Shown: piece by piece, positions 1 through 64,000 of the stretch | How positions within the stretch are numbered: the first letter of the stretch is position 1 | Layout: each line of letters opens with the position of its first letter | Virus record (IMG/VR): IMGVR_UViG_3300031857_024892 | Location: 62,001 to 126,000 of that record | Origin: a virus | Strand: one strand, 5' to 3' | DNA: 64,000 nt | Position numbers and translations under genes: made by a program | Notes under the pieces: generated by a model | The model's database searches: none | Seen by the model: the letters and a program-made list of their open reading frames with translations, nothing else | What the model was told of the DNA's origin: nothing

Positions 1-432
1 GCAGTTCTAACAGGTGTAGACACAGTAGCTGCAGTTGGCAATTTAAACGTCTCAAGCCTCATTGACAATGCAACTGACACAGGCGTCAAGGGTTTCATGT
101 CTCCCGAGAACAACACAATAGTCAGATCATTTGAGCACAACAAGGGTCGCGGCCTCGCAGGCGTCATCAAGCAGCTTTCCTTCAACTGGATCGACTTCAA
201 CTGGGAAACTGACTGGGGTGCCCGCGCCCCAATGGGCACGAAAGTGACGATCTCCTTCGAGTGCATCCACGACCTCCCACCTGGCCTTGATGAGAGCGGT
301 TACATGCGTGCTCCGACCCATAACGTTGGCTCTATCATGAACACAATCGCAGGTGACCCGTATGACGATGGTGGCACGATCTCTCGGGCGAACTTCTCAA
401 GGCAGGGTGCCTCTAGTGTGGTGAAGAAGTAA
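1..432 (+). CDS. Baseplate/tail structural protein, 3' part (5' end outside window)
   Basis: The reading frame is open from base 1, so the ATG at 97 is probably internal and at least 143 residues are present. The visible part has aromatic, beta-rich stretches (FNWIDFNWETDWGARAP) and a C-terminal segment of the sort seen in small myovirus tail or baseplate proteins. It is followed at once by a LysM/gp53-like gene and a large hub-like gene, which supports a baseplate role. I do not recognise the exact family. The stop codon shares one base with the next start (TAATG). Confidence 0.6.
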   Translation, partial: AVLTGVDTVAAVGNLNVSSLIDNATDTGVKGFMSPENNTIVRSFEHNKGRGLAGVIKQLSFNWIDFNWETDWGARAPMGTKVTISFECIHDLPPGLDESGYMRAPTHNVGSIMNTIAGDPYDDGGTISRANFSRQGASSVVKK

Positions 433-728
433 TGGCAAGAAGCAGATACACATTCGTGAGCCGCATCAACAACGGGCAAGGGATCGCCAACTGGCTGGGT
501 GGGGCGACGATCTTCAACGCCGTGCTGTCAGGTGAGCTTGAAGCTGACACAATCGTCCTGACACAGGGGCAGCGACTTGACCACCTCGCAGGTCAGTACT
601 ACGGCAACGGTAGATACTGGTGGATCATCGCAGCAGCAAGTGGAATTGGTTGGTCATTGCAGTGCCCGCCCGGCACCGTTGTTAAGATCCCCAAAAACCT
701 CGACGCAGCGTTGAGCATCGGACGTTAA
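432..728 (+). CDS. LysM-like baseplate protein (gp53-like)
   Basis: 98 aa. The second half (LTQGQRLDHLAGQYYGNGRY, then WWIIAAASG and PPGTVVKIP) follows the LysM-type pattern of phage baseplate wedge proteins: a domain that starts with a duration/position segment, a YYG..RYWW core and a final VKIP strand. T4 gp53 has a LysM-like fold and links wedges; the same role is inferred. It overlaps the upstream structural gene by one base and ends 1 nt before the large hub-like gene. Confidence 0.65.
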   Translation: MARSRYTFVSRINNGQGIANWLGGATIFNAVLSGELEADTIVLTQGQRLDHLAGQYYGNGRYWWIIAAASGIGWSLQCPPGTVVKIPKNLDAALSIGR

Positions 729-729
729 T

Positions 730-3700
730 ATGGGCAAGACTGTCAACCCCTCTCTAAACAACACAAACTTCACGCCAACATCTGAGCTGCAGGTTGCTTA
801 CAAAGAGCTACGTGAGTACCTGACGCTGAGAAGTAACAATGAGCTACTCGAAGACACATCAGCCAGCGCATCTTCATCAAAGACAAGTAACAATCAATCT
901 AATAATACACTTGGAATATCAACAATTCTATCACCCGATGGCGCATTTTTCTCAAAAGATATTCCTGACATTCTAAAGCAGTTAAATCTGCAACCTGCAA
1001 CTGAATTTGGTGCAAAAGACACAGGTGATATTAATGTGTACGGCTCAGTTGATAGTGATTATGGAGAAAATTTATTCCATGCACTTAATATACAACCTGA
1101 TGCCTTTGATCTTAGCAATGAAGTAACAAGACAACAAAAGCTCACAATCGCACTTGATAGATTTAAGCAAATTGAAGAATTAACGAGTAAATCAAGGCCT
1201 TTAGCAACAACGATCCAAGGTTTGCTCGACCAGCTTAGTGTGCTGAGTTCAGATAAATCCGTATCACTTAACGATCCAAGAATTTTGGCGCTAAACGAAA
1301 GAATTGATTCATTGCAGCAAGATTTGAAAAAATTACAGGAACAAACAAGCGCTCTAAAGGCAAAAAAAATTGAATCGTATAGTGACGCCGAAAGATTTTC
1401 AAATCAAAATACACGCTCTGCACTAAATTTAGATACAATTAATTTAGTTTCTCTTTATCGACACGTTGCGCAGTATCTCGACCCCGCTTCAACAGCTTCT
1501 GACTATTGCAACGTCTTCTTTAACGCCATCGACAGCATCAACATGTCGATGTGCGTACCATTTTTTCGGCTCAACATCATCGATCGATTTGCAAAGAAGA
1601 AAGGACGCTACTCAAAGCTGTCACTATCAGCTTTTTTGAAGCAGACAACTAACACAACGGGTGACAAGATCTTTTATGAAGCAGAACCGTTCACGACGAA
1701 CGCATCTGTATCAGTGGCAAAGAAGTTAAGAAGCGGTAAAGTTATCAGTACAGAGGCATTTTTTGCACCCCAGACACTGTTACCCGACCCTACAGAAATC
1801 TTGTCAAATCCTCGTCGACTTGATACATCTGTCCCACTACTGTCTCTTAACAGCTTCAGCATTGGAATTGAGACTGTAGGCATTGCGCTTTTATCAAAGA
1901 AGACAGCAGATCTGTCTATTACACTACACGATCGCTCAAGGCTGTCAGATATTTCACCTCTTGTGTCAGTAGGCAACTTCTCATCTTTGTATTTCGAGAT
2001 CGAATGGGGCTGGACGCATCCTCATGGTGAAGCAAAGTTTGATAATCATGTTGCACGCTACCTCAACTCACTGAGATATCGTGAAGTTTTTTCACCTACG
2101 TCCTACAACATGACAATGGCAGACGGCGGTGCAATGAACATTAATATCCGGCTCATCGGCGGCGGTTCGCTCGATGCAGTTAACGGCTCGATCTTGAACG
2201 GTGGGTTCTTGACAAGAGCATACGCATCCCAGATGCTTGACAAGCTGATTAAAACAGAAATCGCCGAAGAAGACGGTGAGCAAGCAGCTGCAGAAGAGAT
2301 TAGAACTGTGACCAAAGTTCTAGTTGACAAATCTAGAACTGCAGACATGGTCGATGGATCTTTTGTGAAATCTTTGTGGGCGTATGTCGAAGGTGATGAT
2401 AGGTCTGCCCCAGCGCGAGCTAAGCTTATCACCAATCTGCAATCTATTTTAGATCAAAGTGATTACTATAGAAATAGTGAGATATTTGATTTAATTAGAA
2501 AAAAAATACCAGTTCCTAGCTATCCACCGTCTGCTGAAAGATTTAAGAGATTAAAAAGTAAATATAGCACGCAAGTTGTCGAACAAGATTTCACGTCAGT
2601 GGCCAGTTATCTTGCTCTTTTGGTTGGCATGCCGCTTGCATCGACAGGCCTCTACTCAGAAGTGCAAATACACACTTTTAAATTTAATGCTGAGGCAGGT
2701 GCGATGGCGGGGTGCCAGATCTCTGACGCACCTATACGAGTTGCTGATGTTTTAAAGCATCCAGATCAAGAGAACTCGCTTGCACAGAACACTAGCATCT
2801 CAAATGCGCTATCTCTTCTTGCCAACTATCTCAGCAATCCTAAACAACCGTTATATGAAATTTCATCAGACACGCAGTATTCACAGATAAAAGTTGACGA
2901 CACGCGGCGTGAGATGGGTGATCCTGCTGCTGCTCCCGACAAAAATGCCCAAGAAAAAGCGGATGTTTTTGAGAAGCCCGACAGCTTCACGACACCTAAC
3001 ATTAGATACATCATCAGAAGCATTCCTGCCAAAGAGTATACGAATGAGAGCAAGAAGACAATCGCCGATTACGTTGTTAATCCTGAGAAGCTAATTGCGC
3101 AAGTCATCATCTACGATGCAAATTCTTCTCCAAACTATGACAAGATCATCGGAGCTTATAGCTATGGCAAACTTTCAGGAAAAGATGGTAAAACAATCAA
3201 ACCTGACTTCGCCAAGGATGTCTTCAAGCGCGCTTTTCCAAGCATTGTCTACGGCGCCACAAATTCAATGTTGAAGTCAGTCAACGTCTCAACTGACATT
3301 AACAACGTAATCTCTCAACAGAACATCCTTGACATAGGAAAGGACATTTATCTAGGGCGCAGTAAGTCAGATGCGTCAACAGATGTGAGCGAGATCGCTC
3401 TCTTCCCGGGTTCTGTGACTGTATCAATGATTGGGCTGCCTATCATCGAACGTGGGCAGGAAGTCTACCTCGACTTGGGCACTGGGACAACTCTCGACGC
3501 CCTCTACTACGTTACGTCAGTCAAGCACGAATTCCGACCAGGAGAGTTCACTACTAACCTCACACTGACTTACAAGGGACAAGGCTCAGTGATGAGTTTG
3601 GATACAATGCTCAAGCAGTTTAATGACACGCTGACACAAGCAGAGAAAGCACCCGAAGCTGCTAAATCTGAGACATCGGCGCCTGTAGATCCTAGGAAAG

Positions 3701-3762
3701 ACGCCAAGGGCTCAGCAGAAGCAAGAGCAGTGCTAAGAGCAGAAGCACTGTCGGGTTTATAA
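730..3762 (+). CDS. Large baseplate/hub-like virion protein
   Basis: 1010 aa. The N-terminal ~230 residues are polar and partly coiled-coil (around residues 185-215). The C-terminal ~110 residues have a pattern seen in tail hub/gp27-like domains: a strand run ending in RGQEVYLDLGTGTTLDALYY, then a VTSVKHEF..GEFTTNLTLTYKG segment, followed by a Ser/Ala/Lys tail. Position after two baseplate-type genes supports a hub or spike-associated role, but the central 600 residues are unrecognised. Codon use is more A/T-rich than in the enzyme genes nearby, as in the other very large unknown genes of the window. The start codon lies 1 nt after the previous stop. Confidence 0.5.
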   Translation: MGKTVNPSLNNTNFTPTSELQVAYKELREYLTLRSNNELLEDTSASASSSKTSNNQSNNTLGISTILSPDGAFFSKDIPDILKQLNLQPATEFGAKDTGDINVYGSVDSDYGENLFHALNIQPDAFDLSNEVTRQQKLTIALDRFKQIEELTSKSRPLATTIQGLLDQLSVLSSDKSVSLNDPRILALNERIDSLQQDLKKLQEQTSALKAKKIESYSDAERFSNQNTRSALNLDTINLVSLYRHVAQYLDPASTASDYCNVFFNAIDSINMSMCVPFFRLNIIDRFAKKKGRYSKLSLSAFLKQTTNTTGDKIFYEAEPFTTNASVSVAKKLRSGKVISTEAFFAPQTLLPDPTEILSNPRRLDTSVPLLSLNSFSIGIETVGIALLSKKTADLSITLHDRSRLSDISPLVSVGNFSSLYFEIEWGWTHPHGEAKFDNHVARYLNSLRYREVFSPTSYNMTMADGGAMNINIRLIGGGSLDAVNGSILNGGFLTRAYASQMLDKLIKTEIAEEDGEQAAAEEIRTVTKVLVDKSRTADMVDGSFVKSLWAYVEGDDRSAPARAKLITNLQSILDQSDYYRNSEIFDLIRKKIPVPSYPPSAERFKRLKSKYSTQVVEQDFTSVASYLALLVGMPLASTGLYSEVQIHTFKFNAEAGAMAGCQISDAPIRVADVLKHPDQENSLAQNTSISNALSLLANYLSNPKQPLYEISSDTQYSQIKVDDTRREMGDPAAAPDKNAQEKADVFEKPDSFTTPNIRYIIRSIPAKEYTNESKKTIADYVVNPEKLIAQVIIYDANSSPNYDKIIGAYSYGKLSGKDGKTIKPDFAKDVFKRAFPSIVYGATNSMLKSVNVSTDINNVISQQNILDIGKDIYLGRSKSDASTDVSEIALFPGSVTVSMIGLPIIERGQEVYLDLGTGTTLDALYYVTSVKHEFRPGEFTTNLTLTYKGQGSVMSLDTMLKQFNDTLTQAEKAPEAAKSETSAPVDPRKDAKGSAEARAVLRAEALSGL

Positions 3763-3790
3763 AATCTTAAGAATTTGTGTATCTTTATGT

Positions 3791-4966
3791 ATGAGTTCAA
3801 GTATCATCATAAGCAAAGATGCTGTAGGAACTACGTCTAACTTTGGCATTAAACCAGACGGGACATTTTTCCTAACAGATAACATTGAAGTTAATTCATG
3901 GTGCTGGACTTTATTAAATGCACACAATAACTTAAGGTATATTTCACTTGCAACTAGCGTGCAGGTTACATCGGCGCCCCCGCTAGGTCACGCAAATTCC
4001 TGGAATGTTATAGGAAGTGTCCCTCCCTGGGCACAGGCGCTTCCTCCCCACGTCTTTAAGAAATGGCTCCAGAAGTTCTCTGCTGATCTCCTAGCACTTC
4101 GAGACAGGTGGGCTGACAGTTACTATGGCCGTGACTATCAAGTTCAACAGAGGCTTCTGCAGAGATTGCAGCAACCTCACGTCGACATTAATGTCATCAA
4201 GCAGATCGATGACGATCGCGTGACCTCATTTAAGCCTGCTGAGGGCGAGCTAGCACCCCGATCCACATATGACATCTGGTCATCAGTTACAGGTCGCATG
4301 TCGATTTGTGAGGGACCCAACATCCTCACACTTGACAAGCAGTACCGCAAGATCTTCAAGAGTCGCTATGCGGGTGGCAAGATCCTCCAGATCGACTTTA
4401 CGTCACTTGAACCCTGTGTCTGTCTGGCAATGCAGGGTAAGAAGTTCGACGGAGATGCTTATGCATGGGCATCTGATCAGGTTGAAGTGCAGGTCCCACG
4501 TGAAGTGCTCAAGACGGCGATTATGTCTGCGCTGTATGGCATGACGCCTTCCAACTTTGCGAAGAAGTTTGCCGACATCCCGCATGCCAACGATCTTCTC
4601 TTCCAGGTACGCGATGCCTTCGGTGTTGATGCTCTGACCAAGCGTCTACGTGAGCAGTTTGATGCTGAGGGGCACATCACGAATCATTTCGGTCGGATCA
4701 TCAAGTGTGAGAAGAAGTCACCCTTCGTCGCGTATGATGTGCAGTCAACTGCGGTGGATGTCGTCTGCCAAGGTTTCACGCACCTGCTTGATGAGCTTGA
4801 ACGCGACAAGATCCAGATGACACCGCTCTACCTCATCCACGACGCGCTCATGGTTGATCTGACACCTGAAGCAGCGCAGCACCTCGAGGACCGCGTCAAG
4901 GATGGGATCCTCATTCCCACACTCGATTGTAAAATGCCCCTCAAGTTGAAGACAATAGACGCATGA
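3791..4966 (+). CDS. Family A DNA polymerase, polymerase domain only
   Basis: 391 aa, about the size of the Klenow polymerase domain without either exonuclease. A TGRMSICEGPNILTLDK segment precedes motif A (D202FTSLE207). The O-helix, motif B, reads R237 to G250 with K241 and Y249-G250 correctly spaced. Motif C is I-H-D351-A. Two key positions differ from Pol I: the O-helix Phe762 equivalent is Met245, and the motif C Glu883 equivalent is Ala352; both catalytic Asp residues are kept. The 5' nuclease function is on separate genes (8266, 42487). A full polymerase III alpha gene also exists at 26871, so this enzyme may serve priming gaps, repair or translesion synthesis. No clear Shine-Dalgarno was seen before the ATG. 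Confidence 0.9.
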   Translation: MSSSIIISKDAVGTTSNFGIKPDGTFFLTDNIEVNSWCWTLLNAHNNLRYISLATSVQVTSAPPLGHANSWNVIGSVPPWAQALPPHVFKKWLQKFSADLLALRDRWADSYYGRDYQVQQRLLQRLQQPHVDINVIKQIDDDRVTSFKPAEGELAPRSTYDIWSSVTGRMSICEGPNILTLDKQYRKIFKSRYAGGKILQIDFTSLEPCVCLAMQGKKFDGDAYAWASDQVEVQVPREVLKTAIMSALYGMTPSNFAKKFADIPHANDLLFQVRDAFGVDALTKRLREQFDAEGHITNHFGRIIKCEKKSPFVAYDVQSTAVDVVCQGFTHLLDELERDKIQMTPLYLIHDALMVDLTPEAAQHLEDRVKDGILIPTLDCKMPLKLKTIDA

Positions 4967-5550
4967 GCACCGACAATCTCGAAAGTAACTACAATGTCTT
5001 CCGCAAGCTGACGCAGAAGTGCGGCAGTAGATCAGATGCACTTCTTAAACTGGTCGACGACCTTGGAGAGCGTCTTGTCGTCTGTCCTGGGCACGATCGC
5101 AGGGAGAAGTCAACAGCAAAGCCGGGCGGGCTCATCGAGCACAGCCTCAATGTCGTCAAGACGATGCGAGCGCTGGAGAGCTCATCAACATTCGGCGTCG
5201 ATCCTGAGAGCATGTTGATTGTCGGGCTGTTCCATGACATCGGTCGTGTGGGCGACATGACGTCAGACTACTATCTCACACAGACGTCAGACTGGCACCG
5301 TAACAAGGCAGGCATCCTCTACGTCTATAACCCTGAACTGCCCAAGATGCCCCACAGTCATCGATCACTCGCACTGCTGCAATCAGCAGGAGTGGCCCTA
5401 ACAACAGACGAGTGGATTGCAATCTCAACAGCTCAGGGCCCAGCGCTTGACGAGAATAAGTTCTACAATGGCGGAGAGACACCGCTCACGATGCTCACAC
5501 AGACAGCAGTTCGGATAATCTCGCAGAAGGAAAAGGTGGGAGATAGTTAG
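4963..5550 (+). CDS. HD-domain phosphohydrolase
   Basis: 195 aa, overlapping the polymerase gene by 4 nt (ATGA). HD-superfamily signature: GGLIEHSLNVV (H60), then GLFHDIGRVGD (H91-D92) and a later MPHSHRS histidine. These build the usual divalent-metal site. HD proteins of this size act on nucleotides or nucleic acids. Coupling to the polymerase gene suggests a role in dNTP or DNA metabolism, but the substrate cannot be read from sequence. Confidence 0.75.
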   Translation: MSTDNLESNYNVFRKLTQKCGSRSDALLKLVDDLGERLVVCPGHDRREKSTAKPGGLIEHSLNVVKTMRALESSSTFGVDPESMLIVGLFHDIGRVGDMTSDYYLTQTSDWHRNKAGILYVYNPELPKMPHSHRSLALLQSAGVALTTDEWIAISTAQGPALDENKFYNGGETPLTMLTQTAVRIISQKEKVGDS

Positions 5551-5554
5551 TAGT

Positions 5555-6100
5555 GTGAGTAAGACGCAAGAGCCCAAATCAGGTTGGTATTCCGGTCGCA
5601 CAACGGGTGTCCCCGTAGCTGGTGCTATCGGAGGCGGGGACGACTTCGCGCAGAGAATAGCCAAGCCATATATACCAGGGCGTCCCTCACAGGGTGGTAT
5701 GAGCACAAGTGCTGATACCACCTTTTCGATTTCGATGGGAAACACCGTACCAGATCCGCAGGACGATGGATTGGACGGGCTCAACATCGACAGCATCAAC
5801 ACCAGCAAGCTGGCAGGACCACGGAGGCTTCCACGGTGGTTTAAGTTGAAAAAGAAGCAGTACTTCCAGCGTCCGCTCAGCGAGATGATCACGGATGACA
5901 TCGACCTCGAGAAGCACGAGGAGCTCGAGGCAGACCTGGAAGAGATCTCAGGGGTCGGCGCGATCGCGGGATACGTCGAGCCACTCCACGGCCCGGGTGG
6001 GCCTGCACAAAGCCGCCGCAAGTTCTACGACAGGATGGCGAAGCCCTATGGCGCAAAATATTTGCAGGACCCACTGAAAACAGCAAAAGGTAGGCCATAA
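5555..6100 (+). CDS. Hypothetical protein
   Basis: 181 aa from a GTG start just after the HD gene; a GGGAGA lies upstream but rather far from the start. Gly/Pro-rich N-terminal half, a basic patch (RWFKLKKKQYF) near residue 95, then an acidic helix. No recognisable family. The low-complexity N-terminus and basic centre would fit a small virion or DNA-associated protein; that is speculation. Confidence 0.55.
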   Translation: MSKTQEPKSGWYSGRTTGVPVAGAIGGGDDFAQRIAKPYIPGRPSQGGMSTSADTTFSISMGNTVPDPQDDGLDGLNIDSINTSKLAGPRRLPRWFKLKKKQYFQRPLSEMITDDIDLEKHEELEADLEEISGVGAIAGYVEPLHGPGGPAQSRRKFYDRMAKPYGAKYLQDPLKTAKGRP

Positions 6101-6109
6101 TTATAAAAT

Positions 6110-6140
6110 GAAGCGTGGGTTCGTACGATACCTTCGCTTC
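6110..6140 (+). promoter_or_regulatory. Hairpin in the SSB leader, possible translational operator
   Basis: Arms GAAGCG (6110-6115) and CGCTTC (6135-6140) pair, with inner GGT/ACC pairing around the palindrome TCGTACGA. It is followed by a ~70-nt A/T-rich, apparently unstructured leader up to the SSB start. T4 gene 32 mRNA carries a structured element followed by an unstructured A/U-rich leader used for autoregulation; the resemblance is structural only. Confidence 0.35.
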
Positions 6141-6211
6141 CCTTCTACGAAAAAGAACTCTCTTTCTTTTAGAAGTTAAGCATTAACCATTAAACGTTAG
6201 GACATCACAAC

Positions 6212-7042
6212 ATGGGTATCAACTTCGACGCACTGCGTAAGCGTCTCGACAATCTGTCTGGCAATAACAAGAAGAGCAACGCCTCCTGGAAGCCCAAGGA
6301 GGGTGAGGAGTACACGGTTCGCCTCCTCTCTTTCCCAAACAACGAGGGCCAGCCCTTCAAGGAGCTCTGGTTCTACTACAACATCGGCAACAACCCAGGC
6401 CTCCTCGCGCCCTACCAGTACGGCAAGCAGGATCCCATCCAAGATCTGATCAACAAGCTTCGCGATGAGGGGACGAAGGAGAGCTACGAGCTTGCAAAGA
6501 AGCTCTACCCGAAGATGCGTTGCTACGCTCCCGTCGTCGTTCGCGGCGAGGAGGAGAAGGGTGTGCAGATCTGGGCGTTCGGCAAGCAGGTCTACCAGTC
6601 GCTCCTCGGCATCATGCTCGACGAGGACTACGGTGACATCACTGATCCAGAGACCGGTCGCGACGTAAAGGTGAAGTGCTTCAAGCCACCCGGTAAGAAG
6701 TACTCTGAGACCGAGGTCATGCCTCGCGGTAAGTCTTCAAACCTCACCACCAACGCAGCAACTGCCAAGCAGTGGCTTAGCAACATCCCCGATGTGGGCT
6801 CGATGTTCGAGCTCAAGTCCAGCGACGAGCTCACGAAGATCGTCAACGACTGGATCAACGGTGGCATGCAGGATGGTGATGGCACCCCTCGCGGCGGTCC
6901 AGCAGCGACCGATGACGATGACACTCCTGCAGCAACCCAGAAGACGTCTGCTGTCCAGAACACTACGACCTCGACGACCAAGAAGACGGGAGGCAACTAC
7001 TCCTCGATCGACGACGCCTTCGAAGATCTAATGGGCAACTGA
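6212..7042 (+). CDS. Single-stranded DNA-binding protein, T4 gp32-like
   Basis: 276 aa. The N-terminus is a short basic/hydrophobic segment (FDALRKRLDNLSGNNKK), typical of the cooperativity domain. The core opens with WKPKEGEEYTVRLLSFP, as in gp32-type SSBs. A Ser/Thr/Asp-rich linker from about residue 220 leads to an acidic tip (SIDDAFEDLMGN), the usual docking site for replication partners. The Cys/His zinc set of T4 gp32 is not evident; only two cysteines are present. It sits between the polymerase/HD genes and recA, as expected for a replication-recombination operon. The 111-nt upstream leader is unusually long for this window and may carry regulation. Confidence 0.88.
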   Translation: MGINFDALRKRLDNLSGNNKKSNASWKPKEGEEYTVRLLSFPNNEGQPFKELWFYYNIGNNPGLLAPYQYGKQDPIQDLINKLRDEGTKESYELAKKLYPKMRCYAPVVVRGEEEKGVQIWAFGKQVYQSLLGIMLDEDYGDITDPETGRDVKVKCFKPPGKKYSETEVMPRGKSSNLTTNAATAKQWLSNIPDVGSMFELKSSDELTKIVNDWINGGMQDGDGTPRGGPAATDDDDTPAATQKTSAVQNTTTSTTKKTGGNYSSIDDAFEDLMGN

Positions 7043-7061
7043 CCTAACTAGGTCATCTGAG

Positions 7062-7094
7062 CAGGACGTGAGTTGTAATCTGGCTCACGTCCTG
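7062..7094 (+). terminator. Hairpin between ssb and recA
   Basis: 11-bp perfect stem (CAGGACGTGAG / CTCACGTCCTG) with an 11-nt loop, followed by TTATAGTATTTG, which is U-rich only in part. Could attenuate read-through from ssb. It overlaps the promoter-like sequence at 7073-7101. Confidence 0.5.
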
Positions 7095-7101
7095 TTATAG
7101 T
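7073..7101 (+). promoter_or_regulatory. Sigma70-like promoter candidate for recA
   Basis: TTGTAA (7073-7078), a 17-nt spacer and TATAGT (7096-7101) with an extended -10 TG one base upstream. It would start transcription just before the recA ribosome-binding site (AGAGGA). The elements lie inside the hairpin at 7062-7094. Confidence 0.45.
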
Positions 7102-7118
7102 ATTTGTAGAGGACAAAA

Positions 7119-8273
7119 ATGGCAAGACAAGCAAAAGAACGCAGGAGTGATGACGGTGCAAGCGGTGATTTTACTGCTGAGCTGATCACATCACTCAATA
7201 AAGAGAACGGCTCGCGCATCGCTTACAACCTGGCGGAGGATGAGTCGCCCACCCATGTCAAGCGGTGGGTCTCGACAGGATCAACGCTGCTCGACTACAT
7301 TGTTGCAAATCGACGTAGCGGTGGCCTCCCAGAAGGTCGTATCGTTGAGATCTTTGGCCCGCCGTCGATCGGCAAGAGCCACATTGCAACCCAGATCGCT
7401 CGCTCAACCCAGCAGATGGGTGGCATCTGCGTCTACATTGACACGGAGAATGCAACATCGGTCGAGAACCTCCAGGCGCTGGGCGTGGATGTCACACGTC
7501 GATTTGTCTACGTTGACACGCACTGCACTGAAGAGGTGTTTGACGTCGCCGAGAAGACGATCTTGAAGGCGAAGGCGATGCAGCGTGATGTCCCGATCAC
7601 CATCATCTGGGACAGTGTTGCAGCGTCGTCACCGAAGGCAGAGCTGTTGGGTGACTATGACAAGGACAGCATCGGTCTGCAGGCTCGAGCGATCTCAAAG
7701 GGCATGCGTAAGATCACAGGCGTCATCGGTGACCAGAGCGTGCTGATGGTCTGTCTTAATCAGACACGCACAAAGATCGGCGTCATGCATGGCGATCCTA
7801 CAACTGTCCCAGGCGGCATGGCAATTCCATTCCACGCATCAGTTCGTCTCAAGCTAGGCGCGGGGCAGCAGATCCAGAACAAGAACGGTGATGTTGTCGG
7901 TATCCACGTTTCAGCCAAGACAGTGAAGAACAAGGTGTCACCACCCTTCAGGACAGCAAACTTCCAGATCCACTTCGGCAAGGGTATCATTGAGCACGAG
8001 GAGATCTTTGATGAGCTCCGTGATGCTGGTGAACGTCAAGTCGGCAAGCATATCATCTGTGTGTCTGGTGATGGTGCATGGAAGGTCTTCACGGTAACCG
8101 ACGTCGAGAGAGGCGTCACAGTCATCGAGAAGAAGTTCCACAAGGCAGAGTTCGGCGAGCTACTCAGTCACCCGGAATATAAGACTTTCCTCGATGATCT
8201 GATCGAGGCGGTGATGGTGCGTACACGCAACGACTCAGACTTGACTGACGCGGCTGCTGAGGACAATGAGTGA
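7119..8273 (+). CDS. RecA/UvsX-family recombinase
   Basis: 384 aa. RecA core with Walker A GPPSIGKS (residues 80-87), Walker B-type TIIWDSVAA, the NQTRTKIGVM segment that matches the RecA L1 entry, and VPGGMAIPFHASVRL corresponding to the L2-following region. It forms ATP-dependent filaments on ssDNA and drives strand exchange, with the gp32-like SSB made from the gene just upstream. The acidic C-terminal tail (DAAAEDNE) is like that of bacterial RecA. Start ATG is preceded by AGAGGA; the end overlaps the exonuclease gene by 8 nt. Confidence 0.95.
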   Translation: MARQAKERRSDDGASGDFTAELITSLNKENGSRIAYNLAEDESPTHVKRWVSTGSTLLDYIVANRRSGGLPEGRIVEIFGPPSIGKSHIATQIARSTQQMGGICVYIDTENATSVENLQALGVDVTRRFVYVDTHCTEEVFDVAEKTILKAKAMQRDVPITIIWDSVAASSPKAELLGDYDKDSIGLQARAISKGMRKITGVIGDQSVLMVCLNQTRTKIGVMHGDPTTVPGGMAIPFHASVRLKLGAGQQIQNKNGDVVGIHVSAKTVKNKVSPPFRTANFQIHFGKGIIEHEEIFDELRDAGERQVGKHIICVSGDGAWKVFTVTDVERGVTVIEKKFHKAEFGELLSHPEYKTFLDDLIEAVMVRTRNDSDLTDAAAEDNE

Positions 8274-9237
8274 TCTGAACCGATCACAGACTGTCCTGCT
8301 TGTGGATGCGATGGGGTTGTACTTGAGACACTTCGTCGCCCATCCAGCAATGGGTAAGGACGGCCGGCACGTAGGTGGGATTGTGGGCTTTCTCCTCGAT
8401 CTAAAGCGGATCGTGGAGCGCTTTAAGCCCAATCCCATCTACGTCGTCTGGGAGGGTGGTGGATCACCTCGTCGAAGAGCGATCTATAAAGACTACAAGA
8501 GCCATCGACGCCCCGAGCGGTTGAATAGGTTCTACGAGAATGATATCCCAAATACTGTCTCCGATCGAGACAACCAGATTAAGACACTGGTGCGGCTGCT
8601 AAAGCTAACACCAATATGTCAGATCTATGTGCCTGACTGTGAGGCAGATGATGTCATCGGTTACATGTCACGATACCACTGCAAGGATGCGCTGAAGATC
8701 ATCTTATCGGCTGACAAAGATTACTACCAGTTGATCTCTGAGGGATCGATCATCTACTCACCCACCTGGAAGAAGCTGGTGCAGGAGCAGGATGTTCTCG
8801 AGAGGTTCGGCGTCCATCCTGTCAACTTCTCAGTTGCCAAAGCGATCTGCGGTGACGACTCAGACAACATACCAGGTGTCGACGGTGTAGGGTTCAAGAC
8901 ACTGGCTAAGCGTTTTCCAAGTCTGTCGCAGACGAATGAAGTCACAGTGCAGGATATTCTGCAGGAAGCGAGAGCAAAAGTTGATAGCGGTTCCAAGGTG
9001 CAAGCCTACCAGCACATTGCAGAGAATGAGATCCTCATCAACCGAAACTTCTCGCTTGTTCACTTAGATACAGCGAACTTGGCTGCTTACCAGATCGATA
9101 GGATCAACGGGATCTGTGATACTTTTAAGCCTACACGCAATAAGATAGAGTTCATAAGGGCCCTCATTCACGAAGGCATCCAGACGTTCAACGTCGACCA
9201 ATTCTTCCTAGCCCTCTCACACATCCAGACAGGATAA
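8266..9237 (+). CDS. 5'-3' exonuclease / flap endonuclease (FEN-like, copy 1)
   Basis: 323 aa. FEN/PIN-type nuclease: LLVDAMGLYLRHF start, then DCEADDVIGYM, ILSADKDYYQLI and a GDDSDNIPGVDGVGFKTLAK helix-hairpin segment, which supply the acidic metal ligands. It corresponds to the 5' nuclease domain of Pol I or T4 RNase H, removing RNA primers and flaps; the family A polymerase at 3791 lacks this domain. GAGGA lies before the ATG. A second family member is at 42487. Confidence 0.9.
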   Translation: MSDLNRSQTVLLVDAMGLYLRHFVAHPAMGKDGRHVGGIVGFLLDLKRIVERFKPNPIYVVWEGGGSPRRRAIYKDYKSHRRPERLNRFYENDIPNTVSDRDNQIKTLVRLLKLTPICQIYVPDCEADDVIGYMSRYHCKDALKIILSADKDYYQLISEGSIIYSPTWKKLVQEQDVLERFGVHPVNFSVAKAICGDDSDNIPGVDGVGFKTLAKRFPSLSQTNEVTVQDILQEARAKVDSGSKVQAYQHIAENEILINRNFSLVHLDTANLAAYQIDRINGICDTFKPTRNKIEFIRALIHEGIQTFNVDQFFLALSHIQTG

Positions 9238-9238
9238 A

Positions 9239-10606
9239 ATGCACGATCCGCACTTTAAACAGTACGGTAAGCAGTTCCAGGAGAAGATTTTCCAAGGACT
9301 GCTGACTGACCGATCTTGGGCGACTCAAATGATTGAGATCATGTCGCCTACCTTCTTTGAGCTGAAGTATCTGCAGTTCCTCACACAGCGGTACTTTGAC
9401 TACTATCAGAAGTACAAGGACTTTCCAACACTTAGTCTTCTTGTCACAATTATTCGTGACGACCTGAAGGAAGGCAAGGACATTGTCCTCCGCGACCAGA
9501 TCGTTGAGTTCCTCCAGCGCATTCGCGTCAACCCAGACATGGGCGATGTGCAGTACGTCAAGGATAAGACGCTTGACTTCTGCAAGAAGCAGGCGATGAA
9601 GGAGGCGTTGGAGAAAGCTGTCGAGATGATTGCGACAGACAATCTCGACTCCGTCATGGACCTGATGAAGAATGCTCTGTCAGCAGGCACACCAGCTGCA
9701 ATTGGTCATGACTTCTTTGAAGACACAGAGGCACGATTCATCAGGACACGTCGTCTCACATGTCCAACTGGACTGCCACAGATTGATGCTCAGGATGTTC
9801 TCAATGGTGGCCTGGGTCGAGGAGAGCTCGGTGTAGTTATCGCACCGACAGGCGTGGGTAAGTCACACTTCCTTGTGCAAATGGGCGCGGAGGCTTTACG
9901 TGTCGGTAAGAATGTCGTTCACTATACCTTTGAGCTATCTGAAACTGCTGTTGGTCTACGTTATGACTCTAATCTCTGCGGCATTCCAAGCAGTGATGTC
10001 ATAGACAGAAAAGAAGAAGTCATCGAATTCTACAAGAACAACTCGCTTGGCCGTCTAATTATCAAAGAGTATCCAACAGGCACGCCGTCTGTTCAGACAC
10101 TTAGAAATCACATTGAGAAGCTTCTTCTGAAGTCGTTCGTTCCCAGTGTGATCATCATCGACTACGCAGACATCATGAAGTCATCACGTAAATTCGATTC
10201 GCTTCGACACGAATTAAAGCTCGTCTATGAAGAGCTTCGTAATCTGTCCATGGATCTCAATGTTCCAATCTGGACAGCATCTCAGGCAAATCGTGAAGCT
10301 TCTAACTCAGAAGTTGTAGGTCTTGAGAATATGTCGGAAGCATACGGCAAGGCGATGGTTGCTGACGTTGTGCTCTCAATCTCTCGAAAGCCCAATGAAA
10401 AGGCAACAGGCGCTGGGCGTATCTTCGTCGCAAAGAATCGAGCTGGTCGAGATGGAATGCTCTACCCAATGAGGATCGACACATCAATGTCTAAGTTCGA
10501 GCTGATGGACACAAATGAGATGTCTGTTGACGATGTTGTCAAAGCTGACGGCTCTAGCATGAAGAAGCTTCTCAAAGAGAAGTGGGAAGAGATTAACGGT
10601 AAGTGA
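9239..10606 (+). CDS. DnaB-type replicative helicase (gp41-like)
   Basis: 455 aa, the usual size for phage DnaB/gp41 proteins. An N-terminal helical domain (1-170) is followed by the RecA-like ATPase: GLPQIDAQDVLNGGLGRGEL, Walker A APTGVGKS (about 202-209), Walker B VIIIDYADIM, and the sensor segment VPIWTASQANREA. It unwinds DNA at the fork as a hexamer. The ATG follows a CAGGA and lies 1 nt after the exonuclease stop, so the two are co-translated. No separate primase was recognised in the window. Confidence 0.93.
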   Translation: MHDPHFKQYGKQFQEKIFQGLLTDRSWATQMIEIMSPTFFELKYLQFLTQRYFDYYQKYKDFPTLSLLVTIIRDDLKEGKDIVLRDQIVEFLQRIRVNPDMGDVQYVKDKTLDFCKKQAMKEALEKAVEMIATDNLDSVMDLMKNALSAGTPAAIGHDFFEDTEARFIRTRRLTCPTGLPQIDAQDVLNGGLGRGELGVVIAPTGVGKSHFLVQMGAEALRVGKNVVHYTFELSETAVGLRYDSNLCGIPSSDVIDRKEEVIEFYKNNSLGRLIIKEYPTGTPSVQTLRNHIEKLLLKSFVPSVIIIDYADIMKSSRKFDSLRHELKLVYEELRNLSMDLNVPIWTASQANREASNSEVVGLENMSEAYGKAMVADVVLSISRKPNEKATGAGRIFVAKNRAGRDGMLYPMRIDTSMSKFELMDTNEMSVDDVVKADGSSMKKLLKEKWEEINGK

Positions 10607-10637
10607 TCGACATGTATTGTAATGAAAGGAGTCAGGA

Positions 10638-13112
10638 ATGTCTTTAAATCAGAGTGTTGCGGAATACTTCAGGGGCGACGATCTCGCTGCTGACGTCTTC
10701 AACAAGTACGCCTTGCGCGATAATGCGGGCAATAGGATCGAGCATCTTCCTACAGAGACGTTCCGACGTCTCGCTAAGGAGTTTGCCCGGATCGAGGCAA
10801 AGTATCCCAACCCAATGTCTGAGGAGGAGATCTTCGATCTTCTTGACGGCTTCAAGCAGGTCGTCCCACAGGGTTCACCCCTATCAGGTATTGGAAACCA
10901 CTACCAACACCAGAGCCTGTCGAACTGCTTTGTTGTCGACCAGCCTCATGATAGCTACGCCGGCATCCTCTTCACAGACCAGGAGCAGGTTCAGATCATG
11001 AAGCGCCGTGGAGGAGTGGGATTTGACATCTCCACTATCCGCCCCAAGGGCCAGCCGACCTCAAACGCTGCCCGAACCACAGACGGTATCGGTGTCTTCA
11101 TGGAGAGGTTCTCGAACTCCTGCCGTGAAGTTGCTCAGGGCGGTCGACGTGGTGCGCTCATGCTCACGATCGACTGTCGCCACCCAGAGATTGAGACCTT
11201 CATCGATATCAAGCGTGACCTGAAGAAGGTGACCGGTGCCAACATCTCAATTCGTTTCAACGACGAGTTCATGCGTGCAGTCGAGAGTGGTTCTGACTTT
11301 ACGCTTCGCTGGCCCGTCGAGGCTCCCGTTGAGGAAGCACAGATCACCAAGACGATCAATGCAAAGCAGGTCTGGGACAAGTTCATCGATGCAGCCTGGG
11401 CATCAGCTGAGCCAGGTGCTCTTTTCTGGGACACGGTAGTGAACCAGGGCATCGTGGATTGCTATCGAGATGTAGGTTACAAGACAATCTCCACCAATCC
11501 ATGCGGTGAGATCCCACTCAGCCCATACGACTCCTGTCGACTGATGGTTGTCAATCTGACCACATTCGTCAATGACCCGTTCGGCTCGAACCCCACCTTC
11601 GACTTTGGTCGATTCAACACGATTGTCATGAAGGCACAGCGCCTCATGGACGACCTGGTGGATCTCGAGGTGGAGTGCGTTGATCGGATCCTTGAGAAGA
11701 TTGAGCGTGATCCACAGCCTGAGCATGTCAAGCGAGTGGAGCGCGATCTTTGGAACAAGATCCGTGCTGCAGGTCTCAACGGACGCAGAACTGGCCTCGG
11801 CGTGACGGGTCTGGGTGACACTCTTGCTGCTCTGAACATTCAGTACGGTAGCAAGTGCTCGATCGAAGTGACCGAGGAGATCTACAAGGCTCTCGCCGCC
11901 GGTGCACATCGTTCCTCTCTCATCATGGCAAAGGAGCGCGGTGCATTCCCGGTTTGGGACTACCAGAAGGAGAAGAACCACGACTACCTACAGAAGGTGA
12001 TCAACACATGCAACGGTGAATACCACAACATGTGGGAGACAACTGGCCGACGCAACATTGCGCTCACTACGACTGCTCCTGTCGGTTCCATCTCCTGCCT
12101 CACGCAGACAACGAGCGGCATTGAGCCTGCCTTCCTCCTCTCCTACAAGCGCCGTCGCAAGATCACGCAGGGCGACACGAAGACCGTGCCTGACTTTGTC
12201 GACCAGATGGGTGACAAGTGGCAGGAGTACACTGTCTACCACCACTGGTTCAAGAAGTGGATGGACGTCACTGGCAAGACTGACCCACAGGAGAGCCCAT
12301 ACTGGGGCGGCACGGCAAATGACATTGACTGGGTGAAGTCGGTCGACATCCAGGCAGCAGCTCAGCGATGGATCGACCACAGCATCAGCAAGACCTGCAA
12401 CCTTCCAAACTCTGCAACTCGTGAGACAGTCAACGACGTCTACATGCGTGCATGGAAGGAGGGTTGCAAGGGCTTTACGGTCTATCGTGATGGCTGCCGC
12501 ACTGGTGTCCTCATCTCCACAGAGGAGAAGAAAGAGGCACCCAAGACAGCAGCAGACTTCCACCCAAAGCGTCCCAAGGAGCTCCCCTGCGACATTCACC
12601 GCGTCAACATCAAGGATGAGAGTGGTAAGTCACAATCTTGGATGGTCCTTGTCGGTCTCAATGACGGTGTCCCGTATGAAGTCTTCAGCGGTCTTGCAGA
12701 TCACATCGAGGTCCCCAAGAAGACCAAGAGTGGTGTTCTCATCAGGAACGGCAAGAAGGACGGCGTCGCCACATACAACCTCCGCGTTCCCGTTGGAAAT
12801 GACGATGAGATCCTCTTCAAGGATGTTGTAAACCTATTCGCCAATCCGACGCAAGGTGCATTCACAAGGACGATCTCTCTGGCACTTCGGCACGGCATTC
12901 CGGTCAACTTCGTGGTGGATCAGCTCCAGAAGGACAAGGAGTCAGACATGTTCGCCTTCTCTCGGTGCGTCGCCCGCGTCCTTAAGGGTTACATCCCAGA
13001 TGGTACAAAGTCCACGTCAGAGAAGAAGTGCAAGGAGTGCGGTAGCGACCAGGTCTTCTACATGGAAGGTTGCCTAACATGTAGCAGCTGCGGTGCCTCT
13101 AAGTGCTCTTGA
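10638..13112 (+). CDS. nrdJ: Class II (adenosylcobalamin-dependent) ribonucleotide reductase
   Basis: 824 aa. NCFVV near residue 100 holds the first redox Cys; NPCGEIPLSPYDSCRL carries the thiyl-radical Cys with the conserved Asn and Glu of the finger loop; TAPVGSISCLTQTTSGIEP and the C-terminal Cys are also present. The C-terminus ends in a four-cysteine zinc-ribbon-like segment (CKECGSDQ ... CLTCSSCG). No NrdB-type small subunit is next to it, which fits class II. It converts ribonucleotides to deoxyribonucleotides. Strong AAAGGAG before the ATG; a terminator follows. Confidence 0.92.
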   Translation: MSLNQSVAEYFRGDDLAADVFNKYALRDNAGNRIEHLPTETFRRLAKEFARIEAKYPNPMSEEEIFDLLDGFKQVVPQGSPLSGIGNHYQHQSLSNCFVVDQPHDSYAGILFTDQEQVQIMKRRGGVGFDISTIRPKGQPTSNAARTTDGIGVFMERFSNSCREVAQGGRRGALMLTIDCRHPEIETFIDIKRDLKKVTGANISIRFNDEFMRAVESGSDFTLRWPVEAPVEEAQITKTINAKQVWDKFIDAAWASAEPGALFWDTVVNQGIVDCYRDVGYKTISTNPCGEIPLSPYDSCRLMVVNLTTFVNDPFGSNPTFDFGRFNTIVMKAQRLMDDLVDLEVECVDRILEKIERDPQPEHVKRVERDLWNKIRAAGLNGRRTGLGVTGLGDTLAALNIQYGSKCSIEVTEEIYKALAAGAHRSSLIMAKERGAFPVWDYQKEKNHDYLQKVINTCNGEYHNMWETTGRRNIALTTTAPVGSISCLTQTTSGIEPAFLLSYKRRRKITQGDTKTVPDFVDQMGDKWQEYTVYHHWFKKWMDVTGKTDPQESPYWGGTANDIDWVKSVDIQAAAQRWIDHSISKTCNLPNSATRETVNDVYMRAWKEGCKGFTVYRDGCRTGVLISTEEKKEAPKTAADFHPKRPKELPCDIHRVNIKDESGKSQSWMVLVGLNDGVPYEVFSGLADHIEVPKKTKSGVLIRNGKKDGVATYNLRVPVGNDDEILFKDVVNLFANPTQGAFTRTISLALRHGIPVNFVVDQLQKDKESDMFAFSRCVARVLKGYIPDGTKSTSEKKCKECGSDQVFYMEGCLTCSSCGASKCS

Positions 13113-13130
13113 TCTAAGAAGAGAACATTG

Positions 13131-13157
13131 AAAGGCTGCTTTCGGGCAGCCTTTCTT
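13131..13157 (+). terminator. Rho-independent terminator after nrdJ
   Basis: Perfect 9-bp stem AAAGGCTGC / GCAGCCTTT with a 6-nt loop, then CTT. The run of T is partly inside the stem. Confidence 0.75.
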
Positions 13158-13190
13158 GTAAACAAACAACACAGGAGTTAAGATAACTAC

Positions 13191-13793
13191 ATGAACATCA
13201 TCACACGCGTATCCCCCCTCATTAAGGAGTGCGAACTCCGCGCTCCTCCCATCGTCATCCGCGTCAATAAGTTTGATGAGGATGCAGCCAAGGAGTTCAA
13301 TCAGCACATGTCGATCGCCCAGTCATCTGGCCAGAGTGTTATTCCAGTCGTCATTGACAGCTACGGCGGAGAGGTATACTCACTCATGACTATGATCGAT
13401 GCGATCAAGTCATCACGTGTCCCAGTCGCAACCATCGTCGAGGGTAAGGCAATGTCTTGCGGTGCTGTCCTGCTCACTTGCGGAGCACCCGGCATGCGCT
13501 ATGCATCGCCCAATGCTACCATCATGATCCACGAGGTCGCAAGCGGCAATCGTGGCAAGGTCGAGGAGATCAAGGCCGACGCTAAGGAGACAGATCGTCT
13601 CAACGAGAAGATCCTCAAGATCATGGCACAGAACATCGGCAAGGATGAGGATTACTTCCTCGACGAGATCCACACCAAGAAGCACGCTGACTGGTACCTC
13701 GAGCCCGAGGAAGCAAAAGAGATCGGCCTTGTTAACCATGTCAAAGTGCCAGAGATGATGTTAACTGTGGATGTGAAGTACAAGTTTGAGTAG
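13191..13793 (+). CDS. ClpP-like serine protease
   Basis: 200 aa, similar in length to ClpP. Catalytic triad can be placed: Ser89 in GKAMSCGAVLL, His114 in IMIHEV, Asp167 in HADWYLEPEEAKEIGLV. VIDSYGGEVYSLMTMIDAI matches the oxyanion/IDSPGG-type strand. ClpP forms chambered oligomers that degrade proteins fed by a Clp ATPase; no ATPase partner was found here, so it may use a host ClpX/ClpA, or act as a prohead or host-takeover protease (inference). Start after AGGAG. Confidence 0.88.
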   Translation: MNIITRVSPLIKECELRAPPIVIRVNKFDEDAAKEFNQHMSIAQSSGQSVIPVVIDSYGGEVYSLMTMIDAIKSSRVPVATIVEGKAMSCGAVLLTCGAPGMRYASPNATIMIHEVASGNRGKVEEIKADAKETDRLNEKILKIMAQNIGKDEDYFLDEIHTKKHADWYLEPEEAKEIGLVNHVKVPEMMLTVDVKYKFE

Positions 13794-14145
13794 AAGAGCT
13801 GAGATCTTTATAAAGGTTATTGCGTGGCGGATTGTATCCACCACGCTTAGCTTCTTTGTCATCTATCATTTTACAGGTAGCGTGGCGACAACAACGCACG
13901 CACTTGCAATCGGAACAAGCATAGGAATAGTGTCCCAGTGGCTGTTTGAGATGACGTGGGACACGTTTATACGGAGCAGATTGAGACATGCCCTTTCAGG
14001 ACAACAAGGTAGAATTGATCGGTTACTACGGTGGAGACGAGGCACACGCGATGTCAGCGTGGACGAGCACCAGCAGGGATCTGACGGAGGAGAAGCGTGG
14101 AAGGATCCCAACTCTCCTGAAAATGCTGGCCGAGAATGGACATGA
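13786..14145 (+). CDS. DUF2061-like small membrane protein
   Basis: TTG start overlapping the clpP stop. The first ~65 residues fit DUF2061: IKVIAWRIVSTTLSFFVIYH, a TGSV turn, a second membrane segment, then E..WDTFIRSR. Two transmembrane helices are expected. The last ~52 residues overlap the thyX gene in another frame and have no family resemblance, so the C-terminal extension may be non-functional. Function of DUF2061 proteins is unknown. Confidence 0.6.
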   Translation: MSRRAEIFIKVIAWRIVSTTLSFFVIYHFTGSVATTTHALAIGTSIGIVSQWLFEMTWDTFIRSRLRHALSGQQGRIDRLLRWRRGTRDVSVDEHQQGSDGGEAWKDPNSPENAGREWT

Positions 14146-14656
14146 GACACCCTTCGAGAAGTCAAGCCTGCACTTCCTGGTCACTGTCGATGCTGCAACT
14201 CACATCCATCTCCTGAAGCACAGGATCGGTGTCTCGATCAACGGCGAGTCAGCGCGGTACAAGGAACTTCGAGATGACAAGTATTACCTGCCGAAGGATT
14301 GGTCGCTCGAAGAGCAGGCGAAGTACATCGCCTTCATGGAGGACGCACTCATGCGTTACCACGATGCTCTTGAACGCTTCGTCGAGGATGGCATGAGCCG
14401 CAAGCGTGCCAAGGAAAGTGCCCGGTTCTACCTGCCCTACGGCAACCAGATCACGATGGACATCATGTTCAACTGGCGCTCCTTCCACCACTTCCTCGAG
14501 CTGCGGATGAAGCCAGATGCCCAGCGTGAAGTCCGTGAGTTATCAGAGCAGATGCTCCAGCTTGTCCGTGACATTCCTGGTAACCCGTTCAAGCACACGC
14601 TAGAAGCGTTTGGTTATGTTGTAAAACCTAAAGAAATATTCTACCATAGTGTGTGA
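13988..14656 (+). CDS. thyX: Flavin-dependent thymidylate synthase homologue (ThyX copy 1)
   Basis: 222 aa, normal ThyX length. GHETPFEKSSLHFLV matches the family; the signature is K77-H78-R79 followed by SINGESARY, where most ThyX have RHR and one residue less before the Ser. FYLPYGNQITM and the LELRMKPDAQREVREL segment supply the other dUMP/FAD contacts. ThyX makes dTMP from dUMP with FAD and methylene-tetrahydrofolate. The RHR-to-KHR change and the presence of a second ThyX (17421) raise the possibility of a changed reaction. Its start lies inside the DUF2061 reading frame. Confidence 0.88.
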   Translation: MPFQDNKVELIGYYGGDEAHAMSAWTSTSRDLTEEKRGRIPTLLKMLAENGHETPFEKSSLHFLVTVDAATHIHLLKHRIGVSINGESARYKELRDDKYYLPKDWSLEEQAKYIAFMEDALMRYHDALERFVEDGMSRKRAKESARFYLPYGNQITMDIMFNWRSFHHFLELRMKPDAQREVRELSEQMLQLVRDIPGNPFKHTLEAFGYVVKPKEIFYHSV

Positions 14657-15084
14657 ACGCACCTAAGTCACCCTACAACCTGATCCAAGAGACAGTGCAG
14701 TACGATCCATGGCGCGTCCTGGTCGTCTGTATTTTCTGTAATCTAACAAAGCGTGTCGTCGCAGAGCCCTACATGTGGCAGTTCTTCGATCGATGGCCCA
14801 CAGCATCGGCAGCATCCCATGCAGATCCTGCTGAGATCCGTGACATGATCGCTATTCTTGGTCTTGCAGATCGACGAAGCAAGACGCTGGTCAAGCTATC
14901 GCAGGCGTACGTGCAGTGGAACGGGGTTGATGTAAGATCTCTACCAGGCGTGGGTGAGTACGCTGCAGCAGCTTACGACATCTTCTGCCTGCACCGCTGG
15001 GCACAGATCCCAGAGCCCAAGGACGGCGCGTTGAAGAACTACTGGAAGTGGATTAACGGAAAGGAGGAAAGTCAAATTGCCTGA
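14653..15084 (+). CDS. HhH-GPD DNA glycosylase, MBD4-like
   Basis: 143 aa from a GTG overlapping the thyX stop. Pattern of the MBD4/HhH-GPD thymine glycosylase core: DPWRVLVVCIFCNLT, WPTASAASHADPAEI, helix-hairpin-helix RSLPGVGEYAAAAYDIF, then EPKDGALKNYWKWI, whose Asp aligns with the catalytic Asp of MBD4 (HPEDHKLNKYHDWL). It likely removes a mismatched or damaged pyrimidine. Neighbours thyX and an Fpg/Nei glycosylase fit base-excision work on unusual pyrimidines. Short compared with EndoIII (no Fe-S tail). Confidence 0.8.
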   Translation: MNAPKSPYNLIQETVQYDPWRVLVVCIFCNLTKRVVAEPYMWQFFDRWPTASAASHADPAEIRDMIAILGLADRRSKTLVKLSQAYVQWNGVDVRSLPGVGEYAAAAYDIFCLHRWAQIPEPKDGALKNYWKWINGKEESQIA

Positions 15085-15886
15085 AGGACCTGAAGTCAAG
15101 ATTGTATCTGAGTCGCTTGGCCGCGCGTTGCAAGGTCGGGCAATCGTCGGCATCAACTATTTGGGCGGCCGCTACGCGAAGCACGGGCCTCCTGAGGGAC
15201 ACGCAGAAATTTCATCGGAGCTGCCCCAGAATGTGTCTGTCACATCTTGTAAGGGCAAGTTTATATACCTAACACTCCAAAATAATTGGGTAATCTGGAA
15301 CACTCTGGGTATGACGGGTGGCTGGTCAAAGACGCAGCACAAACACAGCAGAGCGCAGTTTCTACTCGACGACGGGACATCTGTCTTCTTCAACGATCCA
15401 CGCAACTTCGGCACGCTGAAGTACGTCCACGGGCTTGATGCACTTCAAGAGAAGTTGGATGAGCTTGGGCCCGACATGCTGGCAGAGGATGTTTCGGACG
15501 ACTTGTTCATCAGACGGATGCGGAAGAAGAATAAGCGTGTGATCACAGAGAGCCTGATGGACCAGAAGGTGATCTGCGGTGTGGGCAACTACCTCAAATC
15601 TGAGAGCCTCTATTTCGCCGGGATCTCCCCTATGCGTCATGTCAACACCATGACAGATGAAGAGCTGTCTCGGCTCAACCAGACGATTAAGGCAGTCATC
15701 CGTGCATCCTACCAGACAGGCGGCGCGACGATCTACACATTCCAGGGGTTCGACGGCGAGAAAGGACAATACAGTCGCCGCTTCGCTGTTTATAATCAAG
15801 ACAAGGATCCTAAAGGGTGGGATGTGAAATCCTTCACCTCACCCGAGGGCCGCACAACATTCTGGGTTCCAGAGGAGCAAACATGA
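15077..15886 (+). CDS. Fpg/Nei-family DNA glycosylase without zinc cysteines
   Basis: 269 aa from TTG with a strong GGAAAGGAGG upstream; the product starts M-PEGPEV, so Pro after Met removal is the catalytic residue with the next Glu. The H2TH region is KVICGVGNYLKSESLY. The C-terminal finger keeps FAVYNQDKDPKGWDV...GRTTFWVPEEQ but lacks all four zinc Cys, so it looks like a zincless finger as in NEIL1 or plant Fpg. It excises oxidised bases. Overlaps both neighbours by 4-8 nt. Confidence 0.9.
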   Translation: MPEGPEVKIVSESLGRALQGRAIVGINYLGGRYAKHGPPEGHAEISSELPQNVSVTSCKGKFIYLTLQNNWVIWNTLGMTGGWSKTQHKHSRAQFLLDDGTSVFFNDPRNFGTLKYVHGLDALQEKLDELGPDMLAEDVSDDLFIRRMRKKNKRVITESLMDQKVICGVGNYLKSESLYFAGISPMRHVNTMTDEELSRLNQTIKAVIRASYQTGGATIYTFQGFDGEKGQYSRRFAVYNQDKDPKGWDVKSFTSPEGRTTFWVPEEQT

Positions 15887-16110
15887 GTTACAGGCTATCA
15901 GATGAGACAATTGGGCAGATCGCTAAGCTTCTACAGGTCGCGATCATCACGGGCACTGACATCGTTGACAACCTTCGCACGATCCGCCTACGTGTAGGTG
16001 ACGGTGAGCAGCTTGAGCCTACTGCAGATTACCTCGAGAACTTCGAGCGCAATCTCAACAGGATGATCGAGTCACTCGCAGAGCAGACGAACACCAACCA
16101 GAGTGAGTGA
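15883..16110 (+). CDS. Hypothetical protein
   Basis: 75 aa. The ATG at 15883 overlaps the glycosylase stop by 4 nt (ATGA), which makes it a better start than in-frame GTG-type codons further up. Mostly helical, with DETIGQIAKLLQVAIITGTD and an acidic C-terminus. No family recognised. Confidence 0.65.
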   Translation: MSYRLSDETIGQIAKLLQVAIITGTDIVDNLRTIRLRVGDGEQLEPTADYLENFERNLNRMIESLAEQTNTNQSE

Positions 16111-16487
16111 CAATGGATAAGCTCGACCAGATGTTCCAGATGCGTAAGGAGTTCATGGCAGCGTTGTCTGCTCATGTCCCTAATGCATACCCACAGCAAC
16201 CGATCGATCTCAGCAGCAAGCAGTCACAGCAGCACTTCAGAGATCTTGCTCTCCGCGGTGTTGAGGAGATCTTCGAGGCGCTCCAGCACTTGAAGAACAC
16301 GAAGCCGCATCGTGTGACTGACATCACAGATCCAGTCGATGTTGAGGCGTTCAAGGAAGAGATGGTCGATGCTTTCAACTTCTTCTTCACGCTTCTAATC
16401 CTGATGGACGTCGATGCTGAAGATCTCTACGAGGTCTTCAAGAAGAAGGATCAGATCATTCACGACCGCATCAAGAACAGGTACTAA
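16107..16487 (+). CDS. MazG-like / dimeric dUTPase-like NTP pyrophosphatase
   Basis: GTG at 16107 overlaps the previous stop; an ATG at 16113 is an alternative. All-alpha NTP pyrophosphatase pattern: RGVEEIFEAL (ExxxE-type) and FKEEMVDAFNFFFTLLILM (EExxD), followed by KKKDQIIHDRIKNRY. Such enzymes hydrolyse dUTP or other non-canonical NTPs to the monophosphate. It lies directly before a second protein with a similar N-terminal domain. Substrate is inferred only from the family; dUTP would feed the ThyX enzymes. Confidence 0.75.
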   Translation: MTMDKLDQMFQMRKEFMAALSAHVPNAYPQQPIDLSSKQSQQHFRDLALRGVEEIFEALQHLKNTKPHRVTDITDPVDVEAFKEEMVDAFNFFFTLLILMDVDAEDLYEVFKKKDQIIHDRIKNRY

Positions 16488-17437
16488 TGGACATCAAGAA
16501 GATACTACAGCGTCAGAAGGAGTTCTCTAATCTCTTCTATGACTCGTCTAACTTTGACGACGACAAGCGTGAGGAGATGACAAAGTCGTTCGCTCTGGCA
16601 CTCCACGCTGAAGTGGCGGATCTCGTCAGCTCGATCAACTTCAAAGATCACCACGCAAATCGACGGACACCGGATCGGGAGAAGATCCTGTACGAGTCGA
16701 TTGACGTGATGAGGTACCTCCTGGCGATCATGAATGTGTGGGGGTATGAAGCTGATGAAGTTGAGACAGCTTTCAACGACAAGGACACCTTCCTGCACAT
16801 GCGTCATCGAGTTGAAAACGCAAAGTGGGACGGTCGTCCTGTACTAATTGTCGATGTCGATGATGTCATCGCACACTTTAGGAAGGATTACTTTGAGTGG
16901 CTTCGAGACAGTCATGACATTGATATTCCTCTTGATTATCCTGAGTACTATGCGTCCTCTCCCCTGAAGGAGCGCGGGATCAATCCAGAGGCGTCGTTCA
17001 AGGATTTCATCAGCGAGCGTCGTCTCCGTAAAATTGAGCCAATCGAAGGTGTCCGTGCAGTTCTAAAAGCAGCCCAAGAGCTAGGCTTCTGGGTGCAGTT
17101 GCTGACTGCTCGTCCTGACCAGAACTTGATCTGTCTCTACGACACCTACCACTGGATCTCTGAGATGGGCGTACCATTTGATGGCCTCGCCTTCAGCGGC
17201 GAGAAGTACAGGTGGATCGTGCAGAGCCAGTTCTACGGACACGTTGCAGCATGCATCGATGACTCACCAAAGCACGCTGCAGAGTACGCAAATCACGGTT
17301 TGCTTGTACTCTCACCTGCATTGTCTTATAATGCATCATTGGCTGGCACTTCTGGTGTCACTCGATACGAAGATCCTGATCAACTACTTCTACAACTAAT
17401 TCAAATCAAAGAGGAAATCAATGCCACAAGACACTAA
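16487..17437 (+). CDS. MazG-like domain fused to a HAD hydrolase
   Basis: 316 aa. Residues 1-110: all-alpha NTP-pyrophosphatase-like (ALALHAEVADLVSSINF; ESIDVMRYLLAIMNVWG). Residues ~118-310: HAD phosphatase with motif I D123-V-D125-D, motif II LLTARPD and motif IV ACIDDSPKHAAEYA. A two-step nucleotide clean-up (NTP to NMP to nucleoside) within one protein is a reasonable inference. TAATG-type overlap with the upstream MazG-like gene and a 17-nt overlap with the second thyX place it in a pyrimidine-nucleotide operon. Confidence 0.8.
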   Translation: MDIKKILQRQKEFSNLFYDSSNFDDDKREEMTKSFALALHAEVADLVSSINFKDHHANRRTPDREKILYESIDVMRYLLAIMNVWGYEADEVETAFNDKDTFLHMRHRVENAKWDGRPVLIVDVDDVIAHFRKDYFEWLRDSHDIDIPLDYPEYYASSPLKERGINPEASFKDFISERRLRKIEPIEGVRAVLKAAQELGFWVQLLTARPDQNLICLYDTYHWISEMGVPFDGLAFSGEKYRWIVQSQFYGHVAACIDDSPKHAAEYANHGLLVLSPALSYNASLAGTSGVTRYEDPDQLLLQLIQIKEEINATRH

Positions 17438-18371
17438 TCTCAAGCCCATCACTCTTCCTATGGCGATCCGTTTCGGCGAGGAGCCAACTACCGAGTTCGT
17501 CAACAGCCTTGATGCACTTAAGCTCGAGCTTGTTGATGCACCAGATCCCAAGTCGATCCGCCAGGCTGTCTACTGCTTCGTTAAGTCGACCTGGGCAGAC
17601 CAGCACGTTCCTTACAAGGACGCAACTGAGGCTGAGCTTAGCAAGACACTTGAGGACGTCTTCGCAGGTCGTGCGCTCCCAGCAGCGATGGAGCTGATCG
17701 GTCTCACCTTCCTCGTGGGTGGCATCGACACGCAGACTGTAACGCATCTCATCCGTCACCGTGCAGGTTCCTTCGCAGCGCAGTGCACCGGTGACCGTTG
17801 GCTTTCACACGAGCGCAGCCTTGTTCCTGGTTCCATCCAGAACAGCCCGGAGTTCTACGCTCGCTGGCAGGCACACGTCCAGGAGGCAAAGCAGCTCTAC
17901 ACGGACATGGTCGACTCCAAGCAGATCAGTCTGATGGATGCTCGTCACGTCCTTCCTAAGTGCCTCGAGACGTTCTACTACATGCGTATGAACATCCGCG
18001 ACGCATTTGGTTTCATCAAGCAACGCCAGGACAAGCAGATCCAGCCTGAGGAGGACAACATGCTTGCAGCGCTCATGGCACGCGAGATCCTTCGCGTCTT
18101 CCCTGAGGCACACGTGGCAATCAACCTCCGTGAGCCTGCCTGGCACTACATCAAGACGTTCCGGAATGGCACTGGTACGAACCTCTACTGGCCCGATGAG
18201 GACAGCGAGAAGCACCTCACCTACCACCCAGACGACACGATCTATCAGGCAACACGTGACGACATGAACGGCACAGGTGGTGGTGTCCCTCACTTCCGGA
18301 AGCTCTGGAACGAGACACTTGCTGAGATTGACACGATCGTCACCAACTACAAGAACACACGGGGCATTTAA
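17421..18371 (+). CDS. ThyX-family protein (copy 2, divergent)
   Basis: 316 aa, longer than ordinary ThyX (about 220-250). The ThyX signature is R112-H-R114 in LIRHRAGSFAAQCTGDRWL, with Cys-Thr-Gly where other family members have the Ser/x before Arg; DARHVLPKCLETFYYMRMN and FIKQRQDKQIQPEEDNMLAA are the family's second and third signatures. The N-terminal ~70 residues and the C-terminal ~80 residues are extra. It may methylate dUMP or carry out a related flavin- and folate-dependent change to a pyrimidine nucleotide. Confidence 0.85.
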   Translation: MPQDTNLKPITLPMAIRFGEEPTTEFVNSLDALKLELVDAPDPKSIRQAVYCFVKSTWADQHVPYKDATEAELSKTLEDVFAGRALPAAMELIGLTFLVGGIDTQTVTHLIRHRAGSFAAQCTGDRWLSHERSLVPGSIQNSPEFYARWQAHVQEAKQLYTDMVDSKQISLMDARHVLPKCLETFYYMRMNIRDAFGFIKQRQDKQIQPEEDNMLAALMAREILRVFPEAHVAINLREPAWHYIKTFRNGTGTNLYWPDEDSEKHLTYHPDDTIYQATRDDMNGTGGGVPHFRKLWNETLAEIDTIVTNYKNTRGI

Positions 18372-18376
18372 TACTT

Positions 18377-18412
18377 AGTTGGGCACTTTATATTAAAGAG
18401 AAGAGCCCAACT
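18377..18412 (+). promoter_or_regulatory. Stem-loop just before a fibre-like gene
   Basis: AGTTGGGC / GCCCAACT, 8-bp perfect stem with a 20-nt A/T-rich loop, ending 2 nt before the ATG at 18415. The possible ribosome-binding purines (AAGAGAAGAG) are in the loop and right arm. No T-run follows, so translational control or an mRNA-end role is more likely than termination. Confidence 0.4.
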
Positions 18413-18414
18413 GA

Positions 18415-19500
18415 ATGTCTGCAGTTAGAGTAGTAGATGAACACCTCCTGTCTCCGGTACTTGTGTATTCGGGGTCAGGAGGTGTTTTTGAGAACGAGCT
18501 TCAGCTTGATACCCAGGGTGGTATCTTAAGAGAGCAGATCGGCAGCCTGCTCGTCGTCAAGAACGACTTCGGCGTGGTTGCTGCCTTGACAGGATCGGTC
18601 TTTTCCGGTCCTGTCTCTTTTTTGTCTGGTGCAACAGGGTCGATACAAGCGCTACCCGATGGATCGCCCTTCATCAGGGGTACAAGCGGGATCAATGTCA
18701 CGTCTGGGTCAGACGGTAGCATCACGATCTCAACGTCCGGATCCTTTCTAACACTTGACACGCTGACATCAGCGTCATCTGTTACGTTCAGGGGTGACGT
18801 GTACATTGAGGGAACTCTTTACGGCGGGTCACCGCTTGATGTCGCAAGTGATATAAATGCGCTAGGAGCTGTGACATCACTAGGTGGATTGACTGGGTCG
18901 CTAACACAGTTAGCAGACGGTTCACCCTACCTCGTCGCAGGCGCAGGCATCTCGATCGTCACTGGGTCGCAGGGTCAAGTTACAATCTCTGCAACGGGCA
19001 CAGGAGGAAGTGACAGATCACAGAGCACTTCCCTAATCACAGAGCTTGTCCTCAATGAAGCTCCTGTCGGTGCAATCGACGGAACAAATGCAACTTTCAC
19101 GCTAGCTCACGCACCAACTTCTGCGTCATCTGTCATGCTGTGGCTGAACGGCCAGTTGCTCATGCAGGGTGCAGGTAATGACTTCACTGTCACATCGCAG
19201 ACGCTGACAATGAGCTTCCCGCCTCAATTGGGTGACATCCTGCTGACGATGTACACAAAGTCATCACAGGCGAAGCTCTTCGCGATGAACGAAGCTGCTA
19301 CAAAGGTGGTCACTGCGGGCGTCATCGGGTTTGAGCTGGCTAACGCTCCGTCACCGTCAACCTCCCTAATGCTCTTCTTGAACGGTCAATTGCTCACGCA
19401 GGGCAGTGACTACACACTGTCGACAAGAAGTGTGACAGTCACAAACGGCTTCATTCAAGACAGCGACGTGGTTCTTGCGACCTACTCTTATTTGAGCTGA
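18415..19500 (+). CDS. Fibre-like structural protein with internal repeats
   Basis: 361 aa, rich in Gly, Ser and Thr. It contains two copies of a DGSP-type module (LPDGSPFIRGTSGINVTSG and LADGSPYLVAGAGISIVTG, each followed by an I-T-I-S strand) common in marine phage fibre and structural proteins. The C-terminal half has two copies of an LNGQLL module (VMLWLNGQLLMQGAGNDF; LMLFLNGQLLTQGSDYTL). A related module ends the product of gene 19949. Function as a fibre, whisker or decoration protein is inferred. Confidence 0.7.
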   Translation: MSAVRVVDEHLLSPVLVYSGSGGVFENELQLDTQGGILREQIGSLLVVKNDFGVVAALTGSVFSGPVSFLSGATGSIQALPDGSPFIRGTSGINVTSGSDGSITISTSGSFLTLDTLTSASSVTFRGDVYIEGTLYGGSPLDVASDINALGAVTSLGGLTGSLTQLADGSPYLVAGAGISIVTGSQGQVTISATGTGGSDRSQSTSLITELVLNEAPVGAIDGTNATFTLAHAPTSASSVMLWLNGQLLMQGAGNDFTVTSQTLTMSFPPQLGDILLTMYTKSSQAKLFAMNEAATKVVTAGVIGFELANAPSPSTSLMLFLNGQLLTQGSDYTLSTRSVTVTNGFIQDSDVVLATYSYLS

Positions 19501-19557
19501 ATACTTGACAAGAGCTAAGCTTCGTGATATTTAGCTTTGTAGTTTACGAGGCAGGAA

Positions 19558-19776
19558 GTGACGTACACAACATCAGAGCTGGCACTAGCTGCGTATCTAA
19601 AGATGCGTGGCGTGAGGTTGATCAGCGCAGGCAAGGCACCCACAGGGAAATTTGAGTTCGTGTTCGACGATAAGACAGGGGTATGCTCAGGGCACTTCGT
19701 TGACTTCCTCAACGGTGAGTTCAGCACATACGATTCGAACCTCAAGTCGTTGAAGAAAATGATCTACTCAAAGTGA
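19558..19776 (+). CDS. DUF5659-like small protein
   Basis: 72 aa from GTG with a GAGGCAGGA upstream. Pattern LALAAYLKMRGVRLISA...KFEFVFDDKTG, an aromatic strand, then NLKSLKKMIYSK matches the small DUF5659 type (a strand-rich domain often encoded in phages and near mobile regions). Function unknown. Confidence 0.55.
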   Translation: MTYTTSELALAAYLKMRGVRLISAGKAPTGKFEFVFDDKTGVCSGHFVDFLNGEFSTYDSNLKSLKKMIYSK

Positions 19777-19837
19777 TTTTTTATTGAATGTTTTAGAATG
19801 TCAAGCATATATAGAGACAGGCGCGTAACGCAGTTTT

Positions 19838-19858
19838 TGGTGATCAGAATAATCACCA
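19838..19858 (+). promoter_or_regulatory. Short hairpin in the leader of gene 19949
   Basis: TGGTGAT / ATCACCA, 7-bp stem with a 7-nt loop, preceded by a TTTTT. Lies between gene 19558 and the terminator at 19891. Meaning unknown; could be part of a leader RNA. Confidence 0.3.
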
Positions 19859-19890
19859 GTTCAGTTTAAACAGTTAGCTGTTAGAGTTTG

Positions 19891-19925
19891 ATCCCGTAAG
19901 TGGTGTTCACGTGCGGGATTTTTTC
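19891..19925 (+). terminator. Terminator-like hairpin upstream of gene 19949
   Basis: ATCCCG / CGGGAT outer stem with partial inner pairing (GTG/CAC), followed by TTTTTTC. It ends 24 nt before the ATG at 19949, so it may end upstream transcripts or attenuate this gene. Confidence 0.65.
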
Positions 19926-19948
19926 TTGAAGATAAAGGATAAAACATC

Positions 19949-21610
19949 ATGGCAATCAAGACATACAGCGGCGCCGCAGGCGTCGAAGCCGGTCGTCCAT
20001 CAACAAAGATCCGCGCTGAGCAGGTCCATTCAGAAGACAGCTTTACCTCACTCGCCGTCGACCTCGAGGCACTCCGTGGCCAGGTCAAGGACATCATCGG
20101 CGCAGCTGACTACAAGGAAGAGATCACAGGCGAGTACGCCAAGGTCCAGATCGTGGACCTCGCCGCTCACCTCGATGCATCAGGCGCATCCTCACTCAGC
20201 GTGAAGCAGGCCGCAAACGTTGTCGGTGCTTTCTCAGTCAACACTGACAAGTTCAGCGTTGCTGCAGCAACAGGTAACACTCTTGTCGCAGGCACTCTCG
20301 GCGTCACCGGCAAGGCTGACTTCGCAGGCATCGTCGACGTCGCAACCACACTCTCAGCATCTGAGATCAAGATCGACGGTGACGTGGCACAGCGTCTTTA
20401 CCTCGTCGGCGCTAGCGGCCAGATCGAGGACGAAGCCAAGCTCGTCTTCGACGGATCAGAGCTCGCAGTAACTGGTGACTTTGCAGCAGTCAGCGGCTCC
20501 TTCAGCGGCGACGTCGCAATGGGCGACCTCGGTGCAGTGAACGGTGCCTTCTCTGGCAACCTCACTGTCACGGGCGACCTCACCATCAACGGCACAACGA
20601 CCACAATCAACTCGACAGTCGTGTCGATCGATGACAAGTCATTCGTGCTCGCACAGGGCGCAGCCGGTGTTGCTCTCGATGGCGCAGGTATCTACGTCTC
20701 TAGCGACTCTGCACCCGATGCAGCAATTGCATGGAGCAACACCAACAGCAAGTGGACAGCATCCACTAAGCTTGCTTCACCCGCAATGCAGGTCACAGGC
20801 CTCAGCTCAGCACCCCTTGCCGTTGACGGCTCTGGCAATCTCGCCGAGATGGATTTCAGCTCCTGGCTCCTGGGCACAGCTAACCAGGTGTCTGTTACTC
20901 CGAGCGGAACAGACAACCACGGTGTGACACTCAGCCTCCCCCAGAGCATCCACACCGATGCAGACGTCGAGTTCGATAGCCTCAAGCTCGGCGACAACGT
21001 TGCTGACGCAGGCAAGGCTCTCAAGATCGGCGCCGCAGGAGAGGTGATCGCTGCAGCTTGGAACGAGTTCGTTGCAATCGAGTCCAACGTCGGTCTCGAG
21101 CTCGTCCAGAACGGCTTCAAGGCAGAGATCGGTCTTGCTCAGGACATCCGCTCTTCCGCAACGATTCGGTTCGCTCGCGTTGAGCTCGACGGCGCCGACA
21201 ACTACGTCGACTCCAGCGCAGACGGCCTCGTCCTCCGCGCCACCGCCGCAGGCGACTCCATCGTCTTCGAGTACGACGCAGGCAAGACCATCTCGCTCGG
21301 CACAGCCGCTCTCTCCGGCTTCACAGCCACAGACATCATGGGCGCTCTCAACGAGCTCAAGGCAGCAGCCTCAGCAGCTTCTAAGAAGGCCGTCTACACT
21401 GTCGCAGGCTCAGCCGTTGCATCAGGCACAGACATCAAGGCATCACTCAGCACCGACTTCCTCGCCGAGCTCACCGGACAGAACTCACTCGTGTTCGTCA
21501 ACGGTATGCTCATGCTGGCTGGCGGCGCTGACTACACGCTCGCCGGTGGCGCGCTCTCGTTTACCTTCGCCCTCCAGGTTGGTGACGTGGTCGTCGTCCA
21601 GAAGGCCTGA
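19949..21610 (+). CDS. Tail-fibre/virion structural protein
   Basis: 553 aa, rich in Ala, Ser, Gly and Val with few aromatic residues. Repeating beta segments with the marker GDLTINGTTTTINSTVVSID, then a FVLAQGAAGVALDGAGIYV segment, IAWSNTNSKW; this motif set occurs in structural proteins of many marine phages. The C-terminus (LVFVNGMLMLAGGADYTLAG) resembles the LNGQLL modules of gene 18415. Codon use is strongly C-ending, suggesting high expression. It has hairpins in front and a strong terminator behind, i.e. it is an isolated transcription unit, as is usual for abundant virion proteins. Confidence 0.75.
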   Translation: MAIKTYSGAAGVEAGRPSTKIRAEQVHSEDSFTSLAVDLEALRGQVKDIIGAADYKEEITGEYAKVQIVDLAAHLDASGASSLSVKQAANVVGAFSVNTDKFSVAAATGNTLVAGTLGVTGKADFAGIVDVATTLSASEIKIDGDVAQRLYLVGASGQIEDEAKLVFDGSELAVTGDFAAVSGSFSGDVAMGDLGAVNGAFSGNLTVTGDLTINGTTTTINSTVVSIDDKSFVLAQGAAGVALDGAGIYVSSDSAPDAAIAWSNTNSKWTASTKLASPAMQVTGLSSAPLAVDGSGNLAEMDFSSWLLGTANQVSVTPSGTDNHGVTLSLPQSIHTDADVEFDSLKLGDNVADAGKALKIGAAGEVIAAAWNEFVAIESNVGLELVQNGFKAEIGLAQDIRSSATIRFARVELDGADNYVDSSADGLVLRATAAGDSIVFEYDAGKTISLGTAALSGFTATDIMGALNELKAAASAASKKAVYTVAGSAVASGTDIKASLSTDFLAELTGQNSLVFVNGMLMLAGGADYTLAGGALSFTFALQVGDVVVVQKA

Positions 21611-21648
21611 TAGAGCAAACGCTTCGGCAGATCTAATCTGCTAAAGCT

Positions 21649-21678
21649 GGGGCGGGATCTCTTGATCCCGCCCCTTTT
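21649..21678 (+). terminator. Strong rho-independent terminator
   Basis: Perfect 11-bp GC-rich stem GGGGCGGGATC / GATCCCGCCCC with a TCTT loop, followed by TTTT. It closes the transcription unit of gene 19949. Confidence 0.9.
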
Positions 21679-21738
21679 GCATTATTACTGCATGGCACCG
21701 CTATTTAACTCAATCTTGCACAAGAATATACTTCAACT

Positions 21739-22227
21739 ATGTCTGATGAGATAATCAAGAATATCTTTAGAACTGCTTCTGCAGATGTTCAAAATCGAAT
21801 TGTTAGTTTAGGAAATGATGCAAAAGAGAAGTTGGCTGGGCTTGTTGCACGTGATAAGCACTACGGCGAATTTACTCAATTTCTTAGAACGTCACTGGCA
21901 GACATCATAGCAAGAGGACGCCAGCAAGAGACAGTCAGCAGGGAGTTCTATGAAAAAGAGATGTCTGATCTCATGTTGAAGGTCAACAAGATCATTACTG
22001 AGATCAAGGAAGAGGCACTGAAGCAGCAGGGCGCTTCATATGCATATGAGATCGCTGCTGACCAGTTTCAAAGCTTACCTGCCACACTTGACGTCGAGCT
22101 CTCCAAAGCAAGAGATCTGCAGACACGCGCCGCTGCAGGTGAGCTAGGAAAGCGTAGAAAGCCCGGTGAAAGGCCCGACAAGCTGAAGGACATCCGCAAC
22201 TACGTCGAGAAGCCCGAGGATAAGTAA
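21739..22227 (+). CDS. Hypothetical coiled-coil protein
   Basis: 162 aa. Helical throughout, with charged heptad-like stretches around residues 55-100 and a basic C-terminal tail (GELGKRRKPGERPDKLKD). No known family. First gene after a strong terminator, so it probably has its own promoter in the 60 nt before it, but I could not define one. Followed closely by three structural-looking genes. Confidence 0.6.
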   Translation: MSDEIIKNIFRTASADVQNRIVSLGNDAKEKLAGLVARDKHYGEFTQFLRTSLADIIARGRQQETVSREFYEKEMSDLMLKVNKIITEIKEEALKQQGASYAYEIAADQFQSLPATLDVELSKARDLQTRAAAGELGKRRKPGERPDKLKDIRNYVEKPEDK

Positions 22228-22232
22228 GCTGC

Positions 22233-22718
22233 ATGCCCCTCACAGTCGTCAAGTCAGCAAACTTTGGTAAGACACGCGGCGGATTAGCAACTGTCGGTTA
22301 CACTCTGTACAACGCAGCAGGCGCGGAAGTTGCAGCTCGCAGCACGGTGGGTGTCCACGAGGTGGGAACGGGCACAGGGATCTACGCCGCGTCAGTCACA
22401 TTTCCAGACAGTTTTGCAGGTTCCGTGCTCTGGGACACAGGCCAGGGTGGAGACACAGTTTACGCATCTGAGGATCAGAACTTTGCTGACTCAGCTGCCT
22501 CCTTGACCACCGACCTCACGTCGATCAAAACATCGATCGATGCAGATCTCACGTTCGTCAAGGATATGATCGGCGGGCGCTGGAAGATCGATCACGAGAA
22601 CTTTCAGATGATCTTCTACAAGCACGACAACTCGACTGAGGTCGCGCGGTTTGACCTCCGCGACAAGAACGACGATCCTAGCTACTTGTCCGTGTTCCAT
22701 CGTAATAGAGTGACTTGA
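22233..22718 (+). CDS. Phage structural protein with GGRWKI-type C-terminus
   Basis: 161 aa. The N-terminal half is a beta domain (VGYTLYNAAGAEVAARSTVG...GIYAASVTFPDSF) resembling small fibre or adhesin-tip domains. The C-terminal module GGRWKIDHENFQMIFYKHDN then FDLRDKND is one I associate with phage particle proteins of unknown role. Begins 5 nt after the coiled-coil gene. Confidence 0.6.
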   Translation: MPLTVVKSANFGKTRGGLATVGYTLYNAAGAEVAARSTVGVHEVGTGTGIYAASVTFPDSFAGSVLWDTGQGGDTVYASEDQNFADSAASLTTDLTSIKTSIDADLTFVKDMIGGRWKIDHENFQMIFYKHDNSTEVARFDLRDKNDDPSYLSVFHRNRVT

Positions 22719-22719
22719 T

Positions 22720-23097
22720 ATGTCACAGATGGTTCCGCTTGGTAACCCACTCATCGTGACAATGGGCATGGGTCAAGAAGGCCTGCTGGAGCCTGCGATG
22801 GCTGCGGCTGGAACTATTGAGTACTTTATCATCGTCGATGCTGTCAAGAAGGCACTGCGTGGTGATGGTGCTGAACCTCTTCTCGATGACGACATCAACG
22901 TCTACAAGATCATCGCACTGCTTACAGAAGTCAATCGTCAGCCGCTTGCTAATCCCTTGTATAACAAGATGACACGCTTGATCATCGAGAAGAAGGTGCA
23001 GATCGACGCCGAGCTTGTCGAGCAGAAAGCACGAAAGAGCGAACCGTACAGGATAGTTATAGGGGAGCACCGCATCATAAGAGAGACAGATGAGTGA
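22720..23097 (+). CDS. Hypothetical protein
   Basis: 125 aa, 1 nt after the previous stop. A hydrophobic, Met/Gly-rich N-terminus (PLIVTMGMGQEGLLEPAMAA) and a charged helical C-terminus. Overlaps the next gene by 8 nt. Its place among structural genes suggests a virion or assembly role; no family recognised. Confidence 0.6.
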   Translation: MSQMVPLGNPLIVTMGMGQEGLLEPAMAAAGTIEYFIIVDAVKKALRGDGAEPLLDDDINVYKIIALLTEVNRQPLANPLYNKMTRLIIEKKVQIDAELVEQKARKSEPYRIVIGEHRIIRETDE

Positions 23098-23614
23098 TAT
23101 AGCACTTTACCTCGACCAGGACAATGAACTCCGCTTTAACGTGGCGATAGAGGGATCAAAGCCCGGCGCGCCCAAGTACCGCCTTGTTTTTGAGGGTAAG
23201 AACTTTTCTTACACCTTCAGTGGCCAGCAGACGGCGCCTGGCGAGGTGTCCTTCACGATCCCGACCATGAAGAACCTCATCAAGGAGGGCGCTTACCACG
23301 CTGACCTCGAGGTAATGATCGATGACCGCTACTTTACACCCTTGTCGTTCGACGCGACGTTTGAGGAATCAGTTAAAGTTAGAGCTGAGGCAGTGACCCG
23401 AACCGTGCAGAAGAAGCCGGCCGTCACAGCTTCTATCGTCACAGCACGTGCTCCTGAGACAGCACGCCCCGTGCTTGAGTCAGCAACCCGCCCCGCCGCA
23501 CCACGCCCACAGCAGAAGGTCGCAGCTCGGGAGGATGACTTCATCGCCGAGGTTGATGGTCGCAAGATCACGGCTGATGACCTTCGTAGCTTGCTTAGAT
23601 CCACCAGGAGGTAA
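23090..23614 (+). CDS. Hypothetical protein, possible head/core protein
   Basis: 174 aa in two parts: a beta-rich domain to about residue 95 (YRLVFEGKNFSYTFSGQQTA ... DRYFTPLSFDATF), and an Ala/Pro/Arg-rich linker leading to a short acidic-basic helix (EVDGRKITADDLRSLLRSTRR). The arrangement would fit a core or scaffold-type protein. Function not established. Confidence 0.55.
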   Translation: MSDIALYLDQDNELRFNVAIEGSKPGAPKYRLVFEGKNFSYTFSGQQTAPGEVSFTIPTMKNLIKEGAYHADLEVMIDDRYFTPLSFDATFEESVKVRAEAVTRTVQKKPAVTASIVTARAPETARPVLESATRPAAPRPQQKVAAREDDFIAEVDGRKITADDLRSLLRSTRR

Positions 23615-23616
23615 AG

Positions 23617-23862
23617 ATGTTATCAGCATTATTCGCAGTCGTCGGTAGTTACGTTGCCGTCGCCGGTGTGCTCGTCGCCAAGCGTGCATTGAAGATCACT
23701 GATCTGCACGAAGAGTACACGTTCATCCGCTCACGTGAGCAGAAGTCACACATCAGAGCCTATGCGATTGTATTGAAGGGCGGCTTCAAGAGCGATCTGC
23801 TCTGGATCAAACACCTTCCTAGCAAGGTCAAGACAGCACTCGCCTGGTTGAAGCCAGAGTAG
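23617..23862 (+). CDS. Small single-pass membrane protein
   Basis: 81 aa. One N-terminal transmembrane segment (LSALFAVVGSYVAVAGVLVA) followed by a basic, partly amphipathic cytoplasmic-type tail. Good GGAGG before the ATG. Function unknown. Confidence 0.6.
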   Translation: MLSALFAVVGSYVAVAGVLVAKRALKITDLHEEYTFIRSREQKSHIRAYAIVLKGGFKSDLLWIKHLPSKVKTALAWLKPE

Positions 23863-23866
23863 TTCC

Positions 23867-24568
23867 ATGAGCCGCGAGCTTCAGCGCGCGACGCTCTTCT
23901 TTAAGTACATTAGAGAAGAGCACGCTCACCACATCGAGATGCTTGAGCGCGGAAAGCAGCAGCTACTTGAAGCCCTGAAGTACGTGAAGGTTGATCCAAA
24001 TGCTCAGCCTCGCCAGCAAAATCAGCAACAGAGCACACCACCCCAGCAGCAGCCTGCTGAGCCAGAGAAACCTCCTGTGCCCGACGATGTTGCTGCAGAC
24101 GTCAAGAAGCTCTACAAGAAGATCGTCCAGGAGACACATCCCGACAAGTTGGCACAGTCAGATCACGGTCAAAAAGAGCGCGAGAAGCGCGTCAAGCTGT
24201 ACATGGACGCCGTCAAGGCATTTCAAGCATCAGACAGGGACAACCTTGTGGAGATCGCGCTTGACCTCGAACTTGACACAGGCCTCGAGGTTGAGAAGAT
24301 CGTTGCATCCCTTCTGACACGCAGCAAGGCACTCGAGCTCCAGATCCAACAGGTCAAGGGTTCAGTCGAGTGGCTGTGGATGCACTCTGACGAAGCAAAA
24401 CGCGTCGAGGTGATCAAGGAACTGTGCAGGCGAAATGGCTGGCTCTACGTCACAGATGAGCAGATCGTTGAGAGTGTCAGATACGCGTCCGGGATGCATC
24501 CAGGCACTAGAGAAGATGTCCGAGCAAGAGCACGCAAGATGATGCAGGAACGGCGCAGGATTACTTGA
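23867..24568 (+). CDS. J-domain (DnaJ-like) protein
   Basis: 233 aa. The N-terminal helical segment (1-45) is followed by a Gln/Pro-rich linker and a J-domain at about 75-130 with the HPD motif at H91-P92-D93 (VKKLYKKIVQETHPDKL, then KLYMDAVKAFQAS). J-domains stimulate Hsp70 ATPase, so it may redirect host DnaK. The C-terminal 90 residues are helical and unknown. It belongs with the window's GroEL, Hsp20 and ClpP-like genes as folding or proteolysis helpers. Confidence 0.82.
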   Translation: MSRELQRATLFFKYIREEHAHHIEMLERGKQQLLEALKYVKVDPNAQPRQQNQQQSTPPQQQPAEPEKPPVPDDVAADVKKLYKKIVQETHPDKLAQSDHGQKEREKRVKLYMDAVKAFQASDRDNLVEIALDLELDTGLEVEKIVASLLTRSKALELQIQQVKGSVEWLWMHSDEAKRVEVIKELCRRNGWLYVTDEQIVESVRYASGMHPGTREDVRARARKMMQERRRIT

Positions 24569-24593
24569 ACACCGCACCGGGCGCATGTAGTAT
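24565..24593 (+). promoter_or_regulatory. Sigma70-like promoter candidate
   Basis: TTGAAC (24565-24570), 17-nt spacer, TAGTAT (24588-24593) with TG just before it. It lies in the tail of the J-domain gene and would serve the deoxyribosyltransferase gene at 24611. The -35 box and spacing match the candidate at 42090. Confidence 0.5.
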
Positions 24594-24610
24594 TGCTTAG
24601 AGGCAATAAC

Positions 24611-25054
24611 ATGAACAACGTCTATATCGCAAGTGGTTGGTTTTCTCCAGAGTGGCTCCAGGAAGTTGAGGACATTAAGACTGTCCTCGAGGATCTCAAA
24701 CTCGATTACTTCTCTCCCAAGGATTATGCGATCGCTGAGGCAACTGCAAGCAACGACACGCAGAAGCAGATCTTTGATGGCAACGTCAAACACCTTGACA
24801 TCTGTGATTGGATGATCTGCAACACCCGCAACAAGGACATGGGTTCAATCTGGGAGGCAGGCTATTTCTACGCTCGCAACAAGCCCATCGTCTACTTCTG
24901 CGCTGGCCTTCCACCCGGTGCCAAGTTCAATCTCATGCTGTCAGCAAGCGGCGTCGCTGTCTGCACTTCTCTCGATGATCTCCGTGAGTACCTGACACAC
25001 TGCAAGCGTGAAGGTAAGCTGATCACTCGCAACTACAGCGGTTTGATCGAGTAA
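24611..25054 (+). CDS. Nucleoside 2-deoxyribosyltransferase family protein
   Basis: 147 aa from the ATG at 24611 after TTAGAGGCA. Family pattern: YIASGWFSPEW at the start, LDICDWMICNTRNKDMGSIW and WEAGYFYARNKPIVYF, where the Glu is the usual catalytic residue of the family. These enzymes cleave or exchange the base of deoxynucleosides or dNMPs. It fits the nucleotide-salvage theme of the region. Confidence 0.8.
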   Translation: MNNVYIASGWFSPEWLQEVEDIKTVLEDLKLDYFSPKDYAIAEATASNDTQKQIFDGNVKHLDICDWMICNTRNKDMGSIWEAGYFYARNKPIVYFCAGLPPGAKFNLMLSASGVAVCTSLDDLREYLTHCKREGKLITRNYSGLIE

Positions 25055-25102
25055 TGAGGATATTGTGCGCTCCTGGTGGATAGTTATCTGCTAGGAGCGC
25101 AC

Positions 25103-25822
25103 ATGCGTATGAATAGATTAGCCCTGCGTAAGATGATCCTCAGAGAGATGCATGATCACATGCAAGATGAGGATATGCCAGAGATTGAAGCTGAGGTCAT
25201 CGACGATGAGGAAGATGAAGAGCACGAAGACGAAGATGTTCCAGAGGAAGATTACGACACCGACGTAGATGAAGAGGGCAACTTCGACTACGAGGATTCG
25301 AACGTCTACGAAGAAACTGGGATGATCAAGTCAAACCTCTACATGCTGTCCAAGAAGGCACATGAGCTCCATGACGAGATCGGAGATCGTGATGATCTTC
25401 CTGAGTGGGTGCAGGAGAAGATTGCAGTCGCATCCTACATGATGGACACAGTTCACGACTACCTCATGTACGAGATGGTCAAGGATGACCTCCACGAGAA
25501 GAAGGATGGGCACACCAAGAGCCGCAAGTACAAGGGCAAGGAGTACCGCGCGACACCTGCGATGGTAAGTGCAGTCAAGAAGGGTGCATCCTACAACCAG
25601 CTCGCAAAGCTCGCCAAGTGGGCTGATGAACCCGCTGCAGTCGTTCAGGCAGCAAAGATCGTGGCAAAGGGCAAGCCAATGTCCCGCGACGACGAGGAAG
25701 ATGACCTCGACGAGAACGACAGCTGGGAACCACTGCGTCAGTCAACCGGTATCATGTTCTTCGAGGACGAAGAGGGCACCGACTACCCAGCTCCCAAAGC
25801 GAAGGGTAAGAAGCGCGGTTGA
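25103..25822 (+). CDS. Acidic protein with N-terminal (L)xE amphipathic segment
   Basis: 239 aa. The ATG at 25103 has AGGAG 5 nt upstream and is preferred over an ATG at 25076. The N-terminus is an amphipathic helix LALRKMILREMHDHM with an LRE that fits the T4 prohead-protease consensus (I/L)xE. Next comes a very acidic stretch (about residues 28-75). The middle (YRATPAMVSAVKKGASYNQL) is basic-helical. The layout resembles a processed internal head protein; no family recognised. Confidence 0.55.
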   Translation: MRMNRLALRKMILREMHDHMQDEDMPEIEAEVIDDEEDEEHEDEDVPEEDYDTDVDEEGNFDYEDSNVYEETGMIKSNLYMLSKKAHELHDEIGDRDDLPEWVQEKIAVASYMMDTVHDYLMYEMVKDDLHEKKDGHTKSRKYKGKEYRATPAMVSAVKKGASYNQLAKLAKWADEPAAVVQAAKIVAKGKPMSRDDEEDDLDENDSWEPLRQSTGIMFFEDEEGTDYPAPKAKGKKRG

Positions 25823-25834
25823 GGTAGTTAGATA

Positions 25835-25877
25835 ACCAGCGGTCGCTGGTGTAAATAGAGGCCTCGGTGATTATAAT
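25835..25877 (+). promoter_or_regulatory. Hairpin and TATAAT before an epimerase gene
   Basis: An inverted repeat ACCAGCG / CGCTGGT at 25835-25850 is followed by a consensus TATAAT at 25872-25877, 6 nt before the ATG at 25884. A leaderless or near-leaderless transcript is possible; no -35 box was recognised. Confidence 0.3.
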
Positions 25878-25883
25878 GAGTTC

Positions 25884-26864
25884 ATGAAGATACTCATTAC
25901 TGGTCACCGAGGTTTCATTGCATCTAACCTTCCACCTGCATTCGCTGATCTCGATCACGAAGTTGTCGATCCCAGCCAGCTCAGGCTGACACACAAGCTG
26001 CCGACAGGTGAGCACTGCGTCTATCGTAACAGTGAGGATGACTGGGCGCGCGAGATCAAGCGGCTCGGCGTCGATGTAGTTGTCCACAATGCAGCAGCAG
26101 TGGGCACCGATGTCGTCGCGCTCAATCCTAGCGATGCGACGCTGTCCAACGTGACAGGAACCTACAACATCTGCCGCGCTGCTGAGAAAGCACGCGCAGC
26201 CGTCCTCTACCTCGGAACGACAGTCATCTATAACACAGATCTGTATCAGGGCTCCTGGATCGCTGAGCGCTCCTCGCACGGCCCACAGACGCTCTACGGA
26301 TCTCTGAAGCTGGCAGGTGAGTACATCGTCCGTGCACACAGCACGAAGTGGTCGATCGTCCGGCCCCTCTTCTGCTACGGCGGCGTGGGTGACAACAACT
26401 CACTGATCGCGAAGGGGTTCTTCGGCGCTGCACACGGCAAGGAGAAGATCGACATGTTCCTCGATCCCAAGAAGATCAAGGATTACATGCGCGTCGAGGA
26501 TTTCTGCGATGCGGTGGCAACTGTGGTCGATAAGGAGCTCTGGAACGATGACTGGAACGTCGCTGCGGAGACGCCTGAGAACACAGGCAGGATCGTCGAG
26601 ATGATGAGTGAGATCTCGTGCAAGGATCTAAAGGGTGTGGTAAAATGGCACCCAGGAACCGACTACTTGGGTAACCATCGACTAAGCTCACAGAAGTTCA
26701 GGGATGCTTCTGGTTGGACACCAAAGTTCGACCTATATGGTGGCTTGGAAAAGTCGTGGAATGACATCCAGCGTAATCTGGGTTCCACGGATTATAATCC
26801 TCTGCGATATCTGGAAGATGCCAAGAAGCGCGGCATCGACCTCACACAATTCTTCAACCGGTGA
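25884..26864 (+). CDS. NAD-dependent epimerase/dehydratase (SDR, copy 1)
   Basis: 326 aa. Extended SDR: nucleotide-binding ITGHRGFIASNL at the start, HNAAAVGTD, the Tyr-Lys active pair in LYGSLKLAG, and IVRPLFCYGG. Such enzymes change sugar nucleotides (epimerisation, dehydration or reduction). The exact substrate is not visible. Works in the same theme as gene 31362, the cytidylyltransferase at 57608 and the cupin at 58110: sugar-nucleotide synthesis for glycosylating DNA, virion or cell surface. Confidence 0.82.
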   Translation: MKILITGHRGFIASNLPPAFADLDHEVVDPSQLRLTHKLPTGEHCVYRNSEDDWAREIKRLGVDVVVHNAAAVGTDVVALNPSDATLSNVTGTYNICRAAEKARAAVLYLGTTVIYNTDLYQGSWIAERSSHGPQTLYGSLKLAGEYIVRAHSTKWSIVRPLFCYGGVGDNNSLIAKGFFGAAHGKEKIDMFLDPKKIKDYMRVEDFCDAVATVVDKELWNDDWNVAAETPENTGRIVEMMSEISCKDLKGVVKWHPGTDYLGNHRLSSQKFRDASGWTPKFDLYGGLEKSWNDIQRNLGSTDYNPLRYLEDAKKRGIDLTQFFNR

Positions 26865-26870
26865 AATAAC

Positions 26871-29800
26871 ATGAGTATCATTCGACCTCCGGATCGGTTT
26901 GTGGGCCTTCATGCCCACTCCGGTTTCTCGACCATGGACGGCCTCGGCTATCCCGCCCAGCACATCGACTTCGTGCTGAAGAACGGCATGGATGCCTGGG
27001 CGTTGACTGACCACGGCAACGGCAGTGGCCTTGCCCACGCACAGTCACATGCCAAGAAGATGAAGAAGGCGGGCCAGAAGTACCGTCAGCTGAACGGGGT
27101 CGAGTTCTACTTCGTTCCATCACTGAAGAACTGGGCAGAGCAGTATCAAGATCACAAGGACGCAGTCGCTGCTGCTCGCTCTGAGAAGAAGTCGAAGGAG
27201 GCGACTGACATCGACGCCGACGATGAGGCAGGTGCGGGTCACATCATCGAGAATGAGGATGAGACAAAGGACGCGTCATCACTCGAAGTGAAGGATGACG
27301 AGTGGAAGCGTCGCTACCACCTCGTTGTGATTGCTAAGGATAAGCGTGGCCTGTCCAACCTCTTCACGCTGGTCAAGCGGTCATTCAAGGAGGGGTACTA
27401 TCGTTTCCCTCGGATTGACTTCGACATGCTCAAGCAGCACGGTGAAGGGCTTGTCGTCAGCACAGCCTGCATCGGTGGCATCATGGCGAACCGCGTCCTC
27501 CGCGGACAGGCGATGCACAAGTCAGATGCTGAGATCCAGCACGAGCTCAAGAACCTGACGGATCGGTTTGTGGACGCCGTCGGCCTCGAGAACTTCAACC
27601 TCGAGATCCAGTTCAACAAGCTGCAGGCACAGCACGACGTCAATCGGCACCTGATCGATCTGCACAAGAGCACAGGCGTCCCGCTGGTGGCGACCTGCGA
27701 TAGTCACTATCCCACTCCTGACAAGTGGAAGACGCGCGAGCTCTATAAGAAGCTGGCGTGGATGAACGCAAAGGAGGAACCCAAGCCCCTCCCAGCATTC
27801 GATGAGCTGAAGTGCGAGCTCTACCCAAAGAACGCCGAGCAGATGTGGGAGGAGTTCAATCGACATACTGATGCCTACACATTCTATCAAGGCAGCGAGG
27901 AGCTGGTTCGAGATGCGATCGAGCGGACGCACGACATCGCATGGCAGCAGTGTGAGGACGTCTGGGTCGATACAGGCGCCAAGCTCCCAGTTTTCGCCAC
28001 GCCTGAGAAGACAGAGTTCCAGCAGCTGGTGGATCTCGTCAAGGAGCGGATGGGCGAGATGGGGCTGCATGAAAATCCCGAGTACATGGCGCGTGTGAAG
28101 GAGGAACTCTCAGACATCAAGCACCTGGGACACGCATCTTACTTCCTCACAATGTACAAGATCTTCCACCGTGCTAAAGAGCGGACGCTCCTCGGGCCAG
28201 GTCGTGGATCGGCACCCGGTTCTCTCGTCAACTACATCCTTGGGATTACACAGATTGATCCACTTCCGTTCGGCCTCCTCTGGAATCGCTTCCTTGGTCG
28301 GCATCGTGTGTCTTGGCCCGATATCGACTCCGATGCTGGTGATCGTGACGTTCTTATTGACGCGGCACGTGAGCTCTTCGGTGACGATGCTGTCATTCCC
28401 GTCTCCAACTTCAACACCCTGAAGCTGAAGTCGCTGGTGAAGGACGTCGCGAAGTTCTTCAACGTTCCGTTCGATGAGGTCAATGCGGTGACAGGACCGC
28501 TTCAGGACGAGGTCATGCCTCACGCTAAGGATGATGACCAGGAGAAGTCGGTCTTCGTCCTCAAGCACGATGACTGCATGAAGTACTCACCTGCTTACAA
28601 TGCATTCATGACGAAGTACCCCGAGGTGGAGGAGCACGTTAATGCGCTCTTCATGGAGAACCGTTCGATCGGTCGTCATGCAGGCGGCGTCCTCGTTGCA
28701 GAACCCAAGGCGTTGGCTGAAGGCATGCCCATCATCGGTGTTCGCGGTGAATTGCAGACGCCGTGGACAGAAGGTATGAACTTCCGCAACCTGGAGGACA
28801 ACGGCTTCCTCAAGTTCGACTTCCTCGGCCTAACACTGCTCAAGGACGTAGAGAACTGCATCAAGCGGATCCTGATCAAACAGGGTGTCAAGAACCCGAC
28901 ATTCAGCCAGATCAAGGATTTCTTCGATGAGCATCTCAACTGCCGAACGGTCAAGCAGGATGATCAGCAGGTTTGGAAGCATGTCTATCACGAGGGTCGG
29001 TTCGTCGGTGTCTTCCAGTTCACAGCTGACGGTGCACGTAAGTTTTGCCTCGATGCGAAGCCCACAAACATCGGTGAGCTGGCAGCACTGACAGCAATCT
29101 ACCGACCAGGCCCACTGAAGGCAAACGTCCACAAGCTGTATGTCCAGGCAAAGCGGGATGCCTCGAAGATCAAGTACGACCATCCAGTCATCCAGGAAGT
29201 GCTAGGGCCCACGTTCGGTTACGTTGTCTTCCAGGAACAGTTCATGATGCTGGCGCAGAAGCTGGCAGGGTTCTCTCCTGGTGAGGCTGACCAGCTCCGC
29301 AAGACGCTGGTCAAGAAGTCGCTGGACACGCTGGGCAAGAAGTCATCTGAGAAGGAGGCAGCGCGGAAGCAGTTCATCGACGGTGCTCTGGCACTGCACG
29401 GTGTGCCTGAGAAGGTGACTGGCCCGCTCTGGGACACGATCGAGGCTTTCTCGGTGTACGGCTTCAACAAGTCGCACTCCGTGTCCTACGCGATCGATTC
29501 CTACTATGCAGGATGGCTCCACACGCACTACGAGAAGGAGTGGTTGGCAACAATCCTGCAGTCTGAGACAGGCAATCCCAAGGGCCTGGCAAAGGCTATT
29601 GCCGAGATCAAGGCAATCGGTTATAAGTTCTCGCAGGTCGACATCAACTACTCAGGTACCGAGTGGACGTACTCTGATGAGATCCAGGCGTTCGTTCCGC
29701 CGCTGACATCTGTCAAGGGCCTAGGCGACTCAGCAGTGAGTGAGATCATGGAGAACAGGCCCTACCGTGCGCTGGATGACCTCCTGTTCGATGCAGAAGG

Positions 29801-30434
29801 TGAGTGGCGCCACTCCAAGCTGAACAAGAGCTGCCTTGAGTCGCTGATCCTCACTGAGAGCCTGGGTTCGCTGCAGGAGTTCAAGGACGAGCGTCTCAAC
29901 AATCACAATCAGCTCCACAAGATGATCATCGAGAACTATGACACGCTCCGCAAGGGTCGCACAGGAATGACCAAGACGGCCACCAAGAAGTGGGTAAAGG
30001 AGCACGGTAAAGAGCCCGTGATCATCGACCAGCTGATCGAGGCAACAGCGGATGTCCAAGATTGGAACCGCTACGAGAAGATCAAGAACTTCGTGGAGAT
30101 CTTGACCACGGCGTCAGAAGAACTACTATTCCCACCCACCGTGATGGCAAAGATTGATCGTTCTAACGTCCCGTCTGCAATGCAGATCTCACCAGGATCG
30201 AAAGCAGTTGTCTGGTTCTGTGCGCAGGACTGGGTCAAGAAGCAGACAAAGAACGGCAAGACATTCTACACAGCATTCGCTGTTGACAATAACAGTGACA
30301 CTGCAAGGATCCGTGTGTGGGGCACATTTAAAGAAGAGCCCGAGCGATACACTATGTGGCTAGCTGAGGTAGAATATGATGCTAACTGGGGTATGTCAAC
30401 CTCAGCAATGAAAATGCGAAAGATCGAGGTGTAA
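26871..30434 (+). CDS. dnaE: DNA polymerase III alpha subunit (C family)
   Basis: 1187 aa, close to bacterial DnaE length. PHP domain at the N-terminus (FVGLHAHSGFSTMDG, LTDHGNGSGL). Palm: GRGSAPGSLVNYILG at about 443 and the catalytic acid motif PDIDSD at about 483. Further family blocks: VGVFQFTADGARKF, YRPGPLKANV, FGYVVFQEQFMMLAQKLAGF and GFNKSHSVSYAIDSYYAGWL. An OB-fold-like C-terminus (VWFCAQDWVKKQTKNGKTFY) ends it. An acidic insertion at ~95-145 within PHP is unusual. This is probably the main replicative polymerase, with the family A enzyme (3791) as partner. Starts 6 nt after the epimerase gene. Confidence 0.95.
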   Translation: MSIIRPPDRFVGLHAHSGFSTMDGLGYPAQHIDFVLKNGMDAWALTDHGNGSGLAHAQSHAKKMKKAGQKYRQLNGVEFYFVPSLKNWAEQYQDHKDAVAAARSEKKSKEATDIDADDEAGAGHIIENEDETKDASSLEVKDDEWKRRYHLVVIAKDKRGLSNLFTLVKRSFKEGYYRFPRIDFDMLKQHGEGLVVSTACIGGIMANRVLRGQAMHKSDAEIQHELKNLTDRFVDAVGLENFNLEIQFNKLQAQHDVNRHLIDLHKSTGVPLVATCDSHYPTPDKWKTRELYKKLAWMNAKEEPKPLPAFDELKCELYPKNAEQMWEEFNRHTDAYTFYQGSEELVRDAIERTHDIAWQQCEDVWVDTGAKLPVFATPEKTEFQQLVDLVKERMGEMGLHENPEYMARVKEELSDIKHLGHASYFLTMYKIFHRAKERTLLGPGRGSAPGSLVNYILGITQIDPLPFGLLWNRFLGRHRVSWPDIDSDAGDRDVLIDAARELFGDDAVIPVSNFNTLKLKSLVKDVAKFFNVPFDEVNAVTGPLQDEVMPHAKDDDQEKSVFVLKHDDCMKYSPAYNAFMTKYPEVEEHVNALFMENRSIGRHAGGVLVAEPKALAEGMPIIGVRGELQTPWTEGMNFRNLEDNGFLKFDFLGLTLLKDVENCIKRILIKQGVKNPTFSQIKDFFDEHLNCRTVKQDDQQVWKHVYHEGRFVGVFQFTADGARKFCLDAKPTNIGELAALTAIYRPGPLKANVHKLYVQAKRDASKIKYDHPVIQEVLGPTFGYVVFQEQFMMLAQKLAGFSPGEADQLRKTLVKKSLDTLGKKSSEKEAARKQFIDGALALHGVPEKVTGPLWDTIEAFSVYGFNKSHSVSYAIDSYYAGWLHTHYEKEWLATILQSETGNPKGLAKAIAEIKAIGYKFSQVDINYSGTEWTYSDEIQAFVPPLTSVKGLGDSAVSEIMENRPYRALDDLLFDAEGEWRHSKLNKSCLESLILTESLGSLQEFKDERLNNHNQLHKMIIENYDTLRKGRTGMTKTATKKWVKEHGKEPVIIDQLIEATADVQDWNRYEKIKNFVEILTTASEELLFPPTVMAKIDRSNVPSAMQISPGSKAVVWFCAQDWVKKQTKNGKTFYTAFAVDNNSDTARIRVWGTFKEEPERYTMWLAEVEYDANWGMSTSAMKMRKIEV

Positions 30435-30435
30435 T

Positions 30436-31344
30436 TTGAAGTTCAATCTAAAGACAGTTGTGCTAGAAGGTGTGGATTGCAGCGGCAAGACAACACTGTT
30501 TAGGAGCTTGCATCGTGCAACAGGCTTCAAGTGGAATATCCACGATCGAAGTGCTCTCTCGATGCTCTGCTATGCAGTCATGTACGGAAGAGATGTTGAC
30601 CACTGGCGGCAGCTTCTCTTGGAAGAGATCAGCGATCTGAACAATGTGATCGTTGTGCTCATGCCCCCACTGGCCACCATCAAGGATCGCCTTGCTGAAA
30701 GAGGCGACGAGTTTCAAGATCAAGTGACGATTGAGAAGTTGTACACCATCTTTGAGGATGAGGTTTCACGTCTCAGCGCATACCCTAACGTCTTAGTTTG
30801 CGCGCAATCAAAAGCTTCTAGCGATGACATCGCACGGTGGCTGCTAAACTACGAGCGGCAGACATACAGTCGACTTGCAGAGATGACGCACGATCATGCG
30901 AGGATCAAGCTGTCTGGTGAAGCGCCTTTCCTAAAGATGACGTGGGAAGACACTGACTTCAAGACGCTCAGCACAAAGGCACTCTTCTACGAACCTGAGC
31001 TTGAGTACTACGAAGCAACACGCAAGAAGCTTATTGAAAAGATCCAAGCAGAGCTGGCTGGACAGAATGAGTACGAGATGAAGCAGGATCTCAAGTCGCG
31101 ACGGTTTGTCATGACACAGGATAGTTGCATCTCCTATGCACACTTCATGTATCGTGGCGGCGTGCTTCACGCCAACATCGTGTGCAGATCTTCTGAGGTG
31201 TCGCGTATCTTCCCAAATGACATCCACTTCATCGGTCACATGGGTCAGACAGCCCGACGTGAGCTCGGCCTCACCGTTGAGACACCCGTGAGGTTTAATC
31301 TCACTCTCGACTCAGCACATGTAATCTTTCAACCTACGCATTAA
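30436..31344 (+). CDS. dNMP kinase-like domain fused to a thymidylate-synthase-like domain
   Basis: 302 aa from TTG. Residues 1-~145 are a P-loop kinase of thymidylate-kinase type (LEGVDCSGKTTLF, then HDRSALSMLCYAVMYGRDV). Residues ~190-302 follow the C-terminal half of thymidylate synthase: RRFVMTQDSC231, a Phe/Gly/Leu spacing identical to TS, R251-S252 exactly 20 residues after the Cys, and SAHV near the end. The position of TS Asn177 (Cys+31) is Asp262, the residue found in T4 dCMP hydroxymethylase (C148, D179) and known to favour cytosine. The TS-like part lacks the usual N-terminal ~60 residues. A hydroxymethylase/kinase for dCMP is a guess worth testing. Next genes: epimerase, thymidine kinase, dCMP deaminase. 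Confidence 0.7.
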   Translation: MKFNLKTVVLEGVDCSGKTTLFRSLHRATGFKWNIHDRSALSMLCYAVMYGRDVDHWRQLLLEEISDLNNVIVVLMPPLATIKDRLAERGDEFQDQVTIEKLYTIFEDEVSRLSAYPNVLVCAQSKASSDDIARWLLNYERQTYSRLAEMTHDHARIKLSGEAPFLKMTWEDTDFKTLSTKALFYEPELEYYEATRKKLIEKIQAELAGQNEYEMKQDLKSRRFVMTQDSCISYAHFMYRGGVLHANIVCRSSEVSRIFPNDIHFIGHMGQTARRELGLTVETPVRFNLTLDSAHVIFQPTH

Positions 31345-31361
31345 AGTACTTAGAGGCATAA

Positions 31362-32354
31362 ATGAAGAGAGCATTAGTAACGGGCGGCGCCGGCTTCATT
31401 GGGTCAAATCTGACGCACGCGCTTGTCGATGATGGCTGGACAGTTGACGTAGTAGACGACATGTCGAACGGCCACCTCAACCTTCTTGATAATTTGAGCT
31501 ATCGAGTTTTTCTGCCGGGCATGGCAGAAATCTATGAAGCACAGAAGCAGAGAACTTCGAAAGAAGTTTACGTGCATGAGTGTGACTTTGCACACCCAGT
31601 CATTCTAGACAGAATTGCTCGGAAGCAATACGACGTCGTCTTCCACCAGGCAGCTGTTCCGCAAGTTTCCTACTCTGTCGAGCAGCCTACGAAGACGACA
31701 GACGTCAATCTTCTGAGAAGCATTGAGCTTCTCCATTCTTGCGTCGGCAACGTCGACAAGGTGGTTGTTGCATCATCATCAGCTGTCTATGGTAATACGG
31801 AGACACTGCCGACAACTGAAGAGACGCCACGTAACCCAAGATCTCCATACGGCCTCCAGAAGAGTGCTCTTGAGGATTTCTGTCGACTATTTGGTGAGCT
31901 CTACGATCTAGACACCGTCTGTCTGCGTTATTTCAACGTTTTTGGAGCAGGCCAGTACGGCGACTCACCTTATTCCACAGCAGTGTCTGCATGGTGTGAT
32001 GCAATCAAACACGGACGAACACTTAGATCAGATGGTGACGGATCGCAGTCCCGTGACATGTGTCATGTTGACAATGTTGTAAGTGCCAATATTCTTGCTG
32101 CCAAGACGCCGAACCGCCTCATGGGCAAAGGGTACAACATCTGCTGCGGTGAGCGGACGACAAACCTTGAGATCCTCCAGCACCTCACAGGAGCATTTCC
32201 AACAGTTGAAGTTCGTCACGCTCCCTGGCGTCCAGGTGATGTTAAGCACACACTGGGTGACTGGTCAGCAGCAAATCGTGACTTCGGATACCAACCAATA
32301 GTTAAGTTCTGGGATGGGCTTGAGAAGACGCTCGCCTGGTGGGAGCTCAAGTAA
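31362..32354 (+). CDS. NAD-dependent epimerase/dehydratase (SDR, copy 2)
   Basis: 330 aa. GGAGFIGSNLTHALVDDGW nucleotide-binding start, then FHQAAVPQVSYSVEQP, SSSAVYGNTETLP, active-site Tyr-Lys in SPYGLQKSALEDFC, and LRYFNVFGAGQ. Closest in pattern to UDP-glucose/GalNAc 4-epimerases. TTAGAGGCA before the ATG, as for gene 24611. Ends with TAATG overlap into thymidine kinase. Confidence 0.87.
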   Translation: MKRALVTGGAGFIGSNLTHALVDDGWTVDVVDDMSNGHLNLLDNLSYRVFLPGMAEIYEAQKQRTSKEVYVHECDFAHPVILDRIARKQYDVVFHQAAVPQVSYSVEQPTKTTDVNLLRSIELLHSCVGNVDKVVVASSSAVYGNTETLPTTEETPRNPRSPYGLQKSALEDFCRLFGELYDLDTVCLRYFNVFGAGQYGDSPYSTAVSAWCDAIKHGRTLRSDGDGSQSRDMCHVDNVVSANILAAKTPNRLMGKGYNICCGERTTNLEILQHLTGAFPTVEVRHAPWRPGDVKHTLGDWSAANRDFGYQPIVKFWDGLEKTLAWWELK

Positions 32355-32908
32355 TGCGCATCCCACCAACATTCACTGTCTTCTGTGGGCCTATGATGTC
32401 GTCTAAGACGACACGACTGATCGGCGCGGTCGACCGCTTTCGATATCAGAACCAGCGTGTCCTTGCATTTAAACCAAAGATGGATAGAAGGTATGCAAAA
32501 GAAGAGATCACTACACACAACGGTGGAAAACTTGAAGCTCTCATTGTTAGCACTGGTGATGAGATACTACGCCACGTTGACGTATATGAACCAGACGTTG
32601 TAGCAGTTGACGAAGCTTTCATGATTGACGGCTCTGCAGACGCACTCATTCAGATCTACCGTAGAGGCGTGTCTGTCGTTGTGTCGTCGATCGAGATGTC
32701 TGCCAGCTGCAACTCTTTCCCAGAGATTGAGAAGATCCTTCCCTGGGCGACAAAGGTTGAGAAGTGCACTGCCGTCTGTGTTGTATGCGGCGAGGATGCA
32801 CCGTACACACAGAAGAAGATCAATGACATCGCAGAGATCACAGTTGGGGGTTCTGAGCTCTATGAGCCTCGATGCTGGTCACATCATGCGACCGCGCGCG
32901 AAGCGTGA
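32354..32908 (+). CDS. tdk: Thymidine kinase (TK1 type)
   Basis: 184 aa. The ATG at 32354 overlaps the epimerase stop (TAATG). P-loop FCGPMMSSKTTRLI, DEAFMID (catalytic Glu) and the zinc/lasso region CVVCGEDAPYTQKK ... ITVGGSELYEPRCWSHH define the type II thymidine kinase family. It phosphorylates thymidine, possibly also modified deoxynucleosides, salvaged from host DNA. The second half of the zinc site is CWSHH rather than CxxC. Confidence 0.92.
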   Translation: MRIPPTFTVFCGPMMSSKTTRLIGAVDRFRYQNQRVLAFKPKMDRRYAKEEITTHNGGKLEALIVSTGDEILRHVDVYEPDVVAVDEAFMIDGSADALIQIYRRGVSVVVSSIEMSASCNSFPEIEKILPWATKVEKCTAVCVVCGEDAPYTQKKINDIAEITVGGSELYEPRCWSHHATAREA

Positions 32909-32928
32909 TACATTAGTATCGAGGTAGC

Positions 32929-33765
32929 ATGCTAGATCCTAACAGCATCAATCTGGTCATTTATCATGCGAGTTGCACAGATGGATTTGGAGCAGCTTGG
33001 GCAGCGTGGAAGTTACTTGGCGACCGTGCCGAATACTACGCTGCAAAGTACGGAGAAGCACCGCCAGATGTGTCTGGAAAGAATGTCATAGTCGTAGATT
33101 TCTCATATGATAATGCTACTACCAAGCGCTTGATGAAGGAGGCAAAGGGGTTTTTCGTCCTTGACCACCACAAGTCGGCGATGGTAGAGCTCCACGATGT
33201 GTCCTGCACACACTTCGACATGAACCACAGCGGTGCAATGCTGGCCTGGAAGTTCTTCCATCCCGGCAAGGAAGCCCCACGGATGATCAAGCACATCGAG
33301 GATCGTGACCTCTGGAAGTGGGAGATCCCGTACTCGAAGGAGTTCTCAGCAGCATTTGACATGGTTCCCTTCGACTTCGAGGAATTTGATAAGTACCTCG
33401 ACGACTCAGCAGTCGACGATGCTCAGGAGCGTGGTGCCTACATCCTCGCATATTCTAAGACAGTGATCTCCAAGATCTCCAAGCACGCAGCACCACGCAA
33501 GCTGAACGGCAAGGATGTCCTGGTGGTGAACTCACCCCACTGGATGTCCGAGATCGGAAATGCGCTGTCACCTAAGTGCGACTTCGCGGTGATCTGGTAC
33601 TACGACCACGACACACGCCAGGTGAAAGTGAGCCTCCGCGCTCACCATGATGATGCTGATGTGAGCGAGGTCGCCAAGAAGTACGGCGGAGGAGGACATC
33701 GCAAAGCTGCAGGTTTCGCTCTTGCGCCCAACATCAGTATTGAGACAATCTTCGACAAGGAGTAG
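32929..33765 (+). CDS. DHH-family phosphoesterase
   Basis: 278 aa. DHH superfamily: YHASCTDGFGAAWAAWKLL, VVDFSYDNATTK, FVLDHHKSAM (DHH), DMNHSGAMLAWKFF, and the C-terminal DHHA1 pattern KYGGGGHRKAAGF. These proteins use Mn2+ to cleave short RNAs (nanoRNase/NrnA-NrnB) or cyclic nucleotides. In this setting, recycling of 2-5 nt RNA to NMPs or cleaving a signalling cyclic (di)nucleotide are both possible. GAGGT before the ATG. Confidence 0.85.
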   Translation: MLDPNSINLVIYHASCTDGFGAAWAAWKLLGDRAEYYAAKYGEAPPDVSGKNVIVVDFSYDNATTKRLMKEAKGFFVLDHHKSAMVELHDVSCTHFDMNHSGAMLAWKFFHPGKEAPRMIKHIEDRDLWKWEIPYSKEFSAAFDMVPFDFEEFDKYLDDSAVDDAQERGAYILAYSKTVISKISKHAAPRKLNGKDVLVVNSPHWMSEIGNALSPKCDFAVIWYYDHDTRQVKVSLRAHHDDADVSEVAKKYGGGGHRKAAGFALAPNISIETIFDKE

Positions 33766-33767
33766 AG

Positions 33768-34178
33768 ATGCGTCCAGGCTGGGATGAAGTGTGGATGAAC
33801 ATCGCACGTGAAGTATCACGCAGGTCAGCAGACGACAAGTACAAAGTTGGAACTGTGATAGTCACTGGAGACAACACACAAGTGCTGTCGCTAGGATACA
33901 ACGGCGACCACGCAGGTGGCCCAAATTGCAGAGAGTCGAGTGACCCTGGCGAGTCAGGTTTTATCCATGCCGAGATGAACGCGCTGATCAAGCTTGACTA
34001 CAATAACCTAAAGCGACGTGTTATGTACGTTACGTTGTCGCCCTGTAAGATGTGCGCTAAAGCAATCATCAATGCAGGTATCAACGAGCTCGTGTACGGC
34101 GAAGATTATAGAGATCTCAGCGGTATTGACATTCTCACAGGCGCTGGGATAAAAGTTAGAAAAATAACTCAAACTTAG
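33768..34178 (+). CDS. dcd: dCMP deaminase
   Basis: 136 aa. Zinc cytidine/deoxycytidylate deaminase: GYNGDHAG, HAEMNALIKL (H67-A-E69) and LSPCKMCAKAIINAG. It makes dUMP from dCMP, feeding the ThyX enzymes. Starts 2 nt after the DHH gene (AGAGATG). Confidence 0.92.
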   Translation: MRPGWDEVWMNIAREVSRRSADDKYKVGTVIVTGDNTQVLSLGYNGDHAGGPNCRESSDPGESGFIHAEMNALIKLDYNNLKRRVMYVTLSPCKMCAKAIINAGINELVYGEDYRDLSGIDILTGAGIKVRKITQT

Positions 34179-34191
34179 CGGATAGATATAG

Positions 34192-34491
34192 ATGATGAAA
34201 AAGTTAACTCCACAAGATGTAAACAAACTGATCAGACGATCTCTGACCAAGGTTGTGCTTGAAAAGCTAACAGTGAAAGTGGGCAAAGAGGTCGTCGTCT
34301 CACCTGAGCTTAAGATCCGTCACGTTGGAAACAACAAAATTGAGGGCTCTAAGTATCTTTACACAATCACTGGGATTGACAACGTCGACGGTGTTCTCCA
34401 GTTGAAGATGAAGTACTACGACGACGACACTCCTGAGCCCCTTGAGACGATCGTGGCGCAAGATGAATTTGACCAATACGAGCTGGCATAA
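34192..34491 (+). CDS. Hypothetical protein
   Basis: 99 aa. The N-terminal segment KKLTPQDVNKLIRRSLTKVVLE resembles the amphipathic N-terminal helices of genes 40529 and 52792, followed by a beta-rich part with an acidic C-terminus (YYDDDTPEPL). Overlaps the SOD-like gene by one base. No family recognised. Confidence 0.55.
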   Translation: MMKKLTPQDVNKLIRRSLTKVVLEKLTVKVGKEVVVSPELKIRHVGNNKIEGSKYLYTITGIDNVDGVLQLKMKYYDDDTPEPLETIVAQDEFDQYELA

Positions 34492-35192
34492 TGAGTAAAG
34501 ACATCACACAAATTGTCCGTCAGACACTTGGCTTAAGCGGTGAGACAGCCAAGAGCTCAAAGCGGCTCGACGAGGCGCTTGTTGCCGACCCTAAGCCTTT
34601 CAATCTTCCCACAGAGTTCCAGAGTGCTGGCACAAAACGTGCTCACTTTGAGCTGTATGAAAACTACATCAAGGCCTTCAACCGCATCAGCGCAGAACTA
34701 GACAGCGCCGATAGGACAGAAGTTAATTCCAACAACAGTCAGTTTCGCTCGTTGAAGATCGATGAAACGTACAACATGAACGCGATCTTCCTCCACGAGC
34801 TCTACTTTGCCAACATCAGTGATCTACACAGCAAGATCACAATGGACTCGCTCACTTACATGCGGCTCCAGCGTGACTTTGGCACGTTCGACAAGTGGCA
34901 GGAGGATTTCCTCGCCTGCTGTCAGGCATCCCGCTGCGGTTGGGCAGTCACATACTACAACCTCTTCACACAGACATACATGAATGCTGTCGTCGATCTA
35001 CACAGCATTGAGATCCCGGTTGGGTGCTTTCCAGTGATTGTGATGGATGTGTGGCAGCACGCTTACTACAAGGATTATCTCCGGGATGTGAAGACATACA
35101 GCATCGCGATGATGAAGGAGCTCAACTGGCGAGTCATCGAGGATCGCTTCAAGCAATCTGAGCGCGTCGCACAAGCAATGAGGTCACTATGA
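34491..35192 (+). CDS. Fe/Mn superoxide dismutase-like protein
   Basis: 233 aa. C-terminal half matches Fe/Mn SOD: MDVWQHAYYKDYLRDVKTYS with D186 and H190 at the canonical D-x3-H metal spacing, NWRVIEDRF after it, and in the middle DFGTFDKWQEDF and SRCGWAVTYY. The second-helix histidine is in FLHELYFANI. The first-helix ligand is less clear (KRAHFELYENYIKAFN has one His, a residue out of place). So the fold is well supported but full metal binding is uncertain. It sits with unknown, probably virion, genes. Confidence 0.75.
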   Translation: MSKDITQIVRQTLGLSGETAKSSKRLDEALVADPKPFNLPTEFQSAGTKRAHFELYENYIKAFNRISAELDSADRTEVNSNNSQFRSLKIDETYNMNAIFLHELYFANISDLHSKITMDSLTYMRLQRDFGTFDKWQEDFLACCQASRCGWAVTYYNLFTQTYMNAVVDLHSIEIPVGCFPVIVMDVWQHAYYKDYLRDVKTYSIAMMKELNWRVIEDRFKQSERVAQAMRSL

Positions 35193-35812
35193 GATCAAGG
35201 CAGACAAGCAGGCGCCGCAGGCTCTACGAGGAAAGCGACGTAGAAAGTGTGTCAGTTGTTGATAAGATGACAGGCAGCACCCGCCTTTCACTCGACTCAG
35301 TCGACGACCAGATCGACTCATACATCATTAAGTTCGAGGCAGAAGCTGCCGAAGCTGCTGAGTCAGAAGAGGAAATGATCTTTGAGGCGCTCAAGCGCAG
35401 GTCGCTTTTAGGTTTGCTCTATGAGCAGGACGAGGCTCCCACCGACTTGTTCACGGGAGATCCTGCTGCTCCCGCTCCAGATGACGAGGCTCCTGAGCCC
35501 GAAGACAGCTCAGAGATGAAAGATGATCTGAAGCCTGCGCCTCTCGTTAAGTCAGCGATAGACATCGACCTCTTCACAAAGAAGCTGGCTCGCTTAGTGA
35601 TGAATAATAAGCGGCTGCTTGACGTCGAGTCAGTCATCATCAACCGCGCGATGCTCTTCCTCAAGAAGAACTACAGCCAAGAGTACGTGGATCGCATGAA
35701 GGAAGTGCTGGATACGCAGTTTGACTTCAATATGGACGATCAAGATTTCCTGTACGCACCTGACGCACCCGGCTCAGAAGGCAAGCCCACAGGCGGTACT
35801 GGCGGCGCATGA
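35189..35812 (+). CDS. Hypothetical acidic protein
   Basis: 207 aa, 4-nt overlap with the SOD-like gene. Basic start (RSRQTSRRRRLYEE), acidic helical segment, a Pro/Ala/Asp/Glu-rich linker at 80-115, then a compact helical domain (DLFTKKLARLVMNNKRLLD). Low-complexity linker and context suggest a virion or core protein. No family recognised. Confidence 0.55.
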   Translation: MRSRQTSRRRRLYEESDVESVSVVDKMTGSTRLSLDSVDDQIDSYIIKFEAEAAEAAESEEEMIFEALKRRSLLGLLYEQDEAPTDLFTGDPAAPAPDDEAPEPEDSSEMKDDLKPAPLVKSAIDIDLFTKKLARLVMNNKRLLDVESVIINRAMLFLKKNYSQEYVDRMKEVLDTQFDFNMDDQDFLYAPDAPGSEGKPTGGTGGA

Positions 35813-36111
35813 AGAAGCAGATCGACACGCAGCGTCTGATCAGTTTTGAGACAAAGAAGTCGGTTCACATCAACATCCCCAGAGAGACACACGGATTAGT
35901 TAGAGCACAGTGCTTCAAGTACAGCCTGACAATGCAGGACGTATTTGAGGAGCTCGCGCAGATGATTGCTGCTGAAGATCCCGATGCGCTGGAGATGATG
36001 TCGAACTTGGCAATGAAAAAGAGAGATGCATCAATAAAACGCCTTTCAGCGTCAGATGCAGAATCTATATTCAATATTATAGAAGATAACAATCCACTCT
36101 CAGACGGATGA
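35809..36111 (+). CDS. Ribbon-helix-helix-like protein
   Basis: 100 aa, overlapping both neighbours by 4 nt. The segment KSVHINIPRETHGLVRAQ followed by YSLTMQDVFEELAQMI has the strand-helix-helix pattern of Arc/MetJ-type DNA-binding domains. Could be a small transcriptional regulator or a DNA-packing protein. The C-terminal 40 residues are unknown. Confidence 0.55.
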   Translation: MKKQIDTQRLISFETKKSVHINIPRETHGLVRAQCFKYSLTMQDVFEELAQMIAAEDPDALEMMSNLAMKKRDASIKRLSASDAESIFNIIEDNNPLSDG

Positions 36112-36404
36112 TGACATTGTTCAACAAACTAAGATCTCTCTTCATCGTTGATGAGGTCAAAGATAAGACAGATGCACTAGAGAACCAGCTGAAAGAAGCA
36201 TGTGATAGAATTTCCCTGCTTGAGAGGAAGCTAGTTGATCAAGATGCCATCTTAATCGACCACCACAAGACGATCGCTGCACTTGCGATGATACAGACAA
36301 ATCTGCTGGCTGAGATGGAACGTGCAGCTAAGAACGCGAGCTTGAAGCGCACCAAGATGACTTCTCACACAACGTCATCAAAAGGTGACGATTTCATTAA
36401 CTAG
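36108..36404 (+). CDS. Coiled-coil hypothetical protein
   Basis: 98 aa. Heptad-like coiled-coil (about 15-75: DALENQLKEACDRISLLE and following), then a Lys/Thr/Ser tail. Overlaps the RHH-like gene by 4 nt. Confidence 0.55.
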   Translation: MMTLFNKLRSLFIVDEVKDKTDALENQLKEACDRISLLERKLVDQDAILIDHHKTIAALAMIQTNLLAEMERAAKNASLKRTKMTSHTTSSKGDDFIN

Positions 36405-36445
36405 CTTTACGATCTGCGCGATATATTTATCTGCAGAGGTTTTAG

Positions 36446-38701
36446 ATGCAGATTGTCGTCAAGAAGAAAGTTCTTGAGGAGATGATTGACCAAGTTGTTC
36501 GCGAGGTCAGCTCTTTTCACAGCGTAAGAATAGATGAGATCCCAGCCAAGCTCGATGACGAGGACGTCGTCAAGCCCACTGAGGAGATGGCCACACAGCT
36601 CTCGACGCAGAAGCCTAACGTTGACGATGACGCCTATAAGCCTGTCAATACGTCAGAGCTTACAAAGGCTGCGTCAGCTGTCGCAGAGAAGGTGCCTCAG
36701 GACAAGGTGCAGAAGTTCTACAAGCAGCTTAAGGATCTTGCACAGCAGACGGTCGACGGCAAAGAAGACGACAGCATGCTGAGTGAGAGAAAGATGTCCA
36801 GCATCCTCGCATTCCTGCTCGATCGTCCTGTGTCGCTCCGTGAAGCTCGTAAAGGAGACATCGACCCACGGTCACCAGAGGGTATTGCTATCGATACGCA
36901 GATTAAAGCTTCTGATGCTAGCGTCGATAGATTTACAGGAAATATTGAGAGACAAGATAGACGGCAATCCGGATCAGTCAGCCTAAGTCGCGTTCCTTCA
37001 CTAACGATGAGTGTTGTCTACTCACTGCTTGCTGCGATTGCCAAGAAATCTGGCGAGCAGTTTAAGCGCCCACAAGATCTTGCAGACATCAAGGCAGAGC
37101 TTCTTCAACCTGGTGCAATAACACTGTCTGATGACAAACGGAAGATGAAGCTGCGCGCTCGTGGAACCACAGCAGAAGTGGGCGGCTTTGGAACGGCCCT
37201 GCACAATGTCTCAAAAGAGCAGATGATTGCTGCAGCAGAGAAGGCAATAAACGACCACTTCGACGAGCTTGTTGAGTTCATCACAACAGGTCACCTGATG
37301 GGTGACCCATCCAGCGGCATCAAGCGCGAACGTGAAGGATCACTTAGAACTGAAGCGGGCGACCTTGCTAAAGAGATTTTAATCCAACTTGGTGAGCAGC
37401 TCCCAATCAGTGCAAGTGTACCAGATGACACACTTAGAAGTTTTGGTACTGAATTGGGCGAATTTATTAAGAATACACTCAGCCCTGAAAATAATCAGTT
37501 TTCCTACACGTTTGCTGATCTTGTTATCAAGTTGAAAAAGGGCAAGAAGGGTCAAGAGGCTGCCGAAGAAGAGGAAGAAGATGCTGATGAAGTAAGCACA
37601 GTCAAGCAGGTCATCATTGACTTGTCTAAAGTTGCCGATGACATACAGCAACTTCCTGCAGAAGCTGGTGCCTATTCACGCGGTGACATGACAGCAATAG
37701 GACAGATGCAGATCGGTCGTGTCAACACAGCTGAATTCTTCAAGAATAAACTTGCTCAATCCATCATGACAAACATTGAAGATCTGTTGGAAAAATTTGT
37801 CAAGGTCAAGCATGACAAGTTCGCAGCAGGCATAGAAGGCCGCAACTTAGCATCTGACATACTTCGACGCATGGGTGGATCAAGAGCAGACATACCTGCT
37901 GAGAAAGTTAATTTGCTCATGAGAGACATCAGTCAGTCGGGTGAGGAGGAGGGACAGACACCTGAGGAGATCGAGCGCCGGCAGTTTGATGCACTCTTTG
38001 CGTCAGACGTCCTTAGCAGAGAGCGCTTTGACATGAGGGTAGGCCTCTATCAGGCTTTTATTGAAGAATTCATGGGGCCTGTAATCTTCCTTGCTTCTAA
38101 GTCATTTGAGGATAGCACCAGAGTAAGTAGGGAATTCCAGAATGCCGCATTGAAGCCACTCAACCAGATTGCAGACAAAGATCCCGTCTTCAGCATGTAC
38201 ACAGACGTCTTGAAGATGTTCGGAAGTAGCAGAAAGATGCAGGTGTCAAAGTTCTTTAGAACCTATGAAAAGATCCTGCAAGATCCTGGATTTAAGGCGT
38301 TCGTTGAAAATCAGACAGGTGCAACAGGAGTGTCAGATCTTAGTCGTGCATCAACAGCCTTCTTTGATAAAGACATCACACTCGTCTTCATCGTCAATAT
38401 GGCAGCTGCATATGCTAAGACAAAGCTTCGTGAACCTACCATGGTGCACGCACTTGTTGGAAAGACACAAGATGATGAATTTAATATTGTCAAATCTTTC
38501 AAAAATTACCTGGAGAAAGACGTCATCAATGGCATCAAGGACGGCGACCCAGAGCCTCTCAAGTTACTCAAGAAAGTCGAGGACATGATCGAGGACAGCG
38601 GGATGGGTTTCGTCAAGAAGCAGCCTGAGAATAAGAAAAAGGGTGAACCCGTGAGTGAAGCTGCCATCCTGCGCAGTATAATCAGGCGTGCAATCCGCTG
38701 A
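36446..38701 (+). CDS. Large hypothetical, probably virion-associated protein
   Basis: 751 aa. The N-terminus KKVLEEMIDQVVREVSSFHS is amphipathic like those of genes 25103, 40529 and 52792; the C-terminus (ILRSIIRRAIR) has the same flavour. Mostly helical, with an acidic cluster near residue 375 (EEEEEDADE). No enzyme motif seen. Codon use is more A/T-rich in the middle than in neighbours. Possibly an internal head or ejection protein. Confidence 0.55.
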   Translation: MQIVVKKKVLEEMIDQVVREVSSFHSVRIDEIPAKLDDEDVVKPTEEMATQLSTQKPNVDDDAYKPVNTSELTKAASAVAEKVPQDKVQKFYKQLKDLAQQTVDGKEDDSMLSERKMSSILAFLLDRPVSLREARKGDIDPRSPEGIAIDTQIKASDASVDRFTGNIERQDRRQSGSVSLSRVPSLTMSVVYSLLAAIAKKSGEQFKRPQDLADIKAELLQPGAITLSDDKRKMKLRARGTTAEVGGFGTALHNVSKEQMIAAAEKAINDHFDELVEFITTGHLMGDPSSGIKREREGSLRTEAGDLAKEILIQLGEQLPISASVPDDTLRSFGTELGEFIKNTLSPENNQFSYTFADLVIKLKKGKKGQEAAEEEEEDADEVSTVKQVIIDLSKVADDIQQLPAEAGAYSRGDMTAIGQMQIGRVNTAEFFKNKLAQSIMTNIEDLLEKFVKVKHDKFAAGIEGRNLASDILRRMGGSRADIPAEKVNLLMRDISQSGEEEGQTPEEIERRQFDALFASDVLSRERFDMRVGLYQAFIEEFMGPVIFLASKSFEDSTRVSREFQNAALKPLNQIADKDPVFSMYTDVLKMFGSSRKMQVSKFFRTYEKILQDPGFKAFVENQTGATGVSDLSRASTAFFDKDITLVFIVNMAAAYAKTKLREPTMVHALVGKTQDDEFNIVKSFKNYLEKDVINGIKDGDPEPLKLLKKVEDMIEDSGMGFVKKQPENKKKGEPVSEAAILRSIIRRAIR

Positions 38702-38713
38702 TTAGGAGGCGCT

Positions 38714-39049
38714 GTGAGCTTTGGATTTAAACTTCCCTTCCGCGAGGAGGGGCTTCCCGTCAAGGTCGACCAGAGCACATGGGCGCACTTCGACGATGGC
38801 AGAAAGCTGAGGAAGACATACGAGTTTGTCAAGTTCAGAGCTTTCCACTCCTTCGTCTCAGAGCTGCTCGTCAAAGCCCGACAGATGCACCACGAGCCGC
38901 ACATCGAGCTCGAGGGGCTGAAGGTCACGATCACGCTGCAGACCCGTGTGATCGACGATGTGTCAGAGCAAGATCTCGTCCTGTCACGGTTCTGTGACGA
39001 CCTCTACAACGACGTCCGTTACTACTACGGCACTGATAAGGTCGCCTGA
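38714..39049 (+). CDS. Pterin-4a-carbinolamine dehydratase-like protein
   Basis: 111 aa from GTG with AGGAGG upstream. Pattern of the PCD/DCoH fold: RKTYEFVKFRAFHSFVSEL, ARQMHHEPHIEL (two His then E-P, against HHP in PCD), LKVTITLQTRVIDDVSEQDL. PCD recycles pterin cofactors and in some bacteria supports folate-type chemistry. The catalytic His-His-Pro order is altered, so activity is uncertain. Confidence 0.6.
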   Translation: MSFGFKLPFREEGLPVKVDQSTWAHFDDGRKLRKTYEFVKFRAFHSFVSELLVKARQMHHEPHIELEGLKVTITLQTRVIDDVSEQDLVLSRFCDDLYNDVRYYYGTDKVA

Positions 39050-39414
39050 TGCTACTAATGAGTGACGATCTGACAGATCGAATAATTTTGGCACACGACG
39101 AAGATGATGACGGCCAAGTCGACACCATCACGTCTGTTGACGTCACATTCCACCTCGACGGTTCACAAATCACCATTCCGCTCAAGAAGATGAGTTTCTC
39201 GACCGATGAGATCACATTGTCCTTCACAGCAGTACCTGCTCTACCCGTCATGATGCACCAGCATGTGGGCGCCGTGAAGTGCGTTGTCACAGCAGGCCAC
39301 CACATGCTAGATTTTGACCTGAAAAACTGTGCAGTCACGTGGGATAATACGGAAGGAAAGCAACTTTGCACGATAGTTAATAGATTAGAGCAGCATGCTA
39401 GGAGATCTGAATGA
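39049..39414 (+). CDS. Hypothetical protein
   Basis: 121 aa, overlapping the previous stop by one base (TGATG); an ATG at 39058 is an alternative start. Beta-rich (ITSVDVTFHLDGSQITIPL). No family recognised. Confidence 0.55.
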   Translation: MLLMSDDLTDRIILAHDEDDDGQVDTITSVDVTFHLDGSQITIPLKKMSFSTDEITLSFTAVPALPVMMHQHVGAVKCVVTAGHHMLDFDLKNCAVTWDNTEGKQLCTIVNRLEQHARRSE

Positions 39415-39584
39415 GCCAAGAGTTCGACTTCAGTAAGTTTATGGAAGACATCGTTGAGCGCGAGGAGCACCAAGCCGAGCGCGTCGTTGAGTGGCAGCGC
39501 GACCAGGATCAACATCCTGCCCGCATCTACAACAAGCTCTACCGAGAGCTTCCCCAGAACCGCACAAAGTGGAGCGGACGATGA
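39411..39584 (+). CDS. Small hypothetical protein
   Basis: 57 aa between ATGA-type overlaps on both sides (39411-39414 and 39581-39584), which supports real translation. Highly charged, helical (FMEDIVEREEHQAERVVEWQ), ending NRTKWSGR. No family recognised. Confidence 0.6.
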   Translation: MSQEFDFSKFMEDIVEREEHQAERVVEWQRDQDQHPARIYNKLYRELPQNRTKWSGR

Positions 39585-40309
39585 GCACGATCAAGATCAA
39601 GAACGCCAGCCAGTTGGCGCAGTTTCTGAAGGTGCTCGCTGAGGAGAGCGTCACCACGGCGCAGGTCGACATCGACGACGAGCGTCGCCGGCAGAAGAGC
39701 GCTGCAAGCGCCGCCAAGCGCGATCTGGGACGCTTCATGCAGGAAGAGGACGCGCCCGGAGCAGCACCCGCTGCGGCACCCGCCCCTGAGCCGCCCGCCG
39801 ACCTGGCCGCTGATCCTACTATGACAGCTCCACCCAAGGAAAAGGCAGCCGCTGCTCCTGCGCCTACACCAGGCGAGCAAGATCCTCTTGAGCCCTCCTT
39901 TGACGCGATGACACGAGCGATCCTCGACCTGCGCAGCGGCAAGTCAGTGCGGGACAGTGCGATCGAGACGGAGCTTGAGGCCTACTACGACCGGCTCCAG
40001 GACGCTGAGCGATATGCTATGATCATCTTCCTACGTGCCCTGTCGGGCATCGTCACAGGCAAGATGACGGGCGCCCAGGCAGCTGAGCCCGGTGATGAGC
40101 CCCACAGCATCACCATCAGCCGTGCAGGTGAGGAAGAGGCCGCGCCCGAGGCACCTCCTGCTGGAGAGCCTGCAGCAGGAGCAGCTCCGCCAGCTGCTCC
40201 CCCTGCTCCTGAGGAGCCACCAGCGCCAGCCGGCCCAATCCAGGTGGGCAGCCCGGTCACCGAGGCATTCCGCGAGCGGATCAGGCAGCTGATCAGAGCC
40301 AACAAGTAA
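39581..40309 (+). CDS. Ala/Pro-rich protein, possible core/scaffold
   Basis: 242 aa. The ATG at 39581 overlaps the 57-aa gene by 4 nt and is preferred to an in-frame ATG at 39491, which would lie inside that gene. Starts IKIKNASQLAQFLKVLAE, then an Ala/Pro-rich acidic linker (65-110), a helical domain, a second long Pro/Ala linker (185-225) and an amphipathic C-terminus ERIRQLIRANK. Composition and linkers suggest a structural or scaffold function. Confidence 0.6.
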   Translation: MSTIKIKNASQLAQFLKVLAEESVTTAQVDIDDERRRQKSAASAAKRDLGRFMQEEDAPGAAPAAAPAPEPPADLAADPTMTAPPKEKAAAAPAPTPGEQDPLEPSFDAMTRAILDLRSGKSVRDSAIETELEAYYDRLQDAERYAMIIFLRALSGIVTGKMTGAQAAEPGDEPHSITISRAGEEEAAPEAPPAGEPAAGAAPPAAPPAPEEPPAPAGPIQVGSPVTEAFRERIRQLIRANK

Positions 40310-40313
40310 GCTC

Positions 40314-40529
40314 ATGCCCCGGCGCCCCGAGCACTACGGTTCGATCCAGTACCTCGAGGAGATGGACAAGATCCTCAGGACGCTGGACGAGCTGCGCCAC
40401 TGCATGGGACGGGATGAGCGTAAAGAGAGGTATACAGTGTCGAGAGCGATGGACAGCATCAGACACCTGCGTGGGAAGGCGAAGCGACACGGCGTGCGGT
40501 TAGGCTTGATCGCCGAGGAGGATGTGTGA
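40314..40529 (+). CDS. Small basic hypothetical protein
   Basis: 71 aa, rich in Arg and charged residues (RDERKERYTVSRAMDSIRH, KAKRHGVRL). Stop overlaps the next ATG (TGATG). No family recognised; DNA contact is conceivable. Confidence 0.55.
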   Translation: MPRRPEHYGSIQYLEEMDKILRTLDELRHCMGRDERKERYTVSRAMDSIRHLRGKAKRHGVRLGLIAEEDV

Positions 40530-41296
40530 TGTTACGCAACCATGATCTAATAAGACAACTGATCCGTGAAGTTCTCGCTGAAGAGCGCGGACCCGTCTCA
40601 CAGACTGTTGTAATCGGCCCAGTCGGTAGTACGTTTCGTCCTGTTGCTGCTCCTGGGCTCGGCAAGATCATCATCGCGTCAGCATTTGCGAAGGCGTATG
40701 GGTGGCTTGGTGACTACACAGGTGAAGGCTGCATTATGGCCAATCCAAACTACCCATGCACAAGGTCACAGCCCCTCTTTGAAGCATACAGCGGTGCAGC
40801 GGCATCTACTGGAACCACGGGCACTACACCCGCACCTGCGGGAGATTTTCAATCAAATACATACACAACTGCTTTAGGCGGCGACAAAGTTGATCTGATC
40901 GCGTCTTATACCGCAGCGTCAGTTGCGGCGCAGCAGTGGGTCCTTGATAATAAACAGGAATTTAGCCAACTCACCTTTGACGCTGCCCGACAGGAAGTTG
41001 TTGATAGCGTCAGTACGATGCTGAGCAAGACGTGCCTCGTCAGCACAAGTCTTGACAATAAAAAGATAGACGATATGATACTCAATAAGCTGAACAAGCG
41101 CGCCGACTTCAAAGCATTTCTCTTAAAGTTTGTCGACTCTGCACACTCTGACTTCATTTCAATCACAAACGGTCATAGTTCTAAGTTCAAGATGGACACA
41201 AAATTCAGCGGCTCACTACCAGCTCAAATTCAAACTATCCAAAAAGAAGAGACAGCAGAGTACAATAGCGCAAAAGCAGAGATCAAAAAACTTTAA
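40529..41296 (+). CDS. Hypothetical protein with N-terminal targeting-like helix
   Basis: 255 aa from the ATG at 40529 (a GTG 3 nt earlier is possible). The start LIRQLIREVLAEE carries LAE, matching the (I/L)xE protease consensus, so cleavage would follow residue ~18. The rest has a Gly/Ser/Thr stretch and a helical C-terminal half. No family recognised; internal virion protein is a guess. Confidence 0.55.
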   Translation: MLRNHDLIRQLIREVLAEERGPVSQTVVIGPVGSTFRPVAAPGLGKIIIASAFAKAYGWLGDYTGEGCIMANPNYPCTRSQPLFEAYSGAAASTGTTGTTPAPAGDFQSNTYTTALGGDKVDLIASYTAASVAAQQWVLDNKQEFSQLTFDAARQEVVDSVSTMLSKTCLVSTSLDNKKIDDMILNKLNKRADFKAFLLKFVDSAHSDFISITNGHSSKFKMDTKFSGSLPAQIQTIQKEETAEYNSAKAEIKKL

Positions 41297-41329
41297 TTAA
41301 CAATAGGTGTGTCTTACTATATTAGAGAT

Positions 41330-41698
41330 ATGAGCAACACTAATCAGCGCAATTGGCTACCAGAGATCGTCTACGAGGAGATGGAGGGCGGTGGCTCCTC
41401 CAAGATCCCATTCATCCACGTCCCTGACGACGTCGATGACCCACCCCTTCTCTTCATCTTCCTGACACGTAAGACAGGAGAAGTTGAGCCCGGTCCCGAG
41501 GGTGAGGAAGTTCCCGTCGTCGACATGACACTTCACCAGTTCGTCGACATGCAGCGTCTCCAGGAGAAGCTGACACCTGACGTCTTTGATCAGGTTCGCG
41601 CCGCTGTGGGCCTCGAGCCACGGGCTGACGCCGCGAGGAAGGGTAAGGGCATCACGTCAAATATCAGAGCACGTGTGGAAAGTTCCCAAGCTGAGTGA
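41330..41698 (+). CDS. Hypothetical protein
   Basis: 122 aa from the ATG at 41330 (TTAGAGAT just before); a GTG at 41309 would add 7 residues. Contains FIHVPDDVDDPPLLFIFL and VDMTLHQFVDMQRLQEKL. Unknown family; well-behaved, soluble composition. Confidence 0.55.
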   Translation: MSNTNQRNWLPEIVYEEMEGGGSSKIPFIHVPDDVDDPPLLFIFLTRKTGEVEPGPEGEEVPVVDMTLHQFVDMQRLQEKLTPDVFDQVRAAVGLEPRADAARKGKGITSNIRARVESSQAE

Positions 41699-41717
41699 TA
41701 GATAATCTCAGAGGATA

Positions 41718-42077
41718 ATGACCATGTTCGATATCAACCGCATCTGCCAGCTCGCCGGTCTTGAGGCACCTGCTGGTTCCAACGTCATCCGCGAGGGACG
41801 CGCCCCCGCCGCACGTAAGCCACTTCGTGAGTCAGCTGACAAGCAGCTCGACGTCGTCTACGAGATCGACGACCGTGAGCTCATGGCCGAGGCGAAGCGC
41901 GCCGAGAAGAACCTCGTCGAGCACGACTTCCGCATGGCAGTCCGTGAGGAGATCGGCCAGATCCTGAACGGCCTCGAGCACGGCAGCCGCTGGATCTACG
42001 GCACGAAGGAGAACCAGCCCCGCAACAGCCGCATGGGCCAGATCGCCCGTGGTGGCCTCGGCATCGGCTTCAAGTAA
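41718..42077 (+). CDS. Conserved-type small phage protein
   Basis: 119 aa; a second ATG lies 6 nt downstream. Begins MFDINRICQLAGL, followed by SNVIREGRAP, in which IRE matches the (I/L)xE cleavage consensus, then a charged helix and a Gly-rich, basic tail (RMGQIARGGLGIGFK). The codon use is very C-rich, suggesting abundant expression. A small head or core protein is possible. Confidence 0.5.
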   Translation: MTMFDINRICQLAGLEAPAGSNVIREGRAPAARKPLRESADKQLDVVYEIDDRELMAEAKRAEKNLVEHDFRMAVREEIGQILNGLEHGSRWIYGTKENQPRNSRMGQIARGGLGIGFK

Positions 42078-42089
42078 GATCATTCTTAT

Positions 42090-42118
42090 TTGAACAAACT
42101 TGACCGACTTCGTATTAT
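42090..42118 (+). promoter_or_regulatory. Sigma70-like promoter candidate
   Basis: TTGAAC (42090-42095), 17-nt spacer, TATTAT (42113-42118), 6 nt before the ATG at 42125. Same -35 hexamer and spacer as the candidate at 24565. The short distance leaves almost no leader. Confidence 0.5.
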
Positions 42119-42124
42119 GCGTTT

Positions 42125-42439
42125 ATGCAGAACTACGAAGTCGGTCAAATTGTCTATCTACTCGTCAAGGGCGAGATGAAGGTCATTCCCACTCGGGTGG
42201 TCGAGGCGATCACCCGGAAGACACTTGAGGGAGTGGCAACTACCTACATGGTCCAGCTGCCGGACAAGGACAGGTCGGTCATGGATCTAACAGAGCTTGA
42301 CGCTGAGCCCTACAACGACCTGAACAGGGTGCGTGAGGTAATGTTGGAGCGAGTCACTGCGTCCATTGAGGGAACAATCAAGCGCTCAGAAGCCCTGGCT
42401 CGTGCTCTGATGGGCAACACGCAGAGCGACGCCGCCTGA
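42125..42439 (+). CDS. SH3/KOW-like small protein
   Basis: 104 aa. Beta-barrel-like start (YEVGQIVYLLVKGEMKVIPT), a further strand (YMVQLPDKDRSVMDL), then a helix. Similar small-barrel openings occur at 52593, 60964 and 62191. Function unknown. Confidence 0.5.
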   Translation: MQNYEVGQIVYLLVKGEMKVIPTRVVEAITRKTLEGVATTYMVQLPDKDRSVMDLTELDAEPYNDLNRVREVMLERVTASIEGTIKRSEALARALMGNTQSDAA

Positions 42440-42470
42440 CCCGTGCGCGCTCACACAGCTGTGGTATGAT
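42440..42470 (+). promoter_or_regulatory. Phage-type promoter candidate (CCCGTGC / TATGAT)
   Basis: CCCGTGC (42440-42446), 18 nt, TATGAT (42465-42470) with TGG directly before it (extended -10). A start site about 7 nt downstream would put AGGAG and the ATG at 42487 at the 5' end. Shares its layout with the sites at 46397, 60160 and 63796. Confidence 0.55.
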
Positions 42471-42486
42471 GGCTGCAGGAGATACG

Positions 42487-43302
42487 ATGCGACACCTTCT
42501 TCTCGACGGCTACAACCTCATGCACCGTGCACGCTTCGGCATGCGTAACGGTGACCACTACGTCATCTTCAACTTCTTCCGGTCGCTTCGCCCACTGGTC
42601 GAGCAGTTTGCACCCTGCAAGGTGACGCTCTTCCTGGAGGGTGTCCCACAGCACCGGATCAACTTGGACGGCGAGTACAAGGCAAACCGGGTCGCCGAGC
42701 CAGGCACGAAGCAGCACGCTGAGTTGGCCGAGTTCCGTAAGCAGAAGCGGGTGATCCTGGAGCTCCTCCAGCACCTGCCTGTGGATCTTGTCAAGCACGA
42801 CCACCTCGAGTGCGACGACGCGATCGGCAGTTGGGTGCAGGCCCACCGTGACACGGATGAGTGCGTCGTTGTCTCAACTGACACTGACTTCATCCAGCTG
42901 CTAGTGCACCCAAACGTCAAGCTCTACAACCCAGTGCGTAAGGCCTTCATCGATCCGGCTCCCCACGACTACGTCCTCTGGAAGGCACTGCGCGGTGACA
43001 AGACGGACAATATTCCTGGCCTTCCAGGCATCACGGACGGCAAGGCGACCAAGATCTGCGCCGACGAGCGCCTCCTAAAAAATCTACGGGATGACCCAGA
43101 GATGGCGCCGTTGCTCGAGCGCAACCTCACCTTGGTTGCCTTCAAGTACACACCCCTCGATGATCCTGGTTACAACAGGGTGGTACCGACGGTGGATTAC
43201 GATGCACTCAAGCAGGCTTTCACCGATCTTGGCTTCTATTCCATCGTCAACACGACTTCGTGGCCCAAGTACTGCAAGACGTTCGACTCCGTATACAAAT
43301 AG
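42487..43302 (+). CDS. 5'-3' exonuclease / FEN-like nuclease (copy 2)
   Basis: 271 aa. The ATG at 42487 after GCAGGAG is preferred; an ATG at 42466 lies inside the -10 box. FEN/PIN blocks: LLLDGYNLMHRARFG, CDDAIGSWV, STDTDFIQLL, GDKTDNIPGLPGI. It resembles the 5' nuclease of Pol I more than the first copy at 8266 does. Role in primer or flap removal; why two copies exist is unknown. Confidence 0.85.
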   Translation: MRHLLLDGYNLMHRARFGMRNGDHYVIFNFFRSLRPLVEQFAPCKVTLFLEGVPQHRINLDGEYKANRVAEPGTKQHAELAEFRKQKRVILELLQHLPVDLVKHDHLECDDAIGSWVQAHRDTDECVVVSTDTDFIQLLVHPNVKLYNPVRKAFIDPAPHDYVLWKALRGDKTDNIPGLPGITDGKATKICADERLLKNLRDDPEMAPLLERNLTLVAFKYTPLDDPGYNRVVPTVDYDALKQAFTDLGFYSIVNTTSWPKYCKTFDSVYK

Positions 43303-43325
43303 CATACGGTGATTACTTTTAGGGT

Positions 43326-43514
43326 ATGAATCCACTACCCGACGATAAGCAGAAGTTACTGAGAGAGAACGGCCTAATGAGGGAAAACGAGGTTGCGTAT
43401 GCAGCCGGTGACCTCTTAGTCGTTGAGAATGTCATCACCCGCGAGCGCCGGACACTGCAAGTTGCAACCGTCCAGCCCCTCTTCGAGAGCTCCAAGCGTC
43501 TGTTGAGAGGTTGA
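43326..43514 (+). CDS. Small hypothetical protein
   Basis: 62 aa, 1 nt before groEL. N-terminal helix and a beta part (AAGDLLVVENVITRERRTLQ). It does not look like GroES. No family recognised. Confidence 0.5.
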   Translation: MNPLPDDKQKLLRENGLMRENEVAYAAGDLLVVENVITRERRTLQVATVQPLFESSKRLLRG

Positions 43515-43515
43515 G

Positions 43516-45111
43516 ATGGAAGAGACAGACAAGTTAGTCGTCTTTGATGCAGCTGCTCGTGAGAAGCTCCTCGCGGGTGTCAATACTTTGGCCGATGCTG
43601 TCCGAGTGACGATGGGCCCACGAGGTCGCAACGTCCTGATCGAGCAGCGCGGTCAACACCCGATCGTCACTAAGGACGGCGTCACTGTTGCGAAGTCGAT
43701 CAATCTCCGCGACAAGTTGCAGAACTTGGGCGCCCAGATGATCAAGGAGGCAGCGTCCCGTTCGGCTGATGAAGCAGGAGATGGGACAACCACAGCAACT
43801 GTCCTCACGCAGGCGATCTTCAGCGAAGGCCTAAAGCTTGTTCTAGCAGGCTACCCATCGACTGACATCAAGGCGGGTATCGACCAAGCAGTCGAGCAGA
43901 TCATCAGTAAGATTGACCAGATCGCTGTGCCTGCGGGATCACCAGAGGTACTGCGTCGTGTTGCAGTCATCTCAGCCAACGGCGAAGAGAGCCTGGGCGA
44001 GCTGATTGAGAATGCCATCAGGACAGTGGGTGAGGACGGTGTCGTCACAGTCGAGGAAGCAAAGGGTTACAACAGCAGCTTGACTGTCGTCGATGGCACT
44101 CGCATTGACCGCGGATACACGTCTCCCTACTTCGTCACCGATCAAGATCGGATGGTGTGTGAGATGGAGAAGCCTGCTGTGCTCCTCCTGAATAGGCGGA
44201 TTGAGACGATCAAGGACATTGTGGGCCTCCTCGAGAAGAGCCTGTCCAACAAGCGCCCACTCCTCATCATCGCAGACGACATCGACGGCGAAGCAATGCA
44301 GACACTCGTCCTTAACAGAGTGCGTGGTGCATTGAGCGTTTGTGCCATCAGAGCTCCTGGGGCTGGCGCAGGTCGATATGATCAGATGCAGGATCTTGCT
44401 GTCCTGCTCGGCACTCGTGTCTTCTCTGCTGCTGATGCTGAGGATCTGTCAAAGGTGCAACTCACAGAGTTAGGCACATGCAACAAGGCGCTGATCGGGC
44501 GCACCGAGACAGTTCTAGTAGGCGCCAATGCTGACAGAGATCGGGTAGGTGAACGCCTCGACGAGATCCGGAAGCAGTATGCAGAGGCGATCGATGAGGG
44601 TGAGCGGCTGCAGACAAAGCAGCGTCTTGCCCGCCTATCAGGTGGCGTTGCCATCCTCCGTGTTGGCGGTGCCACCGAGGCGGAGCTTAAGGAACGTAAG
44701 GATCGTGCTGACGACGCACTGCACGCTGTGCAAGCTGCCATGAAGGAGGGTGTCGTCCCCGGCGGTGGCACAACACTCGTCAGAGCAGCCAACGATGTCC
44801 CGCTTCCTGCTGGTGACTTCACACCTGTTCAGGCGGGCTTTCAGGTTGTCAAGACAGCATGCCGTGCACCGTTCAGGCAGATCGTCACAAATAGCGGTGG
44901 AACACCCGAGATTGTGCTCAACCACTTGAACACGTTAAGCAGCACACACGTCTACGATGCCTTCCACGGCACTTATGGAGAGATGCTCGAGCTTGGGATC
45001 GTTGATCCTGCGCGGGTCGTCAAGTGTGCTCTGAGAAATGCCGCCTCTGCAGCAGGCATGATGCTCACTGTAGGATGCGCTCTCGTTGAGGATGAAGCGC
45101 CTGCAACGTGA
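43516..45111 (+). CDS. groEL: GroEL-like chaperonin
   Basis: 531 aa, near the usual 540-550. Family blocks: TMGPRGRNVLIEQ, TKDGVTVAKSI, DEAGDGTTTATVL (ATP site), ANGEESLGELIENAI, DGVVTVEEAKG, ADDIDGEAMQTLV, DDALHAVQAAMKEGVVPGGG with the catalytic Asp. The C-terminus (EDEAPAT) lacks the Gly-Gly-Met tail of bacterial GroEL. No GroES or gp31-like gene is seen nearby, so it may use a host or distant co-chaperonin. Likely helps fold virion proteins. Confidence 0.95.
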   Translation: MEETDKLVVFDAAAREKLLAGVNTLADAVRVTMGPRGRNVLIEQRGQHPIVTKDGVTVAKSINLRDKLQNLGAQMIKEAASRSADEAGDGTTTATVLTQAIFSEGLKLVLAGYPSTDIKAGIDQAVEQIISKIDQIAVPAGSPEVLRRVAVISANGEESLGELIENAIRTVGEDGVVTVEEAKGYNSSLTVVDGTRIDRGYTSPYFVTDQDRMVCEMEKPAVLLLNRRIETIKDIVGLLEKSLSNKRPLLIIADDIDGEAMQTLVLNRVRGALSVCAIRAPGAGAGRYDQMQDLAVLLGTRVFSAADAEDLSKVQLTELGTCNKALIGRTETVLVGANADRDRVGERLDEIRKQYAEAIDEGERLQTKQRLARLSGGVAILRVGGATEAELKERKDRADDALHAVQAAMKEGVVPGGGTTLVRAANDVPLPAGDFTPVQAGFQVVKTACRAPFRQIVTNSGGTPEIVLNHLNTLSSTHVYDAFHGTYGEMLELGIVDPARVVKCALRNAASAAGMMLTVGCALVEDEAPAT

Positions 45112-45135
45112 TAAGTATTCAAGCGGAGTCGTAGT

Positions 45136-45480
45136 ATGCGCTTGCTGAATGAGGAGAACAAGCATCTCACATCCAAGATGATCAAGGTCACCTTGTCTGT
45201 GAAGATGAACCAGGACGCTCACGTTCCTGACACGATGACACGTATCCGCGTCCTCCCAACCGTCGCTGTTGTGGGTCAGTCGGATCGTGTTGAGCGCTCC
45301 TCAGCGGGCGGTACTGTCATGGATGTCTACGTCAAGTTCCTGCCCAATCCAGGCAGCCTCTTCTACAACCTGATGACGCTCTGCAAGCTGATCAAGTCGC
45401 TTCCTGGCGTCCGCGTCGTCCGGGTCGTCGCAGTCGGGAACCGTCCTGTGATCTTCAAGGGTCGCCCGATCGTCGTATGA
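45136..45480 (+). CDS. Hypothetical protein
   Basis: 114 aa. Lys-rich N-terminus, beta-rich middle (TMTRIRVLPTVAVVGQ) and a helix-strand end (KLIKSLPGVRVVRVVAVG) reminiscent of ferredoxin-like small domains. Follows groEL but does not resemble GroES. Overlaps the next gene by 4 nt. Confidence 0.5.
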   Translation: MRLLNEENKHLTSKMIKVTLSVKMNQDAHVPDTMTRIRVLPTVAVVGQSDRVERSSAGGTVMDVYVKFLPNPGSLFYNLMTLCKLIKSLPGVRVVRVVAVGNRPVIFKGRPIVV

Positions 45481-45683
45481 TGAACATCGTCGCAGGTTAC
45501 CAGACAGATCTGGAGATGGCTTTAAATTGGCTGCGTCTCAAGAAAGCACTGCAAGATGTCAGTGAGCAGAGAAAGGAAGGCAACTTGTACATTGCCACCA
45601 TACGCACTAAGATGAATAGGTCAGAAGTGCAAAAACTCCTCACGGATCGCTTCGGGCACTACGTCAAAGTCGCACCTCGTTAG
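45477..45683 (+). CDS. Hypothetical protein
   Basis: 68 aa with ATGA overlap at its start. Helix-strand-helix composition (LNWLRLKKALQDVSEQRKEG, LYIATIRTKM). No family recognised. Confidence 0.5.
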   Translation: MMNIVAGYQTDLEMALNWLRLKKALQDVSEQRKEGNLYIATIRTKMNRSEVQKLLTDRFGHYVKVAPR

Positions 45684-45726
45684 GTGCATATCATCAACAA
45701 CAAGCTAGTATCAAGAGTAGTTAGAA

Positions 45727-45948
45727 ATGAACATCGGAACAAGTGACGATCTCGCACGCATGGAGACGTCTGACCTCGAGCGACTTCAGAACATCCTGAA
45801 GGATCGTATCAACCAAGCACGTCGTCGTCGAGATGACAGCATTCCACTTGAGATTGATCTCACATATGTCCAGCGCGAGCTTACTGACAGGCAGCGCCGA
45901 TCCGAGTGGGTGGCTCGCAACATTGTTGCAAAAAGTGAGCAAGAGTAG
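45727..45948 (+). CDS. Small helical hypothetical protein
   Basis: 73 aa, strongly charged (DRINQARRRRDDS; RELTDRQRRSEW). Short helical protein of unknown function, between groEL-linked genes and hsp20. Confidence 0.5.
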   Translation: MNIGTSDDLARMETSDLERLQNILKDRINQARRRRDDSIPLEIDLTYVQRELTDRQRRSEWVARNIVAKSEQE

Positions 45949-45992
45949 TTTTCACCGGCAAAACGGTGTTTAAATCAAGCTCAGGAGGAAAC

Positions 45993-46355
45993 ATGGCATA
46001 CACATTCTACAAGTACGACTACAACACACCCCACCCTGACACGGCTCGTGCAAACATCCTAAGCAACGACAAGGGCATGACGATCGAGCTTGAAGCACCA
46101 GGCTTCAGCCGTAGCGACATCACTGTCGAGACGAAGGGGTCAACACTGACAGTGACAGCAAAGCGCACTGACGCTCCCGAGGAGAAGTATCGCATTCAGG
46201 AGTTTAACGCACACCACTTGACACGGTCGTGGACACTTCCCAAGTCGATCGACGTTGACAAGATCGTTGCAGCGTACGATGCAGGCATCCTCACGTTGAC
46301 GATGCCCTACCGCAGCGACTCCGTCTTCGAGACACGTCGCATCGAGATCGCCTGA
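45993..46355 (+). CDS. Small heat-shock protein (Hsp20/alpha-crystallin)
   Basis: 120 aa from the ATG at 45993, with AGGAGGA 6 nt upstream. Alpha-crystallin domain: ILSNDKGMTIELEAPGF, DITVETKGSTLTVTAKR, SWTLPKSIDVDKIVAAYDAG, ILTLTMPY. Small heat-shock proteins hold unfolded proteins; phage forms are known in cyanophages and may protect virion proteins. Close to groEL. A strong terminator follows. Confidence 0.92.
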   Translation: MAYTFYKYDYNTPHPDTARANILSNDKGMTIELEAPGFSRSDITVETKGSTLTVTAKRTDAPEEKYRIQEFNAHHLTRSWTLPKSIDVDKIVAAYDAGILTLTMPYRSDSVFETRRIEIA

Positions 46356-46365
46356 TCTCACTCTA

Positions 46366-46393
46366 GGGCGCCCTTCTATGGGCGCCCTTTTTG
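46366..46393 (+). terminator. Rho-independent terminator after hsp20
   Basis: AGGGCGCCC / GGGCGCCCT perfect 9-bp stem, TTCTAT loop, TTTTT following. Ends the groEL-hsp20 unit just before the sigma-gene promoter. Confidence 0.9.
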
Positions 46394-46396
46394 TGC

Positions 46397-46427
46397 CCGT
46401 GCGGGCCCAGCGCAACATGGTATAATA
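46397..46427 (+). promoter_or_regulatory. Promoter candidate before the sigma gene (CCCGTGC / TATAAT)
   Basis: CCCGTGC (46397-46403), 18 nt, TATAAT (46422-46427) with TGG before it, an extended -10. GCCCGTGCGGGC around the upstream box is also an inverted repeat. A downstream AGGAGG-type site leads to the sigma ATG. Layout shared with 42440, 60160 and 63796. Confidence 0.6.
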
Positions 46428-46451
46428 AAGACAGGAGGCAAGGAAGCAAGA

Positions 46452-47186
46452 ATGAACGACTCACTCGACCAATACTTCAAGCAGATCGCAACTGGTAAGC
46501 TTCTCACACACGCAGAGGAGATCGAGCTCTCACAGCGGATCGAGGCAGGTGATAATGAGGCACGTCGGATCATGATCCAGTCGAACCTTCGTCTGGCGAT
46601 CTCGATCGCCAAGAAGTACCAGCGGAGCGGCTGCAACCTGGAGGATCTCATCCAGGAGTCGAACGTGGGCCTGATCAAGGCAGTCGATCGATTTGATTGG
46701 CGTCGGGGTTTCAAGTTCAGCACCTACGCATCCTGGTGGATCAAGCAGGCCGTCCGTCGGCACGTGACTGACTCGATGTCTGACGTTCGGATGCCTTCTC
46801 ACGCCGTGTCGCTGGCCTACAAGATCAGCAATTTCATCCGCGACTACGAGAACGAGTTCAACAACAGGCCCACGAACACTGAAATCGCTGAGATGCTGGG
46901 TGTCTCTGAGGAGACGGTCAAGGAGTCGCTGTACAACACTGGGCTCACTTCGACGATCTCTCTTGACACTCCCGTAGGTGACGAGTCGGATCGCACACTG
47001 ATGGAGACGATCGTCGACGACCGCGGGACGCACATCGATGAGCTGCTCGATCGAGCTCGTGTCTTTGATGTGGTCAAGCAGTGCATGCATCTTCTCACTC
47101 CCCGCGAGGAGCAGGTACTTCGTCTTCGGTTCGGCATCACTGATATCTCTGACATCGACGCACTTCCCAACACTCTTCAGGTTTGA
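46452..47186 (+). CDS. RpoD-type sigma factor lacking region 4.2
   Basis: 244 aa. Regions 1.2/2: TGKLLTHAEEIELSQRIEAG, NLRLAISIAKKYQ, FKFSTYASWWIKQAVRRHV (2.3-2.4, including the -10 binding helix). Region 3: VRMPSHAVSLAYKISNF, NNRPTNTEIAEMLGVSEE. Region 4.1: LLTPREEQVLRLRFGI. It then ends in 14 unrelated residues with a stop, where the DNA-binding helix-turn-helix (4.2) should follow. The next gene has a candidate 4.2. A phage sigma would redirect host RNA polymerase to phage promoters. Confidence 0.92.
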   Translation: MNDSLDQYFKQIATGKLLTHAEEIELSQRIEAGDNEARRIMIQSNLRLAISIAKKYQRSGCNLEDLIQESNVGLIKAVDRFDWRRGFKFSTYASWWIKQAVRRHVTDSMSDVRMPSHAVSLAYKISNFIRDYENEFNNRPTNTEIAEMLGVSEETVKESLYNTGLTSTISLDTPVGDESDRTLMETIVDDRGTHIDELLDRARVFDVVKQCMHLLTPREEQVLRLRFGITDISDIDALPNTLQV

Positions 47187-47203
47187 TAAGGAGCAGAAAT
47201 AAA

Positions 47204-47479
47204 ATGGCTATGCCTATGGGTCACAAGTCCGAGAATGGTTACTCCACTGTCGCCGAGATCGACAACGGCCTGGGTTATCGTGAGATCGCGGAGGCAATGT
47301 CTTCTCGAGGTCACAAGATGAACCACTCGACCGCCCGCAATGTGCTCGTCTCGGCACTATCTAAGCTGGCAACCGGTGTCTGCAAGGCGTACGGCTCTGA
47401 GCCGTCGGAGGCAGAGATCAAGCGCGTCGCGTCAGATCCGCGCTTCCAGGCAGGCCTCTATGAGATCCTGTATAAGTAA
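47204..47479 (+). CDS. HTH protein resembling sigma region 4.2
   Basis: 91 aa from the ATG at 47204 with AAGGAG 10 nt upstream; a TTG at 47183 is less likely. The core YREIAEAM...MNHSTARNVLVSALSKLA aligns with sigma 4.2 (LEEIGEVF..TRERIRQIEAKALRKL), with an insertion after the first helix. It starts 17 nt after the sigma gene ends, in another frame. Suggests a sigma factor carried in two pieces. Confidence 0.65.
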   Translation: MAMPMGHKSENGYSTVAEIDNGLGYREIAEAMSSRGHKMNHSTARNVLVSALSKLATGVCKAYGSEPSEAEIKRVASDPRFQAGLYEILYK

Positions 47480-47494
47480 ATACCAGGAGAAGAC

Positions 47495-47800
47495 ATGGCA
47501 ATTTCACTCAAGTTCTTTATGATCAAGCGTGGATTAAGTTTTGACAAGCTTGTAGAAAAGTCGGGTGCAAAGTCAGCTGAAGATCTTGTCAGATACATGA
47601 GGGGCCTCTCTGTGGGCGTTACAGCAAACGATGAAGCTGACGTGCGCAATTACTTTGCATCAATTAAAACCGCACCACCCGATCCGCCCGCATCCGCTGT
47701 AGAGCAGGTTGAGGCTGCACCAGACGACCTGGACACAGTCGCACAAGATGACAAGCCCAAGCGCCGACGCTCAAAGAAGTCAGGCGGCTCTGATGTTTAG
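47495..47800 (+). CDS. Hypothetical protein
   Basis: 101 aa. Helical N-terminus (IKRGLSFDKLVEKSGAKSAEDLV), an acidic, Pro-rich centre, and a basic C-terminus (KPKRRRSKKSGG). CAGGAG before the ATG. No family recognised. Confidence 0.5.
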   Translation: MAISLKFFMIKRGLSFDKLVEKSGAKSAEDLVRYMRGLSVGVTANDEADVRNYFASIKTAPPDPPASAVEQVEAAPDDLDTVAQDDKPKRRRSKKSGGSDV

Positions 47801-48020
47801 CGGCTGGTACGACGACGAGCAAAAGACAGCTTACATCCAGGTGGGTCGCACTGTCTTCATGGTGACAGCTGAGGAATTCATGGATTTCTTCGATCTAATC
47901 GGAGAATTGCAGCAGGACATGCTGGAGGATCCAGAGCTTGAATTGGGAACAGTCACCGACGAAGATGGCAATGAGTACCAAGAATTTGTAATTAAGAAGA
48001 AAGACGAAGAATATAGCTAA
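47793..48020 (+). CDS. Hypothetical protein
   Basis: 75 aa from the ATG at 47793, overlapping the previous gene by 8 nt; upstream in-frame starts lie in that gene's frame-shadow. Tryptophan/acidic beginning (GWYDDEQKTAYIQVGRTVF), acidic C-terminus. No family recognised. Confidence 0.5.
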   Translation: MFSGWYDDEQKTAYIQVGRTVFMVTAEEFMDFFDLIGELQQDMLEDPELELGTVTDEDGNEYQEFVIKKKDEEYS

Positions 48021-48033
48021 AGGAGAAACACAC

Positions 48034-48249
48034 ATGACCAAAGAAATCGTTCAAGAGCTCATCGAGAAGATCACAACCATCGACAACGAGATCAAGCTTC
48101 TTCAGGAAGATCGCAAGACGCTTCTTGAGGATTACAAGGACAAGCTCGACATCAAGGCGTTCAAGGCGGCAGTTCGTATCATCAAGCTGCGTGAGAATGT
48201 CGACAACGGTGAGCTTGATAACATCCTCGGAGTTCTGGACAACAACTAA
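48034..48249 (+). CDS. GapR/DUF2312-like small protein
   Basis: 71 aa with AAAGGAG upstream. Coiled-coil DNEIKLLQEDRKTLLEDYKD followed by LDIKAFKAAVRIIKLRE, the order found in the DUF2312/GapR family (chromosome-structuring, supercoil-sensing proteins of alphaproteobacteria). Shorter at the N-terminus than GapR. Assignment is tentative. Overlaps the GreA-like gene by one base. Confidence 0.5.
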   Translation: MTKEIVQELIEKITTIDNEIKLLQEDRKTLLEDYKDKLDIKAFKAAVRIIKLRENVDNGELDNILGVLDNN

Positions 48250-48752
48250 TGGACAACACTATCTCTGTGACACAGACAGGTTACAATCGCGTTAGCAAGC
48301 AGATCAACGATCTGAAGCGCGAACACACACAGCTCAATGCAGACATTGCTGCTGCACTTGAGGGCAAGAGCTCTGAGGAGAATGATGAGTTCCTGCTTGC
48401 GAAGCAGCGCCAGCACCAGATCGAGACAAGCATCACAAAGCTGAGTGCGCTGCTGGAGAACTTTGAAGTCGTCGAGACGATCGACTTCACAGGGCGGGCA
48501 GATTTTGGCACAGTTGTGACAGTGCGCAATCTCGACACTGACGTTGAGAAGACATACACGCTTCTCAGTGAGTATGACTCGAACGCAAAGGCAGGCATCA
48601 TTTCAACTGCCTCCCCGATCGGTGCAGGACTGCTTGGTCGTCGCGCAGGCGACTCAGTTGAGATCGAGATGCCTAACGGATCTGTCATCCCATTCGAGGT
48701 GCTCAGTGTCGGTGTCAGCAGCTTTGTCACTCGTTCGCAGCCAGACGCGTAG
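48249..48752 (+). CDS. GreA-like transcription elongation factor
   Basis: 167 aa. N-terminal coiled-coil with the tip SEENDEFLLAKQRQ (GreA: LSENAEYHAAKEEQ), which keeps the acidic pair used to activate RNA polymerase for transcript cleavage. C-terminal FKBP-like domain: FGTVVTVRNLDTD, STASPIGAGLLGRRAGDSVEIE and MPNGSVIPFEVLSV. Gre factors rescue backtracked RNA polymerase. Together with the sigma gene it implies phage control of transcription. Confidence 0.85.
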   Translation: MDNTISVTQTGYNRVSKQINDLKREHTQLNADIAAALEGKSSEENDEFLLAKQRQHQIETSITKLSALLENFEVVETIDFTGRADFGTVVTVRNLDTDVEKTYTLLSEYDSNAKAGIISTASPIGAGLLGRRAGDSVEIEMPNGSVIPFEVLSVGVSSFVTRSQPDA

Positions 48753-49275
48753 GCAGAGATACGACCAGAAGAAGGAGACGGCGCAGCGGAGCAACATCTC
48801 TGTCTGCGCCGTTAACTTTGGATGTGATGAAAATTTAGGTTATCTGATCAGAGCTGCAGCGTGCTTCGGTGTTGACACAGTTCACGTGATTGGAAATGTT
48901 CCAGAGCGCAAGCATCTCGTGCCGGTGTCAGGTAGCCTGATAGATTACGTCACAATCGTGCAGCACAGTAACCCCCACAACTTTCTCGAGATGATGCGAC
49001 AGCAAAATGTGTCTGTCGTCTCAGCAGAATTAACTGACATTGCTGTCTCTGTTCACGACTACGAGTTTGACGCAGAGCGTGCTGTCTGCATCGCTGTGGG
49101 CAATGAGCACAGCGGCGTCCCAGCTGAGATCCTGCACAACAGCGATGTCGTCTACATTCCAATGCCCGGTGTTGGGTTCTGCTTGAACACTGCACAGACC
49201 GCCAATATAATGCTCTTCGAGTTCAACCGCCAACAAAATGTGAGGAAGGCAAGTGAACATCTTTGTGCTGGATAA
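48706..49275 (+). CDS. SpoU/TrmH-type RNA methyltransferase
   Basis: 189 aa if begun at GTG 48706 (GAGGT 5 nt upstream), inside the GreA-like gene; a TTG at 48724 is another choice. SPOUT knot motifs: NFGCDENLGYLIRAAACFG, CIAVGNEHSGVPAEIL, VYIPMPGVGFCLNTAQTANI, with the SAM-binding and dimer region. It likely 2'-O-methylates tRNA or rRNA. Confidence 0.83.
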   Translation: MSVSAALSLVRSQTRRQRYDQKKETAQRSNISVCAVNFGCDENLGYLIRAAACFGVDTVHVIGNVPERKHLVPVSGSLIDYVTIVQHSNPHNFLEMMRQQNVSVVSAELTDIAVSVHDYEFDAERAVCIAVGNEHSGVPAEILHNSDVVYIPMPGVGFCLNTAQTANIMLFEFNRQQNVRKASEHLCAG

Positions 49276-49831
49276 GGATCCCCGGCGTGCCGCTGAGTAT
49301 CACTGCGACAAGCATGCAGTAAAGATGATACTAGAGAGTGCGCAAATGCTGTGCACAGCGCACTGGCTCGGATGGGCCCGCATGCTTAAGGCACCACCCA
49401 TGAAGAAGAAAGATCTCCAGCAGTGGCTCTACAAGAACGTACCCAAGGATCTTCAGCCACCCTGGAAGATGACGCATGTCAATCACCCCTGCACTCAGTG
49501 GACACAGTATGTGTGGGGCAACTACTTCTGGCACAGTCGTCTGGGCCTGGCACTCTGTGATGTCTACACTGAGCGCTATGGAAAGGTGCACAAGTCACAT
49601 GAAGTGCACCGCTGGCTGAATCGACACATCCCGCCCACATTCGAGGCAACTGTAGAGAACCCGGTCGGTACGACGCAGTTTGCTGTGTGCATGCCCGATG
49701 AGTGTAAAGTGCCTGATGACCCTGTTGAATCGTACCGCAGCTACTATCGCATGCACAAGGTAAAAATGGCTCGATGGGCCCACAGCGAAAAACCCGTCTG
49801 GTTTAACCAGATTAAGCAGGAGACACTTTGA
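49253..49831 (+). CDS. Conserved phage protein (YHCDKH family)
   Basis: 192 aa from GTG, overlapping the methyltransferase by 23 nt. Opening NIFVLDKDPRRAAEYHCDKH then AVKMILESAQMLCTAHW belongs to a conserved phage family I have seen only as hypothetical. Further conserved-looking parts: WKMTHVNHPCTQWT, KSHEVHRW, KPVWFNQ. The His/Cys set could bind a metal. Function unknown; older suggestions link it to pyrimidine-dimer repair, which I cannot confirm. Confidence 0.6.
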   Translation: MNIFVLDKDPRRAAEYHCDKHAVKMILESAQMLCTAHWLGWARMLKAPPMKKKDLQQWLYKNVPKDLQPPWKMTHVNHPCTQWTQYVWGNYFWHSRLGLALCDVYTERYGKVHKSHEVHRWLNRHIPPTFEATVENPVGTTQFAVCMPDECKVPDDPVESYRSYYRMHKVKMARWAHSEKPVWFNQIKQETL

Positions 49832-51465
49832 GCACAATTAATGTAGATACATGGGTCGAGTACTTCCCGTTCAAGGCGCCTCGCGCAGAGCAGGTCGACG
49901 CGATTAATTTCATCCTCCGATCATTTCTCGAGGACGGAAAGCGCTTCGTCATTGCGGATCTAGGCACCGGTGTGGGTAAGTCGGCGATCGCGGTGACAGT
50001 CGCGAGATACCTGAATGCTCATTCACCACCATCTTCACCGGATGAAGCTGCTCCCGGCGCGTGGTTCATGACGACCCAGAAGATCCTCCAGGAGCAGTAC
50101 TGCGAGGATTTCGGCGCCCCATTGGGTGCCATGCGGTCGATCCGCTCTGCAACCAACTACACCTGCGACTTCCTCAAGAAGCACAACTGCAGTGAGGGCC
50201 AGCAGATGCTCCGCGGTGCAGACAAGAGCTCAAAGTTCTGGAAGGCGTGCATGTTCAGCTGCCGCTACAAGCAGGAGCGAAAGGCATTCCTTGAAGCACC
50301 CGAGTCGGTGACCAACTTCTCCTACGCACTGACAGCAGCGAACTACGGCGACAAGATCCTAAAGCGGAACTTGCTCGTCCTTGATGAGTGTCACAACACC
50401 GAGACAGAGCTGGCGAAGTTCATCGAGATCTCGATCTCTGAGAAGGCAGCGAGTGCCGTGGGGCTTGATTGGCCCGACTTGAGCACATACTTACAGACTG
50501 TGAAGTGGATCCGTGACACGTATGTTCCCACTTCACGCGGTGTTCTTCGAGACATGGAAGCTGACCTCGAGCAGTTTAAGGAGCTCGAGGGGCAGTCGAA
50601 GGAGTACGCTGACATGGCACGGCGATACGAGATCCTCAATGGTCACGTTCAGAAGGTGGAGACGTTCCTCCAGCTGCAAGATCCCGACAACTGGGTGTTT
50701 GAGAACCTCCCATCAGTCGGCAAGAACACTGCTAAGATCACCTTCAAGCCGATCGACATCTCACCCTTTGCCGAGCAGTATCTCTTCAGGCTGGGCAAGC
50801 GTGTCCTCCTGATGTCCGCGACTGTGATCAACTGTGACATCTACGCTGAGTCGCTGGGGTTACCCAAGGATCAGTACACTGCGATCTCGAAGCCCACACC
50901 CTTCCCAGTCGAGAACCGACCCATCTACTTCTCACCCGTCGGGCTGATGAGCGCTGATCACATTGACGCATCGCTACCCAAGCTCGCGGAGGCCGTGAAG
51001 GAGATCCTGAAGGAACACAAGGGACAGAAGGGCATCATCCACTCCCACAGCTACAAGATCACCAACTTCCTCCGGAAGAACATCCGCGATAAGCGCCTCA
51101 TCTTCCACGACGCTGACGACCGTGAGGAGGCACTTCGGAAGCACATGTCGTCGACCACTGCCACCGTCCTCGTCTCACCCAGCATGGCTGAGGGCGTCGA
51201 CCTGCGGGATGACCTATCACGCTTCCAGATCATCATGAAGGTACCCTACCCATCGCTAGGTGACAAGCTGGTCAAGAAGCGGATGCACCGCTGGTCGTGG
51301 TGGTACCCGATGCAGACGATCAAGACGATTGTGCAGGCCGTGGGACGCTCAATTAGAAATGAAAAGGATCAGGCGGTCACGTATATTTTAGATGCTGATT
51401 GGCAGCGTTTCTACAACAAGAACAGCAACATCTTTCCAGATAGCTTCAAGCAAGCTCTCAAGTGA
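49828..51465 (+). CDS. DinG/XPD-like Fe-S DNA helicase
   Basis: 545 aa from TTG with AGGAG upstream. SF2 Rad3/XPD class: Walker A DLGTGVGKSAIAVTVA, an Fe-S cysteine set (C113, ~C121 and two more near 140-145, in TCDFLKKHNC and ACMFSC), DECH box LVLDECHN, MSATV, then C-terminal SPSMAEGVDLRDDL and AVGRSIRN. A 5'-3' helicase probably used in repair, R-loop or D-loop removal. Confidence 0.92.
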   Translation: MSTINVDTWVEYFPFKAPRAEQVDAINFILRSFLEDGKRFVIADLGTGVGKSAIAVTVARYLNAHSPPSSPDEAAPGAWFMTTQKILQEQYCEDFGAPLGAMRSIRSATNYTCDFLKKHNCSEGQQMLRGADKSSKFWKACMFSCRYKQERKAFLEAPESVTNFSYALTAANYGDKILKRNLLVLDECHNTETELAKFIEISISEKAASAVGLDWPDLSTYLQTVKWIRDTYVPTSRGVLRDMEADLEQFKELEGQSKEYADMARRYEILNGHVQKVETFLQLQDPDNWVFENLPSVGKNTAKITFKPIDISPFAEQYLFRLGKRVLLMSATVINCDIYAESLGLPKDQYTAISKPTPFPVENRPIYFSPVGLMSADHIDASLPKLAEAVKEILKEHKGQKGIIHSHSYKITNFLRKNIRDKRLIFHDADDREEALRKHMSSTTATVLVSPSMAEGVDLRDDLSRFQIIMKVPYPSLGDKLVKKRMHRWSWWYPMQTIKTIVQAVGRSIRNEKDQAVTYILDADWQRFYNKNSNIFPDSFKQALK

Positions 51466-51471
51466 CATCCA

Positions 51472-51645
51472 ATGTTTGCACCTGTATTTCACGCAATTTT
51501 AGCAGCTTTGAACGTCTTTCTTGTAATCTTCAACTATCGTTCAGAAGATTATCTTGACGCAGGAGTGCACGTCTTGTTCGTGATCAACTTCTTCATCATG
51601 TTCTTAATAACGATAGGAGAGGCCAGAGATGGATCTGCAGATTGA
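51472..51645 (+). CDS. Small two-pass membrane protein
   Basis: 57 aa with two hydrophobic segments (FHAILAALNVFLVIF and VHVLFVINFFIMFLITI) separated by an acidic turn (YRSEDYLDAG), ending in the cytoplasmic-type GEARDGSAD. It overlaps the next gene by 17 nt. Function unknown; a membrane effector or holin-like protein is possible. Confidence 0.55.
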   Translation: MFAPVFHAILAALNVFLVIFNYRSEDYLDAGVHVLFVINFFIMFLITIGEARDGSAD

Positions 51646-52135
51646 CAGCTGGTGCAGCGGTAGTGGTACAACCTCCGACTGGCTGGGTGTGCTCGATGAC
51701 GTGAAGCAGTCGATCCTGCAGGGCTGTAGGATCTTTGTGGGTGCTGACAGCGTCAAGGAGCAGAAAGATTGCACGTTCGTGGTGACTGTCTGCATATACA
51801 ATCCCGGCGCAGGAGGTAGATATTACTTCAAGCGCTTTAAGCAGCCTACCAAGATCTTCCCGTCGCTTCGTGCGCGGATATTTCAAGAAGCTGCTGAGGC
51901 GATTGAGGTCACTCTGAAGTTGCTGCAAGAGATACCAGATGCGCCTGTCGAGATCCACCTCGACGTCAACCGCGACAAGAGGCATGAGACAGGCACCTTC
52001 AGTGAGCAGGTGGTCGGCTACGCAAAGTCGATCGGCGTCGACTGTAAGATCAAACCCGACTCCTGGGCCTCATCTGACATTGCAGATAAACACACCCGCC
52101 ACAGATATAATAAGAGACAAACAGAGAAAAGGTGA
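51629..52135 (+). CDS. RNase H-like protein (YkuK/DUF458 type)
   Basis: 168 aa. VGADSVKEQKDCTFVVTVC is the DUF458 opening (an acid-containing strand of the RNase H fold), followed by RIFQEAAEAIEVTLK, VEIHLDVNRDKRHETG and IKPDSWASSDIADKHTR, which carry the other acids. Members of this family are unstudied in vivo; a nuclease activity is inferred. The C-terminus overlaps an incidental TATAAT. Confidence 0.75.
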   Translation: MDLQIDSWCSGSGTTSDWLGVLDDVKQSILQGCRIFVGADSVKEQKDCTFVVTVCIYNPGAGGRYYFKRFKQPTKIFPSLRARIFQEAAEAIEVTLKLLQEIPDAPVEIHLDVNRDKRHETGTFSEQVVGYAKSIGVDCKIKPDSWASSDIADKHTRHRYNKRQTEKR

Positions 52136-52139
52136 CACA

Positions 52140-52334
52140 ATGATGAACAAGTATGACATGGCCGACATCATCCTAAGCGAGCCCCTTCTTGGGGGAAAGA
52201 AGATGGATCCCAAAGCTGTCCTGCTCGACATGATCGAGGCACTCGACGATCGTGCGGCCGAGAGAGCACTCCGATCAGTTGCGAAGACGTGGGGCATCTC
52301 TCTCTCAGCCGAGCGCGACCGCAATGACGACTGA
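52140..52334 (+). CDS. Small hypothetical protein
   Basis: 64 aa from the ATG at 52140 with AAAGGTGA before it. Helical, acidic/basic mixed (PKAVLLDMIEALDDRAAERA). Overlaps the next gene by 11 nt. No family recognised. Confidence 0.5.
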   Translation: MMNKYDMADIILSEPLLGGKKMDPKAVLLDMIEALDDRAAERALRSVAKTWGISLSAERDRNDD

Positions 52335-52596
52335 AGCGCCCCCAAAGACGAAGATCTTCCGCAAGAAGAAGGGCAGCGACGAGGATGTCATTGCCAAGAT
52401 GACCAAGCTCCTACAGAAGAAGTTTCCCAAGCGGGAGATCGAGGTGAAGATCACGTCAGACGACGGTGGGCGACTCATCGAGGTTCACATCAATGAAGCC
52501 AAACTCTCAAGGTCAGTGCGTGAATTTCTGCCCCTCAACTGGGAAGGTTGGCGCACGGTAGTGATAAATAGATATGCAGCATCAGGTGCAGAATGA
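52324..52596 (+). CDS. Hypothetical protein
   Basis: 90 aa from the ATG at 52324. Basic N-terminus (KTKIFRKKKG), then a small alpha-beta domain (KKFPKREIEVKITSDDGGRL). Overlaps the next gene by 4 nt. Confidence 0.5.
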   Translation: MTTEAPPKTKIFRKKKGSDEDVIAKMTKLLQKKFPKREIEVKITSDDGGRLIEVHINEAKLSRSVREFLPLNWEGWRTVVINRYAASGAE

Positions 52597-52790
52597 TTAA
52601 GAGCGGTGATAGAGTATACCCATACTACAACATGGGCCAGAAGGGACGCGTGGTTCGCGTCCAGCGGTCAAACGTGACAGCGAACGCAGTGGGTGGCACA
52701 CTCGCTGCTGAGTTTCTTGCTGAGATCCTCCTTGACGACGGGCAGACAGTTGTTGTCCACCGTGTGCAGGACCTGATGAGGGAGGAGTGA
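52593..52790 (+). CDS. SH3/KOW-like small protein
   Basis: 65 aa, ATGA overlap. MIKSGDRVYPYYNMGQKGRV with a DDGQTVVVHRV strand is a small beta-barrel pattern. 1 nt before the largest unknown gene. Function unknown. Confidence 0.5.
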   Translation: MIKSGDRVYPYYNMGQKGRVVRVQRSNVTANAVGGTLAAEFLAEILLDDGQTVVVHRVQDLMREE

Positions 52791-52791
52791 G

Positions 52792-55700
52792 ATGAAGACG
52801 AAAGTTACCCTATCTGAGCAGCAATTAAGATCGCTGATACGTGATGTGTTAATTGAAGCACCCGTTCCTGAGGGTGCTGGAGATGATTTTAATTCTCTAG
52901 TTACTCCAGCAGTCAGAGATCAGCTTGAAACTACGATCCAATATCTTGGGAAATTCATAGATCCCACGGGCGTTGCGGGAAGCACTAGGTTCAAAGCAAA
53001 ACTGTGGGTGCACATCATGAATTCGCCGCCTCACATTTGCAAGTCAGGCAATACGGAGATGGAAGGAGGCATAAAGTTTATAGGCTATCAAGTTCCTGAA
53101 GCTGCTTCAAATGATTTAGGTCCCGATGCACTTCTCATTAATTTGGTCAATTTTATCGCGTGCGCCTTCGCGCAGGGTAAAGAAGTTTCTATTAACACGT
53201 TTAGTGGTCCAAAGAAACTAAAACCTAACTGCTCTCTGTATTCACTTGCAATTGGTGATAGTGCTTACATTGGATCAATGGATCCAGGACAGGTAGAGAT
53301 CTACAGAGATCCCGCGATTAATTTCACAGTACATGATGTTAAAACTCCAGCGGGTCAATCAGAATACATCAAAAATGTTGTCGCAAAGCCAGATGTTCTT
53401 AGTAAGATCATTCCTGAAATCAAGATGATAGAGGGTGCCGGTGGTAAACCAATCCCTAAGCTAGATTATGCTAATGAAGATGCAAAGAAAAAGCTAGGTG
53501 ATCTTATCAAGCAACAACTTGAAGGTGTTCAAGCAAGACTCCGCGAGCAGATCAATAAATTCAACACACCGCAGATGCAATACTATCTCTACGAGCCACT
53601 TCTGCGGCCAACTGCATGGATGTCTAATCCTGATTTATCTGAGCCCACATCATCACCGTGGTGGGCGGCATGGGAAGCGTGCAACATTTTTGCTAGGACA
53701 GTTGATACCTATAAAGACCCAGTGAGCCAGAATGCAGCATGCGCTGCAATGGTGTTAAACATGGCCAATCAGGCAAAGAAGGGTGTTGCGTTTAGAGCAA
53801 CAGATAGAGGTTGGTCATCAGAGGCACGCGGTGGAAGTTATCAGACACTTCTTGAATCGCTATCGGGTAATGAATTACGTGTCTTCTTAACTGAGGCACA
53901 ATTAAAGAGATTAATACACTCGGCACTGTCTTTATCAAGACTAGATGAAGTAACACCGCCGCCGTCCTGGTCGTCGGCACTAGATATTGCTGAGAAAATT
54001 CCTGGTGTTGGGGGTTTAGTAAAAGCTGCTAGATCGATTGGATCACTTGGCGGTGATGCAGAACAAGCAACGGGCGCAGCAGGAGCAGCCGCAAGAGACA
54101 CAGAAGCGATTAGAGCGCTTGCAGGTGCAGTAAAGACTAAGACAGCTGCAGCAGGACTTGATACAGCGCTGGTAGGTGCATCAAGAGTTGTCAAAGCAAT
54201 TAATCCAAGTGAAGCAGATCAAAGAATTGCTGCACTAACGACACGGCTCGTACAGCAAACTTATGACACTCTATTCAGAACCACTGATGCTATGGACGTT
54301 TTTATTGATAATTTAGCAAATAGCGTTGGTGACCAGGTTGGAAGACTCGCTGCAAGTCGAAATTTTAATCAGACTCAAGTTGATGCTGTTGTTAATTTCT
54401 GTGTCGAGTCTGTCAAGTTCACCCTAAGAGAGACCTTAGCAGGAAATGCCGATGCTGCGGGTCTAGATGCTGCAAGAAATGCATTGATTGCGGCAGATCC
54501 TCAAGACCTTTTAGGTACATTCCTGACAAGTCCATCAACTACACCCATGGTTAAAGAAGCTGTAAAAGGGCAAATTATAGAAGTTTCTGACAGTATCCTT
54601 AAAGATCCAAGCTTCGCACCTGTTTCAACATTTGCAAAATCAACAGTCATCGACACTCTCAACGGTCAACTTGATGATGTGGGTCTAAAACTTTCTCCCG
54701 ATGGAACAAAAATTACATTTCCAAGAAGCAATTCGCCAACCACAGAATATGCTGTTCTAGATATAAGAAGAACACTTGAGAAATATGAAAGTCAACTAGC
54801 ACAAGCTGCATCATCCGGCGCTCCGCCAATATTTACGACTGATACTGTAAAGCTGCGGTCTTTTCTTGATTCAACATTTAAGAGATCTGATGCCGACGGA
54901 ATTGCTAAGTTTAGAGAAATTCTAGACGGTATTGATGAAACTGTAGGTGCACAGCCTGCCAAGAAAATAACGACTGATTTACTGGAGACTGTAAGCGGTG
55001 GGGTTGTTGATCTTTTAGAGATAACTTTGTATCCTACGTTGACAAGTCAGGCAACGAAGGCAGCTAGACAAGTCCCAGGTGCAACAGGTGCAGCAAAGGC
55101 ATCTAGGTATGCGGACTTAATATTGGGCGGAGGAACGTCATCGACAGCGTCTTGGCTTCAATCAAAAATGGTGATTCAAGATATTCTCGGCACATGGCGC
55201 CGCGGCGGCGTCCTCTCAAAAGGATCAGCTGTACTTAAAGTTGCCTCTGTTGCGCTCTTCACAGCGCCTAAGACTAGAGCCGATATTGGACGTGGAATTT
55301 TGACAGGATCAGGTTGGATACTTACAAAATTAGGAGCGTCTAGCTTCGGTCCCAAGCTTATGAGAGCAGGCCGTCTTAACAAATACCTCATACCTAGGAT
55401 TGTCGGAGATGGCGCCATTTTTTTGCTCTTTTCTCCGCTTGTTGCCGATAAAGTTATGCAAAACGATCCTCTAGCAAGAGCTTTATATGCAGATTTATTT
55501 GAGAGAGGCGGCTATACAGAATTTGGCGGTCTTGCTAGAATGGCATTTGATGTGATCAATGAGTTAGGAAGATCTCTAGATGTTGATCAAGAATTAAAAG
55601 ATTACTTGAAGTTTGTTGCGGACGGGCAGGCACCCGAAACAATGCGTTTAGGTTTTCGAAATTTATTAGCGACACAGCTGGGCACACTTTCTGATACACA

Positions 55701-56469
55701 GCTTGAACAGATGTTTGAAATTATAGAACCTGATGCAAATCTTAGTAGATTAGGACCTACAGCTGAGTTTATAACACAACAAACTGACAAATTAGGCGGC
55801 GATTTTGGTGATGCACTAAAAGGCTTAGCAGACTTAACCTTTGATCAATCACAAGAAGACATATCAGGCTTAATTGTAGACGTTGAAAACTTAAAGCAGG
55901 AAGCTGCACAACTTGCTGCTGAGATCAGTAGATTTGGTCAATCGGCGCAAAACAATAAGACATTGACAGCACTTAAGCAAAGTAGAGTGCAAGTTATCAG
56001 TCAAGTTCTTCGTCTGCTTGACAACATGATGCCAAGTGGGACATCAATACCGCTCGTTGATGCGAGCTCAGCAGTCTCGCAAATTGCAAAATATGAAGAT
56101 GCACTGACAAAAGATTATAGAAGAGAGCTTGCGGCAGGACCCACGTCAGGACTATTTAATTGGGCTGATCGTGTTAATCCCGATAATCTATTTTACTTAG
56201 CTGTTACTGCAGGAAGTCCCGTTATACCCGACGTCGAAGATCCTGCTATTATGAGTCAGCTTGGTGCTTCAGCCCTATACAATGGGCCTGGTCGTTATCA
56301 AGACCCGGGTGAGCTTGCTGACCTCCCACAAGACTTGCAAGTTGATATCGGAACACTGACTCAAAAAATGACAGAGCTCTTTGCAGATGTCTATAAGATT
56401 AACATGGCTGTTAATCCACCACCTCCACCAGAGAGCGGAACAGAGGCAAAAGGTGAACAAAATCCCTAG
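52792..56469 (+). CDS. Very large hypothetical protein with targeting-like N-terminus
   Basis: 1225 aa, no recognisable enzyme motifs. N-terminal SEQQLRSLIRDVLIEAPV carries LIE as a possible (I/L)xE cleavage site; a similar segment recurs near residue 365 (LTEAQLKRLIHSALSLSRLDE), suggesting two modules joined. Around 800-885 lie hydrophobic runs (IGRGILTGSGWILTK; IVGDGAIFLLFSPLVADKV) that could insert in a membrane. Later parts are helical. A/T-rich codon use compared with neighbours. Possible internal or ejected virion protein. Confidence 0.5.
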   Translation: MKTKVTLSEQQLRSLIRDVLIEAPVPEGAGDDFNSLVTPAVRDQLETTIQYLGKFIDPTGVAGSTRFKAKLWVHIMNSPPHICKSGNTEMEGGIKFIGYQVPEAASNDLGPDALLINLVNFIACAFAQGKEVSINTFSGPKKLKPNCSLYSLAIGDSAYIGSMDPGQVEIYRDPAINFTVHDVKTPAGQSEYIKNVVAKPDVLSKIIPEIKMIEGAGGKPIPKLDYANEDAKKKLGDLIKQQLEGVQARLREQINKFNTPQMQYYLYEPLLRPTAWMSNPDLSEPTSSPWWAAWEACNIFARTVDTYKDPVSQNAACAAMVLNMANQAKKGVAFRATDRGWSSEARGGSYQTLLESLSGNELRVFLTEAQLKRLIHSALSLSRLDEVTPPPSWSSALDIAEKIPGVGGLVKAARSIGSLGGDAEQATGAAGAAARDTEAIRALAGAVKTKTAAAGLDTALVGASRVVKAINPSEADQRIAALTTRLVQQTYDTLFRTTDAMDVFIDNLANSVGDQVGRLAASRNFNQTQVDAVVNFCVESVKFTLRETLAGNADAAGLDAARNALIAADPQDLLGTFLTSPSTTPMVKEAVKGQIIEVSDSILKDPSFAPVSTFAKSTVIDTLNGQLDDVGLKLSPDGTKITFPRSNSPTTEYAVLDIRRTLEKYESQLAQAASSGAPPIFTTDTVKLRSFLDSTFKRSDADGIAKFREILDGIDETVGAQPAKKITTDLLETVSGGVVDLLEITLYPTLTSQATKAARQVPGATGAAKASRYADLILGGGTSSTASWLQSKMVIQDILGTWRRGGVLSKGSAVLKVASVALFTAPKTRADIGRGILTGSGWILTKLGASSFGPKLMRAGRLNKYLIPRIVGDGAIFLLFSPLVADKVMQNDPLARALYADLFERGGYTEFGGLARMAFDVINELGRSLDVDQELKDYLKFVADGQAPETMRLGFRNLLATQLGTLSDTQLEQMFEIIEPDANLSRLGPTAEFITQQTDKLGGDFGDALKGLADLTFDQSQEDISGLIVDVENLKQEAAQLAAEISRFGQSAQNNKTLTALKQSRVQVISQVLRLLDNMMPSGTSIPLVDASSAVSQIAKYEDALTKDYRRELAAGPTSGLFNWADRVNPDNLFYLAVTAGSPVIPDVEDPAIMSQLGASALYNGPGRYQDPGELADLPQDLQVDIGTLTQKMTELFADVYKINMAVNPPPPPESGTEAKGEQNP

Positions 56470-56750
56470 TGACACGGTACCACGTCTACATCGTCACTTG
56501 CGCTGATGGGTCGCTCTACACCGGCATCACAACCGACGTGGAGCGACGTCTCCATGAGCACAACTGCACATCCCGAGGTGCAAAATACACTCGATCTCGC
56601 CGCCCTGTGACGCTCGCCGTGTCCTGGTCAGTTGCAGATCGATCGGCTGCTCTGCGTGAGGAAGCGAGGATCAAGCGGCTGACGAGAAAGCAGAAGTTGG
56701 AGCTGATAGATAACCTTATCGAGGAAACTAGAGTTGAGAAAGGTGTATGA
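56469..56750 (+). CDS. GIY-YIG family nuclease (YhbQ/UPF0213 type)
   Basis: 93 aa from GTG overlapping the stop of the large gene. YHVYIVTCADGSLYTGITTD is the GIY-YIG core, followed by the conserved Arg in VERRLHEHN, GAKYTRSRRPV and EEARIKRLTRKQK. Stand-alone proteins of this size act as single-strand or structure-specific nucleases; the exact role is unknown. Confidence 0.87.
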   Translation: MTRYHVYIVTCADGSLYTGITTDVERRLHEHNCTSRGAKYTRSRRPVTLAVSWSVADRSAALREEARIKRLTRKQKLELIDNLIEETRVEKGV

Positions 56751-57060
56751 CGGCCCGACGCTTCCCATGTGGGCCCATGTTGAAGTTGAGACGTTCTGCG
56801 GTGTGAAGATCAAGTGCGAGATCATCGAGGTTCGCCGCATGGCATCGTGTGTTGCCTACACTGTCAAACCCCGTGAGGATAGAGAGGAAGAGCTCCGTAG
56901 AGCAGGAGTTCCCAAAGGAGATTGGCAGACACCATTCACCGCCTTCGACTGGCAGGTGCGAGCGCAGCAACCTGATTTATCTGTAACCAAACCCGATGCC
57001 CAGCAGGCCCGTGTCATCCGGCGAGCACAGCACAAGGGTGCAGGATACATATCTACATGA
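56734..57060 (+). CDS. Hypothetical protein
   Basis: 108 aa from TTG, overlapping the nuclease by 17 nt. Small barrel-like start (PMWAHVEVETFCGVKIKCEI) and a charged C-terminal tail. No family recognised. Confidence 0.5.
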   Translation: MRKVYDGPTLPMWAHVEVETFCGVKIKCEIIEVRRMASCVAYTVKPREDREEELRRAGVPKGDWQTPFTAFDWQVRAQQPDLSVTKPDAQQARVIRRAQHKGAGYIST

Positions 57061-57596
57061 TGCACGACACACCACGTATGACAGGCCAGGGCTTCGTCGT
57101 CATGGACATCTACGGTCCAGAGACAGACGGCAAGCTCTACAACTACATGTTCTCGCAGATCTGCTACATGAGAGCGATCCACCTCTGGTTCCACGGCGCG
57201 CACCACGTCACCCGCGGTGCCTCTTTCTCAGGTGACCACTCCTTCCTGTACGACAAGATCTACACAGGTGTGGATGAAGCGATCGACGGTGTGATCGAGA
57301 AGGCCATTGGCCTCTGCGGTGCAGACATCGCATGCCCAAGCCACATCGCGACTGGCGCTGCGCAGGTGATCTGCGCGTACCCATCTCCCAACAAGCTGAA
57401 CTCTGCTGGCATCGCCGCCGCAGGGATGGCGATCATCAAGGACTTCATCGAGTTCCTCGAGTGCATGAAGAGTGAGCTGGATGAGTGTGGCTCAATGACG
57501 CTGGGCCTTGAGGATCAGATCGGAGGCATTGCCAACGACCACGAGGGCTACTACTACCTGCTCAAGCAGCGGGCTTGTGACGACCTCACGGGTTGA
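57057..57596 (+). CDS. Ferritin-like/Dps-like protein
   Basis: 179 aa, ATGA overlap. Four-helix ferritin-like pattern: AIHLWFHGAHHVTRGASFSG then DHSFLYDKIYTGVDEAID, and later EFLECMKSELDECGSMTLG, IGGIANDHEGYYYLL. His/Asp/Glu set resembles the Dps ferroxidase segment (H...F..DH..LY..Y...DE). May bind iron or protect DNA; function inferred. Confidence 0.65.
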   Translation: MMHDTPRMTGQGFVVMDIYGPETDGKLYNYMFSQICYMRAIHLWFHGAHHVTRGASFSGDHSFLYDKIYTGVDEAIDGVIEKAIGLCGADIACPSHIATGAAQVICAYPSPNKLNSAGIAAAGMAIIKDFIEFLECMKSELDECGSMTLGLEDQIGGIANDHEGYYYLLKQRACDDLTG

Positions 57597-57607
57597 TGTA
57601 AACATAG

Positions 57608-58108
57608 ATGGGTGCTTTGTATGATGCTTCTATGAAGCACATCTATAAAGATCCCTATGATCTTATCAAGCAACAGGACGTAAAGGGCTGCGTGGTCACT
57701 AGCGGTGGATTTGATCCGATGCATGTGGGTCACCTTCGCTGCCTGCAGGAGAGCGCAATCATCGCATCAGCCCACAAGCTCCCGCTTGTCGTGATCGTCA
57801 ACGGTGACGGATTTCTCCAGCGCAAGAAGGGTTTTGCGTTCATGCCCCACGAGGAGCGGATGGAGATCATTGCTGGTGTCCGTGGCGTCGACTACGTTGT
57901 CGGCTGGGATGACGGCAGTCAGACTGTGACCGGCGCGCTGGGCGTCCTCCACCCACTGATCTTCACCAAGGGCGGTGATCGAGACAGCGCACAGAACGTG
58001 CCTGAGTTCATCCTGTGTCAGGAGATCGGCTGCCACGTCTACTTCGGCATCGGTGGCGGCAAGATCCAGTCATCATCTGACCTTGTCAAAGCTGTTAGGG
58101 GAGGTTGA
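57608..58108 (+). CDS. Cytidylyltransferase-like nucleotidyltransferase
   Basis: 166 aa (start at 57608, or Met9 at 57632). VTSGGFDPMHVGHLRCLQES carries the HxGH motif; VIVNGDGF, MPHEERMEIIAGVRGVDYVV and FTKGGDRD follow the RfaE/HldE-C pattern. These enzymes join NTP and a sugar or alcohol phosphate to make an activated (NDP-) intermediate. Lies next to a sugar-phosphate cupin. Confidence 0.85.
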   Translation: MGALYDASMKHIYKDPYDLIKQQDVKGCVVTSGGFDPMHVGHLRCLQESAIIASAHKLPLVVIVNGDGFLQRKKGFAFMPHEERMEIIAGVRGVDYVVGWDDGSQTVTGALGVLHPLIFTKGGDRDSAQNVPEFILCQEIGCHVYFGIGGGKIQSSSDLVKAVRGG

Positions 58109-58109
58109 G

Positions 58110-58451
58110 ATGCGTCTTGTGAAGAAGCCCTGGGGTCACGAGGAGATTTGGGCGGAGACAGACAAGTATTGTGGCAAGGTTCTATACATCCAGGCAGGAC
58201 ACAGGCTAAGCCTGCAGTACCACGAGAAGAAGATGGAGACAATCCGTGTCATGCAGGGGACGCTGCATCTCACGCTCCAGGAGAAGAACGGCATCATCTT
58301 TGACAAGAAGCTGCAGGCTGGTGAGTCGTTTCACGTTGCGCCGCTGACTGTCCATCGTTTCGGTGCAGGTGAGCACGACGTTGTGATCGTTGAGGTATCC
58401 ACAACAGAACTTGATGATGTCGTCAGGCTCCAAGATGACTACGCACGGTGA
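58110..58451 (+). CDS. Mannose-6-phosphate isomerase-like cupin
   Basis: 113 aa from the ATG at 58110 (GGGGAGG upstream). Cupin pattern of type II PMI: VKKPWGHEEIWAET, GKVLYIQAGHRLSLQYHEKK, VMQGTLHLTL, FHVAPLTVHRFGA, VSTTELDDVVRLQDDYAR. Metal-binding His/Glu set present. It probably isomerises or epimerises a sugar phosphate for the neighbouring cytidylyltransferase. Confidence 0.82.
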   Translation: MRLVKKPWGHEEIWAETDKYCGKVLYIQAGHRLSLQYHEKKMETIRVMQGTLHLTLQEKNGIIFDKKLQAGESFHVAPLTVHRFGAGEHDVVIVEVSTTELDDVVRLQDDYAR

Positions 58452-58500
58452 TACTTTCTTAGCATAGCACGTATGATGCTAATATGAAGGAAGGTATCTC

Positions 58501-59079
58501 ATGGCTAAGAAGAGTAGGGTGCAGACTGCACCGGAGGTGTCTGCAGGCGTAGTCATCTTACGTAACGACGATAAGAAGGGTTGGTGCTTCTTGGCATTGA
58601 AGGTGTACGGCAGATTTGATGTCTGCAAGGGGCACGTTGACATGCAGGATGCAGATGTTGTCAGCCCGGCAGGATCGATTGGGCAGATCATGAACACAGC
58701 TGTTCGTGAAGCACGTGAGGAGTGTGGTTATACACTCACTTTTGATCCGGGGGCACCGCTATCGTCAGATGAGCGCATTGCTAGAATGTCCTGGGGAAAT
58801 GAGCACTATGTGTGCAGGAACTTCAACAAGGACGGATCTCCAAAGAAGGACGTCTTCCTTTTTGCTGCCGAGACGCAGTGCGCCAACTTTAAGATTGGCG
58901 TCAACGACAAGGGAATTCGAGAGCACGACGACGGTGTCTGGGTTCCCATCAGTGACATCGATCGCGTTCCACTACACAACTACTTGAAGCCCGGTGTCAG
59001 GTGGGCGGTGGAGACGATGCAGATTGGCCTAAAATCGCAAGCTTTGCTAGAGCGTCTGCAGGAGCTCTCGGAGGATTAA
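58501..59079 (+). CDS. Nudix hydrolase
   Basis: 192 aa. Nudix box with KGHVDMQDAD, an insertion, then TAVREAREECGYTL (REAxEExG core kept). N-terminal VSAGVVILRNDDKKGWCFLA and VFLFAAET follow the fold. Insertion in the Nudix loop is unusual. Candidate substrates are NTPs, NDP-sugars or ADP-ribose; the sugar-nucleotide neighbours make NDP-sugars possible. Confidence 0.8.
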   Translation: MAKKSRVQTAPEVSAGVVILRNDDKKGWCFLALKVYGRFDVCKGHVDMQDADVVSPAGSIGQIMNTAVREAREECGYTLTFDPGAPLSSDERIARMSWGNEHYVCRNFNKDGSPKKDVFLFAAETQCANFKIGVNDKGIREHDDGVWVPISDIDRVPLHNYLKPGVRWAVETMQIGLKSQALLERLQELSED

Positions 59080-59850
59080 TTGGCCCGTGGCAAGTACAGA
59101 TCCCTGGTCAGACGTGTGTCCAGGGACATCATGCACACTATCCTTGACAATGCAGATACGAGACGGTTTAAGACAACTCTGCCGGCACCAGGTTACTACT
59201 ACCTTTGGGATGCTCGGTGTTACAATAGCACCCGCGTTAAGACAGCAGTCGGTTTCGACGTCTCGCTGAAAGTAGTGAGAACACGCGGACGTCGCTATGA
59301 TGTCTTCGCATCTGTCCACTCGGATGACAACGGTAACAGTCACATCGAAGTTGCAATCCACCACGATCCTACGCGGAAGGCGCATCTATCTGATCTCTAT
59401 CCAGAGTTGTGTGGGAGCATCAGGCATGAGCTGGAGCACATAGCTGACGAGGGCGGGCTCGCGGGTCGGGCGCCTAAGCAGAGATCATTCGTTCCCCACA
59501 CACCGAGCAGCGGTAAGATCGTCCACACGATCAACAAGCGGGCCAAGTTGTTCAGCTGCGACTATAGATCTCTGGATGAGTGGGGTCGTGAGGAAGCAGA
59601 TCGGCTTGCGAGGTCGATCAATGGAGATCTATTCAGTTATCTAACATGCTATGAAGAGGTGGGCCCAATCACGCAGGGCATCTTCTACGAGGCGAAGAAG
59701 CGTCGCTGCACTGTCGATGAAGTGCTCATCCGCTACCTCGACCGACTGCAGGCTGCTGACATGATCTCAGACGATGAGTACGACGCAGCATACGACCACC
59801 TGATCGCATGGACAAAGTTGACCTTGCCGACCGCGCTCACACTCGATTGA
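59080..59850 (+). CDS. HExxH putative metallopeptidase
   Basis: 256 aa from TTG directly after the Nudix stop. CGSIRHELEHIADEGGLAG carries HELEH, a zinc-metallopeptidase motif; a later WGREEADRLARS helix might supply a third ligand (Glu). The rest (YYYLWDARCYNSTRV; SHIEVAIHH) is unknown. Activity is inferred from the motif alone. Confidence 0.65.
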   Translation: MARGKYRSLVRRVSRDIMHTILDNADTRRFKTTLPAPGYYYLWDARCYNSTRVKTAVGFDVSLKVVRTRGRRYDVFASVHSDDNGNSHIEVAIHHDPTRKAHLSDLYPELCGSIRHELEHIADEGGLAGRAPKQRSFVPHTPSSGKIVHTINKRAKLFSCDYRSLDEWGREEADRLARSINGDLFSYLTCYEEVGPITQGIFYEAKKRRCTVDEVLIRYLDRLQAADMISDDEYDAAYDHLIAWTKLTLPTALTLD

Positions 59851-59874
59851 CCTACTTATAGACAGGAGGTGTGC

Positions 59875-59979
59875 ATGCTTTTTAGTTCAGTCAAGATGCG
59901 GCAATTTGTCTTTGGTGTCCTGTGTGACACGCTGAACCACCAGCTTGACACGCACGCTTCTGCTTGCGTGGCATCATGA
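59875..59979 (+). CDS. Short protein (34 aa) with strong ribosome-binding site
   Basis: A perfect AGGAGGT (59864-59870) leads to ATG 59875. The product FSSVKMRQFVFGVLCDTLNH... ends at a TGA (59977-59979). Downstream the same frame continues for 55 codons after a Met (59992). Either a separate peptide or the first part of a gene interrupted by TGA. The 356 bases between the HExxH gene and gene 60207 hold this and the next small frame, plus a promoter candidate. Confidence 0.4.
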   Translation: MLFSSVKMRQFVFGVLCDTLNHQLDTHASACVAS

Positions 59980-59991
59980 TGCAAGTGCAGC

Positions 59992-60159
59992 ATGGAAAAG
60001 AGCACACTACAGGAGCGTCAATCGCTCTGGGCGTCTGTCTTCGCTGAGAACGTACTGATCAGCTACGCGACCTACATCTTCTGCTGCGACTTTGTCACCA
60101 CACGTCGAGTCACACGCGGTGACTATGAAAAGCTCGGCGATCTAAGCATCGATGAGTGA
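59992..60159 (+). CDS. Small hypothetical protein in frame with 59875
   Basis: 55 aa (EKSTLQERQSLWASVFAENV, IFCCDFVTTRRVTRGDYEKL). No good Shine-Dalgarno of its own and in the same frame as the 34-codon frame upstream, from which a single TGA and 4 codons separate it. No family recognised. Confidence 0.4.
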   Translation: MEKSTLQERQSLWASVFAENVLISYATYIFCCDFVTTRRVTRGDYEKLGDLSIDE

Positions 60160-60191
60160 CCCGTGCACCGCAGTGCAGGTCGTGTTATAAT
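60160..60191 (+). promoter_or_regulatory. Promoter candidate (CCCGTGC / TATAAT)
   Basis: CCCGTGC (60160-60166), 19 nt, TATAAT (60186-60191) with TGT before it (extended -10). Transcript would begin just ahead of GAGGTGA and the ATG at 60207. Same arrangement as at 42440 and 46397. Confidence 0.58.
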
Positions 60192-60206
60192 GTATTTGAG
60201 GTGACG

Positions 60207-60437
60207 ATGAGCTGGAAGCATGAAGGTAGTTTCGCAAGCGGTATCACGATCTGGACGCTCGAGGAGCAGACGGACAAGTACAGTGAGGTGTCGATCCACA
60301 CGTTTGGCGGCAATGAGGGATACACACTGACACTCGGAATGCACCAGGCGTCCCGCTTCAAGACACTAGAGGATGCGCAAGCTTGCGCATCCGCGATCCT
60401 CAATGCTCAACCCAAGACGAGAAAGAAGAATGGCTGA
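60207..60437 (+). CDS. Hypothetical protein
   Basis: 76 aa from the ATG at 60207 after GAGGTGA; upstream in-frame starts would include the promoter. Beta-rich (GSFASGITIWTLEEQTDKYS; YTLTLGM), then a helix (FKTLEDAQACASAILNA) and basic tail. Contains a 22-bp palindrome at 60371-60392. Overlaps the next gene by 8 nt. Confidence 0.55.
   Translation: MSWKHEGSFASGITIWTLEEQTDKYSEVSIHTFGGNEGYTLTLGMHQASRFKTLEDAQACASAILNAQPKTRKKNG
60371..60392. repeat. 22-bp perfect palindrome
   Basis: GGATGCGCAAG / CTTGCGCATCC with no spacer, inside a coding region. Could form a cruciform or bind a dimeric protein. Confidence 0.7.
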
Positions 60438-60957
60438 GACATGGCTCACATCTGACCTGCACCTGTTCCACAGGAACATCATCGTCTACTGCGGGCGCCC
60501 ACATGCTAACGAGTACGAGATGAACGACGACATCGTCCGTGCATGGAACAGTGTGGTCGCTGATGATGATCGCGTGATCATGGTCGGCGATCTATCAGCA
60601 GGTGTGATGGGACGCTATGACGAGCTACGTGCCCTGATTGGTCGCCTCCGTGGGAGAAAGACGATGATCCGCGGCAACCACGACCACCAGACAGACGCGT
60701 GGTATAAGTCAGCAGGTTTTGCTGAGGTGCACGATTGGCTCATCATTGGTGACAAGCTGTTCATCCACAAGCCCGCGACGAGTATGAGCCCTGACGTGAT
60801 CAGCCTCATCGAGCAAGTGCGCCCACAGCTTGTCGTGCACGGTCACATCCATGACGACCGGCCCAACATCCCGGGCCACTTCAACGTCGCCTGGGATCGT
60901 CACAAGCGCCTCATCAAGATGTCAGAGATTGATACACTGGGTGCACACGTTGTATAG
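60430..60957 (+). CDS. Calcineurin-like metallophosphoesterase
   Basis: 175 aa from ATG 60430. Motifs in order: SDLHLFHRNII (D-x-H), VMVGDLSAG (GD), MIRGNHDHQ (GNHD), and VVHGHIHDD (GHxH). A small two-metal phosphoesterase acting on nucleotides, nucleic acid or phosphoproteins; target unknown. Confidence 0.88.
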   Translation: MAETWLTSDLHLFHRNIIVYCGRPHANEYEMNDDIVRAWNSVVADDDRVIMVGDLSAGVMGRYDELRALIGRLRGRKTMIRGNHDHQTDAWYKSAGFAEVHDWLIIGDKLFIHKPATSMSPDVISLIEQVRPQLVVHGHIHDDRPNIPGHFNVAWDRHKRLIKMSEIDTLGAHVV

Positions 60958-60963
60958 TTTGTT

Positions 60964-61194
60964 GTGACAGGGCAGAAGAAGAGAACAGGGCGAAGACGAC
61001 TTGCTGTGGGTGATCTTGTTGAACACATCAATAAGCAGCATCCAGATCATGGTAAGATCGGCATGGTTACCCGAGTCACTGACCAGACACAGATGATGAG
61101 AATAGCTTTTGTGATGGTTGAAGGCACAGAGCGTGTCTGGTTCATGGGTGACTTTGTGAAACTGAAGGGAGGCGAAGATGATGAAGCCGTCTGA
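60964..61194 (+). CDS. SH3/KOW-like small protein
   Basis: 76 aa from GTG. Basic N-terminus (QKKRTGRRRL) followed by VGDLVEHINKQHPDHGKIGM, VTRV and a RVWFMGDFVKL strand. Small-barrel type protein; overlaps the next gene by 17 nt. Confidence 0.5.
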   Translation: MTGQKKRTGRRRLAVGDLVEHINKQHPDHGKIGMVTRVTDQTQMMRIAFVMVEGTERVWFMGDFVKLKGGEDDEAV

Positions 61195-61696
61195 GATGGA
61201 AGAGAAGTTCCTTGAGTTCACTACACCACGCCTCGTCCTGGCGATCAAGGATCACGGCTATGCGCCTCGTTTCACATTTAAACCGGGACGAGAGTGGCAC
61301 AGGATCCTGCACCAGACAGGCGGAATAGGGTGTCACCATGCCCGGATGTGGTGCACTTTCTTGACACCAAAGCCCAACGTCATTCCAGTACTCAGCGAGA
61401 TCAATGAAACCTGGCTTGACTCAAATGCAGGTGTCTTAAACGTTCGTCTCGACGAGGTGATCAAGTATCGCACCCTAATCAATGAGAAGTTGGGCGCTGA
61501 CTGCAATGTGAGCTACCCTGACTTTGAAGAAGCGATCTATCCGCTTGACTGCACCGTGGAGACGATCCGTGCACTGTGTGAGGATGATCTACCTGACGAC
61601 CTTAACGATCTACTACACTTTGATAATAATTTCAGCATCGTGTTAGGATTAGCTAATCGATGGAACTTGTACATTCTTGGAGAGAATTGTGACTAA
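61178..61696 (+). CDS. Hypothetical protein
   Basis: 172 aa after GGGAGG. Unknown family. Contains APRFTFKPGREWHRILHQTG and CHHARMWCTFL; a short Cys/His cluster is present. C-terminus is acidic with hydrophobic strands. Confidence 0.5.
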   Translation: MMKPSEMEEKFLEFTTPRLVLAIKDHGYAPRFTFKPGREWHRILHQTGGIGCHHARMWCTFLTPKPNVIPVLSEINETWLDSNAGVLNVRLDEVIKYRTLINEKLGADCNVSYPDFEEAIYPLDCTVETIRALCEDDLPDDLNDLLHFDNNFSIVLGLANRWNLYILGENCD

Positions 61697-62210
61697 GAGA
61701 ATTGAAGATCAGCCTGCACCCACAGGTGATGGAACACCTGTCTGGGATCTTGTCGTCTCTGATATGAAGGAGAGAGACAACTTGGGTAGGCAGCGTTATG
61801 GCACGCCGCTTCGAACCTGGAACGGTCGTGATGCGCTTGTCGATGCCTACCAGGAGATCCTCGACCTTGCTGTCTACGTCCGCCAGGAGATTGAGGAGCG
61901 GCGGTCGATCCAGCAGATCTGCGAGCACGTGGCTCTCATTCCAGGCGCTGAAGATTGCACATCCCAGAATGTCATAGAGACGCTGGGAGAGATTGAAGAA
62001 CGTGTCCACATGCTTGAAGCATCCAACAAGGATCTGAGGAAGCGCCTGACAGCACTGCAGAACGAGTCGTCCTACGACGCAGGATTTAGGCGTGGATGCC
62101 AGGCGACATTGGAGCTAGTGGAGCGAGTGCAAGGAAAGCACGTCAGCAACGAGCTACTTGAGAGCGCGATGAACCTACGGAGCAACCACAGTGGACGCTC
62201 GGAAGGATGA
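61689..62210 (+). CDS. MazG-like NTP pyrophosphohydrolase
   Basis: 173 aa from GTG 61689 (GGAGAG nearby). VVSDMKERDNLGRQRYGTPL then NGRDALVDAYQEILDLAVYV follows the phage MazG-like/dATP-dGTP diphosphohydrolase pattern, with an E..xD-type helix. The C-terminal half is a coiled-coil-like helix pair. Third MazG-type domain in the window. Confidence 0.65.
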   Translation: MTKRIEDQPAPTGDGTPVWDLVVSDMKERDNLGRQRYGTPLRTWNGRDALVDAYQEILDLAVYVRQEIEERRSIQQICEHVALIPGAEDCTSQNVIETLGEIEERVHMLEASNKDLRKRLTALQNESSYDAGFRRGCQATLELVERVQGKHVSNELLESAMNLRSNHSGRSEG

Positions 62211-62385
62211 GATCCGCGAGGGTGATCTTGTCCGTGTCTGGGAGACGCGAGAGGGTGTCGTTGTGGGCCGTTATGGCGACGGATACTACGAGGTTCTCGT
62301 AAAGCTGCCCCAGGGAAGGTCACTCGTTAGGGCATGTCGGGAGCAGGATCTCTCTCTTGTGCAGCATCCTGCTGTAAATGAGTGA
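62191..62385 (+). CDS. SH3/KOW-like small protein
   Basis: 64 aa from GTG, overlapping the MazG-like gene by 20 nt. IREGDLVRVWETREGVVVGR, YYEVLVKL strands of a small barrel. Function unknown. Confidence 0.5.
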   Translation: MDARKDEIREGDLVRVWETREGVVVGRYGDGYYEVLVKLPQGRSLVRACREQDLSLVQHPAVNE

Positions 62386-62396
62386 TAGTTATCTGC

Positions 62397-62846
62397 ATGC
62401 TACGTAGATACATCATCAATGAGATTAGAAAGGTCATCCTCAACGAGAAAGCGAAGGAAGACAAGAAGAGCGGCGGCACCTGTCCTCGAGCAACGCAGGA
62501 CTCTGTCCTTAACACAAAGAACCGCAACAAGGCGATCAAGAAGCTGGGCTACGGTCCTGCTAATCCTGCAAAGCCTGGTGACTTCTGGGAAGAGAAAGCA
62601 GAGATGTGGGATGACATTCCTGTCTCTGAAGCGGAGGATATGCTGTGCGGGAACTGCGCTGCCTTCGACATCTCACCCAAGATGCTTAACTGCATCGAGA
62701 AGGGGCTTGAGGGCGGTGATACCAACGTGAAGGGTTGGGACACGATCAAGGCGGGCAAGTTGGGCTACTGCAAGATGCACCACTTCAAGTGTGCTGCCAA
62801 GAGGACGTGTGACACATGGGTCACGGGCGGACCGATCAAGAAGTGA
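62397..62846 (+). CDS. Cysteine-rich hypothetical protein
   Basis: 149 aa from the ATG at 62397. N-terminal LRRYIINEIRKVILNEKAKE is an amphipathic segment with LNE as a possible (I/L)xE site. The C-terminal half has Cys groups CGNCAAF, C at MLNC, GYCKMHHFKC and RTCDTW, resembling a zinc or Fe-S binding module. Similar modules occur in T4-like phages as proteins of unknown function. Confidence 0.55.
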   Translation: MLRRYIINEIRKVILNEKAKEDKKSGGTCPRATQDSVLNTKNRNKAIKKLGYGPANPAKPGDFWEEKAEMWDDIPVSEAEDMLCGNCAAFDISPKMLNCIEKGLEGGDTNVKGWDTIKAGKLGYCKMHHFKCAAKRTCDTWVTGGPIKK

Positions 62847-62873
62847 CCTGATACTTAGCGTCAGGAGGCACAC

Positions 62874-63575
62874 ATGCCAGTAAGCGACAGCCAGAAGAAA
62901 GTGATCGATTCAGTCCTGACGATCTTTGAGACAGGTAGATTACCTACACCCGGTGCATATGCAACATGCGCAATCTTGTCAGACGGAGCCGGTATTTCCT
63001 ACGGTAAGCACCAGTCAACAGATAGGTCAGGAACCCTAGATAAGATCGTTGACTTGTACATTGCGAAGGGTGGTAAGCAGGCTGACGAGCTCAAGCAGTT
63101 CGTTCCTAAACTTGCGCTGAACGAGACGGCGAAGCTGGATCCCAAGAACATTCCATCCTGGGCGAAGTACCTGATGGGCGTGCTGAAGACAGCGGGTGCT
63201 GACCCCGTCATGCAAGCAGCGCAGGATGAAGTGTTTGATGCCAACTACTGGGTGCCTGCGATGGGCCACGTCCAGCGGATCGGCCTGCAGACCGGCCTCG
63301 GTGCGCTCGTCGTCTACGACACCTGCATCCACAGTGGCAGCGGCGGTGTGGCAATCATCCGAGCCCGTTTCCCAGAGGCTGCTCCCTGCAACGGCGGCGA
63401 TGAGAAGGCTTGGGTGCTGGCCTACATCAAGGCACGCAGAGAGTGGCTTGCAGCCAACAAGAACCCAATCGTCCAGAGGACGGTGTATCGCATGGATGCC
63501 TTCAACGAGATCGCACGGTCAGGCAATTGGGAGTTGGCGACACCTCTCACTGTCCGCGGCGTGAAGATCGTGTGA
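62874..63575 (+). CDS. GH46 chitosanase-like endolysin
   Basis: 233 aa with CAGGAGG upstream. Lysozyme-superfamily GH46 pattern: SVLTIFETGRLPTPGAYATC (catalytic Glu), LSDGAGISYGKHQSTDRSGT (catalytic Asp region), then IVDLYIAKGG and YDTCIHSGSGG. It would cleave peptidoglycan; no signal peptide or SAR segment is visible, so it needs a holin. The small membrane gene at 63856 could be one. Confidence 0.8.
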   Translation: MPVSDSQKKVIDSVLTIFETGRLPTPGAYATCAILSDGAGISYGKHQSTDRSGTLDKIVDLYIAKGGKQADELKQFVPKLALNETAKLDPKNIPSWAKYLMGVLKTAGADPVMQAAQDEVFDANYWVPAMGHVQRIGLQTGLGALVVYDTCIHSGSGGVAIIRARFPEAAPCNGGDEKAWVLAYIKARREWLAANKNPIVQRTVYRMDAFNEIARSGNWELATPLTVRGVKIV

Positions 63576-63599
63576 GATAGATATACTTGGGAGGCAGAC

Positions 63600-63785
63600 A
63601 TGGCACTATCACCAGACGAACTGATTGACATCGCACCCGAGGCGATCGATCTTGTAAAGGCAATCTCTGAGGCGCTTAAGAAGGACGCGGACGGCAAGGT
63701 CCGTGTGACACGTGAGGAAGCCCGTGAGATCCGCACCAAGGTGTTCAAGCTCGCAGTCGAAGTCGCACAGCACGCTATCGACTAA
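63600..63785 (+). CDS. Small hypothetical protein
   Basis: 61 aa with GGGAGGC upstream. All-helical, charged (SPDELIDIAPEAIDLVKAIS; VTREEAREIRTKVFKL). Lies between the endolysin and a membrane protein; could belong to the lysis cassette. Confidence 0.55.
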   Translation: MALSPDELIDIAPEAIDLVKAISEALKKDADGKVRVTREEAREIRTKVFKLAVEVAQHAID

Positions 63786-63795
63786 GGCACAATAA

Positions 63796-63826
63796 CACGT
63801 GCGTCACTGTCGCCACGATCTATAAT
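63796..63826 (+). promoter_or_regulatory. Promoter-like motif (CACGTGC / TATAAT)
   Basis: CACGTGC (63796-63802), 18 nt, TATAAT (63821-63826). Lacks the TG before the -10 box seen at the other three sites. The TATAAT forms the loop of the terminator at 63808-63845. Confidence 0.4.
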
Positions 63827-63845
63827 GATCGTGGCGACACTTTTT
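63808..63845 (+). terminator. Strong terminator with TATAAT loop
   Basis: 13-bp perfect stem TGTCGCCACGATC / GATCGTGGCGACA, loop TATAAT, then C and TTTTT. Ends the lysis-region transcript, 10 nt before the ATG of the next small gene. Confidence 0.88.
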
Positions 63846-63855
63846 AGGAGGCGAC

Positions 63856-63948
63856 ATGCGGTTCACGGTCGACACGACAATCAAGGCGGTGTTCATCCTC
63901 TTCTTCTACTTGCTCTTCTCGGCAATTCGCATCCAGCTAGGTTACTAG
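63856..63948 (+). CDS. 30-aa single-pass membrane peptide
   Basis: AGGAGG 4 nt before ATG 63856. FTVDTTIKAVFILFFYLLFS carries one transmembrane segment and ends SAIRIQLGY. Candidate holin-like or small membrane effector near the endolysin. Too short for family assignment. Confidence 0.55.
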   Translation: MRFTVDTTIKAVFILFFYLLFSAIRIQLGY

Positions 63949-63966
63949 CAGAGCACACATGACTTA

Positions 63967-64000
63967 ATGCAGGCGATCAAGAACCGCTACACACCCGGTG
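63967..64000 (+). CDS. Possible start of a gene running out of the window
   Basis: ATG 63967 opens a frame (MQAIKNRYTPG) that is still open at base 64000. No Shine-Dalgarno is obvious, so this is a weak call. Confidence 0.25.
   Translation, partial: MQAIKNRYTPG

Follow-up and report, generated by a model that had tools for sequence, protein, structure and literature searches.

Enzymes that act on dCMP and the kinases beside them

Cytosine modification guards phage DNA against host restriction. The enzyme that modifies the monophosphate is normally a separate protein from the kinase that then activates the product. In phage T4 they are gp42 and gp1; gp42 has a complete folate-binding half, and its Cys148, Arg168 and Asp171 occupy invariant columns of thymidylate synthase (TS). 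Asp179 of gp42, 31 residues beyond Cys148, lies at the position of TS Asn177, where an Asp favours dCMP (PMC6400193; PMC8670742), and the signature of dCMP hydroxymethylases comprises Asp145, three residues before the Cys (Cys-3), plus Ser94/Tyr96 (PMC6400193). TS mutants carrying N177D are dCMP methylases that make 5-methyl-dCMP (PMC8670742); the substitution alone yields a methylase and not a hydroxymethylase.

The TS superfamily also includes AfhB, the 5-hydroxy-dCMP synthase of Mosigvirus-type phages (PDB 9iqu, 9iqc), a separate dCMP hydroxylase of 235-238 aa that has a full N-terminal half, Asp at the Asn177 position, an SRR motif, a SAHV(F/I) end and a short C-terminus, with a thymidylate kinase (TMK)-like kinase encoded two genes on. 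The kinase has this position relative to the gene for the Mosigvirus 5-hydroxy-dCMP synthase, a flavin-linked dCMP hydroxylase described recently (PMC13390438), and to the TS-like gene of Acinetobacter phage Abraxas, around which there are glycosylation genes.

Asp-type TS genes occur in Gordonia, Mycobacterium, Streptomyces, Microbacterium, Serratia, Pseudomonas and Yersinia phages, in operons that hold a thymidylate kinase, MazG/dUTPase, a small uncharacterised protein, the TS, often a dCMP deaminase, and DNA polymerase I. The small protein (PHROG 13667 in actinophages, 'pyrimidine hmase' of the Serbin type) resembles TS weakly (P=1e-3). A scan of the collection gave 52 loci of this partner family (L060-L111), 39 of them with a P-loop kinase upstream, and in all 44 with a findable downstream TS that enzyme has Asp at position 177 and Arg at Cys-3 (for example L061:3737-4666). 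Because Cys-3 is Arg and not Asp, these TS may be dCMP methylases or other enzymes rather than hydroxymethylases. By its motifs the partner family looks like a degenerate TS paralogue, and its proteins may act as partner subunits of an enzyme that modifies dCMP; C-x-Q, YR-S/T-TE and K-F-x-A-D motifs are seen across the PHROG 13667 and Serbin51-like members (L060-L111; L021:3514-4431; L033:3075-3968; L035:2994-3803).

A kinase and a TS-like domain in one chain

The window analysed here is a stretch of 64,000 nucleotides within a 163,948-base IMG/VR virus record (IMGVR_UViG_3300031857_024892, positions 62,001 to 126,000), whose terminase, portal and tail sheath genes, read by eye, suggest a large contractile-tailed phage. 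In many other phages kinase genes adjoin Asp-type TS genes, so the gene described here unites functions that elsewhere are often encoded side by side; here kinase and TS-like domain lie in one chain and not in separate neighbouring genes.

30436..31344, + strand: fusion gene, dNMP-kinase-like plus compact TS-like domain; 302 aa, TTG start
30436..30840, + strand: kinase domain, residues 1-135, a P-loop kinase of YorR / thymidylate kinase type
30466..30495, + strand: P-loop E11-GVDCSGKT-T20, invariant in the alignment of relatives

The TTG start lies 1 base past the stop of DNA polymerase III alpha. Four relatives, full-length and 100, 98, 72 and 68-69% identical to the fusion, retain its start codon, length and neighbours, with the gene order of the window: fusion, epimerase, thymidine kinase, DHH protein, dCMP deaminase. 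Values of dN/dS are about 0-0.18 in all three parts wherever computable, and since synonymous change far exceeds amino-acid change, all parts are under purifying selection. The reading frame is thereby confirmed as a real gene in which a kinase and a TS-superfamily domain share one protein. There are only four distinct relatives, so invariance among them carries little weight for residues outside the TS motifs. Close relatives of the fusion were absent from cultured phages (tblastn at 0.01) and from the cellular genomes scanned, a literature search for a kinase-TS fusion found none, and in the collections searched the fusion is restricted to this phage group.

The N-terminal half, earlier taken to be thymidylate-kinase-like, does match PHROG 761 'thymidylate kinase' (E=5e-13) and, by sequence search of the PDB, YorR of the B. 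subtilis phage SPbeta (2axp/3kb2, E=1.3e-5); YorR 3kb2 is also its top Foldseek match, although YorR is without a TS-like domain. Kinship with YorR and TMK sets this half apart from the T4 system. The marks of YorR-type kinases (the E-G-x-D-x-x-G-K-T P-loop, the D-R motif and the LID arginines) are all present, and D37-R38 and R85/R89, like the P-loop, are invariant across the relatives. Most likely, this half works as a nucleoside monophosphate kinase.

The nucleotide side of a thymidylate-synthase-like domain

A Pfam search of the fusion gave no TS match (PF00303), and none came from searching PDB sequences with either the single sequence or the profile of close relatives. For the C-terminal piece the best family is PHROG 160 'thymidylate synthase' (E=6e-4), and profile-profile comparison by hhalign gives P=1.5e-8 against 47 phage TS sequences and P=4e-7 against 11; none of 150 column-shuffled query profiles reached the observed TS score (z 12-13). 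The homology to TS proposed in the preliminary description is significant, beyond chance.

31075..31341, + strand: TS-like core, residues 214-302
31096..31104, + strand: S221-R222-R223, equivalent of the TS Arg126'/Arg127' phosphate-binding pair
31126..31128, + strand: Cys231, catalytic Cys equivalent (E. coli C146, T4 C148)
31186..31191, + strand: Arg251-Ser252, equivalent of TS Arg166-Ser167 (phosphate binding)
31219..31221, + strand: Asp262, at the TS Asn177 position (T4 Asp179)
31318..31320, + strand: His295, equivalent of TS His207

The motifs run in the order S221-R222-R223, C231, R251-S252, E254, D262 and H295, and the catalytic Cys, RS and His motifs of the TS superfamily are all present. 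Cys231, Arg240, Arg251, Ser252, Asp262, Ser293 and His295 are invariant in an alignment of 39 sequences, 35 of which are TS sequences of other phages, and Cys231, Arg251-Ser252, Asp262 and His295 are unchanged in the relatives that are 68-72% identical. The SRR triplet, which the preliminary description had not mentioned, is invariant within the group and aligns with S122-R123-R124 of T4 and with the SRR of AfhB; because it matches the phosphate-binding arginines, more than a C-terminal stub of TS has been retained. In TS the opposite subunit supplies this arginine pair, which binds the phosphate held in the other active site (T4 Arg123/124; PMC6400193), and a dimer would therefore be expected here.

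The spacing of these motifs had been described as exactly that of TS. From the Cys onward this is so, with Arg251 at +20 and Asp262 at +31, the latter gap being that of gp42; upstream it is not, as SRR stands 8 residues before the Cys and not about 20-22. With T4 the fusion further has in common the RS at +20, the SRR pair, the dCMP-type Asp (in P-N-D, where T4 has R-N-D) and the need for a downstream kinase, whereas T4 uses two proteins and its enzyme has both the complete folate half and the Asp at Cys-3, neither of which the fusion domain possesses. Cys-3 is Gln228 in all relatives, with Asp or Glu at Cys-2; the gp42-type Asp (or Glu) at Cys-3 is absent from the fusion and from every relative, and neither the Ser94/Tyr96 motif nor the folate-binding N-terminal half can be recognised in the fusion, where Y185-x-P is a resemblance only. 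Of the proposal that one protein makes and phosphorylates a C5-modified dCMP, the part that survives is that both halves would serve a dCMP-type nucleotide; hydroxymethylation of the T4 type does not, given the Gln at Cys-3 and the largely missing folate regions. Asp262 tells the base and not the product, because the same Asp is found in N177D dCMP methylases and in AfhB. The fusion probably handles dCMP or a modified dCMP destined for phage DNA.

By profile the closest enzymes are the Asp-type TS of PHROG 160 (Gordonia Amok gp48, Mycobacterium FF47 gp44, Serratia Serbin), which keep the Cys, RS and Asp, end soon after the His motif and have TMK and dCMP deaminase genes in the operon; unlike the fusion domain they are full-length and unfused, with 21-23 residues from the SRR-equivalent to the Cys and Arg at Cys-3. 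The small partner proteins also resemble the domain (P=7.8e-6, deep profile) and share its Cys, RST-E and F-x-x-D, the last as F-P-A-D against F-P-N-D in the fusion. They differ in being stand-alone and mostly 240-375 aa, with no kinase fusion seen; wherever a TS can be found downstream of them, it is adjacent and of the Asp type. Placing the fusion domain as a plain member of that family was considered and rejected: the match is real, but TS proper matches better and the TS partner is lacking.

Predicted structure and the shortened folate side

Structure prediction, one of the checks first suggested, gave TS-superfamily matches from models of poor to medium confidence. An AlphaFold model built with close relatives only was poor (pLDDT 58) and matched TS weakly. 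Adding TS segments raised the domain model to pLDDT 65, with pTM 0.58, with the best core blocks at 75-87, and in Foldseek searches of the PDB the TS superfamily dominates its matches (probability about 1.0, best E 6e-4) for what is a medium-confidence model with TS in its alignment. The two best matches (both E 6e-4) are structures of AfhB from phage HY126, one with dCMP and one with FAD, followed by the CMP hydroxymethylase MilA and then many TS. As the TS sequences in the 39-sequence model were aligned to the query, which biases it toward a TS-like result, the comparison supports the TS fold without being independent proof of it.

30841..31074, + strand: residues 136-213, variable at 136-164, conserved at 165-192 (W170 E171, Y185-E-P-E), helix at about 189-207; probable remnant of the TS N-terminal half (alignment, AF2 helix, tentative Y-x-P match)

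The missing N-terminal half, found puzzling at first, can in part be explained. Invariant residues number 17 of 28 in 165-192 against 10 of 29 in 136-164, and the TS-like domain probably starts near residue 165, with W170-E171, Y185-x-P, the helix and SRR kept and cofactor-side insertions removed. In a global profile alignment with AfhB, itself weak (P 6e-4), Y185-E-P-E falls on the 'YGPR' motif of TS, with the helix and SRR coming next; this would mean a TS core minus its cofactor-side insertions rather than a random truncation. The folate side (the N-terminal part, the insert before SRR and the SRR-Cys loop) is gone or shortened, and its folate-binding region is not recognisable. A separate TS N-terminal half was sought among the genome's 1,408 ORFs of 50 aa or more and not found. 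The equivalents of TS Tyr209 and His147 are replaced by Ile297 and Ile232.

Genome context and the supply of dTMP

31362..32354, + strand: NAD-dependent nucleotide-sugar epimerase/dehydratase, next gene (PF01370 E=1.8e-50; same neighbour in all four relatives)
32339..32908, + strand: probable thymidine kinase, same operon (read by eye; conserved neighbour)
33768..34178, + strand: dCMP deaminase-like gene, same operon (read by eye; conserved neighbour)
13988..14656, + strand: canonical ThyX (flavin-dependent TS), likely dTMP source (PF02511 E=1.7e-36)
17421..18371, + strand: second, divergent ThyX-like gene, 316 aa (PF02511 E=4e-20; conserved in G002, G003 and G005)

Besides a canonical ThyX gene, the genome and its relatives carry a divergent one, and no full ThyA (PF00303) is present in the genome, where alignment A4 and PHROG 160 retrieve the fusion only. 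With two ThyX genes and no full ThyA, the fusion would be dispensable for making dTMP by the ordinary route. The divergent ThyX-like protein has a degenerate ThyX motif (RHRAGSFAAQCTGDRW) and its gene stands beside canonical ThyX in related contigs.

Nucleotide-sugar epimerase-like genes (25884-26864 and 31362-32354) lie on either side of the stretch with the polymerase and the fusion, and the genome encodes a GT4 glycosyltransferase (L027:117-1157); glycosylation of DNA or of the virion is a possible use for them. Directly behind the canonical ThyX are a short HhH-GPD DNA glycosylase-like gene (14653-15084) and an Fpg/Nei-like gene (15077-15886). A dUTPase_2-type pyrophosphatase domain is fused to an NT5C 5'-nucleotidase domain at 16487-17437, a phage-encoded GroEL-like chaperonin lies at 43516-45111, and a ClpP-like protease gene, read by eye, at 13191-13793.

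What the fusion may do

The leading explanation, held tentatively and with slightly less than even confidence, is that the protein is a dNMP kinase, for (modified) dCMP, carrying its own compact TS-fold module that would recognise dCMP. The C-terminal domain would keep the nucleotide side of the TS fold, most of the folate side having been lost and folate chemistry presumably with it; Arg222/223 and Arg251-Ser252 would grip the 5' phosphate, Asp262 would read the cytosine and Cys231 would be placed to attack C6, in a TS-type dimer. The module would bind dCMP or 5-modified dCMP and supply or select it for the fused kinase, which would turn it into the diphosphate for phage DNA synthesis, dTMP coming from ThyX. 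Consistent with this are the TS homology and a Foldseek list led by dCMP-bound AfhB, TS-site residues invariant in 39 sequences alongside SRR and kinase motifs invariant in the group, purifying selection on all parts, the separate kinase genes that accompany Asp-type TS genes in other phages, and a genome with two ThyX and no full TS. Against it, pure binding gives no obvious need for an invariant Cys nucleophile, the conserved Y185-x-P and W170-E171 might be remnants of the catalytic Tyr94 and Glu58 (a weak indication), and the case draws on four distinct relatives and a TS-seeded model where the close-relative model reached only pLDDT 58.

Next in rank, though unlikely, is a bifunctional dCMP C5-hydroxylase and kinase, AfhB-like and using flavin rather than folate, which would pass 5-hydroxy-dCMP to its kinase with the epimerase aiding DNA glycosylation. 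AfhB, with dCMP and with FAD, gives the two top fold matches and is the best PDB sequence match of alignment A6, which consists mostly of other phage TS; the SAHV(F/I) motif and short C-terminus are shared; Mosigvirus and Abraxas have the order TS-like gene, one gene, TMK-like kinase, Abraxas with sugar-nucleotide or glycosyltransferase genes near; and here the epimerase directly follows the fusion in all relatives, with the GT4 gene elsewhere in the genome. AfhB, however, has a full-length TS N-terminal half and the fusion domain, at about 140-165 aa, is far shorter, other uses exist for epimerases and glycosyltransferases, and closer sequence kinship to AfhB than to other TS was not seen, the window-only profile giving P 1.5e-8 to other TS against P 3e-4 to an AfhB family profile that is small. 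A further reading, about as unlikely, is a single-chain enzyme with a minimal TS fold that would modify dCMP at C5 by a folate-free route, either flavin-linked or cofactor-poor, phosphorylate its own product and feed a glycosylated cytosine pathway in a large phage that gets its dTMP from ThyX.

Improbable, and behind the hydroxylase, is a decaying TS domain that the kinase would retain for structure or dimerisation alone: the domain is shortened and has Ile at the Tyr209 and His147 positions, but its ligand-side residues are invariant and dN/dS is low at 66-75% amino-acid identity. Marginally less probable again is a folate-dependent dCMP hydroxymethylase (or methylase) fused to a kinase, gp42 and gp1 combined. 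The T4-like Cys231/Asp262 spacing, with an Asp that selects dCMP, and the fused kinase speak for it; the Gln at Cys-3, where hydroxymethylation requires Asp145, the lack of a recognisable folate half or PF00303 match, the SRR-Cys loop of 8 rather than about 20 residues and the want of a separately encoded missing half among the genome ORFs speak against it. Least probable is that the domain is half of a heteromeric enzyme that would depend on a further phage protein, such as the second ThyX-like one, an idea to which the match with the small TS-like partner proteins, the retrieval of one partner-protein operon from IMG/VR by the window-domain motif and the two ThyX genes conserved in the phage group lend something, but for which the genome has no Asp-type TS partner, the fusion being its only TS and no such gene adjoining it.

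Implications

The fused pair is direct genetic evidence of coupling between the modification and kinase steps. The reduced TS domain could reveal the minimum TS fold needed for dCMP recognition, and the fusion helps to place the widespread, uncharacterised family of TS-like partner proteins found near dCMP-type TS genes.
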